Source of the DNA: Candidatus Thioglobus sp. | GTDB lineage: Bacteria > Pseudomonadota > Gammaproteobacteria > PS1 > Pseudothioglobaceae | DNA: 41,489 bases | NCBI GenBank assembly: GCA_012959965.1 | Contig: DUCF01000074.1 | Location: 27,924 to 69,412 of the forward strand | Direction: 5' to 3' | Shown: in pieces, positions 1 to 41,489 of the stretch | Numbering within the stretch: position 1 is the first letter of the stretch | How the letters are laid out: every line of letters begins with the position of its first letter | Program-made: the position numbers and the translations under genes | Notes under the pieces: model-generated | Told to the model about the DNA's origin: nothing | Database searches by the model: none | The model's input: only the letters and a program-made list of their open reading frames with translations

Positions 1-605
1 ACACACGACGAATCACCGAACAACATATCGTTATCGGTAGTAATACGTGATTCAAAACCACGGCCTGTCATTGTCAATGTGAACTGACCTTGGACTTCGT
101 CACAAGCGCGCACACAACGTGAACAGTTAATACACTTAGAAAGATCCATACGCATGTAAGCATGGCTCAAGTCTTTTTCACGATCAATATGGTTAGCGCC
201 TTTGGCGTAACGAATTTTTCTAACACCAACACTGGCAGCAACGTCTTGTAGCTCACAGTTGCCATTCACTTCACAAGTTAGGCATTCAGGTGGATGGTCA
301 CTAAGGACCAACTCAACAATATTTCTACGTAATTTTTTGATACTGTCAGAGTTTGTAGAAACATGCATGCCTGGGCTGATTGGGGTGTGGCACGAAGCAA
401 CCGTTCTCTTAGGGCCGTCTTCGTTGTACTGAACTTCTACAGAACAAACACGACAAGCACCGTAAGGTTTTAAGTTGACATCGTCACAAAGTGTTGGAAT
501 GATTTTATCACCCAGTGCTTTGTTGGTAAATTCTAGAACTGAAGTTGAGTCATCAAAAGGAAACTCAACACCATCAATAAATACGCCTTGTGGATTATCT
601 GACAT
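1..605 (-). CDS. NAD-dependent formate dehydrogenase, alpha (catalytic) subunit, N-terminal part
   Basis: Only the first 201 codons are in the window; the gene runs off the left edge. What is visible is the iron-sulfur head of a NuoG/FdsA-type molybdopterin subunit. It has a [2Fe-2S] ferredoxin motif of four cysteines (start of the run LCDDVNLKPYGACRVC), then the His-ligated [4Fe-4S] motif HPPECLTCEVNGNC, then the first of two ferredoxin-type clusters (KCINCSRCVRAC). The catalytic Mo/W-bis-MGD part lies outside. The ATG at 603-605 follows the stop of the beta subunit by one base, so the two are translationally coupled. The family oxidises formate to CO2 and passes electrons through these clusters to the flavin subunit. 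Whether the metal is Mo or W cannot be told here. Confidence 0.9.
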   Translation of the reverse strand, partial: MSDNPQGVFIDGVEFPFDDSTSVLEFTNKALGDKIIPTLCDDVNLKPYGACRVCSVEVQYNEDGPKRTVASCHTPISPGMHVSTNSDSIKKLRRNIVELVLSDHPPECLTCEVNGNCELQDVAASVGVRKIRYAKGANHIDREKDLSHAYMRMDLSKCINCSRCVRACDEVQGQFTLTMTGRGFESRITTDNDMLFGDSSC

Positions 606-606
606 A

Positions 607-2247
607 TTATTTCTCCATATAAGGTTTAAACTCATCCGTACAATGCTCGAGTAAGTTTTTAACAGGAAGCGGCAGACCGCCACCTAGAGCGCATAATGAG
701 CCCACTTCCATCGTTTCTAATAAATCTTGAATCAGCTCTTCTGAAAACTTTTGATCACCCTCTATCGCCGATTGTAACATTTCCTTGCCACGAGTTGCGC
801 CCAAACGACACGGGAAGCACTTACCACAAGACTCGTGTGCAGTGAATTCAAATAGGTGTTTTGCGTACTCTACCGCTGAAAATGACTCAGGAATACAAAC
901 GAAACTAGCGTGCCCCATTAAGAAGCCACCATCGTCGAACGATTCAAAGTCTAGCGTCAATGTGCGCAAAATATCAATCGGCACACAGCCGCCCAATGGG
1001 CCGCCAACTTGGATGACCTTGATGTCATCATTAAAGCCACCACCAATGTCATCAATAATGAAGTTCATTGGAGTTGCCATATCGACTTCGTACAGTCCAG
1101 GATTGTTAAAGTAGCCGTCTAAAGATATTAGCTTAGTGCCTGTTGAGCGCCCGTTACCAATTTTCTTAAATGACTCGCCACCAAGTCTAAAGATTGCTGG
1201 TACTGCAGCCAAACTTTCAACGTTGTTTACAACCGTTGGTTTTTTGTACAAACCTTCAACCGTTGGGAATGGAGGGCGCACATCTACTTCGGCGCGTCGG
1301 CCTTCGATTGAAGCGATTAATGCTGTTTCTTCGCCACAAATGTAGGCGCCTTGACCTTCGACAACACTCATGTCAAAGTCAAAACCACTGCCAAGAATAT
1401 TTTCACCTAGCAAGCCTAGCTCGCGCAATTTGGACAATGCATCATCGGTTGCTTTAATCGATTCTGGGTACTCACCACGAACGTATAGGAAGCCCTGCGT
1501 TGAACCAATAAGGTAGCCACAGATGGCCATACCAAACAATACTTTAAGCGTTTGCTCTTCCAGAAGGTATCTGTCAGAGAATGCACCCGGATCACCTTCG
1601 TCAGCGTTACAAACCACGTATTTAGCGCTCGCTTCTTGTGCTTGACAGAATTCCCACTTCATACCAGTAGGGAATCCCGCACCGCCACGACCACGTAGGC
1701 CGGACTCTTTAAGGGTGTTGATTAACTCTGCTTTGTCTGCTGCAAAGCAAGTTTCTAATAATTCTTTGAAATCCTCAAAGCTAGAGAAAATTTCGTCTTC
1801 GACTAAGAATGAAGTGTCTGAATATGACTTCATTGTGTAATCTGGGCTAGTGTGATCGCCAGCAATAATAGTGTCTAGCTTGTTAATATCGTCACCAGAA
1901 TAATTCTTGCCTTCATAGTGGAACGAACTGTTTTCGTAACATCTGCCCAGACAAATCATCTCACCGACATTTTCTTCGCCAAATTTAGCGTTTAGTTTGT
2001 CAGAGACATCGCCTTGGGTACCGCGACAAAGACAAGCGCTGCCCGTACAAACGTAGGCTTTTTTGCTTTTATGGTCTTCACCAAAGAAATCATAAAAACT
2101 CTTAGTACTGTGGATGGTTGAAACACCCAAGTTGTACTCGCCAGCTAACTGATTGTCAGCTGCTTCAGTAGGGCTTGCTGCAATTTTGCCAAACAAGCTG
2201 TTTTTGTCGTCTTTTTTACCCGACAATAAACTGATATTTCTAGACAT
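607..2247 (-). CDS. NAD-dependent formate dehydrogenase, beta (NADH/FMN) subunit with fused NuoE-like domain
   Basis: This 546-residue protein joins a thioredoxin-like [2Fe-2S] domain (C67, C72, C99, C103) to a NuoF/FdsB domain. The NADH/FMN motif LRGRGGAGFPTG is near residues 184-195, a second glycine-rich GAYICGEETALI stretch follows, and the C-terminal [4Fe-4S] ligands sit in ESCGKCFPC plus a later SLC. The family moves electrons from the formate-oxidising subunit through FMN to NAD+. The fusion of NuoE-like and NuoF-like parts, with no separate gamma gene next to it, matches the two-subunit FDH1 type known in Methylobacterium rather than the FdsGBA type. It is downstream of fdhD and fhs and upstream of the alpha subunit in the one-carbon cluster. 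The first 50 residues are an unaligned polar extension. Confidence 0.93.
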   Translation of the reverse strand: MSRNISLLSGKKDDKNSLFGKIAASPTEAADNQLAGEYNLGVSTIHSTKSFYDFFGEDHKSKKAYVCTGSACLCRGTQGDVSDKLNAKFGEENVGEMICLGRCYENSSFHYEGKNYSGDDINKLDTIIAGDHTSPDYTMKSYSDTSFLVEDEIFSSFEDFKELLETCFAADKAELINTLKESGLRGRGGAGFPTGMKWEFCQAQEASAKYVVCNADEGDPGAFSDRYLLEEQTLKVLFGMAICGYLIGSTQGFLYVRGEYPESIKATDDALSKLRELGLLGENILGSGFDFDMSVVEGQGAYICGEETALIASIEGRRAEVDVRPPFPTVEGLYKKPTVVNNVESLAAVPAIFRLGGESFKKIGNGRSTGTKLISLDGYFNNPGLYEVDMATPMNFIIDDIGGGFNDDIKVIQVGGPLGGCVPIDILRTLTLDFESFDDGGFLMGHASFVCIPESFSAVEYAKHLFEFTAHESCGKCFPCRLGATRGKEMLQSAIEGDQKFSEELIQDLLETMEVGSLCALGGGLPLPVKNLLEHCTDEFKPYMEK

Positions 2248-2261
2248 TCAATCTCCTAGGA

Positions 2262-3110
2262 TTAGTCTTTGATGCGCCATGCACCATTATAAATATTATA
2301 TTTATTTTTCTTGATAAAACCAATCAAAGTAATATCAAACTTCCGTGCCAAATCTAGAGCTAATGAGGTTGGCGCCCCAATTCCAGCTATCATCCCTATT
2401 CCCGCCATCAGCGTTTTTTGGATGATATCAAAGCCCAGCCTTCCCGAACACATAACAAATTGTTCGCTCGGATTAAGCATATCCCTACACCTAACATAAC
2501 CAATGAGCTTATCTAGCGCATTGTGCCTACCTACATCTTCAGCCAAATGCAGCAACTCACCACTAGCACTAATAAGGCCGCTAGCATGAACGCCACCAGT
2601 ATTGGCAAACTGTTCTTGTTTTGCCCTCAATATATCGGGCAATTTCGTAATCAAATCAACACTCACAAGGGGCATTGATTTTTCTATTTGCGGTTCGTAG
2701 GCAATTTCAATCGCATTCAGCGTGCCTTTGCCACAAACTCCGCAGCTAGAACTCACCATAAAATGGCGCTGCAAATTCTTTAAATCCAGTTGATTTCCCT
2801 TACCTAGTGTTACCAGCAAAGAATTATCAACATCGTAGAGGCTTTTATTGGTACCTCTTGGCGCAATACTTTCAATTGCACTTTTGTCATTAATGACACC
2901 TTCAGAAAACAGAATACCAGAAACTAATGACTCGTCATCGCCCGGCGTTCTCATGGTAACCATTAATGGCTCCTCGACCCAATCCTCGTTTGAGAAATAT
3001 CGTATAATAATCTCAAGAGGCTCTTCTATTGCGATACAGTCACTAGTACTCGTTACGGTTGAATTCTCAACCTTATGAATATCGTAGTTAACTGTATCGC
3101 TAACAGTCAT
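2262..3110 (-). CDS. fdhD: Formate dehydrogenase accessory sulfurtransferase FdhD
   Basis: This is a 282-residue FdhD homologue of normal length. In this family a Cys-x-x-Cys loop carries sulfur from IscS to the molybdopterin cofactor, and formate dehydrogenase is inactive without it. The loop is seen as SSSCGVCGKGT with C123 and C126. The conserved stretches GGVHASGL and EDVGRHNALDKLIG follow. The gene sits 14 bases upstream of the beta subunit and 4 bases downstream of fhs, so the maturase is made together with its client. An early-start alternative exists, but the first ATG is only a few bases past the fhs stop and fits a coupled operon. Confidence 0.95.
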   Translation of the reverse strand: MTVSDTVNYDIHKVENSTVTSTSDCIAIEEPLEIIIRYFSNEDWVEEPLMVTMRTPGDDESLVSGILFSEGVINDKSAIESIAPRGTNKSLYDVDNSLLVTLGKGNQLDLKNLQRHFMVSSSCGVCGKGTLNAIEIAYEPQIEKSMPLVSVDLITKLPDILRAKQEQFANTGGVHASGLISASGELLHLAEDVGRHNALDKLIGYVRCRDMLNPSEQFVMCSGRLGFDIIQKTLMAGIGMIAGIGAPTSLALDLARKFDITLIGFIKKNKYNIYNGAWRIKD

Positions 3111-3114
3111 AGAT

Positions 3115-4794
3115 TTAGAATAGACCTTGTACTAGGCCCTCTTCATCTAAATGAATCTTGTCTGCCGCAGGAGATCTCGGTAGACCAGGCATTGTCATAA
3201 TCGCACCACAAACAACAACAACAAATTCCGCACCCGCTGATAATCTTACTTCACGGATTGACATAGAGTGGCCAGTAGGCGCACCTAGTAATTGTGGATC
3301 TGTTGAGAATGAATATTGTGTTTTAGCAATACAAACTGGTAAATGACCAAAACCGTTGTCTTGGTACCAAGCAAGCTTGTCTCTAACAACTTTATCAGCC
3401 AATACTTCGTCTGCGTGATAAATTGTTTTAGCAACTGTTTCAACTTTCTCGAGCAATGGCATTGCATCGTCGTAAAGTGTCTTGAATTGAGAGGCGCCTG
3501 ATTCAGCCAATGCAACCACTTTTTCAGCCAAGTCAATCGCACCATCACCGCCGTGCTCCCAATGACTTGAAACACTCACGTCAACATGGAATTGCTTACA
3601 GTATTCTCTGATCACTTCAAATTCAGCTTCAGTGTCTGTCACAAAGTTGTTGATACCGACAACTAAAGGAACGCCGAACTGGCTTAAGTTGCGAATGTGT
3701 CTTCCTAGGTTTACACAACCCTTCAGTAGTGCCTCTGTGTTTTCTGTGTTTAGGTCGGCCTTAGCAACACCACCTTGGTGTTTAAGCGCACGAATAGTCG
3801 CAACCAAAACAACAGCGTCTGGCGCTATGCCAGCCTTACGGCACTTAATATCGAAGAATTTTTCAGCACCTAAGTCAGCGCCAAATCCAGCTTCTGTTAC
3901 TGTGTATTCAGACATCTTAAGTGATGTCTTGGTAGCAATTACTGAGTTACAACCGTGAGCGATATTGGCGAATGGACCGCCGTGAATGATCGCTGGGTTG
4001 CCTTCTAATGTTTGCACGATATTTGGTCTGAAAGCATCTTTAAGCAATACTGTCATTGCGTGGTGAGCATTAATTTGACTAGCTCTTACTGGCACCATGT
4101 CACGCGTGTAAGCAACAATAATATTGCCCAATTTTTCTTCTAGCTCTGCTAGGTTTTCCGCAAGACAGAAAATTGCCATAACTTCTGATGCAACCGTAAT
4201 ATCAAAACCGTCTTCACGTGGATAACCATTTGTTGAGCCACCTAAAGATGAAGTGATTGTACGAAGTGAACGATCGTTCATATCAACAACACGACGGAAT
4301 GCAACTTTTCTGCTATCGATGTTTAGTGAGTTACCCCAGTAAATGTGGTTATCAATCATCGCAGACAATAAGCTGTGTGCAGATGTGATTGCGTGGAAGT
4401 CACCTGTGAAATGAAGGTTAATGTCTTCCATTGGAATAACTTGAGCGTAACCACCACCGGCAGCACCACCTTTCATGCCAAAACAAGGACCTAAGCTCGG
4501 CTCACGCAAACATACTGTTGCTTGCTTGCCAATTTTGTTAAGGCCGTCTGTCAGACCAACCGAAGTGGTTGTCTTGCCTTCACCGGCTGGTGTTGGCGTT
4601 ACCGCAGTAACCAAAATTAGTTTTCCATCTTCGTTGCTTTGTGCAGCTTCAATAGCTTGCCAAGAAATCTTAGCTTTATCATGACCAAAAGGTACTAAAT
4701 CCTCTTTACTGATATTTAATTTTGCGCCGATGTCATTAATATGCTCGCCAGTGGCTAGTCTTGCAATCTCAATATCTGATTTATATTCGCTCAT
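3115..4794 (-). CDS. fhs: Formate-tetrahydrofolate ligase
   Basis: This 559-residue enzyme interconverts formate, ATP and THF with 10-formyl-THF. The ATP loop [12 protein letters not shown] is near residues 66-77 and most of the family core is recognisable (for example [10 protein letters not shown] and the C-terminal [10 protein letters not shown]). The open frame extends to 4839, but the ATG at 4792-4794 is preceded by AGGAG at good spacing and begins the normal N-terminus, so I take it as the start. In this cluster the reverse direction is the sensible one: 10-formyl-THF made from a methyl group is cleaved to formate with ATP formation, and the formate dehydrogenase encoded next finishes the oxidation. 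A 210-nt leader precedes the gene. Confidence 0.95.
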
Positions 4795-4827
4795 GTATTC
4801 TCCTGAATATAGTATAAAAACAAAAAT

Positions 4828-4898
4828 AGAGAGGTACAAAAATCCATCATCACTAGGAATTGTTTACATTCCAGTGAAAATGAGCCCTCTTCCTCTCT
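4828..4898 (-). promoter_or_regulatory. Structured 5' leader of fhs (candidate attenuator or riboswitch-like element)
   Basis: In the 210-nt gap between the mttB-like stop and the fhs start, the minus strand can fold into two nested stems. The outer stem pairs AGAGAGG (4892-4898) with CCTCTCT (4828-4834). Inside it CACTGGAAT (4868-4876) pairs with ATTCCTAGTG (4851-4860) across a seven-base loop and one bulged T. Just 3' of the outer stem is a T-rich run (ATTTTTGTTTTT), as in an intrinsic terminator. This is the only gap over 25 bases in the whole cluster. No known riboswitch class was recognised, and the function is inference. Confidence 0.4.
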
Positions 4899-5004
4899 TA
4901 AATAATTAACTTCTGATGCGTATTATCTTATTTTTCCACTAAAGCAATAGTAAAAAAATTCATAACTACGTGAATTCAAATCACCGGATAGTTTAACCCG
5001 ACTA

Positions 5005-6531
5005 TTATATATTAGAATCCTCGAAACTGCCCTTACGTTCTGCGATATATGCAAGCAAAGCTTCGTCAATTGCCGGATCAAGTTCGGGCGCCTCATAACT
5101 GACGAGCATTTGCTTGTATTTTTCAGCAGCGAGAGCCGCTGTATCCCTAGAGCCGTCTTCAACCCACTGCTCAAAGCTATTGTCATCCAATACGTCCGAC
5201 ATGTAAAACGCTGTCTTAAAGTTCTTCTCGGTGTGCAAGCACCCTAAGAAATGAGACTGAGGGCCCACTTCGCGAATCGCGTCCATCGCTTGGCCGTTCT
5301 CGCTCATGTCAATACCTTCGACCGATACACGCATCATGCCCGCTTGATCAGCATCAAGAACAAACTTCTCATAACTCATACACAAACCACCCTCAAGCCA
5401 ACCGGCGGTGTGCAGATTGAAATTAACACTGGCATTAATCGTTGCTTGCATGGTGTTGGCTGCTTCATAACCCGCTTGCGCGTCTGGCATCTTGGCACCA
5501 TTAAAACCTCCACCACTTCTAAACGGCACACCCAATCGTCTTGCAAGCGCACCTGAAATGTTCATCATATGCCCAGCTTCCGGCGTACCAAAAGTTGGTG
5601 CACCCGATTTCATTGACATTGCTGTTACAAAGTTGCCGTAAACAACCGGCGCACCAGGGCGTACTAATTGGGCAAATGCCATGCCCGCCATACCTTCTGC
5701 AAGGCTTTGCGCGGCAACACCAGCAGCCGTCACAGGCGCCATAGCGCCGGCAACAATAAATGGTGTAACAATACAAGCTTGATTGTTTCTCGCATAAACC
5801 TTTAACGCGCCCAACATGGTGTCGTCAAACGACATTGGTGAAGAGGCGTTAATTAAACTAATTAAGACGCAGTTCTGATCGACGAAGTCATCACCAAATA
5901 CAATCTTGGCCATATTAACCGTGTCTTGCGCACGTTCCGCGGCAGTTACTGAGCCCATAAAAGGCTTGTCAGAATACTTAATATGGCTATACACCATATC
6001 GAAATGACGCTTGTTAACTGGTAAATCGCAAGGCTCACAAATCGTACCGCCGGAATGATGAAGATTGTCCGACATATAGGCTAATTTGACAAAATTACGA
6101 AAATCTTCAATCGTCGCATAACGACGCCCTTCGTCAAGATTGTGAATAAACGGCGACCCGTAAGCAGGTACCAAGACCATGTTGTCGCCACCAATAACAA
6201 TATTTTTCTCAGGATTGCGTGCAAACTGAGTAAACATTTTTGGTGCATTTTCTTGAATAATTTTGCGACACATTCCCCTTGGAAAGCGTACGCGGTCGCC
6301 ATCAATGTTGGCGCCTGCTGCACCCAAAATATCAAGCGCTTCTTGATCTTCAGAAAAGACAATACCAATTTCTTCAAGAATGGTGTCGGCATTTTCTTCA
6401 ATAATGCTTAAATCCTCATCACTTAGAATGCTGTAATGTGGAATTTTGCGTGTAATATAGGCTGGTGGTTTTGGTATTGCTGGCGCCTCTGACTCGCCAC
6501 CGCCTCTACGTCTTCTTCTTTCTCTTGCCAT
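5005..6531 (-). CDS. MttB-superfamily corrinoid-dependent methyltransferase without pyrrolysine
   Basis: This 508-residue protein belongs to the trimethylamine methyltransferase (MttB, COG5598) superfamily. These enzymes move a methyl group from a methylated amine to the Co(I) of a partner corrinoid protein. True trimethylamine enzymes carry an in-frame amber codon read as pyrrolysine. This frame is open throughout at full length, so it is of the non-Pyl type, whose known members act on glycine betaine, proline betaine, carnitine or butyrobetaine. The exact substrate cannot be read from the sequence. The N-terminus MARERRRRRGGG is a short arginine tail not expected of the catalytic barrel. 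Its gene lies between the RACo gene and fhs, in the same operon as the corrinoid protein and the THF methyltransferase. Confidence 0.9.
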   Translation of the reverse strand: MARERRRRRGGGESEAPAIPKPPAYITRKIPHYSILSDEDLSIIEENADTILEEIGIVFSEDQEALDILGAAGANIDGDRVRFPRGMCRKIIQENAPKMFTQFARNPEKNIVIGGDNMVLVPAYGSPFIHNLDEGRRYATIEDFRNFVKLAYMSDNLHHSGGTICEPCDLPVNKRHFDMVYSHIKYSDKPFMGSVTAAERAQDTVNMAKIVFGDDFVDQNCVLISLINASSPMSFDDTMLGALKVYARNNQACIVTPFIVAGAMAPVTAAGVAAQSLAEGMAGMAFAQLVRPGAPVVYGNFVTAMSMKSGAPTFGTPEAGHMMNISGALARRLGVPFRSGGGFNGAKMPDAQAGYEAANTMQATINASVNFNLHTAGWLEGGLCMSYEKFVLDADQAGMMRVSVEGIDMSENGQAMDAIREVGPQSHFLGCLHTEKNFKTAFYMSDVLDDNSFEQWVEDGSRDTAALAAEKYKQMLVSYEAPELDPAIDEALLAYIAERKGSFEDSNI

Positions 6532-6551
6532 GTTTTTCCCCTATGATGTCT

Positions 6552-8492
6552 CTAAGACGCCCTTCTACGGCGTCTGGTTTTATTAATTTTTTGCTCTTTA
6601 ATCGGTGACACACTGAACTTCATTGCATCAACAAAATAATCTTGAAATTTCGCTTCGGTAGCACTTTCGATTTTAATCACCTCGGCCACTGCATCAATAA
6701 TTTTCTTCCTGTTACCTACGTCCAGCAACGCCATACTGGCACCAATCCCAGCCGCATTACCAACGGAAGTAACCACTTCTTCTGTAGCACTCGGAATAAT
6801 CTCCAATAAAGCCACATATCGTGCATCGAGATGTGCGCCAAACGCGCCCGCCAAAAGCACTTGCTCAAACTCTGTACATTCTTGGTAATCCATTAACAAA
6901 CTCACGCCTGCTGAAAGCGCTGCTTTTGCCAACTGAATGGATCGAATATCAACCTGCTCAATATAGATCGATTGCTCGCCTTGATCAACAAGTAAAAATC
7001 TTGTGGTATTGCCAATTTTTGAAAATCTCTCAGGCGCACTAGACTGAACGAAAAGACCGCTTTGATCAATAATACCAACCTCAGCAAAACTAACAATCGC
7101 CTCGATAATACCACTGCCACAAATACCGACAGCCTTTTGTTTGACTTTCTTGAAGTCTTCTTCGTCAGACCAAGCTTCCGTGCCAATCATTCTATAACGC
7201 ACTTCAAGTGTGTCTTTATCAATCCTGACGCGCTCAATAGCGCCATGCGTGGCACGAACACCTGAAGATATTTCAGCACCCTCAAAAGCCGGGCCCGTTG
7301 GCGAAGAGGTGGCGTACACCTTGCCATTTTTAGCCAACATAATTTCAGCATTGGTACCAATATCCACCAACAAAGTGGTCTGATTGTGCATGATATGCAT
7401 TTGACTCAAATAGGCCGCTGCAGTGTCGGCGCCTACATGCCCGGCAATCAGTGGGAAAAACGAAATTCTTGTTTTTGGGTACAAATCAAGTCGCAGCTCT
7501 TTGGCGTCAATATCCAGCCACTCACGAGTTGCCAAAGTAAATGGCGATTGACCTAACTCTACTGGTGAAAGTCCAAAAAACAAATGATGCATGATCGGGT
7601 TACCAACCAATACAATTTCTAGTAATTTATCTCTGCCCAGTTTTAGCTCGTCACAAGCCTCATGGAACATTTCTGTTAATTTAGTGCGCACGGCGTCTGT
7701 GAGTTTTTTGTCACCGCCTTTGTTCATCATGACGTAGGAAACTCGGGACATTAGGTCTTCGCCGTAGCGAATTTGCGGATTCATTGCACTCGACTCAAAC
7801 AGCAATTGTCCTGTTGCTAGGTCATACACATAGACTGCTAATGTGGTTGAGCCAATATCAACAGCTGCACCAATAATTTGATGCTCGCCTTGTGGATAAA
7901 CAGCAACAACCTCTTTATTGTCACGCACAGCAACACTGAGAACGCCCTTAGTCTCGTGAATTAGAGGCTGAAGTTCTCTAAGCAAACTAAAATCAAACGT
8001 CGCCTGAATGTCTTGTTTTTGTAATTGCTCAAGTAGGTTTTCTGAGGCCGAAGGATTTTCATCCAAGGTAGGCTCATCCAAAGTGCAATGGACCAACTCA
8101 ATAGTGGTCGAAATATTGTAATCTTGCTTGGCATTTTTCTTACTTATGTAGGCTAAATGCTCTTGAGACTCTTCCGGTACGTCAATAACCAAATCGCCTT
8201 GAATGCAAGTTTGGCATGCGAGCCGCTTGCCTTGATATTTCGGATTTTCTTCAATCAGCTGTCTTTCAAGTCGAGTAATGCCGCTGACGTTCTCTGGCTT
8301 GCAATCAACACCAAACTTCGAATGTGTTCCTTCTGAAACCTCAATCCAACATTGATGACATTGACCGTAACCGCCGCATAACGAACGAATGGCAACGCCC
8401 GCGTCTTGCGCAACTTGCAACAGCGTATCGCCAACTTCACCTTTGTATTGGCGACCCGACGGTGTAAAACAAATTTGCTGAATATCATCCAC
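6552..8492 (-). CDS. RACo-type ATP-dependent reductive activator of corrinoid protein (ferredoxin-ASKHA, DUF4445)
   Basis: This 646-residue protein has an N-terminal [2Fe-2S] ferredoxin domain (C39, C45, C48, C93), a linker, and an ASKHA-fold ATPase region. ASKHA signs include GAAVDIGSTTLAVYVYDL near residue 210, TTLLVDIGTNAEI and VGICGSGIIEA. Family members (RACo, RamA-like) re-reduce the inactive Co(II) form of corrinoid proteins to Co(I) with ATP. That fits the neighbouring corrinoid protein, whose cobalt will be oxidised often in an aerobic cell. The C-terminus ends in NKTRRRRRAS, an arginine tail like those of two neighbours. The start at 8490-8492 is two bases past the upstream stop. 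Confidence 0.9.
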   Translation of the reverse strand: MDDIQQICFTPSGRQYKGEVGDTLLQVAQDAGVAIRSLCGGYGQCHQCWIEVSEGTHSKFGVDCKPENVSGITRLERQLIEENPKYQGKRLACQTCIQGDLVIDVPEESQEHLAYISKKNAKQDYNISTTIELVHCTLDEPTLDENPSASENLLEQLQKQDIQATFDFSLLRELQPLIHETKGVLSVAVRDNKEVVAVYPQGEHQIIGAAVDIGSTTLAVYVYDLATGQLLFESSAMNPQIRYGEDLMSRVSYVMMNKGGDKKLTDAVRTKLTEMFHEACDELKLGRDKLLEIVLVGNPIMHHLFFGLSPVELGQSPFTLATREWLDIDAKELRLDLYPKTRISFFPLIAGHVGADTAAAYLSQMHIMHNQTTLLVDIGTNAEIMLAKNGKVYATSSPTGPAFEGAEISSGVRATHGAIERVRIDKDTLEVRYRMIGTEAWSDEEDFKKVKQKAVGICGSGIIEAIVSFAEVGIIDQSGLFVQSSAPERFSKIGNTTRFLLVDQGEQSIYIEQVDIRSIQLAKAALSAGVSLLMDYQECTEFEQVLLAGAFGAHLDARYVALLEIIPSATEEVVTSVGNAAGIGASMALLDVGNRKKIIDAVAEVIKIESATEAKFQDYFVDAMKFSVSPIKEQKINKTRRRRRAS

Positions 8493-8494
8493 GC

Positions 8495-8917
8495 TTACTC
8501 GTCTCCCTTTGTTTTGCTAATACCGTAGCCCGAAAATTGCGGCTCGTTGGCTTTAATTTCATAATAGCAGCCTTTTTCTTCGGTAAAAATATGATGGCGC
8601 ACAGCTAAATCTTTCGCATCATCTAGACTGCCTGCCGTGACGCTAATGGTTGGCAAAGTATCATGCTGCCAAAACATATGCGCCCCACAATTCTCACAAA
8701 AACCGTGGCGTGATCCTTCGTGTGTGTAGTACCACTTAATCTCACCACTGATTGTTATTTTATCTCTTTGCGCCTGACAGGCAGCCATATAGTGGCCGGT
8801 CATCTTACGACACTGTTGACAATGACAAAAGGACACATCCGACAAATCAAACGCCTCGTAAGTCGTTTGACCGCAAACACAAGATCCTTTGTATTCAATA
8901 TCAGCCATAGTCATCAA
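8495..8917 (-). CDS. GFA-family (glutathione-dependent formaldehyde-activating/CENP-V-like) zinc protein
   Basis: This small protein of about 140 residues has the full set of zinc-ligand cysteines of the GFA fold: CVCG (C13, C15), CHCQQC (C31, C33, C36) and FCENCG (C74, C77). The family is named for an enzyme that helps formaldehyde react with glutathione, but many members have no proven activity. A start at the fourth residue (ATG 8906-8908) is equally possible; no strong ribosome site favours either. It is embedded with 2-3 base gaps between the methyl-THF methyltransferase and RACo genes. A role in handling formaldehyde released from methylene-THF is reasonable but only inferred. Confidence 0.85.
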   Translation of the reverse strand: MMTMADIEYKGSCVCGQTTYEAFDLSDVSFCHCQQCRKMTGHYMAACQAQRDKITISGEIKWYYTHEGSRHGFCENCGAHMFWQHDTLPTISVTAGSLDDAKDLAVRHHIFTEEKGCYYEIKANEPQFSGYGISKTKGDE

Positions 8918-8920
8918 TAA

Positions 8921-9817
8921 TTAAGCGCGCCTTCTACGACGACGCCCTTCGCGACCATCGGCACCTTCCGCCGAAGGATCTTTATATGCCTTAATCCATG
9001 CCACACAACCATCATCAACACCCGTTAATACGTCTGCCGCTCTGATTGCTTGTACCAATTCAGCGTGCAATGGATTAACGATTGCTGAAGTCATACCGGC
9101 CACAATTGCCATCGGTAAGAATGCGTTATTAATGCCGGGACGCTGAGGCAAGCCAAAGCTCACATTGGAGGCGCCACAAGTTGTATTTACTTTTAATTCG
9201 GCACGCAATCTGCGCACTAAATCAAACACTTGGTTGCCCGCTTGCGAAATCGCACCAATTGGCATGACCAACGGATCCACAACAACGTCTTCAGGCTTAA
9301 TACCGTAATCCGCTGCATGCTCTACAATCTTCTTCGCAACCAAAAAACGCTCGTTTGGATCTTGCTTAATACCTGTTTCGTCATTTGAAATTGCAACAAC
9401 GGCGGCACCGTATTTTTTTACCAAAGGCAAAACACGCTCTAAAACTTCCGTTTCACCGGTCGTTGAATTCACCAGTGCACGACCATCATAAGCCGCAAGG
9501 CCGGCTTCAAGCGCCTCAATAATAGATGAATCAATGCATAAAGGCACGTCGACCTCCGCTTGTACACGACGAATAGCTTCCGCTAGAATTGCGGGCTCGT
9601 CGGCCAGTGGAATACCGGCATTAATATCCAGCATTTGTGCGCCAGCTTCTACTTGGGCGATAGCGTCTGCTACGACGCGCGAATAATCACCATTTTTCAT
9701 CTCTTCGGCAAGAATTTTTCTACCTGTAGGATTGATGCGCTCGCCAATCATAACAAAAGGGTGGCCGAAACCAATGGTCACTTCTTTGCTTGCTGACGAT
9801 AAAGTTGTTGTTGTCAT
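8921..9817 (-). CDS. Methyl-THF:corrinoid protein methyltransferase (MtgA/AcsE-like, pterin-binding)
   Basis: This 298-residue protein is a pterin-binding TIM barrel of the AcsE/MtvA/MtgA group. Visible landmarks are the first-strand motif MIGERINPTGRK, the DINAG loop, PLCIDSS, VNSTTGE and the NTTCGASNVSFGLPQR region, all typical of methyl-THF:corrinoid methyltransferases. The likely reaction is transfer of the methyl group from the methylated corrinoid protein to THF, the exit step for methyl groups delivered by the MttB-like enzyme. Length is that of the family plus a short C-terminal tail, GREGRRRRRRA, strikingly like tails on RACo and MttB. The neighbouring metF gene is 23 bases upstream. 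Confidence 0.92.
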   Translation of the reverse strand: MTTTTLSSASKEVTIGFGHPFVMIGERINPTGRKILAEEMKNGDYSRVVADAIAQVEAGAQMLDINAGIPLADEPAILAEAIRRVQAEVDVPLCIDSSIIEALEAGLAAYDGRALVNSTTGETEVLERVLPLVKKYGAAVVAISNDETGIKQDPNERFLVAKKIVEHAADYGIKPEDVVVDPLVMPIGAISQAGNQVFDLVRRLRAELKVNTTCGASNVSFGLPQRPGINNAFLPMAIVAGMTSAIVNPLHAELVQAIRAADVLTGVDDGCVAWIKAYKDPSAEGADGREGRRRRRRA

Positions 9818-9840
9818 TTCTTTCTTACTCCGTAAACTAA

Positions 9841-10857
9841 TTAATACTCATTCTTAGGTGCCCAAGGCTTTCTGTCGCCAAGAACACCTGAATCTTTGAC
9901 CATCTCTGCGACATACTGCTCTTGCTTGTACGCCATCACATGTACGCCACTAACACCTTCAAGCTCTTTAACTTGTTGCATCAGTTCAACGCAAATCTTT
10001 TGTCCTTCTTTTTTCTGATTCTCCGCACCTTCTAAACGCTTAATAATGCTGTCTGGAATATGCACACCAGGCACATTTGAACGAAGCCACTTTGCTGTAT
10101 TAGCCGAAGCCAATGTGCCCACACCAGGCAATATAAAAGCACGCTCGGTTAGGCCTCTATCGACCGCTTCCGCCATAAAATCTTTTAGCATCGGCATGTC
10201 AAAACAATACTGTGTTTGGATAAACTGCGCACCGGCGTCAATTTTTTTCTCCATTTGCGATACTCGAGATTCAACAGGAGGTACAAACGGGTTAATCGTA
10301 CTACCAGCAAACATTGCTGGCGCTTTCGTCAGCCTTCTACCACTGAGAAGTGTCGACTCATCTCGCATTTTTTGAATGGTTGTCAACAATGAAATGCTGT
10401 CCAGATCAAAAACGCGTTTCGCTTCAGGTTGGTCACCCGCACTGACATCGTCCCCCGTTAACGCCAAGACATTACAAACGCCCATCGCCGCCGCACCCAA
10501 AATGTCGCCTTGAATGGCAATTCGGTTTTTGTCTCGACAAGAAATTTGCAGAATCGGCGAATAACCAATATGCGCAAGCAATGCACATACAGCAACACTA
10601 GACATGTGGCAATTTGCGCCCGAGCCATCGGTCGCATTAATCGCATCAACCGCATGATCAAACATCGCCGCTTCGTGAAAAACTTCGGTGCGATCGGCAG
10701 AATCCGGTGGAGCTAATTCTGTCGTTACCGCAAATTCACCGCGCTTTAGAACGCGCTCAAATCTTCCACGTGAAACATGGCCTTCCAATTTCGGCAACGG
10801 GTTGCCCGGATGGTAAACGTATTCCGGATTAATTTTGATTGATTCGTCAGATACCAT
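9841..10857 (-). CDS. Methylenetetrahydrofolate reductase (MetF-like)
   Basis: This 338-residue protein is a methylenetetrahydrofolate reductase barrel. Recognisable sites are the catalytic-glutamate strand (AVTTELAPP), ISCRDKNR, the LALTGDD loop corresponding to the flavin/folate loop of E. coli MetF, and QTQYCFD. In biosynthesis the enzyme reduces methylene-THF; in this cluster it would run in the oxidative direction, turning methyl-THF into methylene-THF. It follows the MetV-like gene by two bases, an arrangement known for MetF-MetV of acetogens. A separate housekeeping metF probably exists elsewhere, but that is not seen here. Confidence 0.92.
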   Translation of the reverse strand: MVSDESIKINPEYVYHPGNPLPKLEGHVSRGRFERVLKRGEFAVTTELAPPDSADRTEVFHEAAMFDHAVDAINATDGSGANCHMSSVAVCALLAHIGYSPILQISCRDKNRIAIQGDILGAAAMGVCNVLALTGDDVSAGDQPEAKRVFDLDSISLLTTIQKMRDESTLLSGRRLTKAPAMFAGSTINPFVPPVESRVSQMEKKIDAGAQFIQTQYCFDMPMLKDFMAEAVDRGLTERAFILPGVGTLASANTAKWLRSNVPGVHIPDSIIKRLEGAENQKKEGQKICVELMQQVKELEGVSGVHVMAYKQEQYVAEMVKDSGVLGDRKPWAPKNEY

Positions 10858-10859
10858 TG

Positions 10860-11312
10860 CTATTTCGCCTTAACGTCTTCATTCGCCAATCGAATCCAAG
10901 CGCTCGAACCTTTGTGTTCATTATTTACAGCAAATTGAATTTCTTGGATTTTATGGTTGTGTTTCATTTTTTTTGAGCCAGCCCAAGCCTCAACCCAAAC
11001 ACACTTCATCTCAGGCTTTACTTCGCAATTGCCATTGGCACGAACACCGCCGCAAGGGCCGTTTCTTAAAGTTTTTGGGCAGTTCATTGGACAGGTCATG
11101 CCCGTTGTTGAGAGTACACAATTACCGCACATTTGACAATCAAACAGAAAGCCTTTGGTTTTCTTTTCAGCCCAAGTAATTGGCTTGTCGAGCTTTCCCT
11201 TAACGATTTTATTCAACACTCTAAGAGACGCCAAAATAATAGGCGACGAGGCGTTATACATCGCTTCATAAGCTCTCGCATGTTTGCTTGCAAATAATCT
11301 CGCTTTATACAT
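10860..11312 (-). CDS. MetV-like methylene-THF reductase C-terminal-domain protein
   Basis: This 150-residue protein has a dense cysteine block (CQMCGNC, then TCPMNCPK, GPCGG, NCEV and KCVWVEAW) typical of the MTHFR C-terminal domain family, which in acetogens is the MetV partner of MetF and links it to an electron donor. The first 50 residues are basic and helical. It stands alone just upstream of the metF-like gene rather than being fused to it. The likely role is to bind the reductase and carry zinc and/or iron-sulfur ligands. The electron acceptor used here is unknown. Confidence 0.85.
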   Translation of the reverse strand: MYKARLFASKHARAYEAMYNASSPIILASLRVLNKIVKGKLDKPITWAEKKTKGFLFDCQMCGNCVLSTTGMTCPMNCPKTLRNGPCGGVRANGNCEVKPEMKCVWVEAWAGSKKMKHNHKIQEIQFAVNNEHKGSSAWIRLANEDVKAK

Positions 11313-11313
11313 C

Positions 11314-11964
11314 TTAAGTCTCTTCGTTTGCCACTGGCATTATCTCAATCTCATCAAAGACACAATCCAAACACCCTGTGCCTACCAATTTATATTCGTA
11401 CTCAAAACCCCAGTCTTTGGCGTATTGTTCGGCCTCTTTTTGCCACTGCTCATTTTCTGTTTGCGCCAAATACACCAATTTTTTGTAATTGGCAAAATAC
11501 ACATCAAACAATTCTGGGTAGCGATCCAAGCCCATGCCTTTAATCATGAGCCTTTTAAAATTATTAACCAAGTAATCGGTTAGGTAGAATGTCCCTAACT
11601 CCTGCTCAGCCATTTCGTGAAAAGCTTCAGATCCAGCAAAGAACTCGTAACAATGAGCACCGCCAATGCGTTTCGCATTATATTTTTCGATTACCCTATC
11701 GAGCGCCCCGCCCGTACCGCAATCTGCATAAGCAATATAGATATCTTCATAAAGATCGCCATACTTAGCTAAATAATCTTCCACGCCAGGGGCTATCAAT
11801 TGCGGATTGTTGTGCCAACTTGCTGGCAAACACTGTAATTTAACTTTATCTGATAAACCCGGATTTTGCTCAATCAGCCGAAGAAGGTCGTAAACGAGCG
11901 CTCCGCAGCCGAGAACAAGACGTTTTTTATCTGTGTGCACGTTTGTTTTTTCGCTCACGGACAT
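11314..11964 (-). CDS. DUF1638-family protein
   Basis: This is a 216-residue member of the DUF1638 family, recognised by LVLGCGALVYDLL at the start, the YIAYADCGTGGALD stretch, and GGAHCYEFFAGSEAF, all with conserved Cys, Asp and His residues. Its biochemical function is not established. Related genes are often seen beside corrinoid methyltransferase genes. The frame is open to 12033, but that start is deep inside the corrinoid gene. The ATG at 11962-11964 begins the conserved part with a 38-base overlap, which implies translational coupling to the corrinoid protein. A role in handling corrinoid or its protein is inference from position. Confidence 0.82.
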   Translation of the reverse strand: MSVSEKTNVHTDKKRLVLGCGALVYDLLRLIEQNPGLSDKVKLQCLPASWHNNPQLIAPGVEDYLAKYGDLYEDIYIAYADCGTGGALDRVIEKYNAKRIGGAHCYEFFAGSEAFHEMAEQELGTFYLTDYLVNNFKRLMIKGMGLDRYPELFDVYFANYKKLVYLAQTENEQWQKEAEQYAKDWGFEYEYKLVGTGCLDCVFDEIEIMPVANEET

Positions 11965-12631
11965 GGGTCTCTGCCATTTCCGAACTGCGTGCTGCATCAC
12001 GACCGTAAGCCGGCACACCAATCGCGTCTGCAAACTCTTGGTTCAGCGGTGCACCACCACACATCATGTGAATGTCTTTTCGCAGTCCGCGTTTTTCAAA
12101 TTCCTCTGAAACAACACCCATGTATGGCATTGTTGTTGTCAACAGAGCTGACATGCCAACAATTACTGGCTGATGCTTATCAACAGCTTCAAGGTAGTTT
12201 TCTACAGGGTTGTTAATACCTAGGTCAATCACTTCAAAACCAGCGCCTTCAAGCATCATGCCCACAAGGTTTTTGCCAATATCGTGGATATCGCCTTTAA
12301 CCGTACCAATGACAAACTTACCCAAAGAGGTGTCTTCTGCAGCTTCTGCAAGAATTGGACGTAGAATTTTCATGCCGCCTTTCATCGCACCGGCACATTT
12401 AAGCACTTCGGGGACAAACAGAATGCCGTCTCTAAAGTCAACACCAACAATCTTCATGCCGCCCACTAGAGCTTCGCCTAAAACATCATTCGCATCCCAA
12501 CCACGAGAGAGTAAAATCTCCGTACCTTCGGTTACTTCGTTGGCTAATCCATCGTATAAATCATCTTGAATTTGCTCAACAAGATCTTTGTCATCAAGTT
12601 CGTTTAGATCGAAATCGTCTTCATCACTCAT
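11927..12631 (-). CDS. Cobalamin-binding corrinoid protein (MtgC/MtbC-like)
   Basis: This protein of about 234 residues has an N-terminal helical cap domain and a C-terminal B12-binding Rossmann domain. The base-off, His-on signature GDIHDIGKNLV (D114, H116, G119) provides the lower cobalt ligand. The SALLTTTMPYM and MMCGGAPLN loops are also those of the methyltransferase-type B12 proteins. It accepts a methyl group from the MttB-like enzyme and hands it to the THF methyltransferase. GTG at 12632-12634 is directly before the ATG; I use the ATG, which follows AAGGGG by five bases. The acidic N-terminus contrasts with a basic C-terminal tail, RERKNKRAHR. It is the first gene of the operon. Confidence 0.93.
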   Translation of the reverse strand: MSDEDDFDLNELDDKDLVEQIQDDLYDGLANEVTEGTEILLSRGWDANDVLGEALVGGMKIVGVDFRDGILFVPEVLKCAGAMKGGMKILRPILAEAAEDTSLGKFVIGTVKGDIHDIGKNLVGMMLEGAGFEVIDLGINNPVENYLEAVDKHQPVIVGMSALLTTTMPYMGVVSEEFEKRGLRKDIHMMCGGAPLNQEFADAIGVPAYGRDAARSSEMAETHVRERKNKRAHR

Positions 12632-12670
12632 CACGGCCCCTTAAGTTATTATTACTAATGTAAAAATGTG

Positions 12671-12699
12671 ATTTAACCGCGGACGTTTTTTAAAGTCAA
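12671..12699 (-). promoter_or_regulatory. Putative sigma-70-like promoter of the corrinoid operon
   Basis: On the minus strand TTGACT (12694-12699) and TTAAAT (12671-12676) are separated by 17 bases, about 40 bases upstream of the corrinoid start. The -35 match is 5 of 6 and the -10 match 4 of 6. The short untranslated region leaves no room for a riboswitch. It is the only good promoter-like pair noticed between 12632 and 12868. Confidence 0.5.
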
Positions 12700-12868
12700 C
12701 TGATATTTCTTACTGCTAAAAATCGGATTTCTCGATGGCAATTTTTAACGTAGATAAATAACCGGAATCCTCTTGTATATCAACGCAATAGCGCCCACTT
12801 AAATTGTGTGTTTTTGGCTCTAAAAAGAAGCTTTTTCTACGTTCATGAAATTCTGGATGTTCACAGTA

Positions 12869-14164
12869 TTACGAGATACGAACAATAACCTCTGTACCGC
12901 CGCCGATTCGATCATGAACATCAACCTTCCAATCATATTGCTTCACGATTTGATTAACAATCGCCAGCCCCAAACCCGTGCCTCCCGTAGTGACATTTCT
13001 TGACCCTTCCAAGCGATAAAATGGCTGAAAAATCGCTTCTTTTTGCGCATCAGGAATGCCCGGACCCCGATCTAAAATTGAAATTTCCAAAGAGTCACCA
13101 ACGCTCTGCCAACACATTTCGACAGGCTGTCCAGCGCCGTAACGCAATGCGTTGCTAAGAATGTTGACCACAACAGCACGAAGTGCGTAAGTCGAAGTCG
13201 TTATTACAACGTTCTCGTCACCACTCAGTATTACCTTTTGATTTGTTTCAAAAGTGAGCTCTGCAATCACATCGTTTAGCAATTCTGAAAATACAATGCT
13301 CTCTGTATCGCTTGTATCAAGACTTCGTGTTAACGACAAGTACTGAGTAACAATGCGCTCAATGTCTCGGTGTACACTGTGCAATTCCTCTTGCAACTCA
13401 TCATCGGTCTCTTTCGGCAACATCTCCGTTACCAATGCCAGTCTTGTCAGTGGCGTACGAATATCGTGAGAAATGCCAGAAAGTAAAATAGTTCGGTTCT
13501 CCAATAAGTCGTGGACATCCCTAGACATTTGGTTAAATGCTTTGGCGGTATCAGAGAATTCTTGCAGCCCTGATTCTTCTAAAGGTTCTGGCTTTTGACC
13601 ACGACCGATAGTTTTTGCGGCAACGGCCATTTTCTCCAACGGTTTGGTTATTTTTTTCATCAGATAAAGACTGGCAAGAATGGCGATGAACGCAATAGCC
13701 GCCATTATCATAATAGCCACTGTTGGTATGAGCCACTCAGGCCTGCGCTTATTTACCCCTAACCGAATATGCTGGCCCTCGAGTGTCATTTCAAGCCAAT
13801 ATCGTTCCGATCTGCCAGCCTGCTTCAGAACGCGAACCGGACTGCCAATTTGCTCAGATACTTGTCTGGCAACTACCCGGTAATACAAGGGTATCGCTCC
13901 AGATTTATCAAGATGCTCATTACCTCTGCCAAGTATTAAATGGTCTTGGTGCTTTAGCCTTTGTGCAAATTCTTTTTTACTGTCCTCGGGCAAATCAACG
14001 TAAGTTTGAGCGGTCAAAACAATCAAGGATGCAAGTTCGCCAGCACGCTCTTTATCGTTGGTGTCTTTCATATAATAACTGCCAACCGCGACTGACAGCA
14101 CTTGTAACAACAACAGTGCGCTTGAAATGATGATGGCAATTTTAACAAACAACGTTTTACGCAT
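12869..14164 (-). CDS. EnvZ/CpxA-like sensor histidine kinase
   Basis: This is a 431-residue membrane sensor kinase. A first transmembrane helix spans about residues 8-30 and a second about 145-168, leaving a periplasmic domain of roughly 115 residues. A HAMP linker follows, then the phosphoacceptor helix (LSGISHDIRTPLTRL, H233) and the ATPase domain with NILSNALRYG, DRGPGIP and GGTGLGLAIVNQIV. Its start overlaps the response regulator stop by one base. The probable targets are the two look-alike promoters at 14924-14996 and 20012-20084. The signal is unknown. After the stop the same frame stays open for another 51 codons without a start codon; I do not annotate that stretch. Confidence 0.93.
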   Translation of the reverse strand: MRKTLFVKIAIIISSALLLLQVLSVAVGSYYMKDTNDKERAGELASLIVLTAQTYVDLPEDSKKEFAQRLKHQDHLILGRGNEHLDKSGAIPLYYRVVARQVSEQIGSPVRVLKQAGRSERYWLEMTLEGQHIRLGVNKRRPEWLIPTVAIMIMAAIAFIAILASLYLMKKITKPLEKMAVAAKTIGRGQKPEPLEESGLQEFSDTAKAFNQMSRDVHDLLENRTILLSGISHDIRTPLTRLALVTEMLPKETDDELQEELHSVHRDIERIVTQYLSLTRSLDTSDTESIVFSELLNDVIAELTFETNQKVILSGDENVVITTSTYALRAVVVNILSNALRYGAGQPVEMCWQSVGDSLEISILDRGPGIPDAQKEAIFQPFYRLEGSRNVTTGGTGLGLAIVNQIVKQYDWKVDVHDRIGGGTEVIVRIS

Positions 14165-14883
14165 TATTCACTACCCCCTTTCGGGGTAAAGCGATAGCCA
14201 ATGCCGCGTGCTGTGCGAATAAACTGAGGCGATGCTGGATCCGATTCAATCTTTTTACGCAACCGAGTAACCCTAACATCGACAGAGCGGTCAAATGGAT
14301 CACGATCGATGCCGCTAAGTTGATTCAAAATAAAATCACGGCTGAGTGGCTGATTCGGCTTTTCAATAAACAGTTGCAACAAGCCTATGTCGGAGTATCC
14401 CAACTCAATCTCTTTGCCAGAGCGTGTGAGTATTAGTGATTTTTTATTAAATTGGAATTCACCGAAGAATACAACTTCATCGCTAGAGTCGTCAACATTT
14501 TGATAATTTGCTCGTCTTAGTAATGAATGTATTCGCGCCAATAATTCTCTAGGGTTAAACGGCTTAGCAAGATAATCATCCGCACCCACTTCAAGTCCAA
14601 TAATACGATCAATTTCATCGCCCTTAGCGGTCAACATAATAATAGGAATATTTGAGCCGGCCCTGAGGCGTCTAGCAATTGATAGGCCGTCTTCACCTGG
14701 CAACATCAAATCGAGTACAATCAAATTTGCACTATTAATCTCAAGCCACGCATCCATCTCAATTGCACTACCGACCGATTCACTTTTCAATCCTTGATCT
14801 TCAAGGTAACGCACCAACATCCGGCAAATACCGGGGTCGTCATCCACAATAAGTATCAAAGGTGGTTTGTTTATCGCGCTCAT
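14164..14883 (-). CDS. OmpR-family response regulator
   Basis: This 239-residue protein has a receiver domain with the acidic pocket D14-D16, phosphoacceptor D58 in LIVLDLMLPGEDG, the switch threonine in MLTAKG and K107 in LAKPFNP. It is followed by an OmpR/PhoB winged-helix domain ending in DVRVTRLRKKIE and RTARGIGYRF. It is partnered with the kinase downstream. OmpR-type regulators bind tandem repeats of about 10-bp period, and such a repeat (GTTAC, period 10) is found directly upstream of this gene on the divergent promoter and again at 20012-20026. That is the basis for the proposed regulon. Confidence 0.94.
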   Translation of the reverse strand: MSAINKPPLILIVDDDPGICRMLVRYLEDQGLKSESVGSAIEMDAWLEINSANLIVLDLMLPGEDGLSIARRLRAGSNIPIIMLTAKGDEIDRIIGLEVGADDYLAKPFNPRELLARIHSLLRRANYQNVDDSSDEVVFFGEFQFNKKSLILTRSGKEIELGYSDIGLLQLFIEKPNQPLSRDFILNQLSGIDRDPFDRSVDVRVTRLRKKIESDPASPQFIRTARGIGYRFTPKGGSE

Positions 14884-14923
14884 AGGACCAAATTATACGT
14901 CAGCGAATTACCCTCGCCTCATC

Positions 14924-14996
14924 GTTACATTAGGTTACAAATCGACACAGATTGTTACGCCGTAGAAAGACGCTGGTAACAATCGATGCTTAACAT
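14924..14996 (+). promoter_or_regulatory. Putative response-regulator-dependent promoter A with direct repeats
   Basis: Upstream of the secreted-protein gene at 15050 are two GTTAC units (14924-14928 and 14934-14938, period 10), an additional GTTAC at about 14954, then TAGAAA (14963), GTAACAATC (14976) and a -10-like TAACAT (14991-14996). A gapless copy with identical spacing precedes the gene at 20143. The position, about 65-80 bases upstream of the presumed start of transcription, suits activation by an OmpR-family regulator. It also lies 40 bases upstream of the regulator gene on the other strand, so feedback is possible. Confidence 0.55.
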
Positions 14997-15049
14997 GTCG
15001 ACCAATCCAGTCAAGACTTGGATCAACTCAATTAATTTAAAGGTAAAAA

Positions 15050-15493
15050 ATGAATAAATTAAACACTGTATTGCTCGCTTCAGTTTTGATTATTAGCACC
15101 CAGTCAGCTTTTGCTGGCTCCAAGATGGATAACCCCGCATTCGAGGATTTATCTTTTCTTGATAAAAAAGACCTTGCTCAAGTTCTTTTAGGGTTTAAAT
15201 CATTGCCAGAAGATGTGCGCTTGTCACTATGCAATGGTGCTTTATTGAGCTATCTGGACTCTCAAGAGTATTCGGGCGATTTGGAAATTGTTGAAGAAAT
15301 TTTCTCTGAGGTTGACGATTTATCACAAGATGCGCGCCTTGCTTTAACACAAGTTGCAACCAAAATGCTTGGTGACAACGGCAAATGCGAAGAAGGAATG
15401 GCGCGAGCGGACAAAAAGAAACGAGGTGAGCGTGGTTTTTGGTCAATGTGGAATCGATTTTGGGGTGGTGGCGACAAGAAGTCCAGAAATTAA
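15050..15493 (+). CDS. Small secreted protein, paralogue of the 20143 product
   Basis: This 147-residue protein has a clear signal peptide ending ...STQSAFA before GSKMD. I do not recognise a named family. The mature part is mostly helical and acidic, with one LS-x-D-x-R-x-x-L segment near residues 92-100 and two cysteines, followed by a basic C-terminus (KKKRGERGFWSMW). Its signal peptide and the LS..R..L..C segment resemble the protein at 20143, so the two are probably paralogues. It is 38 bases upstream of the TolC-like gene and is probably the first gene of the efflux operon. A CpxP/Spy-like envelope-stress helper role is possible but unproven. AAAGG supplies the ribosome site. Confidence 0.8.
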   Translation: MNKLNTVLLASVLIISTQSAFAGSKMDNPAFEDLSFLDKKDLAQVLLGFKSLPEDVRLSLCNGALLSYLDSQEYSGDLEIVEEIFSEVDDLSQDARLALTQVATKMLGDNGKCEEGMARADKKKRGERGFWSMWNRFWGGGDKKSRN

Positions 15494-15531
15494 ACCATAC
15501 AAGCAATTATTAACAATTAGGAGAGTGGATC

Positions 15532-16884
15532 ATGAGAAAGAGTCTTATTACAATTTTATGCCTTGGCGCCAGCGCTCAAATTTATGCATTAACATTAAGC
15601 GAATATAGCGAAAAACTAACTCAAGAGCACCCGTTTTATTCGCAATTATCTCTCTCTGAAGAGGACAATCAACTCACCCATCAGACCTCTCAACTTATTT
15701 ATGGTTGGAACGCCCAACTGAATGTTACTGACAACTACTCATCGGTAAATGACCTCAACAACGCCAGGGTCGAGCTTAGCACGCAAAAGGCAATTGAAGA
15801 AACAGGTGGCAACTTAAGCATAAAGCACTCGTGGAATGATAATGGACTGGCCGAACCAACAAACCTTACTTCAGTGGCTTACTCGCAGCCGTTTTTACAG
15901 AACCAAGGCGGTATTAACACCAGTCTATCTGTAGACTTAGTAAACATTGATTTAGAGTCAAAAAAATTAAGTCTGATTGAGCAATCTGAGAATTTATTAG
16001 CCTCCAAATCTAAAAAGTTTATTGATCTAGCACTTGCTCAAGAAAAAGTGGCTATTGTCAGCAAAAATTTAAAACTAAGTGAACAGCAACTTAGTATTGC
16101 CACAGAAAAATACGCGCAATCCATTCTTTCAGAATCCAGTCTACTGCAAGAACAGGATAACTTTATTCGAGCAAAGCAGCAGCTGTTACAAGCTGAACAA
16201 GAGCTAGACTCCATAAAAAAGGAGCTCGCCTCATGGATAAACGTCGATCCACAAGTAATGGTTGCCGAATTTAACATATTCCAAGAACAAACCGCTCTGG
16301 ATACTAACACCCAAAGCCTTGTTGCAGGCTCAAGAGCGATCCAACAATTGGACTTTGATAGGCAAAAGCTTCAACGACAGCTCATTAGCAACCAAAACAA
16401 GCTAGAGCCCAGTTTAAATTTAAATATTGGATTGACAAGCCAAGGAAGTGGCAACGGTTATTTTGATAGTTTTTCAAACCAAAACACCTCATTCGAAGTT
16501 GGGCTTAACTTTACTTACGCTTTTGGAAACAGCAAAGAACAGCTCGACATCGAAAGAACTCGAAACTCACTGGCACAACTTAATAGTAGAATGCAGGAGA
16601 GTGAAGCAAATCTAACTCAGCAAATTAACGCTCAATTTTCACTAATTGAACTTCTACAACAACTGATGGAAATCTCGCTTGAACAAAGCTTATTGGCAGA
16701 CGCAAAAGTCGGAGAAGTACAAAAGCAATACAACAATGCAAAGAGTCAAAAAAGTAACGTCATTGCTGCACAGAAGAGTGCCAATACGGCGAAGTTGTCG
16801 TATACACAGGCCGCTGCAAATCTTCAAAAAGCACACATCGATTATTTAAGCCTGTCGGATCAGCTTGTTGACACCATCAATTAA
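15532..16884 (+). CDS. TolC-family outer membrane efflux protein
   Basis: This 450-residue protein has a signal peptide (ending near QIYA) and a two-fold repeat of long coiled helices rich in Gln, Ser and Glu (for example residues 180-240 and 350-440), broken by short beta segments such as SLNLNIGLTSQGSGNGYF. This is the pattern of TolC-type trimeric channels that cross the outer membrane and reach into the periplasm. AGGAG precedes the ATG. It is followed after 27 bases by the RND pump. Residue-level similarity to a substrate-typed channel was not recognised. Confidence 0.88.
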   Translation: MRKSLITILCLGASAQIYALTLSEYSEKLTQEHPFYSQLSLSEEDNQLTHQTSQLIYGWNAQLNVTDNYSSVNDLNNARVELSTQKAIEETGGNLSIKHSWNDNGLAEPTNLTSVAYSQPFLQNQGGINTSLSVDLVNIDLESKKLSLIEQSENLLASKSKKFIDLALAQEKVAIVSKNLKLSEQQLSIATEKYAQSILSESSLLQEQDNFIRAKQQLLQAEQELDSIKKELASWINVDPQVMVAEFNIFQEQTALDTNTQSLVAGSRAIQQLDFDRQKLQRQLISNQNKLEPSLNLNIGLTSQGSGNGYFDSFSNQNTSFEVGLNFTYAFGNSKEQLDIERTRNSLAQLNSRMQESEANLTQQINAQFSLIELLQQLMEISLEQSLLADAKVGEVQKQYNNAKSQKSNVIAAQKSANTAKLSYTQAAANLQKAHIDYLSLSDQLVDTIN

Positions 16885-16911
16885 ACCAGCACTATTTAAC
16901 AAGGACACCCA

Positions 16912-19900
16912 ATGAATGCTTTTTTAAAATTTTTTGCACACCAGAAAAAACTCGCCCTTATTTTCACTCTGTCCATCATTGTATTAGGGGTTATTGCCTT
17001 ACAAGACATTCAGCGTGATCAGTTCCCATCCGCAGAGTTTTCCTCATTAACCATCTCAACCTCATACCCAAATGCCTCACCGCAAGATGTGGAAAAAAAT
17101 ATTACCAATGTCATTGAAGCAGCAATAAAAAGTATTTCTGGCATCGAAAAGATCACGTCCACTTCCCGTGAAGGAGTGTCCAGTATTAGTGTCAATATTT
17201 CTCCCGATGTTATAGACATCTCGGCCGTTAAAGCCGAAATAACAGAAACCGTCAACGGTATCCGCTCTTTACCTGGCGATATTGCTGATAACCCACTGGT
17301 CATTGACAGAAAATTTACTGAAAGACCAGTCCTTACCATTGTTATTGACGGGAAAAGCGTCGATATGGATGTTGCCGAACGGATTGCAAATGACCTAGAA
17401 AAAAATCTTACACTGATAGACGGCGTCTCTTCTGTTGATATAAGCGGCGACTCAACAAGAGAAATTCAAATTCAAATAGACCCCGATAAACTTTTACAGT
17501 ATCAGCTTTCATTTGACCAAGTGAGTAGTGCTATTGCAAGGCAAAATGTTCGTTCAACAATCGGTGATAACAATCAAGGAGAGGATAAAAAAAGTATTGT
17601 CATATTATCTGAATATACAAACACTCAATCAATTGAAAATGTTATTGTTAAGTCAAGTTATGATGCCCCACTTGTCTATTTAAAAGACATTGCCATAGTT
17701 AGCGAGGGCGCTGTTGGGTCACAATCCATCACTCGTATCAACGGCACAACCGGCTATATTTTAAAAGTCAGAAAATCAGAAAATGCCGACATTATTCACA
17801 CAGTGGAACAAGTAAGAGAGAAGGTTTACGAGTTAGAGCAATACTATCCAAGTGAACTTAACTTGATTATTGCTGACGACCAATCTACTGGCGTTGCAAA
17901 TCGTTTAAAAATTGTTACTAACAACGCAATTTTAGGTTTGATATTTATCATGATTGTTCTCGGTTGTTTCTTGTCCCTTAAAACTGCTTTTTGGGTGGCG
18001 ATCAGCATACCCGTAGCCTTGTTAGGTACGGTTGCTTTTCTTGGTTTTTCTGGGGAAACAATTAACCTGATCTCACTAACGGCGATGATTTTGGTACTAG
18101 GCATTGTTGTTGATGACAGTATCATTATTGCTGAGAGCATCCACCACTTCAAAGCACAGGGCGGCAACGTTTATGAAAATGTAGTGGCTGGATTTAAGCG
18201 CGTCATTTTACCGGTATTCACTACTATTTTGACAACCGTACTTGCCATGTCAACAATGTTTATGATGTCTGGCACCTTGGGCAAATTCATCTATATCCTA
18301 CCTATTACGGTTATCTGCGCGCTTGTACTATCGGTCCTAGAGGTGAGTTTTGCTTTACCTGCCCACTTGGCAGGTCAAAAAAATGAAAAGCAAAAAACAT
18401 GGTTTAAACCTGTCGAGCGCTGGTTTGAAAAGCAGTTAAAAAAATTACTTAAATGGCGTTATTCAGTTGTTACGTTTTTTATCGCATTACTGATTTACTC
18501 CTCATTTTTTGCCGTCAACAATATGTCATTCATCACATTCCCATCCGATGGCACGAATTCAATAAGTATGCGTATTGAAATGGCCGCTGGCACCTCAGCT
18601 AGCACAACTGAGCAAGCTGTTATTCAAGTGGAAAACATTATTATTGAACAGACCGGGGGGATTTTGGACTTCTTCACCAGCTCTATTGGTTCACGCGAAA
18701 CCAATAAGGCAACAATCTCCATCGCCTTGATTCCTTCGAGCGATCGGGATGTTAGCGCCGCTGAGATCCTTAAAATTTTACAAGCAACCGTAATCAATGT
18801 CGAAGGCATCGAAGTTGTTAAATCTAGGGCTAATCGCGAAGGCCCAAATGCCGGCTCAGATATTGAAATAAACTTGATAGGCAGCAACGATGCACAAAGA
18901 GAGTCTGCCATTGCTCAACTAAAAGAAATACTAATGAGCATGCCAGGGGTTGGGGATATCGACACAGGCGAAGATCCAGGAAATTCTCGAATAGAAGTGG
19001 TGCTGGATTACGAGGCCATGGCCAGACTGGGCGTGGACTATCAACAGGTTTACAGCCACCTTAGAACAATTTACTCGGGCAAAAACGTCACGGATGTTCA
19101 GTTCGACAACACCAATTTAAACGTCAAAATGTATCTTGGAGATAACAACTATTCCGAGAACTACATTCCAAGCACGCAAGTCAGAAGTGGTCAAGGGATG
19201 ATGATTCCGATGTCCGAATTTTCAACCATTATTGAGATACCCGGAGAGCCTGACTACCGTCATCTGAATGGCGAACGCGTTATTACGATTAGCGCCGCAG
19301 TTGACGATTCCACTACAACCGCACAGGTGGTAATGAGAAAGGCGTTACAAACACTGGATGTGGGGAGCAATTATCCCGGTGTTAGAATCGTGGAAGGGGG
19401 CAATGCCAGACAAGCAACACAAACACTTGATGATTTTTATTTTGCACTGGGGTTTGCAGTTTTTGGCATCTTTATGATTGTTTCACTACTATTTAACTCG
19501 TATTCCCAACCATTATTAGTGCTGGCAAGCGTGCCATTTTCTATGATTGGCGTTCTTTGGGCTTTTGTTCTGCACGGAGAGCCGTTCAGCTTTGTTGTTG
19601 CAATAGGAGTCTTAGCATTAGTTGGCGTTATAGTTAACGACTCGCTGGTCATGATAAGCCATCTAAATTACTTAAAATCTAAACAAGACAAAGTCAGTAC
19701 TTCAATTAATTGGATTGCTGAGGGTTCAAAAGATAGACTTAGGGCTGTTGTACTAACAACACTTACAACACTTGCAGGTGTGCTACCTTTGGCCTATGGC
19801 ATTGGTGGCACAGATGCTTTCTTACAACCAATGGTCTTGGCACTAGGTTACGGCTTGTTGTTTGGAACTTTGATTACGCTGGTGCTATTACCGTGCCTTT

Positions 19901-19971
19901 ATTTAATGAATTACGACTTTATTAATTGGCTAACTGGTCTTAAAAGTAAGTACTTAACCAAAACAAATTAG
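16912..19971 (+). CDS. RND-family efflux pump inner-membrane subunit (AcrB/HAE-type)
   Basis: This 1019-residue protein has the RND layout: one N-terminal helix (residues 12-30), a large periplasmic loop, six helices (about 335-540), a second periplasmic loop and six C-terminal helices (about 840-1005). The proton-relay pair is seen in TM4 as GIVVDDSIIIAES; the equivalent TM10 stretch reads VGVIVNDSLVMISH and lacks the AcrB lysine. The family exports small lipophilic compounds with proton exchange. It normally needs a periplasmic adapter, but none is encoded between tolC and this gene or just downstream. AAGGA precedes the ATG. The substrate is unknown. Confidence 0.9.
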   Translation: MNAFLKFFAHQKKLALIFTLSIIVLGVIALQDIQRDQFPSAEFSSLTISTSYPNASPQDVEKNITNVIEAAIKSISGIEKITSTSREGVSSISVNISPDVIDISAVKAEITETVNGIRSLPGDIADNPLVIDRKFTERPVLTIVIDGKSVDMDVAERIANDLEKNLTLIDGVSSVDISGDSTREIQIQIDPDKLLQYQLSFDQVSSAIARQNVRSTIGDNNQGEDKKSIVILSEYTNTQSIENVIVKSSYDAPLVYLKDIAIVSEGAVGSQSITRINGTTGYILKVRKSENADIIHTVEQVREKVYELEQYYPSELNLIIADDQSTGVANRLKIVTNNAILGLIFIMIVLGCFLSLKTAFWVAISIPVALLGTVAFLGFSGETINLISLTAMILVLGIVVDDSIIIAESIHHFKAQGGNVYENVVAGFKRVILPVFTTILTTVLAMSTMFMMSGTLGKFIYILPITVICALVLSVLEVSFALPAHLAGQKNEKQKTWFKPVERWFEKQLKKLLKWRYSVVTFFIALLIYSSFFAVNNMSFITFPSDGTNSISMRIEMAAGTSASTTEQAVIQVENIIIEQTGGILDFFTSSIGSRETNKATISIALIPSSDRDVSAAEILKILQATVINVEGIEVVKSRANREGPNAGSDIEINLIGSNDAQRESAIAQLKEILMSMPGVGDIDTGEDPGNSRIEVVLDYEAMARLGVDYQQVYSHLRTIYSGKNVTDVQFDNTNLNVKMYLGDNNYSENYIPSTQVRSGQGMMIPMSEFSTIIEIPGEPDYRHLNGERVITISAAVDDSTTTAQVVMRKALQTLDVGSNYPGVRIVEGGNARQATQTLDDFYFALGFAVFGIFMIVSLLFNSYSQPLLVLASVPFSMIGVLWAFVLHGEPFSFVVAIGVLALVGVIVNDSLVMISHLNYLKSKQDKVSTSINWIAEGSKDRLRAVVLTTLTTLAGVLPLAYGIGGTDAFLQPMVLALGYGLLFGTLITLVLLPCLYLMNYDFINWLTGLKSKYLTKTN

Positions 19972-19982
19972 GTTGATACTTT

Positions 19983-20007
19983 GGAGTTTGGTCACTGACC
20001 AAACTCC
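19983..20007. repeat. Perfect 12-bp inverted repeat after the RND gene
   Basis: Two perfect 12-base arms, GGAGTTTGGTCA and its complement, are separated by a single base. No T-run follows on either strand, so it is a poor intrinsic terminator. It lies 11 bases after the RND stop and 4 bases before the promoter B repeats. It may be an operator or an mRNA 3' end stabiliser. Confidence 0.6.
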
Positions 20008-20011
20008 CGAT

Positions 20012-20084
20012 GTAACACTTGGTTACCATTTGCCACACTTGGTTTCTCTCTAGAAAACGTCTTGTAACAATCAACGCCTAACAT
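20012..20084 (+). promoter_or_regulatory. Putative response-regulator-dependent promoter B, copy of promoter A
   Basis: This stretch repeats the layout of promoter A with no gaps. GTAAC and GTTAC units of period 10 (20012 and 20022) are followed by TAGAAA (20051), GTAACAATC (20064) and TAACAT (20079-20084). The distance from GGTTAC to TAACAT is 58 bases in both copies. It drives the gene at 20143. Sequence between the shared blocks matches at a little over half of positions, so the blocks look selectively kept. Confidence 0.55.
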
Positions 20085-20142
20085 AGCACCTAACTCGAAC
20101 AAACAATTGGGTTGTTTAATTTAAGCGATAAGGAAATACAAC

Positions 20143-20625
20143 ATGAAAAAACTACATAACTTACTACTGGCGTCGATCTTATGTATCGGCACACAAGCGG
20201 CCTTGGCCAATGCAGATACGACTTCCGGTGAAGGCGTATCAAGCTCCACGATTGAACAATTAGTTAGTCAAATTCAATCATTGTCAATTGAAGATCGCCG
20301 AACACTCAGAGAGGCGGTTCGCGCTCAATTAAAAGGGGAACGTCAAGCTTGCCAAAAAGCAGAAAAAGGCGGAAAGGATGTTTCACGTGAAGAGCACGAA
20401 GAACACAAAGCCAACTCTGCAAAGGACTCAGACAAACGTGACGCCAAGAAATGCCACAACAAGAAAGGCATGAATGACTGGGGTCATGAGATGGCCGGTG
20501 AGCCGGGCATGGATAAAGGCAAAATGAAACACCGCCAAAAAGCCGGCATGGAAAAAGAGAAATTTGAAAAATGGGTTTGGTTTCTATTTAACAAATACCA
20601 TGCCCAACAACATCACTCTCACTAA
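20143..20625 (+). CDS. Small secreted His/Met/Lys-rich protein, paralogue of the 15050 product
   Basis: This 160-residue protein has a signal peptide of the same design as the 15050 product (M-x-KL, LLAS, TQ, A-x-A at the same positions). The mature part has a helix with LSIEDRRTLREAV and one following cysteine, aligning with the same segment of the paralogue. It then has a long, highly charged tail rich in Lys, Glu, Met and His, ending QQHHSH. Metal or polyphosphate binding is conceivable. No family name is offered. AAGGA lies upstream, promoter B precedes it and a terminator follows. Confidence 0.8.
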   Translation: MKKLHNLLLASILCIGTQAALANADTTSGEGVSSSTIEQLVSQIQSLSIEDRRTLREAVRAQLKGERQACQKAEKGGKDVSREEHEEHKANSAKDSDKRDAKKCHNKKGMNDWGHEMAGEPGMDKGKMKHRQKAGMEKEKFEKWVWFLFNKYHAQQHHSH

Positions 20626-20635
20626 AAACACAAAC

Positions 20636-20665
20636 ACCCTGTCACTTCCCAAGTGGTGGGGTTTT
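20636..20665 (+). terminator. Rho-independent terminator after the 20143 gene
   Basis: Twelve-base arms (ACCCTGTCACTT and AAGTGGTGGGGT, with G-T pairs) around a CCC loop are followed directly by TTTT. It lies 11 bases past the stop codon and could also serve the convergent small gene at 20675-20842 on the other strand. Confidence 0.75.
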
Positions 20666-20674
20666 GCTACATTG

Positions 20675-20842
20675 TCAATCTTCCGCGCCAACCTCTAACT
20701 CAATCACTTCCACTTCAGCATTCGGGTGAGCGTTATGCGCCTTCTTTTCTGCTTCTTCCATGTTTTGAGCTTTAATAAATTCATGGTCTTCATGACCCTT
20801 CTCAATCGAATTTACTTTATATAAATGGTTGTCGACCGACAT
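20675..20842 (-). CDS. Small conserved-looking protein of 55 residues
   Basis: The minus strand has an ATG at 20840-20842, six bases after a good AGGAG, and a 55-codon frame to TGA at 20675. The product starts MSVDNHLYKVNSIEKGHEDH and ends in an acidic EVEVIELEVGAED, with lysine/glutamate-rich middle sequence. It has no signal peptide or membrane helix. I do not recognise a family. The strong ribosome site and protein-like composition support it as real. Confidence 0.6.
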   Translation of the reverse strand: MSVDNHLYKVNSIEKGHEDHEFIKAQNMEEAEKKAHNAHPNAEVEVIELEVGAED

Positions 20843-20953
20843 ACAGCTTCTCCTGAATTAATATGAAAAATGTGTTCTTCGCAAATCCAAAGGTGCTTAA
20901 AAAATCGCCTAATTGATAACTATCTTACTTCACTGCCCAGAAGACAACCTGTT

Positions 20954-21670
20954 TTATTTTTTGGCAAGTCGCATAAAATTTTGATATATTTGTCCCGCGC
21001 TAATCAGACAATTCTCAATAACAGACTCTGACTCTCTTTTCATTTTTGACAAGCCGTCATCCCCTAGAGTGGCTTTCAGGGCGGCAGCATAAGCAGGCAC
21101 CGCACCCCAATTGTCGACCGTATCTGGCTCAATCTCTACATGATATTGCATCGACCAAGCATTCAACCCAATGCGCATAGCTTGCACCTCGCAAACATCT
21201 GACTTTGCTAACACAACGGCATCTTCGGGTGCTTGAGCAACGCGCACCGAATGCCATTGCAAGCATTGCTGAGTGCTAGTCATGCCTTGAAAAATAGGGT
21301 CGGCAATACCCTTGTCAGTCAGCTCGACTTCCAGAACACCGATCTCAGGCGTGGGCATGGGTCCACAAGTGCCGCCCAATGCATCAGCAAGTAATTGATG
21401 TCCTAAACAAAGACCCAAATAAGGCTTGCCAAGTTTGCCAACCCAACGACGAATAGCCGCTTTTTCGGCCACCAACCAAGGGCAGTCTTCAATATCCCAA
21501 ACATCCATTGGGCCGCCCATCACCCAAAGGGCGTCGTAATTATCCAAGTCAGGAATTAGTTCGCCCCGATGCAGGTTGACCGCATCCCACTGAATATTAT
21601 CCTCAGCCAAAAACCCACGCAACGAGCCAGGATGTTCGCAATCAATATGTTGAAAAACAAGCAATTTCAT
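20954..21670 (-). CDS. Class I glutamine amidotransferase (GATase1) domain protein
   Basis: This 238-residue protein is a stand-alone GATase1 domain of the GMP-synthase-like type. The catalytic cysteine sits in YLGLCLGHQ (about C88) and the partner His-Glu in QYHVEIEP. The N-terminal VMGGPMDVWD is also typical. The open frame starts at a GTG at 21674-21676, but the ATG at 21668-21670 follows AGAAGAG by five bases and begins the usual MKLLVFQH, so I start there. Members often hydrolyse glutamate-containing compounds, but the substrate here is unknown. It is monocistronic, with its own short intergenic region. Confidence 0.88.
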   Translation of the reverse strand: MKLLVFQHIDCEHPGSLRGFLAEDNIQWDAVNLHRGELIPDLDNYDALWVMGGPMDVWDIEDCPWLVAEKAAIRRWVGKLGKPYLGLCLGHQLLADALGGTCGPMPTPEIGVLEVELTDKGIADPIFQGMTSTQQCLQWHSVRVAQAPEDAVVLAKSDVCEVQAMRIGLNAWSMQYHVEIEPDTVDNWGAVPAYAAALKATLGDDGLSKMKRESESVIENCLISAGQIYQNFMRLAKK

Positions 21671-21784
21671 CGACACTCTTCTCTCTTTTGTAAAGACATT
21701 TACTATTAGTATGTCATCATATCAAAATTTTCTGACCAGCGAGAGAAAGGGTTATACTTTCAATTTTTATCGATTGCTCCCGAT

Positions 21785-23005
21785 ATGACCCAATATAAAA
21801 ATTTACTCAGCATTGCCATTGTTGCTTCTTGCGTTTTATTGATAATCAATTTTGGCATGCGCTCATCTTTTGGTTTCTTTCTACAGCCAATTTCAGATTC
21901 ATTTGGTTACGGACGTGAGGTTTTTGCCTTCTCACTCGCCCTGCAAAATCTTTGCTGGGGTTTATTCCAACCATTAGCGGGCGCCGTAGCAGACAAGTAT
22001 GGCACTTTTAGGGCAGTCATTGGGGGTTCATTATTGTACTCCCTAGGTATCTATGTCACCGCCAATGCAGGCTCAGCAATGGAGCTTCACATAGGTGCTG
22101 GCATCCTTATAGGTATGGGTATTTCCGGCACCGGTCTTGGTCTTGTTCTTCCCGCCATGGCGCGCATGGTCAAACCAGAAAAACGTGCACTTGCCCTTGG
22201 ATTAGGTACGGCAGCGGGATCGCTAGGTCAATTTCTTATCATCCCTGTTGCTCAAAGTTTTCTTGAGGTATACGGCTGGCAAACGGCGCTTCTCATTCTA
22301 TCGGCTGGCGCCTTATGTATGATGCTATTTGCTCCGGTCTTCAAGGGCGATGCAAGTGTCGACAATAAAATGATTGACGAGCCACCGCAAACTCTCAGAG
22401 AGGCGCTGGTAGAGGCTCGCTCCCACATGCCTTTTTGGCTGTTAATCGCCGGTTTTTTTGTCTGTGGCTTTCAGCTTGCGTTCATCACCGTTCATATGCC
22501 TTCATACCTCGGCGACAAAGGTTTTGACGGTTCGGTTGCGGCCACCAGTCTTGCATTAATTGGGCTGTTTAATATTATCGGCTCCATTGCGGCCGGCAAA
22601 TTTTCAGGCATATATTCAAAGAAAATGCTGCTGAGCTATATCTATGCGGGTCGTGCAATTACCATTGTTCTGTTTATGATTACCCCAATCAGCCTTGTTT
22701 CAATTTATGCGTTCTCCATCGTGACCGGTCTTCTTTGGCTTGCCACCATTCCACCAACTTCTGGACTCGTGGCGCAAATGTTTGGCCTGCGCTATATGGG
22801 CACACTGTATGGCATCGTCTTTCTAAATCATCAGATTGGTTCGTTTATTGGTGTTTGGCTGGGCGGTTATTACTTCGATCAAACCGGCTCTTATGATGTT
22901 ATTTGGTGGGCGGCTGCCGCGATTGCGGCCGTTACAGCACTAATCCATCTTTTCATTAACGAGCAGCCTGTTGCAAGACTGAGCCTTGCAAAACAAGAAG
23001 GGTAA
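21785..23005 (+). CDS. MFS transporter
   Basis: This 406-residue protein has twelve predicted hydrophobic helices in two halves and the MFS loop motif ([13 protein letters not shown]) after the second helix. The Phe/Gly-rich first helix segment ([16 protein letters not shown]) is that of the oxalate/formate antiporter-like branch. The gene is coupled to glycerol kinase, whose TTG start comes four bases past this stop, so uptake of glycerol or a related polyol is a reasonable guess. No substrate-specific residue is recognised. No good ribosome site is seen before the ATG. Confidence 0.85.
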
Positions 23006-23009
23006 TCCA

Positions 23010-24512
23010 TTGGCGCTCGAGTCCACAAAATACGTATTAGCAATAGATCAAGGTACCACCTCTTCTCGTGCGGTTTTATTTGATGCCGATTACACCATAG
23101 CCTCGATTGGGCAAAGTGAGTTCGAACAATTCTTCCCACACTCAGGCTGGGTTGAGCACGACCCCGAAGAAATATGGTCATCCACATTAGAATGTTGTCA
23201 TTCAACCATTGCGCAGTCAGGCATAGAGCCAAGTCAAATTAAGGCCATCGGCATTACCAATCAACGGGAAACAACCATTGTTTGGGATAAAAAAACAGGC
23301 AAGCCCATCTATAACGCCATTGTTTGGCAAGATCGACGCACAGCCGACACTTGTCAACAACTCAAAGATCTCGGTCACGAGGCCAAAATTTCTGAAAAAA
23401 CCGGTCTACTGCTAGACCCTTATTTTTCCGCCAGCAAGATCGCCTGGATTCTTGATAATGTGCCAGATGCTCGTGAAAAAGCCAATGCGGACGAACTGTT
23501 GTTTGGCACCGTTGACAGCTACTTATTGTGGCAACTAACCAAGGGCAAAGTGCATGCTACGGATGCAACCAACGCTTCGAGGACGATGCTGTACAACATT
23601 CACCAAGGCTGCTGGGACGACGGCCTTCTAGCATTATTCAACATACCTAGGGAAATGCTGCCAGAGGTGCGAGACTCTGCAACAGACTTCGGACGGTCCG
23701 ATACCGATATTTTCGGCGGTTCAATTCCAATAACAAGTTTAATCGGCGACCAGCAAGCCTCCCTTGCTGGACAAGCGTGCTTTGAGCCGGGCATGGTGAA
23801 ATCCACTTATGGCACCGGTTGTTTTGTATTGCTTAATACGGGAGAGAAGGCAGTTTCCTCAAAAAATAGGCTGCTCACCACCATCGCCCTGCAACTTAAC
23901 AATAAGCCTACGTATGCGCTCGAAGGCTCTATTTTTATTGCTGGAGCCGCCGTGCAATGGCTGCGAGACGGTTTAAAAATTATTGATTCATCCGCGCAAT
24001 CAGAGGTGTTAGCCTCTAGTGCAGACGACGAGCAAGACGTCTACTTGGTGCCAGCATTTGTTGGCTTAGGCGCACCCTATTGGGATGCCGATTGCCGCGG
24101 GGCTTTGTATGGCCTAACGCGAAACACTGGACCCGCTGAAATATCAAAGGCGGCACTCGAGGCGGTTTGTTATCAAACCTCTGACCTCCTACAAGCAATG
24201 GCTAATGATTGGCAAGATGACAACACTTCTGTCATTCGAGTGGATGGCGGCATGGCGGCTTCCGACTGGACGATGCAGCGACTCTCAGATATTCTAGCGA
24301 TGCCTATTGATCGTCCGCCGGTGTTAGAAACAACGGCACTTGGTACGGCTTATCTCGCCGGTATGCAAGTTGGTTTTTACCCCGCACCAGAAGAATTTTC
24401 CAAATCCTGGAAAAAAGAAAAGCGCTTTACATCAACCATGGCAGAAGATCTTAGAAAGCAAAAACTCTCTGGCTGGAAAGATGCCGTTAGGCGCACACTT
24501 AGCGCTCCTTAG
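23010..24512 (+). CDS. glpK: Glycerol kinase
   Basis: This 500-residue FGGY kinase begins [17 protein letters not shown], contains [18 protein letters not shown] and WQDRRT, and the TYGTGCF and [10 protein letters not shown] motifs of GlpK. The length agrees with E. coli GlpK. It phosphorylates glycerol to glycerol-3-phosphate. The frame is open to a TTG at 22986, but the second TTG at 23010-23012 follows GAAGG by eight bases and is four bases past the MFS stop; I use that. There is no glpF or glpD here, so the neighbouring MFS protein is the probable partner. Confidence 0.93.
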
Positions 24513-25169
24513 CTAATTTTCAACAACAAGGTTTTGTCGTCTTGATGTGTAATGGACACCCGCACGAACAACAAAGCCGATAGCGGCCACAACCAAAAAC
24601 AAACCAACTCCATTGAGTAATGCTTGAGGATAACCTAGCGTGCTTACATCAAGGAAAAAATACGGGTATTTGCCGAGTAGCTCGCCGCGTATGGCTATAT
24701 ATACGGCATACAGGAGAGGGTAAATTCCCCAGTAGAAAGGGGTGGAAACTGGCATCGGTTGTTTTGTCGGAAAAGCCAACCAGTAAGTCAGCATTGCCAT
24801 TGGGGTAATGTAATGGTTGAGATAATTTGCGACTGCCTTGATGCCGTCAGGATTGTATATATCGCTGAGCAGTAGGTGAAAAATAATACCCACAAACACA
24901 ATAGAAGTCACCGCACAGCCAAATACTTTGGGGGAGGAAAAAACCCTGCCCCAGCGCGAATTAGGAAGCAGTGCGCACGTTGTGGCAACAAGTGCAACAA
25001 ATAAATTGGTCAAAATTGTAAAGTAGCCCAGCAGTCGAATAAACGTATTGCCAACCGTCAGTCCTGCGGCCAAGTCTTTATTGATCGCCGTGGTAAAGTC
25101 GGTAATGACGCCAAACCAGGCGAGCAATCCAATTACCAGTAGCAACCAATGCTTAGTCTCTCTTTCCAT
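24513..25169 (-). CDS. Pr6Pr-family integral membrane protein
   Basis: This 218-residue protein has about six hydrophobic helices. The stretch RLLGYFTILTNLFVAL and the YNHxITP-like segment (YLNHYITPMAML) are typical of the Pr6Pr (FAR-17a/AIG1-like) family. Its activity in bacteria is not established. The stop abuts the glpK stop convergently with no terminator in between. It is probably expressed with its own promoter in the gap to modC. Confidence 0.75.
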   Translation of the reverse strand: MERETKHWLLLVIGLLAWFGVITDFTTAINKDLAAGLTVGNTFIRLLGYFTILTNLFVALVATTCALLPNSRWGRVFSSPKVFGCAVTSIVFVGIIFHLLLSDIYNPDGIKAVANYLNHYITPMAMLTYWLAFPTKQPMPVSTPFYWGIYPLLYAVYIAIRGELLGKYPYFFLDVSTLGYPQALLNGVGLFLVVAAIGFVVRAGVHYTSRRQNLVVEN

Positions 25170-25188
25170 TAATAAAGCCTCTTAATAA

Positions 25189-26247
25189 CTACAACAATGC
25201 TACGCTCTTTATTTGAGCATATATTTCACTCCCGATCTGCAGTTTTAGAAGCTCGGCAGATTTTTTGGTAATGCAGGAAAGCAATAAGTCGTTTCCTGCC
25301 TTCAGACGCACCATCACTTGGGCGTCGCCCTCGTCAACAATCTCGTCAACAATTGCTGGCAAAATATTCAAAATACTGGTCTCCTCTTGGCGCTGTGTTG
25401 TCAAGCTTACGTCGCGCGCTTCCACTCTGAGACGCACATCACAGCCTATAGGTAACTGCTTTCTAGGGACGAAGAATCGACCGCATGAAAAATCAATAAC
25501 GGTTAGATTGTAATTGTCATCGTGCTCAAGTACTTTCGCTTCAATAATTGAGGCCGCCCTTTCACCATGAGATAACGACATATCCAATCGAGTGAGCATC
25601 TCTGAAATTTCGCCATTACCAACAACACGGCCTTCATCAAGCAGAATCAAATGGTCGGCAAGATGGGCAACTTCGTCAATAGAGTGGCTGACATAAATCA
25701 TTGGGATTTCCAGCTCGCCGTGCAACAACTCTAAAAATGGCAATATTTCTTTTTTGTGTTTGTCGCCCAGTGAAGCCAGTGGCTCGTCCATCAATAGCAT
25801 TGATGGATTTGCTGACAACGCCCTTGCAATGGCCACTCGTTGACGCTCGCCGCCAGATAATTGACTGGCTCTGCGATCAAGCAAATGCTCAATTTGCAGC
25901 AGCTTAATTGCTCTTTGCATCACCGATTGATCGACATCAATGGCACGCTTAAAGCCATATTCAATATTATCCTTAGCGTTAAGGTGCTCAAATAAACTGG
26001 CCTCTTGAAAAACATAGCCAATAGAGCGTTTATGCGTCGGCACAAAATGTTGTTCATCTTGCCAAATGACGTCACCCACTTTTATATAGCCCTTGTTATT
26101 TTCAAGGCCGGCAAGCGCTCGTAAAAAAGTTGTTTTGCCGGAACCAGAAGGGCCGAAAACTGCAGTAACTCCTTTTAAAGGCAAGGACAAATCAACATCC
26201 AGAGCAAAGTCGGTTCGAGTAATGCTGAGTCGGCACCGTATGGTCAT
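25189..26247 (-). CDS. modC: Molybdate ABC transporter ATP-binding protein
   Basis: This 352-residue protein has Walker [18 protein letters not shown] near residues 31-47, signature [15 protein letters not shown] and Walker [16 protein letters not shown]-terminal Mop/TOBE domain of about 65 residues (from about 285) binds molybdate or tungstate. That domain distinguishes ModC from other ABC ATPases. Its start overlaps the modB stop by four bases (ATGA). The metal supplied can serve the formate dehydrogenase at the left end of the window, but that link is inference. Confidence 0.93.
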
Positions 26248-26945
26248 TGCCCACTCCTTTGCAGCAATGAAAAACGACGATTCAAACTATAGACAACAAC
26301 CAACATAATAAATGACACTAGCAACAGGCCGCCAGCAAGCCAATGGGCGTTACCGTATTCCAGGGCCTCAACATGATCGTAAATGGCGATGGAAAGCACT
26401 TGTGTCTCCCCAGGAATACTGCCACCAATCATTAACACCACGCCAAATTCACCCACCGTATGTGCAAAACCTAGCACTGCAGCAGTGACAAAACCCGTGC
26501 GCGCCAGTGGCACAGCAACAGTGAAAAATCGATCGATAGGGGTGGCTCGGAGTGTCGCCGCAACTTCCATCGGTCGAGAGCCCATCGAAGCAAAGGCATT
26601 TTGCAAAGGCTGCACCACAAATGGCATCGAGTAAATAACGGAGCCGATGACAAGGCCGGCAAAGGTAAACGCCAAAGGCTGCGCGCCAAGCCATTGCATC
26701 GCCCCACCAATTGGACCGTTTGGCCCAAGACTAATCAGCAAATAAAAACCCAGTACTGTTGGCGGCAAAATCAGTGGTAAAGCAATCAACGCCTCAACCA
26801 AGGACTTTAACTTCCACTTAGAGTTGGACAGCCACCAAGCAAGTGGCGTGCCGATAACTAGCAAAATCAACGTACTGACACTCGCTAATTTAAGCGTGAC
26901 TATTAGCGCCGATAAGTCGAATTCATTCAACATATCGCACACCAT
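26244..26945 (-). CDS. modB: Molybdate ABC transporter permease
   Basis: This 233-residue permease has five to six helices. The ABC-permease EAA-like loop is seen in [27 protein letters not shown], and [15 protein letters not shown] is typical of ModB. It sits between modA (23-base overlap) and modC (four-base overlap), the conserved order modABC. It forms the inner-membrane channel for molybdate or tungstate. Confidence 0.93.
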
Positions 26946-27690
26946 ACCCGAAACTTTGAATAATCTCTAGCGCTTCATCGCTTTTTACATAGACCAAAAA
27001 TGCTCGAGCAGCTTCATTGTTCTTTAGCAAAACAGCTTGCTGCTCAATCGGTGAGTATAAATTTTCTGGCACTAGCCAATACGAGCCTTTGATAGCTCCG
27101 CTCGGTTTTAATATTTGAGAGTAAGCAACAAAGCCCAATTCTGCGTTACCGCTATCAACAAATTGATACGTTTGGGCGATGTTTTCACCTCGCACCAGTT
27201 TGCTTTGAATGGTGCCCCACGCTCCCTTAGCTTTAATCACCTCTTCAGCAGCCATGCCATAAGGTGCCAATTTAGGGTTGGCTATCGCTAAATAGCGAAA
27301 GTCACCGCCAGCAATTACCTCACCATCTGAATCTATGGCGCCCTCAAGCGCACTCCACAAAACCAACTTGCCGATGGCGTAAGTAAACCTTGAGTTTGGT
27401 TCAATCAGGCCTTTTGTGTCTAACAATTCTGGCCTCTTCGCATCCGCAGCAAAGAGCAAATCAAAAGGTGCTCCATTGACGATTTGGGCGTAATGTTTTC
27501 CCGTTGAGCCGGGAATCAATATCACTCGGTACTCGGTATTGTCCTCAAACTCACTAGCTAGCACTTTCATTGCACCAACAAAGTTACTGGCAACGGCGAC
27601 ACGAATCTCATCGGCCATCGATGCGGAAGAGACGAGCAGTAAGCCAAATACAATTGGCGCTAGGCGCAAAATTGAACTAAATGATTTCAT
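26923..27690 (-). CDS. modA: Molybdate ABC transporter periplasmic binding protein
   Basis: This protein of 255 residues has a signal peptide ([12 protein letters not shown] through about SSASMA) and the ModA fold, with [39 protein letters not shown] and [12 protein letters not shown]. Serines and backbone amides in those loops bind the oxyanion. The frame is open to 27729, but the ATG at 27688-27690 starts the signal peptide directly. It is the first gene of modABC. Confidence 0.93.
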
Positions 27691-27724
27691 CAAAAATAGG
27701 ATTGCGTAAAGACGGCAAGAACGG

Positions 27725-27741
27725 TGCATAGTGAATATGCA
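27725..27741. promoter_or_regulatory. Inverted repeat upstream of modABC (possible operator)
   Basis: TGCATA and TATGCA are separated by five bases about 35 bases upstream of the modA start. ModE-type repressors bind such dyads near mod promoters, but the sequence does not clearly match the E. coli ModE box, and no modE gene is in the window. Confidence 0.35.
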
Positions 27742-27798
27742 ATTATTTTAAAGTGAAAGGGGGTTGGCAAATTGGCTATTCAGCCTTGTGAGTATTAC

Positions 27799-28551
27799 TC
27801 AATACTGCCAGAGTTCTAGTGCACTCCATGCCTCTCCAGCAATCTGGCTTATTTTGCTGTCGTTGCCTTCGTAAGCCAAACGAATCCAGTATTTCACCTT
27901 GGACATGTCCTTAGAAACACCTCTGCCGTTGTAATACATCACCGCCAAATTATACTGGGCGCTAGCATACTGCTGCTCTGTTGCCTTTAAATACCAACTG
28001 ATTGCGCTTTGATAATCTTGAGTTACGCCTGTGCCGTGTTCGTACATCACACCCAATGTATATTGGCCTTCGGCGTCACCTTGGTTGGCCGAGGCGCGGT
28101 AATACTTAAAGGCGCTCTGATAATCTTGCATCACGCCCTGGCCATAGTAATACATTTCGCCCAATGTGTTTTGCGCTTTGACAACACCTTGATCGGCTGC
28201 TTTTTTATACCAATAAGATGCTTGTTGATAGTCTTGGACAACGCCCTTGCCGTAGGTGTACAGGAGTCCTAAATAAGTTTGCGCCTTGGCGTCGCCTTGG
28301 TCGGCAGCCCTTCGATACCAATAAGCCGCCTTTTCATCGTCTTGCTGAACGCCCTCGCCACGACGATACATAAAGCCAAGATTATACTGCGCGTCAGCAT
28401 CACCTTGCTTGGCTAGTGGTTGCCACTCCTTATAAGCCGCCTTGTAGTCGCCAGTATTATAAGCATCTAGACCATCTCGAAAATCGGCATAAGATACGCT
28501 TAACAAACCCAAGGCTAAGCATAATAATAGCAGTTTAGAGACGAGCTTCAT
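27799..28551 (-). CDS. Secreted Sel1-repeat (TPR-like) protein
   Basis: This 250-residue protein has a signal peptide and about five to six 36-residue Sel1-like repeats. The repeat unit is seen as AKAQTYLGLLYTYGKGV..DYQQASYWYKKAADQG, with the positions of A/G/Y conserved. The family mediates protein-protein contacts in the periplasm; no partner is identifiable. The terminal part (SKVKYWIRLAYEGNDSKISQ) departs from the repeat. It is next to modABC but on its own, with no terminator obvious. Confidence 0.85.
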   Translation of the reverse strand: MKLVSKLLLLCLALGLLSVSYADFRDGLDAYNTGDYKAAYKEWQPLAKQGDADAQYNLGFMYRRGEGVQQDDEKAAYWYRRAADQGDAKAQTYLGLLYTYGKGVVQDYQQASYWYKKAADQGVVKAQNTLGEMYYYGQGVMQDYQSAFKYYRASANQGDAEGQYTLGVMYEHGTGVTQDYQSAISWYLKATEQQYASAQYNLAVMYYNGRGVSKDMSKVKYWIRLAYEGNDSKISQIAGEAWSALELWQY

Positions 28552-28720
28552 AACCCTAGAAAATTCACAATACAGTCTAAATTGACTGCAAATATACCCT
28601 TTGTACAGTCCAATGTGGGCTAATTTTGCTTTTCAAGGAAAATTGTAGGAATTACTAACACTTGTTATCTTTAATCAAGCAATTCAAATTTGTCACTATA
28701 GCTCATTAAGAATTCATTAG

Positions 28721-28747
28721 AATAATTGGAATAATTGGAATAATTAC
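28721..28747. repeat. Three tandem copies of a 9-bp AT-rich unit
   Basis: AATAATTGG occurs twice and AATAATTAC once in direct succession, in the 270-base gap upstream of the small membrane protein gene. This gap otherwise shows no gene and no strong promoter pair. Confidence 0.6.
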
Positions 28748-28821
28748 TCTAGTTTGGTTGAAAAAATAATTTATTGGGCGTACAATTACTCGACTAACGT
28801 GCTGATTACTATCAATAAATC

Positions 28822-29202
28822 ATGAATGCAAAAAAACTTTTAAACCTTCAAGCAGCACTCTTAGCGGGTAGTGTCTTCCTTTTGTGGTTTGCACCTGAAA
28901 AAATTGTTTGGACGTTTGAATTTGTTAAGACGCCAAATCTTACCCCTTATATAAATTTTATAACCGTCTTGATTTTGAGTCTTGCTATGCTGTCGAGCGT
29001 CCTTGCCAATCTGCCTGAAAATATACTTGGCGATGTATGTGCGGCATTTGGCACCACTCATCTGCTATTTTTAATCGCAAAAATACATCAAGTAACAACT
29101 GGCGATGACAGTTTTGACATAATGGCGGCGCTCAGTGTGACTATGACATTGATATTTATCCTGCTGTTCTTTAACGAATATCGTAAGCTCAAAATAGTCT
29201 GA
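28822..29202 (+). CDS. Small membrane protein, uncharacterised
   Basis: This 126-residue protein is predicted to have four hydrophobic helices (roughly residues 8-25, 43-61, 65-86 and 100-117), short polar loops and a basic C-terminus. No family was recognised. It has no clear ribosome site, so the start is less certain. It is convergent with the lipase-like gene with a two-base gap. A small envelope role is all that can be said. Confidence 0.65.
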   Translation: MNAKKLLNLQAALLAGSVFLLWFAPEKIVWTFEFVKTPNLTPYINFITVLILSLAMLSSVLANLPENILGDVCAAFGTTHLLFLIAKIHQVTTGDDSFDIMAALSVTMTLIFILLFFNEYRKLKIV

Positions 29203-29204
29203 AC

Positions 29205-29897
29205 TTATTCAAACTGACCATTTTTCAAAAAGTGGATCACTTGACGGATGACCGTCTTGTTTCTCATCATAAAAGGGTGTGTCACTGGCAGTGAAATGTG
29301 GCCAGTCATACCTTCAAGTTTTGTATTGCCCACAGTTACTTTTCCGTCATTCTGACCTGGAAGCATCCTTGATAAAACTGGATTAACACTCCGTGTACCG
29401 GCAATAACGCCTACCTCAAAATTCGCCGCACCTAACACTTTTGGCACACTTTTGGCATCTGTCCCCAGCTGCAATCCAGCAGGGCCGTGCATCTGCTCAA
29501 AGCCCGGGACATTTCTCAAAGAATCCACAACCTCACTGCCTTGATTTGGCGGACCCAACATCACCACTCTGCCTAATTTTTCTATCGTGTTTTTGCTCAA
29601 ATACTGGCGCACTAAGATACCGCCCAACGAGTGAGTGACAAAATGCACTTTAGCGCTGCCCGCACATTGAAACAGTGCACTACTGATAATGGAGTCAGCC
29701 AGCTCTTCAATGGTGTGTTTAGTGGAAGGGTAACTTGTATTTATTGTTTTATAACCCTCGGAGTTCAGGGCTAACGCCATCTTTTTAAGCGAGGAATCTG
29801 TACGGACTAACCCATGCAAAAGAATAACACACGTATTGATGTTGCTTTGTTCGGAGGGCAAATTCATCATAATTAGTGTTAATAATAAACACTTCAC
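29205..29897 (-). CDS. Alpha/beta-hydrolase, lipase/esterase-like
   Basis: This protein of about 230 residues has the beginning of the hydrolase fold (CVILLHGLVR), the nucleophile elbow VTHSLGGILV and a C-terminal LPVTHPFMM that could supply the catalytic His. The start in the annotated frame is a GTG at 29895-29897; other starts inside the first 15 residues are equally possible. The N-terminus is hydrophobic but short. Substrate is unknown. It is divergent from the PLP enzyme gene promoter. Confidence 0.75.
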   Translation of the reverse strand: MKCLLLTLIMMNLPSEQSNINTCVILLHGLVRTDSSLKKMALALNSEGYKTINTSYPSTKHTIEELADSIISSALFQCAGSAKVHFVTHSLGGILVRQYLSKNTIEKLGRVVMLGPPNQGSEVVDSLRNVPGFEQMHGPAGLQLGTDAKSVPKVLGAANFEVGVIAGTRSVNPVLSRMLPGQNDGKVTVGNTKLEGMTGHISLPVTHPFMMRNKTVIRQVIHFLKNGQFE

Positions 29898-29910
29898 ACA
29901 ATTGTGTCTA

Positions 29911-29939
29911 TTGAATTGTACAATAAATTTGTGTATGAT
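29911..29939 (+). promoter_or_regulatory. Putative sigma-70 promoter of the PLP enzyme-doeAB operon
   Basis: TTGAAT (29911-29916) and TATGAT (29934-29939) are 17 bases apart, matching the consensus at four of six and five of six positions. The presumed transcription start lies about 90 bases upstream of the first codon, leaving space for the folded leader at 29945-29990. Confidence 0.6.
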
Positions 29940-29944
29940 TTAGC

Positions 29945-29990
29945 TATCAAGATAAAGGCTTTTAAAGCGCTGCCTTGATGTAGGATTGGA
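29945..29990 (+). promoter_or_regulatory. Folded 5' leader of the PLP enzyme operon (SAM-riboswitch-like candidate)
   Basis: AAGGC (29955-29959) can pair with GCCTT (29972-29976) around a loop TTTTAAAGCGCT, followed by GATGTAGGATTGG. The nearby ATCAA/TTGAT offers a competing or extending pair. A short hairpin followed by GATGTAG-like sequence is broadly reminiscent of the small SAM-II/SAM-V fold, known upstream of methionine-cycle genes. I cannot confirm the class by eye, so this is a candidate only. Confidence 0.3.
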
Positions 29991-30038
29991 AGAAAACACT
30001 TCTTCTATTTTATATTTTGCAGCAACATAGGAGTCTAT

Positions 30039-31223
30039 ATGCAAAACACCATCGGTAAGTCCACCCAAAGCATTTGGGGAGGCGAGCAAGAGCACGAACT
30101 TTTTGAACGATCCACTCAAGTTCCAGTTGTTCACAGTGTTTCATTCGCTTACGAAGATATTGATACTTGGCACAAAGTTGCGCTTGGCGAGGAGCCTGGT
30201 CATATTTACTCGCGTAACACAAATCCCACTGTCAGAGCGTTTGAAGACAAGGTAAAGGTACTAGAAGGCGCTGAGGCAGCAACCAGTTTTTCCTCAGGCA
30301 TGGCGGCCATTAGCAACACTCTGGCCACTTTTTTAAAACCCGGCGATCGTGTTGTTTCCATCAAAGACAGCTACGGCGGCACTAACGTTATTTTTAATGA
30401 GTTTTTACCACCGTTAAACATCAAGGTTGCGCTTTGCGAAACAGGCGATTACGAGCAAATTGAGGCAGAGATTACAAAGGGCTGCACGGTGCTCTACCTA
30501 GAAACGCCAACCAACCCTACGATCAAAATTACCGACATCAAGCGTCTTGCAAGCGCTGCGCACAAAGTGGGTGCGCTGGTTGTTGTCGACAATACCTTTG
30601 CCACACCGATCAACCAACTGCCTTTAACGCTTGGCGCCGACATCGTACTGCACTCCGCCTCCAAATATCTCGGCGGCCATGCAGACGCCTTGGGTGGTGT
30701 GATTTGTGGCAATCAAGACTTGGTCCACAAGGTCTATCATTATCGCGAAATCAACGGTGCAACATTAGCACCGATGGATGCTTATAGCCTATTAAGAGGC
30801 ATGAAGACTTTGAAGCTCAGGGTTGAACGCCAAAATGACAATGCGATGGCGGTAGCGCAATATTTACAGCAACACCACTCGATAGATGAGGTGAATTATC
30901 CAGGCCTACCATCACACCCCGGTCACGATATTGCCAAGGCTCAAATGAAAGGTTTTGGCGGCATGTTAAGCTTCTCGGTGAAAGGCGGGCTTGACGCGAT
31001 TAAACAATTTTTACCGAAGCTGAATTACGCCCACATGGCGGCAAATTTAGGTTGCGTTGAAACAGTTGTTGGACCTCCAGTAACAACTTCACATGTGGAG
31101 TGCACTGCAGAAGAGCGTGCTGCAGCAGGTATACCGGAAGGATTAGTAAGGTATTCAGCCGGCATTGAAGACATTGAGGATTTAATCGCAGATCTTGAGC
31201 AAGCATTGAGCTTTTTAAGTTAA
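30039..31223 (+). CDS. Cystathionine gamma-synthase-family PLP enzyme
   Basis: This 394-residue enzyme is of the Cys/Met-metabolism PLP family (fold type I). The lysine that forms the Schiff base is K209 in LHSASKYLGGHADALGG, the partner aspartate is D185 in VVVDNTFATP and the PLP phosphate loop is FSSGMAAI. Family activities are gamma-replacement and gamma-elimination on homoserine or cysteine derivatives. The exact reaction cannot be assigned. Its immediate partners, 18 bases downstream, are ectoine hydrolase and deacetylase, so a reaction on a four-carbon amino acid such as 2,4-diaminobutyrate is conceivable, alongside the usual sulfur role suggested by the leader. Confidence 0.85.
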   Translation: MQNTIGKSTQSIWGGEQEHELFERSTQVPVVHSVSFAYEDIDTWHKVALGEEPGHIYSRNTNPTVRAFEDKVKVLEGAEAATSFSSGMAAISNTLATFLKPGDRVVSIKDSYGGTNVIFNEFLPPLNIKVALCETGDYEQIEAEITKGCTVLYLETPTNPTIKITDIKRLASAAHKVGALVVVDNTFATPINQLPLTLGADIVLHSASKYLGGHADALGGVICGNQDLVHKVYHYREINGATLAPMDAYSLLRGMKTLKLRVERQNDNAMAVAQYLQQHHSIDEVNYPGLPSHPGHDIAKAQMKGFGGMLSFSVKGGLDAIKQFLPKLNYAHMAANLGCVETVVGPPVTTSHVECTAEERAAAGIPEGLVRYSAGIEDIEDLIADLEQALSFLS

Positions 31224-31241
31224 AACAATTTTTGGAGAGTT

Positions 31242-32420
31242 ATGAAAGAAAGTAGAAGAAGGTTCGATAAAAGCGAATACCAACAACGACAAAATAAAAC
31301 TCGCGCTGCAATGGGGCAAGCTGGTGTCGACTTATTAATAGTCTATGATCCAGCCAATATGTGCTGGTTGACAGGATACGATGGCTGGTCGTTTTATGTC
31401 CATCAATGCGTTGTCATATCTAGTGATGGCGCCCTATTTTGGTACGGGCGTGGCATTGATGCCAAAGGCGCTGAACTGACCACCGACCTCGCCCTTGAAG
31501 ATATCCTGCCTTATCCAGATGAATACGTAATGTCACCAGAGCGCCACCCAATGGAATTTCTTGCCAACATTCTTAAGCAAAAAGGCTTGGATAAATGCCG
31601 GATAGGTCTAGAAAAAGATAATTACTACTTCTCCGCAAGAGCAGCCGAATCTTTATACGCCTGCATGCCTGAGGCAAGCTTTTGTGATCAAACAGGACTT
31701 GTGAATTGGCAACGAGCAGTAAAGTCTGAAACAGAACTCGACTATATGCGCCGCGCTGGCAAGGTGATTGAGGGCGTGTATCAGCGAGTAATGGAGGTTG
31801 CTGAACCGGGCATGCAAAAAAACGAGCTCGTAGCAGAAATACTGCATGCAGGCGCGCTAGGCAAGGATGGTCATTACGGTGATTACACATCCTTCGTACC
31901 CTTAATCGGTGCTGGCGATGAGGCAGCCGCCTGCCATATGACATGGGATGACAAAAAACTGGCGAATGATGAAGGCATGTTTTTAGAGCTAGCAGGCGCC
32001 TATGCCCGCTACCATTGTCCGTGTTCACGCACCTTGTTTTTGGGTACGCCGCCACAAAAATACATCGACATTGAAAAAGTGATTGCTGAGTGCATTGAGA
32101 ATGCGCTAGAAATGTTTAAGCCGGGTGTTGTCTGCGAGGAAATATCCGATAGCTTTACCGCAACACTTAAAAAATATGGCTACGAGAAAAACAACCGTGT
32201 CGGCTACCCAATTGGGCTCAGCTACCCGCCAGACTGGGGTGAGCGTACAATGAGCTTACGCTCCTCGGACAAGACAGTGCTTGAGGAAAATATGACTTTT
32301 CACTTTATGCCAGCAATCTGGTTTGACGACTGGGGCTTTGAAATGACAGAAAGTATCCGCGTTGGCCAAAACGGTGGCGAATGCTTATCCAACGTGCCGA
32401 GACAACTACTAATAAAATAA
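31242..32420 (+). CDS. doeA: Ectoine hydrolase DoeA (EutD), M24-family
   Basis: This 392-residue protein is an M24 (creatinase/aminopeptidase-fold) enzyme with the characteristic DoeA segments LLIVYDPANMCWLTGYDGWS, WYGRGIDAKGAEL, ERHPMEFLA, GLSYPPDWGERTMSL and TFHFMPAIWFDDWGFEMTES. DoeA opens the ectoine ring to give N-acetyl-2,4-diaminobutyrate. The metal ligands of classical M24 peptidases are replaced, as is usual in this branch. GGAG precedes the ATG. doeB begins four bases past the stop, so the two are coupled. Together with the corrinoid cluster this marks the cell as a degrader of compatible solutes. Confidence 0.92.
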   Translation: MKESRRRFDKSEYQQRQNKTRAAMGQAGVDLLIVYDPANMCWLTGYDGWSFYVHQCVVISSDGALFWYGRGIDAKGAELTTDLALEDILPYPDEYVMSPERHPMEFLANILKQKGLDKCRIGLEKDNYYFSARAAESLYACMPEASFCDQTGLVNWQRAVKSETELDYMRRAGKVIEGVYQRVMEVAEPGMQKNELVAEILHAGALGKDGHYGDYTSFVPLIGAGDEAAACHMTWDDKKLANDEGMFLELAGAYARYHCPCSRTLFLGTPPQKYIDIEKVIAECIENALEMFKPGVVCEEISDSFTATLKKYGYEKNNRVGYPIGLSYPPDWGERTMSLRSSDKTVLEENMTFHFMPAIWFDDWGFEMTESIRVGQNGGECLSNVPRQLLIK

Positions 32421-32424
32421 AGCC

Positions 32425-33420
32425 ATGAAAAACAACCCCATATCTGCGACAATCGATTTCGACAAAGACGGCATTCAGCACGGCTTTCTAAAAGTCCCGT
32501 ATTCAAGCAACACCTCGGCCTGGGGCTCGATTATGATTCCAATCACCCAATTTAAGAATGGTGACGGGCCTACAGCCCTGTTAACCGGCGCCAACCATGG
32601 TGATGAATACGAGGGCCCGATTGCGCTGTTCAATCTCGCAAGACGCAATGATATTAGCAATATTTCAGGCCGAGTTATTATCGTCCCAGCAATGAATTTT
32701 CCTGCGTTTCAATCTTGCGATCGTGTCTCGCCAATCGACGGCATAAACATGAACCGCACCTACCCAGGAAAGCCCGACGGCACTGTAACGCAAATAATTG
32801 CAGATTACTTCAGTCGCATATTACTACCAATGACCGATATAGCCCTAGATATTCATTCAGGCGGAAAAACGCTTGATTGCCTACCTTTTGCAGCCTCGCA
32901 TGTCCTTGACAACAAAAAGCAAGAAGAGGATTGTGAGGCTGCTTCCAAAGCTTTTGGCGCGCCTTACCTGCTAAAGATGCTAGAACTGGATTCTGGCGGA
33001 ATGTACGATTCACAGGTTGAATCTATGGGAAAAACCTTTGTCACCACCGAGCTCGGTGGTGGTGGCACCAGCACGCCATATACAGTAGAAATTGCCAAAC
33101 GCGGTGTTGACAATCTATTGATTCACGCAGGCATTATGGATGGCACGCTTACACCAAATCTCTCGCCTACAGTTTCACTAAACATGCCAGACGACCGCTC
33201 GTTTGTATGCTGTGAGCATCGTGGCCTTATCGAACCTATAGTCTCTTTGGGCGACATGGTGCACACAGGCGACCTACTCGCCAAAATCCACAATACCGAT
33301 AGAACGACTTGTGAACCTGTTGAATATTTTGCAAAAAGAGACGGGATGGTTATCATCAAGCACGCGCCGTCGATAGTTAGCATGGGTGACAATCTATTTG
33401 TCATTGCAGAGGTTGTTTAA
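32425..33420 (+). CDS. doeB: N-acetyl-2,4-diaminobutyrate deacetylase DoeB (EutE)
   Basis: This 331-residue zinc hydrolase is of the succinylglutamate desuccinylase/aspartoacylase family. The zinc ligands are seen in GANHGDEYEGP and LDIHSGG, with TTELGGGG and GINMNRTYPG also matching DoeB. It removes the acetyl group from the product of DoeA, leaving 2,4-diaminobutyrate. The genes for the next steps (DoeD aminotransferase, DoeC dehydrogenase) are not in the window; a PLP enzyme is upstream. A short inverted repeat at about 33442-33480 follows the stop but is not a clear terminator. Confidence 0.93.
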   Translation: MKNNPISATIDFDKDGIQHGFLKVPYSSNTSAWGSIMIPITQFKNGDGPTALLTGANHGDEYEGPIALFNLARRNDISNISGRVIIVPAMNFPAFQSCDRVSPIDGINMNRTYPGKPDGTVTQIIADYFSRILLPMTDIALDIHSGGKTLDCLPFAASHVLDNKKQEEDCEAASKAFGAPYLLKMLELDSGGMYDSQVESMGKTFVTTELGGGGTSTPYTVEIAKRGVDNLLIHAGIMDGTLTPNLSPTVSLNMPDDRSFVCCEHRGLIEPIVSLGDMVHTGDLLAKIHNTDRTTCEPVEYFAKRDGMVIIKHAPSIVSMGDNLFVIAEVV

Positions 33421-33546
33421 GCAAAAACACCGCAGTCGTAAGGCATGACACAATTCAGAAAAAAGCACAAGCCATGCCATGCTTCGTTTTAAGGCGCAAT
33501 AATGAAAATCATCCGACTTATTAATTTTCAAATTGTTTGATAATGA

Positions 33547-34416
33547 CTAAGGGATGATTTGTTCTTTTTTCCATTGCCAATTAATCAAGCTGGCGCCAAC
33601 ACCAGTCATAATCATCAAGCCGCCGATTATCATGGACGCCGTTAGCTCTTCATCTAAGAGCGTAACTCCCGCAATAATTGAAGTGACAGGCAAAAGCATT
33701 AAGAAGGGAGAAATTTTACTTACATCAACACTACTTAGCAAGTGATACCAGACGCTGTAACCAATCACTGTCATTATTAATGCCAGATAGAGAACAATCG
33801 ACCAGTCGACCCAATCTGCAGTCATCATAGCTTGCCACTGACCCTCCTCAAGAATGAGCGACCCAATCAACATTTGTGGTGTCGCCATCACAGCCACCCA
33901 TGCAAGTATGGTGATTGCGGAAAGCCCTTTGAGCCTACTAATCATCAGTTGAGCAACCGCCCACACACTTGAGCCTGCAATCAACAAAAGAGCACTGTTT
34001 AGACTATCCCCCAATCTCGGCTCACCCACAATAATAAGAACACCCGCAAGAGCAAGGATCATGCCAATAATTCGCGCAATCCCAAGCCTCTCCTTAAACA
34101 AGAAAGCGCCGAAAAGTGCCAATATCGGGCCCTCAAGCTGCACCAATATGGCCGCAGTCGAGGCGTCGACACCTCTGAGGCCGTTAAATGTAAGGCCATA
34201 CTGAATGGTAGATCCGATTAGTGCAACCAAAAAAATCTCACGCATACGCCCCCAGGGTGGCTGCGTAAACCAAACGAGAATCAAGCCCGCGATTCCAAAT
34301 CGCATAGACATGATGAGCAATGGTGAAAACTGCTCTAATCCGATTTTGGCCAAGGTAAAGCCCAACCCCCAGGTGATTGGAACTATAAGCGCTAACAGTA
34401 TTTGCTTTAAACTCAT
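33547..34416 (-). CDS. EamA/DMT-family transporter
   Basis: This 289-residue protein has ten hydrophobic helices in two EamA repeats (about residues 5-135 and 150-282), typical of drug/metabolite exporters. Substrate is unknown. It is convergent with the doeB end. No good ribosome site was checked beyond the AAAGG-like bases upstream of the ATG. Confidence 0.85.
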   Translation of the reverse strand: MSLKQILLALIVPITWGLGFTLAKIGLEQFSPLLIMSMRFGIAGLILVWFTQPPWGRMREIFLVALIGSTIQYGLTFNGLRGVDASTAAILVQLEGPILALFGAFLFKERLGIARIIGMILALAGVLIIVGEPRLGDSLNSALLLIAGSSVWAVAQLMISRLKGLSAITILAWVAVMATPQMLIGSLILEEGQWQAMMTADWVDWSIVLYLALIMTVIGYSVWYHLLSSVDVSKISPFLMLLPVTSIIAGVTLLDEELTASMIIGGLMIMTGVGASLINWQWKKEQIIP

Positions 34417-34879
34417 CCTTTGTTTAATCGTGCGGCACAGGGTAACAAGCTGACATTATTTCACTTATTGAGGCTTATTTAGGATTTTTTAACGATGTAG
34501 GATTGAGACACCTTAGCAGAAAATTTGACTAACTTCTTATACTGACGTAATTAGACAGAAACACAAGGTAATGCATGGCATTTAAGGAAATAAAAAAGCC
34601 CTACGCAAAGAGTGCTACGAAGGACTCGGTAATTGCACAATTGCTAAAGGAGAATAACTATTAATAACTTTGCAATTAAGGCACCCGCCACTTGAAAATA
34701 CTTCTTCACAAGGATAGAGAGGCCCAGAAATAAAGAAGAAAAACACTACTCTTGCGAGTGATATCTATATCCTACCCCTGCTATAGGGTATTTGCAAGGA
34801 ATTAAAGGAAATAACTATAGAAAACAACAGCTAACGTCGCTGATTAAGGTGCTAAATACGCCTTAAAACTCCACCCCAA
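34417..34879. other. Gene-poor stretch with a possible tiny ORF and hairpins
   Basis: No gene of normal size is seen in these 463 bases. There is a possible 29-codon plus-strand frame at 34575-34664, described separately. An imperfect hairpin pairs ATTGCTAAAG with CTTTGCAAT (about 34641-34676). A TACCC/GGGTA stem lies near 34774-34791 and a TTAAGG/CCTTAA repeat at 34844-34866, close to the end of the small Cys-rich gene. A small RNA is possible, but no promoter-terminator pair defines one. Confidence 0.4.
34575..34664 (+). CDS. Possible 29-residue peptide
   Basis: An ATG at 34575 starts a lysine-rich frame (MAFKEIKKPYAKSATKDSVI...) ending in TAA. The AAGG ribosome site lies nine bases upstream. 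It is too short to trust on its own. Confidence 0.25.
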   Translation: MAFKEIKKPYAKSATKDSVIAQLLKENNY

Positions 34880-35062
34880 TCACTCTCCTAGACCGTCAAT
34901 CGCTTTTGCGTGATACAATCCTGTTTTTTGATTTTTTGACATTTTGTTATATTCATCCAATACCTCTTGATATTGCTCTTCAGTAAGCAAGTGCCAGCCA
35001 ATACACTTAGCAACCGGTGATCTGCCACAGCTACATCCACGCATCTTTTCAGGTTTTGACAT
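34880..35062 (-). CDS. Small Cys-rich protein
   Basis: This 60-residue protein has three cysteines and a histidine in the first 25 residues (GCSCGRSPVAKCIGWH), a likely small zinc site, then a helical LLTEEQYQEVLDEYNKM. It resembles the short conserved hypothetical proteins of marine gammaproteobacteria, but no named family is offered. It lies alone between the gene-poor stretch and the phospholipase-like gene. Confidence 0.6.
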   Translation of the reverse strand: MSKPEKMRGCSCGRSPVAKCIGWHLLTEEQYQEVLDEYNKMSKNQKTGLYHAKAIDGLGE

Positions 35063-35112
35063 TATTGTTGCGGGGTTTTAATTAGAGGGTAAATCAATTA
35101 TAAGATATAAAG

Positions 35113-36435
35113 CTAGTGGGCTTTTAAAATAGCCCGGACGTAAGAAGCACCACTATGTGAAAAATCATTCAGTAAGTCGGCAATTGCGCCAATCAACAGA
35201 TCGACACTTTCCTCGCCAGATAGCTCTGTTACTATATCTACTAGATTATCTTGCACGCCTAAGTCTTTATACTCAACTGTCGCATCATTGACCACGTTGT
35301 TTGGCATCGCTCGAGCTAGCAATTCATGGATATCTTGAGCCTTTAAATAAGCCAATTCTGAAATGATGGTGACAATATGATCGTCCTCAAATTCACGTAC
35401 GTTTTCAGGGGTGTTGAGCGCTTGAATGGTTGGGTGTTGGTTATTTTTCTCGATATATGCTTGATTCATCACCAGACTTTGAAAATCCTCTATGGCAGTG
35501 TGGCGATTAGAGGCCAACTGGATAGTGTCTTTCTTTGCCTGCGAATAACCCGCCAAATCCTGCATGCCAACCCACAGCGTATCAACAGTGCTATTGCCCG
35601 GCAGAGGCGTCACATGATATGGGTTGGAAAAATCGCCCAAATAGTGCAGCCCCCACCCCATAAAGCGCCAACCCCAATAGTCGTGGCCGTTTTCAAAGGC
35701 GAACTCTGCAAGTTGTTTATAAAGCTGGATTCGATACTCTGGGTAAGTTTTTTCGAGGAACCCCCCCAAGGCGTAAACCAAGGATGACTCATGATAAAAC
35801 CCCATATGAAAAGGAGCTTGTGTGCCGTAATCTAAATTAGGGTTGCCAAATGGCTGCTTACCAAAACCATACTCTAGGCCATAATCAGTATTACTGTCGG
35901 TGAACAACCCAATATCCAAACCATGGTCCGGTTCGTCATTGGCGCTAGTGGCAACGTCAACTGGCGATACCATCTGCCCCTCGCTCAATTGCACCAGTTG
36001 CACATCGTATAAATAGGCTTTGTTTTTAAATATGCTCACTGCATCTGGAGAAATCAACGCTAGGCCAGCTCGCTTATCTCCCGGCAATAATTGCAAATAA
36101 ATGGGCCACTTGCTGTTGGGGTTTACTCTAATTGCCCGAGCAAAGCGCTTTCGGATGTCATTAACATTACCTGTTGCCACAAAAGCCAACTCGGGCGGAC
36201 GAGACGCGTAATACCACAAGTTCTCTCGCATCCACTCTTCTTGGGACTGCAAGAAAACAACCAATTTTTCTTCATTGGCTAGCAAAAATGATTCTAACGC
36301 TTCAACTTCAACCAATTCAGCTGAGCTAACTTCTGGCATAGACTGCAGAAGCTGCTTACTCACCAGTGTGTGGTTAGACCACGAGAATGCCTGGCCAGAA
36401 ATAATAAATAAGAAAATAAGCGGTATTAGGCGCAT
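35113..36435 (-). CDS. Secreted zinc-dependent phospholipase C/P1-nuclease-like protein
   Basis: This 440-residue protein has a signal peptide predicted to be cut after S18, leaving tryptophan W19 as the new N-terminus, followed by SNH. In bacterial phospholipase C an N-terminal Trp is a zinc ligand. The central motif HYLGDFSNPYH (about residues 265-275) is the usual H-x3-D-x3-P-x-H zinc motif of that superfamily. The likely role is hydrolysis of phosphodiesters outside the cytoplasm. It is longer than the classical enzymes, with an acidic insertion around residues 150-200. Substrate specificity is not established. Confidence 0.8.
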   Translation of the reverse strand: MRLIPLIFLFIISGQAFSWSNHTLVSKQLLQSMPEVSSAELVEVEALESFLLANEEKLVVFLQSQEEWMRENLWYYASRPPELAFVATGNVNDIRKRFARAIRVNPNSKWPIYLQLLPGDKRAGLALISPDAVSIFKNKAYLYDVQLVQLSEGQMVSPVDVATSANDEPDHGLDIGLFTDSNTDYGLEYGFGKQPFGNPNLDYGTQAPFHMGFYHESSLVYALGGFLEKTYPEYRIQLYKQLAEFAFENGHDYWGWRFMGWGLHYLGDFSNPYHVTPLPGNSTVDTLWVGMQDLAGYSQAKKDTIQLASNRHTAIEDFQSLVMNQAYIEKNNQHPTIQALNTPENVREFEDDHIVTIISELAYLKAQDIHELLARAMPNNVVNDATVEYKDLGVQDNLVDIVTELSGEESVDLLIGAIADLLNDFSHSGASYVRAILKAH

Positions 36436-36511
36436 GTGATTTGTTTTGTATTTAATAAATTATTTCCAGCACCCAAGTCTTGGAATCCGCCGTGTTGCTT
36501 GTCAAGAAAAG

Positions 36512-36575
36512 ACACCGTTCATGCCGTCTTTCTTTATTGGGAAGCGACAACTTTGACAGATCTTATTCACGGTGT
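36512..36575. repeat. Inverted repeat with long loop downstream of the DUF1059 gene
   Basis: ACACCGT (36512-36518) and ACGGTGT (36569-36575) flank about 50 bases. Read on the minus strand, the second arm is followed by CTTTTCTT. It could end transcription of the DUF1059 gene, but the long loop makes that weak. Confidence 0.35.
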
Positions 36576-36585
36576 TTAACAATTC

Positions 36586-36822
36586 TTAGTCTTCAGGTAA
36601 GGAATCAAACTCTTTTCTTTTCCCAGCGAGCCACTTTTGCATCGCTTCAGGATCTTGCATTAATTCACTCATCGCACCCATCGCTTTTAAATGGTCTTCA
36701 TCACCAGACTCAAACATCTCTTTACCGTGCACTTGACTCATCATGCCTATTTCATCAAAACTATTAGTCGAGAATAGCTTGTTACACGCCCCGCCCAATT
36801 GTTTGCAACTCATTGTTTTCAT
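36586..36822 (-). CDS. DUF1059-family small protein
   Basis: This 78-residue protein begins MKTMSCKQLGGACNKLF, the characteristic cysteine-containing start of DUF1059, followed by helical segments (SQVHGKEMFESGDEDHLKAM). The family has no known function; members are small and cytoplasmic. It has a purine-rich GGAGCGAGG-like ribosome site before the ATG. It is monocistronic. Confidence 0.8.
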   Translation of the reverse strand: MKTMSCKQLGGACNKLFSTNSFDEIGMMSQVHGKEMFESGDEDHLKAMGAMSELMQDPEAMQKWLAGKRKEFDSLPED

Positions 36823-37067
36823 AATGCCTCGCTCCTGAAGTTTACATCAATAGCTTATATGCTCTTGCCTCATTATATTCCTTCTAAATTAACAGCTAGT
36901 CAAATAATGACAGTCGCTCTTTAAGGGCGACACTTGTTAATTTCCCCTTACCCCAAAAGGAAAGTATTTTGCTATCCAGTTCTGCATCGTTTCTACCAGG
37001 GTGCTTTTGGCTGCATACATAGGCACAGGAGCCAGTCAGCCTGCAACATAATCGGTACAATCTCCTT

Positions 37068-38396
37068 ATGAAACACTGGATATTCATTCTAATTATATTT
37101 TCTCTAGGCTCTTTAGCAGATGAACCAAGCCTAGACTCCTACCAAAACAACCAAGTCCAACAAGTCGCGGGGCAGGTTTACTATACCTACGAACCACAGA
37201 TTAACACTAGAGTCAGGCAACAACCCTCTCTTGACAGTAACATCTTTGGGCTGCTCAATAATGACGATAGAAACCACGACACAGACATAAACCACAAAGA
37301 CTATAAATACACACCTTACAATGAGGAATGGATGAAAGTATTAGACTTTGATGGCAAGCTTCTTGGTTACAGTCGCCGCTCTCTTTTCTATAAAAGTAAT
37401 ACCATTATTAAGTATGAAGACTCTGTACAGACACCAAAAGGTACTTACAAGCTTGAGTTTATAGGACACCCATGGTCAGCCTCAAAGCGTACCTACGACA
37501 GTGGTAATTACTATTACAGCATAACCCTAGATGATACTGAGTTAATATATGAGAGAGGCTGGAAGAGCAACAAGAGACACCTTCAAGAGATGTATATACA
37601 AGAGGGAGAGTTTCTGCCGATGCAATTCCATACACTTGACATCCAAGGCAAAAGAGTTGGGTGGCTGTTTGGGTGGAATCAATATGCTAAATACGATTCA
37701 GACTTAGACTTTTCTTTTGCTAGACTTATTGTTCCTATTGGTAACAAAGGTGAGCTTTATACCGCTCAAGGTGAGGGGTTTAAGTTTAGAGTTATTGCAG
37801 ACTTTCTAGACAAGAAAGATAACCAGCTCATCATTACTGAAGGTCATATTCAAGACACCTTTGGTGTTAAAGCAAGATTTAATTATTATCACTTACCTTA
37901 CCAACACCTATTTACACTCGATGAAGATGATTTAATAAATGTAGAAACTGGGAATATAGAAATCTCTGAAAAACTCATTGATAGCAACCCATACTACGCT
38001 TACTCAATTGCCCTTAATTATGATGACTACGATGCCATTAGAAAGACCTCTAGCAGGTTTAAAGACACCCTAGATAAGGCAGCAAAAGAGTGCCCAGAAT
38101 ACGATTTAACTGTGGCGCAAAAGTGTCCAGAATGCGCTAAAGAGGGTATATTTAGGCCCACTGTCTACGTAGGCTATACCAATAGAACTCGAGAAAACTC
38201 AGCCGACAGGCATCAGGCGTATGATGAGCTTAAATCTTGCCTAGTAAGCGCAATAGGCAAGGATGCCTATCATTACTTGTACTTCTCAACCGGACTCTTC
38301 CCCTCTCAAAAAGTAATTGATGATTATCTTGAGAATGAGTATCGTTATATGGATGGGTATCTCTACTATCTTCACAAGAATGAGAGTGGCCATTAG
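37068..38396 (+). CDS. Secreted protein with SH3-like domain, otherwise unknown
   Basis: This 442-residue protein has a signal peptide (MKHWIFILIIFSLGSLA). Residues 42-115 contain an SH3b-like pattern (TRVRQQPSLDSNIFGLL, then EEWMKVLDFDGKLLGYSRRS). The rest has beta-rich, aromatic-rich sequence with a CPECAKEG cysteine pair near residue 350 and a C-terminal tyrosine-rich segment. No enzyme family was recognised. AT-rich codons and the empty flanks are compatible with recent acquisition, but this is weak. Cell wall contact is one possible role because of the SH3 domain. Confidence 0.7.
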   Translation: MKHWIFILIIFSLGSLADEPSLDSYQNNQVQQVAGQVYYTYEPQINTRVRQQPSLDSNIFGLLNNDDRNHDTDINHKDYKYTPYNEEWMKVLDFDGKLLGYSRRSLFYKSNTIIKYEDSVQTPKGTYKLEFIGHPWSASKRTYDSGNYYYSITLDDTELIYERGWKSNKRHLQEMYIQEGEFLPMQFHTLDIQGKRVGWLFGWNQYAKYDSDLDFSFARLIVPIGNKGELYTAQGEGFKFRVIADFLDKKDNQLIITEGHIQDTFGVKARFNYYHLPYQHLFTLDEDDLINVETGNIEISEKLIDSNPYYAYSIALNYDDYDAIRKTSSRFKDTLDKAAKECPEYDLTVAQKCPECAKEGIFRPTVYVGYTNRTRENSADRHQAYDELKSCLVSAIGKDAYHYLYFSTGLFPSQKVIDDYLENEYRYMDGYLYYLHKNESGH

Positions 38397-38446
38397 AGTT
38401 CGTGGCTCCAGCTATAATTCAACTTTAATCCGCACCACGAAAAGAA

Positions 38447-39310
38447 ATGGAAAACTTAAGAGGTATTTTATTCATGATTTTATCCATGGCTGGATTTGCT
38501 CTTGAAGATTTATTTATCAAACTTCTTTCGTCACACTTGCCGGTATCACAAATACTGATCACTCTTGGCTTCAGCGGGGCTGCTGTATTCTTAATTACCG
38601 CACTTCTAACTCGTGCACCGATTCTGCACAAGGATCTATTAAATAAACCTCTTATCATTCGTACATTTTGCGAGCTTTTTGCAGCATTGTTCTTTGTGTC
38701 TGCGATCGCTTTAACACCACTCTCTTCTGCGACGTCAATTTTAATGGCAACCCCACTAATGGTGACAATAGGGGCGGCGGTATTTTTTGGAGAAAAAGTT
38801 GGCTGGCGACGCTGGACCGCCGTAATAGTGGGATTTTGTGGGGTATTGTTAATCTTACGCCCAGGATTTGATAGCTTTATGCCAGCATCACTTCTAGCGG
38901 TTATTTCAACTTTATTTTTGGCAGTAAGGGATTTAGTAACACGTGCTATGCGCTTTGAGATTTCAACGACAACCGTTTCCATGTATGCCTTTTTTGCATG
39001 CGGCATCTCAGGCTTTATTGCCATGCCTTTCTATTCAACCATGGTCACCCCCTCTTCAATTGAAATAATGTATTTCGCTTCAGGCACGTTTGTCGGTGTA
39101 CTTGGATATTACGCAATCGTGCTTGCTACTCGCAAGGGGGATGTGTCAGTTATATCGCCATTCCGATACTCGCGCCTGGTGTTTGCTATGATTTTAGCCA
39201 TCATAATTCTCTCAGAAAGGCCGGACTCACTGACGCTGAGTGGGGCTGTAATTATCGTACTATCTGGCGTATACACGTTTATTCGCGAAAATAAACTCTC
39301 CAACTTGTAA
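38447..39310 (+). CDS. EamA/DMT-family transporter
   Basis: This 287-residue protein has ten hydrophobic helices in two EamA repeats; the first repeat boundary has the typical SATSILMATPLMVTIGAAVFFGEK. Family members export amino acids, drugs or nucleosides, and some take up S-adenosylmethionine. Substrate is unknown. No strong ribosome site is seen. Confidence 0.82.
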   Translation: MENLRGILFMILSMAGFALEDLFIKLLSSHLPVSQILITLGFSGAAVFLITALLTRAPILHKDLLNKPLIIRTFCELFAALFFVSAIALTPLSSATSILMATPLMVTIGAAVFFGEKVGWRRWTAVIVGFCGVLLILRPGFDSFMPASLLAVISTLFLAVRDLVTRAMRFEISTTTVSMYAFFACGISGFIAMPFYSTMVTPSSIEIMYFASGTFVGVLGYYAIVLATRKGDVSVISPFRYSRLVFAMILAIIILSERPDSLTLSGAVIIVLSGVYTFIRENKLSNL

Positions 39311-39406
39311 GAAGGCTCCTGTCTTATTGATGCGGCTATAATTGTGCGACAAGCTTTTGGCGTAGTTTGGATAGCGCCTAATAATATTTTATCTGTAGGG
39401 AATAAT

Positions 39407-40528
39407 ATGAAACAAGTAGTAATCAGCGGCACAGGCTTATACACCCCAAGCCAATCCATTTCCAATGATGAGCTGGTAGAGGCATTTAACGCCTTTGTGA
39501 GTGATTACAACGTAATCAACAAAGCCCAAATAGAGGCCGGCACGTTAGAGCCTTTAGCAGAAAGTAGTAGTGCTTTCATCGAAAAAGCATCGGGAATTAA
39601 AAGCCGTTATGTTGCTAATAAAGCGGGTATTTTAGACCCAAAACGGATGGCGCCTTTTATCCCTGAACGTTCTAATGATGAGCCATCCATTCAGTGCGAG
39701 ATGGCCATTTCTGCTGCTAAAGACGCCTTGGCTCAAGCCGGCAAGACGGCAGCTGATGTTGACATGGTTGTTGTAGCTTGCTCAAACTTGCAGCGCGCTT
39801 ACCCTGCCATTGCCGTTGAAGTGCAAACCGCACTGGGAATAAGCGGCTTTGCCTATGATATGAACGTGGCCTGTAGTTCGGCCACCTTTGGCATTCAGTC
39901 AGCCGTAAATGCCATTCAGTCTGGTTCCGCTGGATGTGTGTTGATGGTCAATCCCGAGATTTGTACTGCCCACTTGAACTTCCGTGATCGCGATAGCCAC
40001 TTTATTTTTGGTGATGCTTGCACCGCAGTGATTTTGGAAGATGCTGCTCAGTCTTCCAGTGAAAGCCAATTTAAAGTGCTGAACACTAAGCTACAAACAG
40101 TCTTCTCAAACAATATTCGTAACAATGCAGGCTTTCTGAACCGCTGTGATGAATCGGGCCTAGGTAAAATGGATAAGCTGTTTGTTCAAAACGGTCGCAA
40201 GGTCTTTAAAGAAGTATGCCCTATGGTGGCGGCACATATTAACGCTCAGCTTGATGAACTGAAAATTCCTGCCGACAACCTCACTCGATTGTGGCTACAC
40301 CAAGCGAATTTAAGCATGAATGGACTTATTTCCAAGCGAGTACTGGGACGTGAGGCCAGCCTTGAAGAATCTCCGGTGATCTTGGACCGCTATGCAAACA
40401 CCAGCTCGGCTGGCTCAATCATTGCCTTTCATCTATATAAAGATGACTTTAAAGCGGGCCAATTAGGCGTAATATGCAGCTTTGGAGCGGGCTACTCCAT
40501 CGGTAGCGCAGTACTTGAAAAATGCTGA
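39407..40528 (+). CDS. 3-oxoacyl-ACP synthase III-like (FabH2/PA3286-like)
   Basis: This 373-residue thiolase-fold protein has the catalytic cysteine C156 in MNVACSSATFG, the histidine in WLHQAN and asparagine in RYANTSSAGS. The N-terminal insertion (residues 26-50) is that of the longer Pseudomonas FabH-like protein PA3286, which condenses medium-chain acyl-CoA from beta-oxidation with malonyl-ACP. The open frame starts at 39344, but the ATG at 39407 begins the conserved KQVVISGTGLYTP and follows GTAGGG by six bases. It has no fab genes beside it and seems monocistronic. Confidence 0.9.
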   Translation: MKQVVISGTGLYTPSQSISNDELVEAFNAFVSDYNVINKAQIEAGTLEPLAESSSAFIEKASGIKSRYVANKAGILDPKRMAPFIPERSNDEPSIQCEMAISAAKDALAQAGKTAADVDMVVVACSNLQRAYPAIAVEVQTALGISGFAYDMNVACSSATFGIQSAVNAIQSGSAGCVLMVNPEICTAHLNFRDRDSHFIFGDACTAVILEDAAQSSSESQFKVLNTKLQTVFSNNIRNNAGFLNRCDESGLGKMDKLFVQNGRKVFKEVCPMVAAHINAQLDELKIPADNLTRLWLHQANLSMNGLISKRVLGREASLEESPVILDRYANTSSAGSIIAFHLYKDDFKAGQLGVICSFGAGYSIGSAVLEKC

Positions 40529-40610
40529 ATTGTGAAAGAAAGGTCATGGAATTTATATGCTCTGAGAGCGCCTAGGAGAGGCATTACTTAGGTCGAGGAA
40601 TAACCCTACT

Positions 40611-40637
40611 AACAGCATATAACAGCATATAACAGCA
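40611..40637. repeat. Tandem 10-bp repeats
   Basis: AACAGCATAT occurs twice in direct succession and begins a third time. It lies in the 363-base gap after the ketoacyl synthase gene, about 140 bases upstream of the attC site. Apart from these repeats and the attC, no other gene or site is seen in that gap. Confidence 0.65.
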
Positions 40638-40779
40638 GAAAGAGGTTGTGCTAATCAACCAGTTCATCATTCTCGTAGTTTTTCACTTTTTCTAAGTGCT
40701 AAGGTATTAAAGTTATTAATAAAATCATTGGTACAATGCTAATGGGAGCGGGTCTGTTACGATAACTATGCAAAAATCT

Positions 40780-40879
40780 GGCTAACAAGAAAATTAACAG
40801 GGACACTAACGCTTGCTCGGTCCCGCTTCGTTTCACATTTTAGCCAACTATTACTTAGCCTGTTATTTGGGCGTTACAC
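40780..40879 (+). repeat. Integron attC site of Vibrio type
   Basis: The 100-base element starts GGCTAAC (R''-like) and ends GTTACAC (R'-like), the core sequence at each end of an attC. Inside, TAACAGG (40795-40801) pairs with CCTGTTA (40859-40865), and GGGAC (40800-40804) pairs with GTCCC (40820-40824) in part of the loop. The stretches GCTTCGTTTCACATTTTAGC and GGGCGTTA are close to those of Vibrio-type chromosomal integron sites. The VOC gene begins 12 bases past its 3' end, the usual cassette geometry. No integrase gene is in the window. Confidence 0.75.
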
Positions 40880-40891
40880 TTAGGAGGAGAC

Positions 40892-41326
40892 ATGCAATTA
40901 ACACCTTTTCATATAGCTGTTCAAGTTCGGGATATTGATGAGGCTAGAGACTTCTATGGCGTTAAGATGGGACTTTCTGAAGGTAGAAGCATGGAGGCTT
41001 GGATTGATTTTAATATGTTTGGTCACCAGTTTGTAACCCATCTCAATCCAAAACTTGGTAAAACTGGGAAGATAATTAATATTTCAAATCCTGTTGATGG
41101 GCATGGGGTTCCAGTTCCTCATTATGGAGTTGTTATGAACTTTGAAGATTGGGAAGCTTTCGCTCTAAAAGTTAGCGAGTTCATTGATGATTTTATCATT
41201 GAGCCGCATGTGAGGTTTAAAGGAGAGCCAGGTGAACAAGGCACTATGTTTTTTTCAGATCCTTCTGGTAATGCGCTAGAGTTTAAAGCCTTTAGAAATA
41301 TTGAGTTGGAGCTTTTCGCAAAGTAA
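40892..41326 (+). CDS. VOC-family (glyoxalase/dioxygenase-fold) cassette-like protein
   Basis: This 144-residue protein has two VOC beta-alpha-beta modules with H7 (LTPFHIAVQVRD), a second ligand position near FGHQFVTH and E in GNALEFKAF. Such proteins bind a divalent metal and act on diverse small molecules; substrate is unknown. AGGAG precedes the ATG. The AT-rich composition, the attC 12 bases upstream and a TAACAAGGC box just after the stop (41332-41342) mark it as an integron cassette gene. The second attC half that would complete the cassette is not recognisable. Confidence 0.85.
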   Translation: MQLTPFHIAVQVRDIDEARDFYGVKMGLSEGRSMEAWIDFNMFGHQFVTHLNPKLGKTGKIINISNPVDGHGVPVPHYGVVMNFEDWEAFALKVSEFIDDFIIEPHVRFKGEPGEQGTMFFSDPSGNALEFKAFRNIELELFAK

Positions 41327-41489
41327 ATATTGTGTAACAAGGCAAGCTAAATAAACAAACTATTCATAATTCATTAAACTGGCTTTTTCATCTCATGTGT
41401 GGGGGAGAGTATAACAATAGTAACAGAGGTGTTGGTGAGCCCCCCCTAGGGGTTAAAGAGTCTGGGTAAATATGAGAACTGCCAACATT

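Follow-up and report, generated by a model that had tools for sequence, protein, structure and literature searches.

OmpR binds 20-bp sites that are each composed of two 10-bp sub-elements and lie in tandem (PMC3050692), and the published OmpR motif reads GTTACAnnnnGTTACA (PMC7315122). OmpR-family systems that stand beside RND operons and use direct-repeat operators are already known as a kind of regulation. In Y. enterocolitica, OmpR directly activates the RND pump acrAB (PMC4403819), and in P. fluorescens RND efflux pumps are controlled by RstA/RstB, for which the RstA box is TACAtntngtTACA (PMC8562477). No literature joining Thioglobus, two-component systems and efflux was found.

The stretch of DNA analysed here, termed the window throughout, comprises 41,489 nucleotides of a 1.79-Mb Candidatus Thioglobus genome and contains a cassette in which an OmpR-type regulator gene is divergent from an efflux operon, with promoter A between the two and promoter B downstream of the pump. 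From the features described below, it is very likely that one OmpR-type promoter under the adjacent regulator is present twice, as A and as B, driving the efflux operon and a further gene, spB; B is probably the duplicated copy.

Gene content of the cassette

The features of the cassette, in window coordinates, are the following.

12635-20953, no strand: lineage-specific 8.3-kb insertion, HK-RR-(A)-spA-OMF-RND-(B)-spB, between a corrinoid-protein gene and a GATase gene
12869-14164, minus strand: histidine kinase (HK) of EnvZ/CpxA type; HAMP, HisKA and HATPase_c (Pfam, NCBIfam); phospho-acceptor context SHDIRTPLTR
14164-14883, minus strand: OmpR-family response regulator (RR); Response_reg and Trans_reg_C
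14892-14897, minus strand: perfect TATAAT, 8 bp before the RR start codon; putative function as RR promoter
14924-14963, plus strand: operator A, four 10-bp half-sites making up two 20-bp OmpR-type sites, F1-F2; kept in the sister species
14976-14984, plus strand: fifth half-site-like element of promoter A, GTAACAATC; B has the same sequence, the sister species GTTACAATC
14991-14996, plus strand: TAACAT, probable -10 of the spA-OMF-RND promoter
15050-15493, plus strand: spA, a protein of 147 aa that has a signal peptide and belongs to no known family
15532-16884, plus strand: TolC-type outer-membrane efflux protein (OMF); PF02321, 2.6e-13
16912-19971, plus strand: RND permease, AcrB/MdtC superfamily; PF00873, 3.8e-161
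19983-20007, plus strand: RNA hairpin with a perfect stem of 11 bp, separating operator B from the RND stop codon; -17.2 kcal/mol, z -4.6
20012-20051, plus strand: operator B, four 10-bp half-sites
20064-20072, plus strand: fifth half-site-like element of promoter B, GTAACAATC
20079-20084, plus strand: TAACAT, probable -10 of spB
20143-20625, plus strand: spB, 160 aa, His- and Lys-rich with a His-rich end, signal peptide; no known family

The regulator and kinase genes overlap by one base, and their products constitute a two-component system of the OmpR/PhoB family, with the phospho-Asp in VLDLMLPGEDGLS and the His in the SHDIRTPLTR context. The regulator is 48.7% identical to E. coli OmpR, with a conserved recognition-helix region (RSVDVRVTRLRKK vs RSIDVQISRLRRM), and the kinase is 32% identical to E. 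coli EnvZ. The best NCBIfam profiles are OmpR for the regulator (263 bits, under the 331-bit cut-off) and EnvZ for the kinase (233 bits, under the 415-bit cut-off); by these equivalog cut-offs neither protein is an OmpR or EnvZ orthologue proper. The nearest response regulators found outside the genus, 50-57% identical, occur in other families of the class. At most of their loci an EnvZ-like kinase adjoins the regulator, and no relative of the cassette RND or OMF was present near them within the stretch read.

Behind promoter A follow, in order, spA, the OMF gene and the RND gene, and spB sits behind promoter B. The RND permease is 63% identical to relatives within the genus, and is thus of the host family's kind. 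By ORF and Pfam annotation the cassette has no gene for a membrane-fusion protein. In the genome a single such protein, of HlyD_D23 type, was found, and it adjoins a divergent 1118-aa RND-like protein (contig C3; L118, 4409-8798). Other RND permeases of the bacterial family (L042-L048, L050) are solitary, beside bipA, ruvA and similar genes, and no membrane-fusion or outer-membrane partner was recognised beside them at the loci checked. Of 29 genus genomes, that of the sister species alone has a homologue of spA, and no homologue of spB was found in 274 genomes drawn from the class. AlphaFold2 models of both proteins are poor (pLDDT 46-48), and their assignment to the CpxP/Spy/ZraP-type periplasmic chaperones or to YbgS was rejected, with no significant Pfam match.

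The hairpin that follows the RND gene differs from its counterpart in the sister species by three two-sided compensatory changes and one G-U, with no pair broken; this covariation rests on two sequences, the shuffle control being weak (66/500), and sliding the partners abolishes pairing. As it has no U-run, the hairpin may end or protect the efflux mRNA in a manner other than that of a standard terminator, and B may then start a separate unit.

Two matching promoters

The intergenic regions compared extend from 14884 to 15049, between the divergent RR and spA genes, and from 19972 to 20142, between the RND gene and spB. An earlier note on this DNA had described their promoters as superimposable, and indeed A (14924-14997) and B (20012-20085), offset by 5088 bases, are identical at 51 of 74 bases in an ungapped alignment, against a maximum of 39 (mean 32) for the best ungapped 73-bp match in 1,500 shuffles of both regions and 35/74 for the second-best ungapped placement of A within the window. 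The identical spacing that it reported is likewise exact, with 58 bases from GGTTAC to TAACAT in both A (14933, 14991) and B (20021, 20079), and TAGAAA and GTAACAATC are common to the two. The half-sites of A are GTTACA (14924), GTTACA (14934), GACACA (14944) and GTTACG (14954), and those of B are GTAACA (20012), GTTACC (20022), GCCACA (20032) and GTTTCT (20042). Of the period-10 GTTAC repeats claimed for both promoters, the 10-base period is exact in each, but B has a single exact GTTAC and its half-sites are degenerate. Nowhere else in the window does GTWAC cluster as densely as at A and B. An extra GTAACA at 14976 in A and 20064 in B falls +22 from the fourth half-site, off the 10-bp phase. 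An inverted repeat of GATTGTTAC and GTAACAATC in A was considered as a key element and rejected; although perfect here, it is interrupted in the sister species, and B does not have it.

Both operators are built as OmpR-type operators are, with tandem 20-bp sites of two tandem 10-bp halves and a GTTACA-like core, and the attribution of the period-10 direct repeats to this family is upheld by the fit of the half-sites to the published motif and period. Site A, which starts GTTACATTAGGTTACA, contains GTTACAnnnnGTTACA literally. A matrix was made from ten sites, six from E. coli (located in the K-12 sequence) and four from Y. pestis; among 82,940 window positions it ranks 20012 third, 20054 sixth and 14924 eleventh, and when two 20-bp sites in tandem are ranked B comes third and A fourth. 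The F2 sites rank only 1091 and 1802 with this enterobacterial matrix. By this scoring the OmpR-motif match is strong for F1 of both promoters and weak or partial for F2 and the rest.

If TAACAT is the -10 element, the last paired half-site starts 37 bp upstream of the -10 in both A and B; the same distance is 37 in E. coli ompC and 38 in ompF, measured to what we take to be the -10 positions of those promoters. There is no recognisable -35 in promoters A and B, as expected of an activator-dependent promoter, and TAACAT is identical in all four promoters (A and B of both sister species). The fifth half-site is positioned between the expected -35 and the -10; an activator bound there would stand in the way of polymerase, which counts against the preferred reading. 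The regulator gene abuts A, as the earlier note had it, its start codon (14881-14883, minus strand) lying 40 bp away. Relative to the predicted start of spA, operator A spans approximately -79 to -40, and relative to that of RR, on the opposite strand, approximately -39 to -78; because it lies some 40 bp from both predicted divergent starts, the regulator's own gene is probably controlled too, and this geometry suggests that operator A governs both directions, including RR autoregulation. The candidate TATAAT on the minus strand would start the RR mRNA about 2 bases before the start codon, leaving it nearly leaderless.

Extent of the proposed regulon

Motifs were counted by pattern searches of the host genome, with an operator pattern derived from A and B that degenerate sites elsewhere could escape. 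At up to 3 mismatches the scan returned A and B at 0 and one further match at 3, inside an ORF. Reversed-pattern controls gave zero matches, and in the sister species the same scan recovered that species' A and B, again with 0 mismatches. A looser 26-bp pattern matched the genome no more often than the control did. The best extra matches, considered as a third member of the regulon, were rejected, as none of the three resembles a promoter. Two fall within ORFs, one of them close to the end of contig C28 and the other on C11, and the third is on C22, next to an msrAB-like gene in a spacer between convergent genes. No third convincing operator site was found in the host genome, and the regulon looks confined to the cassette locus. 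The earlier note had spoken of a self-contained, undescribed regulon. The first adjective has good support, since the regulator, both sites and all target genes lie within one insertion; the second, in any strong sense, finds no support, for the motif is the textbook OmpR motif (PMC7315122) and a comparable arrangement of a two-component system and an RND pump has already been described in AdeRS/AdeABC (PMC5947904).

Conservation and origin

The cassette is one lineage-specific insertion. Among 29 genomes of the genus it is present only in one sister species (G019), and in 10 of the 10 other genus genomes whose GATase locus was read the GATase gene is followed directly by the corrinoid-protein gene. 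At the insertion boundaries there is no clear direct repeat, and the flanks match no empty site of relatives. The RND permease being of the host family's kind, the cassette probably combines an acquired regulator with a resident-type pump. When the sister species are compared, the differences in promoter A fall on 2 of 39 motif columns vs 34 of 121 others (Fisher p 0.0013); in promoter B the two are so alike that the comparison reveals no selection (p 0.08 for the region as a whole and 0.55 locally).

Several observations concern the surroundings of the insertion. The spacer at 12635-12868, which runs from the kinase stop codon to the corrinoid gene, compared with its counterpart in the sister species (L032, 1886-2159), is unalignable over the first 77 bp and 94% identical over the rest, a possible insertion edge. 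The corrinoid protein/DUF1638/MTHFR-C-terminal/metF-like cluster (9841-12634) is conserved in the genus, and in relatives the corrinoid gene is preceded by a conserved promoter-like block, TTGACA...TATCTT, that the window lacks where the insertion begins. At the other end, a 55-codon ORF (MSVDNHLYKVNSIEKGHEDHEFIKAQNMEEAEKKAHNAHPNAEVEVIELEVGAED) lies on the minus strand within 20626-20953 between spB and the GATase gene, and this flank is 98.7% identical to that of the sister species over 316 bp.

Alternative readings and proposed mechanism

The signal peptides of spA and spB align with a score of 61, against 38 for the best of 2,000 shuffles and no more than 41 for any other signal peptide of the loci compared (next best unrelated 36-41), and their mature parts are not alike beyond chance (33 of 2,000 shuffles reach the score). 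With signal peptides alike and mature parts not, promoter and signal-peptide codons were probably duplicated together, which accounts for the existence of B; A and B would thus share ancestry with the codons behind them, a source of likeness that the earlier note does not take up. It might be argued from these scores that A and B are alike mainly through this duplication, that the likeness is residual descent and that only the half-sites of A matter. We regard this as quite improbable: the flanks outside the shared block are near background (13/40 and 17/47; for comparison, 26/40 in the operator and 18/21 in columns 93-113) and the mature proteins cannot be aligned beyond chance, so the blocks have outlived a long divergence. 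Their survival beside diverged flanks points to continued function, with which duplication is in any case compatible. Less credible still is the idea that the regulator acting on A and B is not the adjacent one but some other OmpR-type protein encoded in the genome. The genus does have further OmpR/PhoB-family regulators (approximately 45% identity), but these also occur in genomes without the cassette, whereas the operator pattern is nowhere else in the genome at 0-2 mismatches and co-occurs with the RR in both carrier species.

The geometry of the core promoter is more debatable. In an ompF-like arrangement the true -10 would lie about 22 bp further down, GTAACAATC would be a third site, F3, and TAACAT would occupy the position of the ompF -35, with regulator and targets unchanged. 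The distance from GTAACA to TAACAT matches the 15 bp between the last half-site and the -35 of ompF, and the B copy of the GTAACA site is the one ranked sixth of 82,940. Even so, we consider this arrangement unlikely, though a serious contender, as TAACAT agrees with the -10 consensus in 4 of 6 positions, A2 and T6 among them, but with that of the -35 in 1 of 6, and the alternative -10 hexamers (AGACTT, AAATCT, AACAAT) are not conserved, in contrast to the TAACAT shared by the four promoters. A bolder proposal, which we hold to be a long shot, is that of a transferable local regulon with a built-in shut-off, in which the paired half-sites would activate at low regulator levels and the fifth would repress at high levels, and in which spA and spB may stand in for the membrane-fusion protein that the pump lacks, or feed back on the kinase.

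Under the preferred reading, of one OmpR-type promoter in two copies under the adjacent regulator, the EnvZ/OmpR-like pair would sense envelope or chemical stress, and the phosphorylated regulator would bind the four 10-bp half-sites head-to-tail and recruit RNA polymerase to promoters whose -10 (TAACAT) is weak and in which a -35 cannot be recognised. Expression of spA-OMF-RND, the efflux unit, and of the separate spB unit would presumably be raised in parallel, and operator A would probably also govern the RR gene. The unit would have arrived, or been assembled, as one insertion in an ancestor of the two sister species, with B probably arising by duplication of the promoter and signal-peptide codons.

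Comparison with known systems

The understanding of OmpR-type regulation is unchanged by this locus. What is notable is its strict locality, the paired promoters, the fifth half-site in the core promoter, the missing membrane-fusion protein and the two family-less exported proteins. A streamlined marine SUP05-type sulfur bacterium has gained a sensor-to-effector module with, apparently, two target promoters and a regulator otherwise absent from the genus. It offers a clean natural case of the acquisition of a local OmpR-type regulon with its promoter probably copied onto a second gene, and it flags spA and spB as candidate partners of a pump without an adjacent membrane-fusion protein.

Like EnvZ-OmpR of E. 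coli and Yersinia at the ompF, ompC, ompX and ompR promoters (PMC3050692), the cassette has tandem 20-bp sites of 10-bp halves with a GTTACA/GTAACA core and expected autoregulation and, if TAACAT is the -10, approximately 37 bp from the last half-site to a weak -10 without a -35. It is predicted to act on an efflux set and a pair of small exported proteins, whereas the targets of EnvZ-OmpR are porins; it has only two close sites in the genome, is a lineage-specific insertion, and encodes proteins at the identities to OmpR and EnvZ given above. The OmpR that acts on acrAB in Y. enterocolitica (PMC4403819) is a global regulator, in contrast to the local one here. Promoter A contains TACATTAGGTTACA, one base off the RstA box, but the regulator is much closer to OmpR (263 bits) than to RstA (139.5 bits). 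Where AdeRS is divergent from a complete MFP-RND(-OMF) operon, the cassette has RND and OMF only, lacking a membrane-fusion protein and carrying extra exported proteins. With AdeRS-AdeABC of Acinetobacter (PMC5947904, PMC11892822) it nevertheless shares an OmpR-family two-component system divergent from an RND operon and a direct-repeat operator in the spacer, to which it adds more half-sites, a canonical OmpR core and a second matching promoter downstream of the pump.

Follow-up and report, generated by a model that had tools for sequence, protein, structure and literature searches.

The unit at positions 40685-41341 is very probably a fragment of a Colwellia-like (Alteromonadales) lysE-VOC cassette array that was transferred horizontally to the Thioglobus lineage and lies outside any integron. 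The window, that is, the whole stretch of DNA analysed (41,489 bases), is the final part of contig C74 (69,412 bases) of an assembly of 1.79 Mb (G000), which is 99.69% complete and is placed in a Thioglobus-like genus. The original prediction was of one integron cassette stranded outside an integron and recording lateral transfer. The position outside an integron is borne out. Lateral transfer is likewise supported: of 29 genomes of the genus, two have the unit, each between different flanks, and cassette arrays of Colwellia contain matches to its parts. The single cassette needs refinement: the unit is a piece of a two-cassette array made up of a lysE tail, its attC, and a VOC gene. The features of the region are the following (G017 is the second genome with the unit).

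39407-40525: KAS III-like gene, neighbour of the unit
40526-40684, plus strand: left flank, 3' of the KAS III-like gene, with dispersed Thioglobus repeat modules inside
40685-40785, plus strand: frameshifted 3' remnant of a lysE-type translocator cassette, which opens the unit common to G000 and G017
40780-40879, plus strand: attC (R'' 40780-40786, L'' about 40792-40801, L' 40859-40867, R' 40873-40879; covariance model R1)
40882-40889, plus strand: AGGAGGAG, read directly in the sequence, putative ribosome-binding sequence of the VOC gene
40892-41326, plus strand: intact VOC-family gene of 144 aa (PF00903), the cassette gene
41332-41338, plus strand: GTGTAAC, R''-like box of the VOC cassette's own attC, the rest of which is absent
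41388-41489, plus strand: right flank, dispersed Thioglobus repeat up to the contig end (14 matches in G000 at E <= 1)

On sequence grounds, the element at 40780-40879 is a genuine integron attC. The predicted paired R and L boxes can be read directly. R'' is GGCTAAC and R' is GTTACAC, and the order R''-L''-spacer-L'-R' forms imperfect inverted repeats with GTT at R' and one extrahelical base. The covariance model R1 was trained on eight attCs from Vibrio, Pseudoalteromonas, and Shewanella plasmid records with the window site left out. These eight were picked from 15 listed sites because a central region is common to them, and R1 is biased toward the attC type of the window. In a search of the 41,489 bases, R1 aligned with the whole of the site at 72.5 bits (E 1.7e-18) and the second-best match reached only 9.6 bits, so the site does not score as background, the outcome that would have counted against it. 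In an alignment of 11 sites including the window, 8 of 18 predicted pairs are changed on both sides at least once.

The site had been called Vibrio-like. It is closest to Colwellia-type sites, with identities to Colwellia attCs of up to 89%, and not to those of Vibrio; the attC at the 3' end of blaVMB-1 aligns with 89% of the 107-base attC query at 75.8% identity. The folding energy of the region as single-stranded DNA is unremarkable (z 0.48). An Rfam search of the window, which includes one copy of a mosaic repeat described below, returned nothing at the gathering score and, below the cut-off, only chance-level snoRNA and lncRNA matches. A home-made box finder also detected the attC, but it gave other matches in the window with equal or higher scores and was replaced by the covariance model for that reason. 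The pattern TTTGGGCGTTA with one mismatch was unspecific (32 and 42 matches versus 25 and 18 for the reversed control).

The VOC-family gene starts at 40892, exactly 12 bases after the end of R', as predicted. Its protein matches PF00903 over residues 7-131 (27.7 bits, cut-off 20.6), which places it in the VOC/glyoxalase superfamily, and it matches PDB 3rri_A by sequence (E 3.4e-11). A promoter scan found no plus-strand promoter before the gene. The window protein is 97% identical to that of G017 and, among 67 loci, 88-92% identical to four records (three Colwellia and one Alteromonadaceae). The dN/dS values against these four genes are 0.087, 0.133, 0.142, and 0.108; the value between the two Thioglobus copies is 0.25, based on just 10 differences and weak evidence for selection within the genus. 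A VOC gene that is core in all relatives would have argued against transfer, and the window gene is not core. Many genomes of the genus do carry a VOC paralogue of about 45% identity, but it forms a clade separate from the window gene.

In the VOC tree the window gene groups with locus L060 (99/91). The Thioglobus pair and the Colwellia genes form a single unresolved fork, so the tree does not prove the donor or the direction. The tree also includes L009_x, a wrong-frame translation with an artefactual long branch on which no claim depends. Plasmid relatives of the VOC gene are all under 60% identity. Neither viral contigs nor phage records hold a VOC relative, and the viral contigs hold no exact match to an attC core pattern, so a phage vehicle is unsupported.

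The VOC cassette is bounded by R' on its 5' side and, on its 3' side, by only the R''-like box of its own attC. The box expected just after the gene is present (TAACAAGGC, 41335-41343). The second half of the next attC is absent as described, with GTGTAAC, the reverse complement of R', standing there and the remainder missing. GTGTAAC lies 3' of the VOC gene in the window and in loci L060, L061, L062, and L064, and the sequences diverge beyond it; L063 lacks it at this place. The divergence after GTGTAAC in these five loci indicates that the VOC cassette's own attC was cut at or just after R''. It is conceivable, if very doubtful, that these cuts reflect integrase exchange on the R'' side of the attC, on the normally silent strand, which would produce attC-first mobile units. 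Such units would leave the 3' hairpin behind and could spread to hosts without integrons.

The downstream half of the VOC attC was searched for with R1, which gave a weak 25-bit match in L061 (4469-4537), 12.6 bits in L064, and no others; because R1 is biased to one attC type, attCs of other types may lie 3' of the VOC genes. In the Colwellia loci L061, L062, and L064, GTGTAAC follows the VOC gene and no clear full attC of the window type lies beyond. A second VOC copy in Colwellia DT_21 (G060 contig C10, L124 at 4001-4200) has an internal deletion and matches only positions 208-305 and 554-659 of the unit; it is a decaying duplicate.

The integrase was reported as absent from the region, and this extends to the whole assembly. 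No protein of G000 exceeds the TIGR02249 (integron integrase) cut-off. PF00589 detects two tyrosine recombinases, both far below that cut-off. One exceeds the XerD cut-off; the other has XerC as its best match at 318 bits, slightly below the model cut-off of 335. G000 thus has Xer-like recombinases and no intI next to an array, as a complete integron would have. Nor is it a CALIN in the sense of at least two attCs without an integrase: R1 detects a single attC of its type in G000, 150 bp before the end of the contig. None of the 29 genus genomes (11 of which are at least 90% complete) and none of 8 further genomes of the family has an intI that exceeds the family cut-off. Among 58 relatives, integron integrases over the cut-off occur in six, all outside the genus (29) and the rest of the family (8).

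The unit shared by G000 and G017 measures 659 bp and is 96.7% identical between them, with different flanks; in G017 it sits on a contig of 5,726 bases. Among the 29 genus genomes, the left 207 bp of the unit and the attC detected by R1 are found in these two only. The KAS III-like gene is present in 2 of the 29 (G000 and G041, E <= 1e-60) and absent from G017, so the neighbourhood itself is accessory. The gene adjoining the unit in G017 is found in that genome only and is absent from G000 at E <= 1e-40. Sister strains had been proposed for a presence-or-absence comparison, and one of them is G041. Its KAS orthologue is 97% identical, and the left flank downstream of it is 89% identical over 102 bp. 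About 58 bp then lead into a repeat, and the contig ends. The G041 assembly as a whole contains no match to the 207-bp left part and no such attC. With the KAS gene and left flank and without the unit, the site in G041 is empty up to the contig end.

Repeats lie on both sides of the unit. Parts of the left flank in G000 are repeated on contigs C28 and C75 of the same genome. The right flank in G017 carries a repeat of the same kind as in G000, and 133 bp of the left flank match G017 contig C44. At its left edge the unit has ten bases (ACTTTTTCTA) that recur in both genomes and in a repeat copy on C75, a pattern that would fit joining by short homology. Short mosaic intergenic repeats (window 40554-40612 and 41388-41489) are dispersed in G000 (C75, C25, C4, C89, and C28) and occur also in the sisters G041, G017, and G019, with several copies near contig ends. 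Both carriers have the unit within 150 bp of a contig end, beside repeats, so its full right side is unseen. Since the window terminates where C74 terminates, no further array is seen on the right within the only 150 or so bases available, about 100 of which are dispersed Thioglobus repeat.

From the sequence comparisons, the source of the unit looks Colwellia-like. The attC type of the window is present in 6 of 6 genomes of the Colwellia DT_21 genus, with 51, 6, 8, 36, 25, and 43 unit matches. Most of the matches listed include the attC (query about 98-192), with a highest identity of 89%. One match in Colwellia DT_21 spans query 32-192; an intact LysE gene (PF01810, 3.3e-31) ends there, in an array that also carries AHSA1 and glyoxalase cassette genes. 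By this match to a LysE gene end and its attC, the opening 100 bases of the unit can be recognised as a lysE tail. The tail and attC of Colwellia DT_21 are 75.6% identical to G017 over 164 aligned positions and 73.2% identical to the window, where the lysE tail is frameshifted. The remnant peptide alone has no Pfam match and no plasmid match.

In 22 VOC loci (L060-L080 and L124), R1 detects attCs at E < 0.001 in L060, L061 (weak), L062, and L064. Two attCs precede the VOC homologue of L064, and the genes in between include DUF1706. Five of the nine genomes behind the tested loci have an integron integrase over the cut-off (L061, L062, L065, L066, and L069); in those of L060, L063, L064, and L067 none exceeds it. 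The exact order lysE-attC-VOC was found at no locus outside Thioglobus.

The order of the parts bears on an alternative in which a helper integrase in trans inserted a cassette at a secondary (attG-like) site, with trimming afterwards. A circular cassette inserted at a secondary site is expected to place its gene first and its attC last. In the unit, by contrast, a lysE tail comes ahead of the attC, and VOC lacks its own. No R box marks the left edge (about 40685), and the left junction is off a GTT triplet in both carriers. Although homology on the right side stops at an R box and such insertions are described (Loot et al. 2024, as cited in the excerpts available of PMC12901181 and PMC11023631), this explanation is unlikely.

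The closeness of the unit to contig ends in both carriers, and the repeats that flank it, could also point to an artefact of assembly or binning, in which Colwellia-like cassette DNA was fused to a Thioglobus contig at a repeat. ALOHA-labelled records stand behind both Colwellia and one Thioglobus carrier (G017, which presumably corresponds to JAKUUR010000044.1, Candidatus Thioglobus autotrophicus isolate ALOHA_A2.5_138). However, the alleles in the two assemblies differ (96.7%), and so do their flanks. A Thioglobus repeat borders the unit on the right in both carriers and also on the left (the C28/C75 modules in G000 and the C44 match in G017), and the best sampled Colwellia VOC protein reaches at most 92% identity to that of the window. 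An artefact is therefore very unlikely. Also very unlikely is a native Thioglobus integron relic that lost its integrase and decayed to one attC (a shrunken CALIN): the lysE-tail frameshifts and the missing half attC are visible decay, and loss of intI can give rise to CALINs (available excerpt of PMC8618304), but intI over the cut-off and further attCs of the window type are absent from the 29 genus genomes (11 at least 90% complete), intI over the cut-off is absent from the 8 further family genomes, and the two unit copies are at different places.

The transferred lysE-VOC array fragment is thus preferred. The attC would be the end of the lysE cassette and VOC the next cassette, its own attC cut just past R''. 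The direction was presumably from a Colwellia-like array to Thioglobus. The fragment may have come in as a stretch of array that illegitimate recombination joined to the genome at, or close to, dispersed repeats, and not through integrase action on a single circular cassette. With no integrase in the genome, the attC would be expected to be inert, and the fragment would persist because the VOC gene is under purifying selection.

The unit documents cassette-borne transfer from an Alteromonadales-like integron pool to a Thioglobus (SUP05-type) genus in which 29 genomes have no intI over the cut-off, and it illustrates that cassettes can last longer than the system by which they were moved. Literature searches gave no title on integrons in Thioglobus or on SUP05 with cassettes; the two papers that mention both Thioglobus and integrons deal with other subjects, judged by their titles. 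A single orphan attC with one cassette gene is a transfer record, not a new system, and a small extension of known cassette spread. As evidence of gene transfer the unit is clear but ordinary. An orphan attC or cassette outside an integron is an already known kind.

The CALIN (cluster of attC sites lacking an integron integrase) has been defined, with proposed origins that include loss of intI (PMC8618304, in the excerpt available). CALINs are also carried by phages, for which a minimum of two attCs was applied (PMC9892861, likewise in excerpt). The Thioglobus unit resembles a CALIN in having an attC and a cassette gene without intI; it has one complete attC, whereas the published pipeline, in the same excerpt, asks for at least two. 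Cassettes inserted at secondary or attG sites of bacterial genomes (excerpts of PMC12901181 and PMC11023631, citing Loot et al. 2024) are similarly cassette DNA outside an integron. The unit differs from these, as far as the excerpts describe them, in its order of remnant, attC, and gene, in the cut attC of that gene, and in a left edge with no R box. The blaVMB-1 attC on the Vibrio alginolyticus plasmid pVb1796 is alike at 75.8% and adjoins an annotated integron integrase, so that it differs in its gene and in its complete integron. The sedentary cassette arrays of Colwellia (G060 and five others) have 6-51 such matched sites per genome, whereas Thioglobus has one, without an integrase; they share with the unit the same attC type and the same VOC and lysE cassette kinds.
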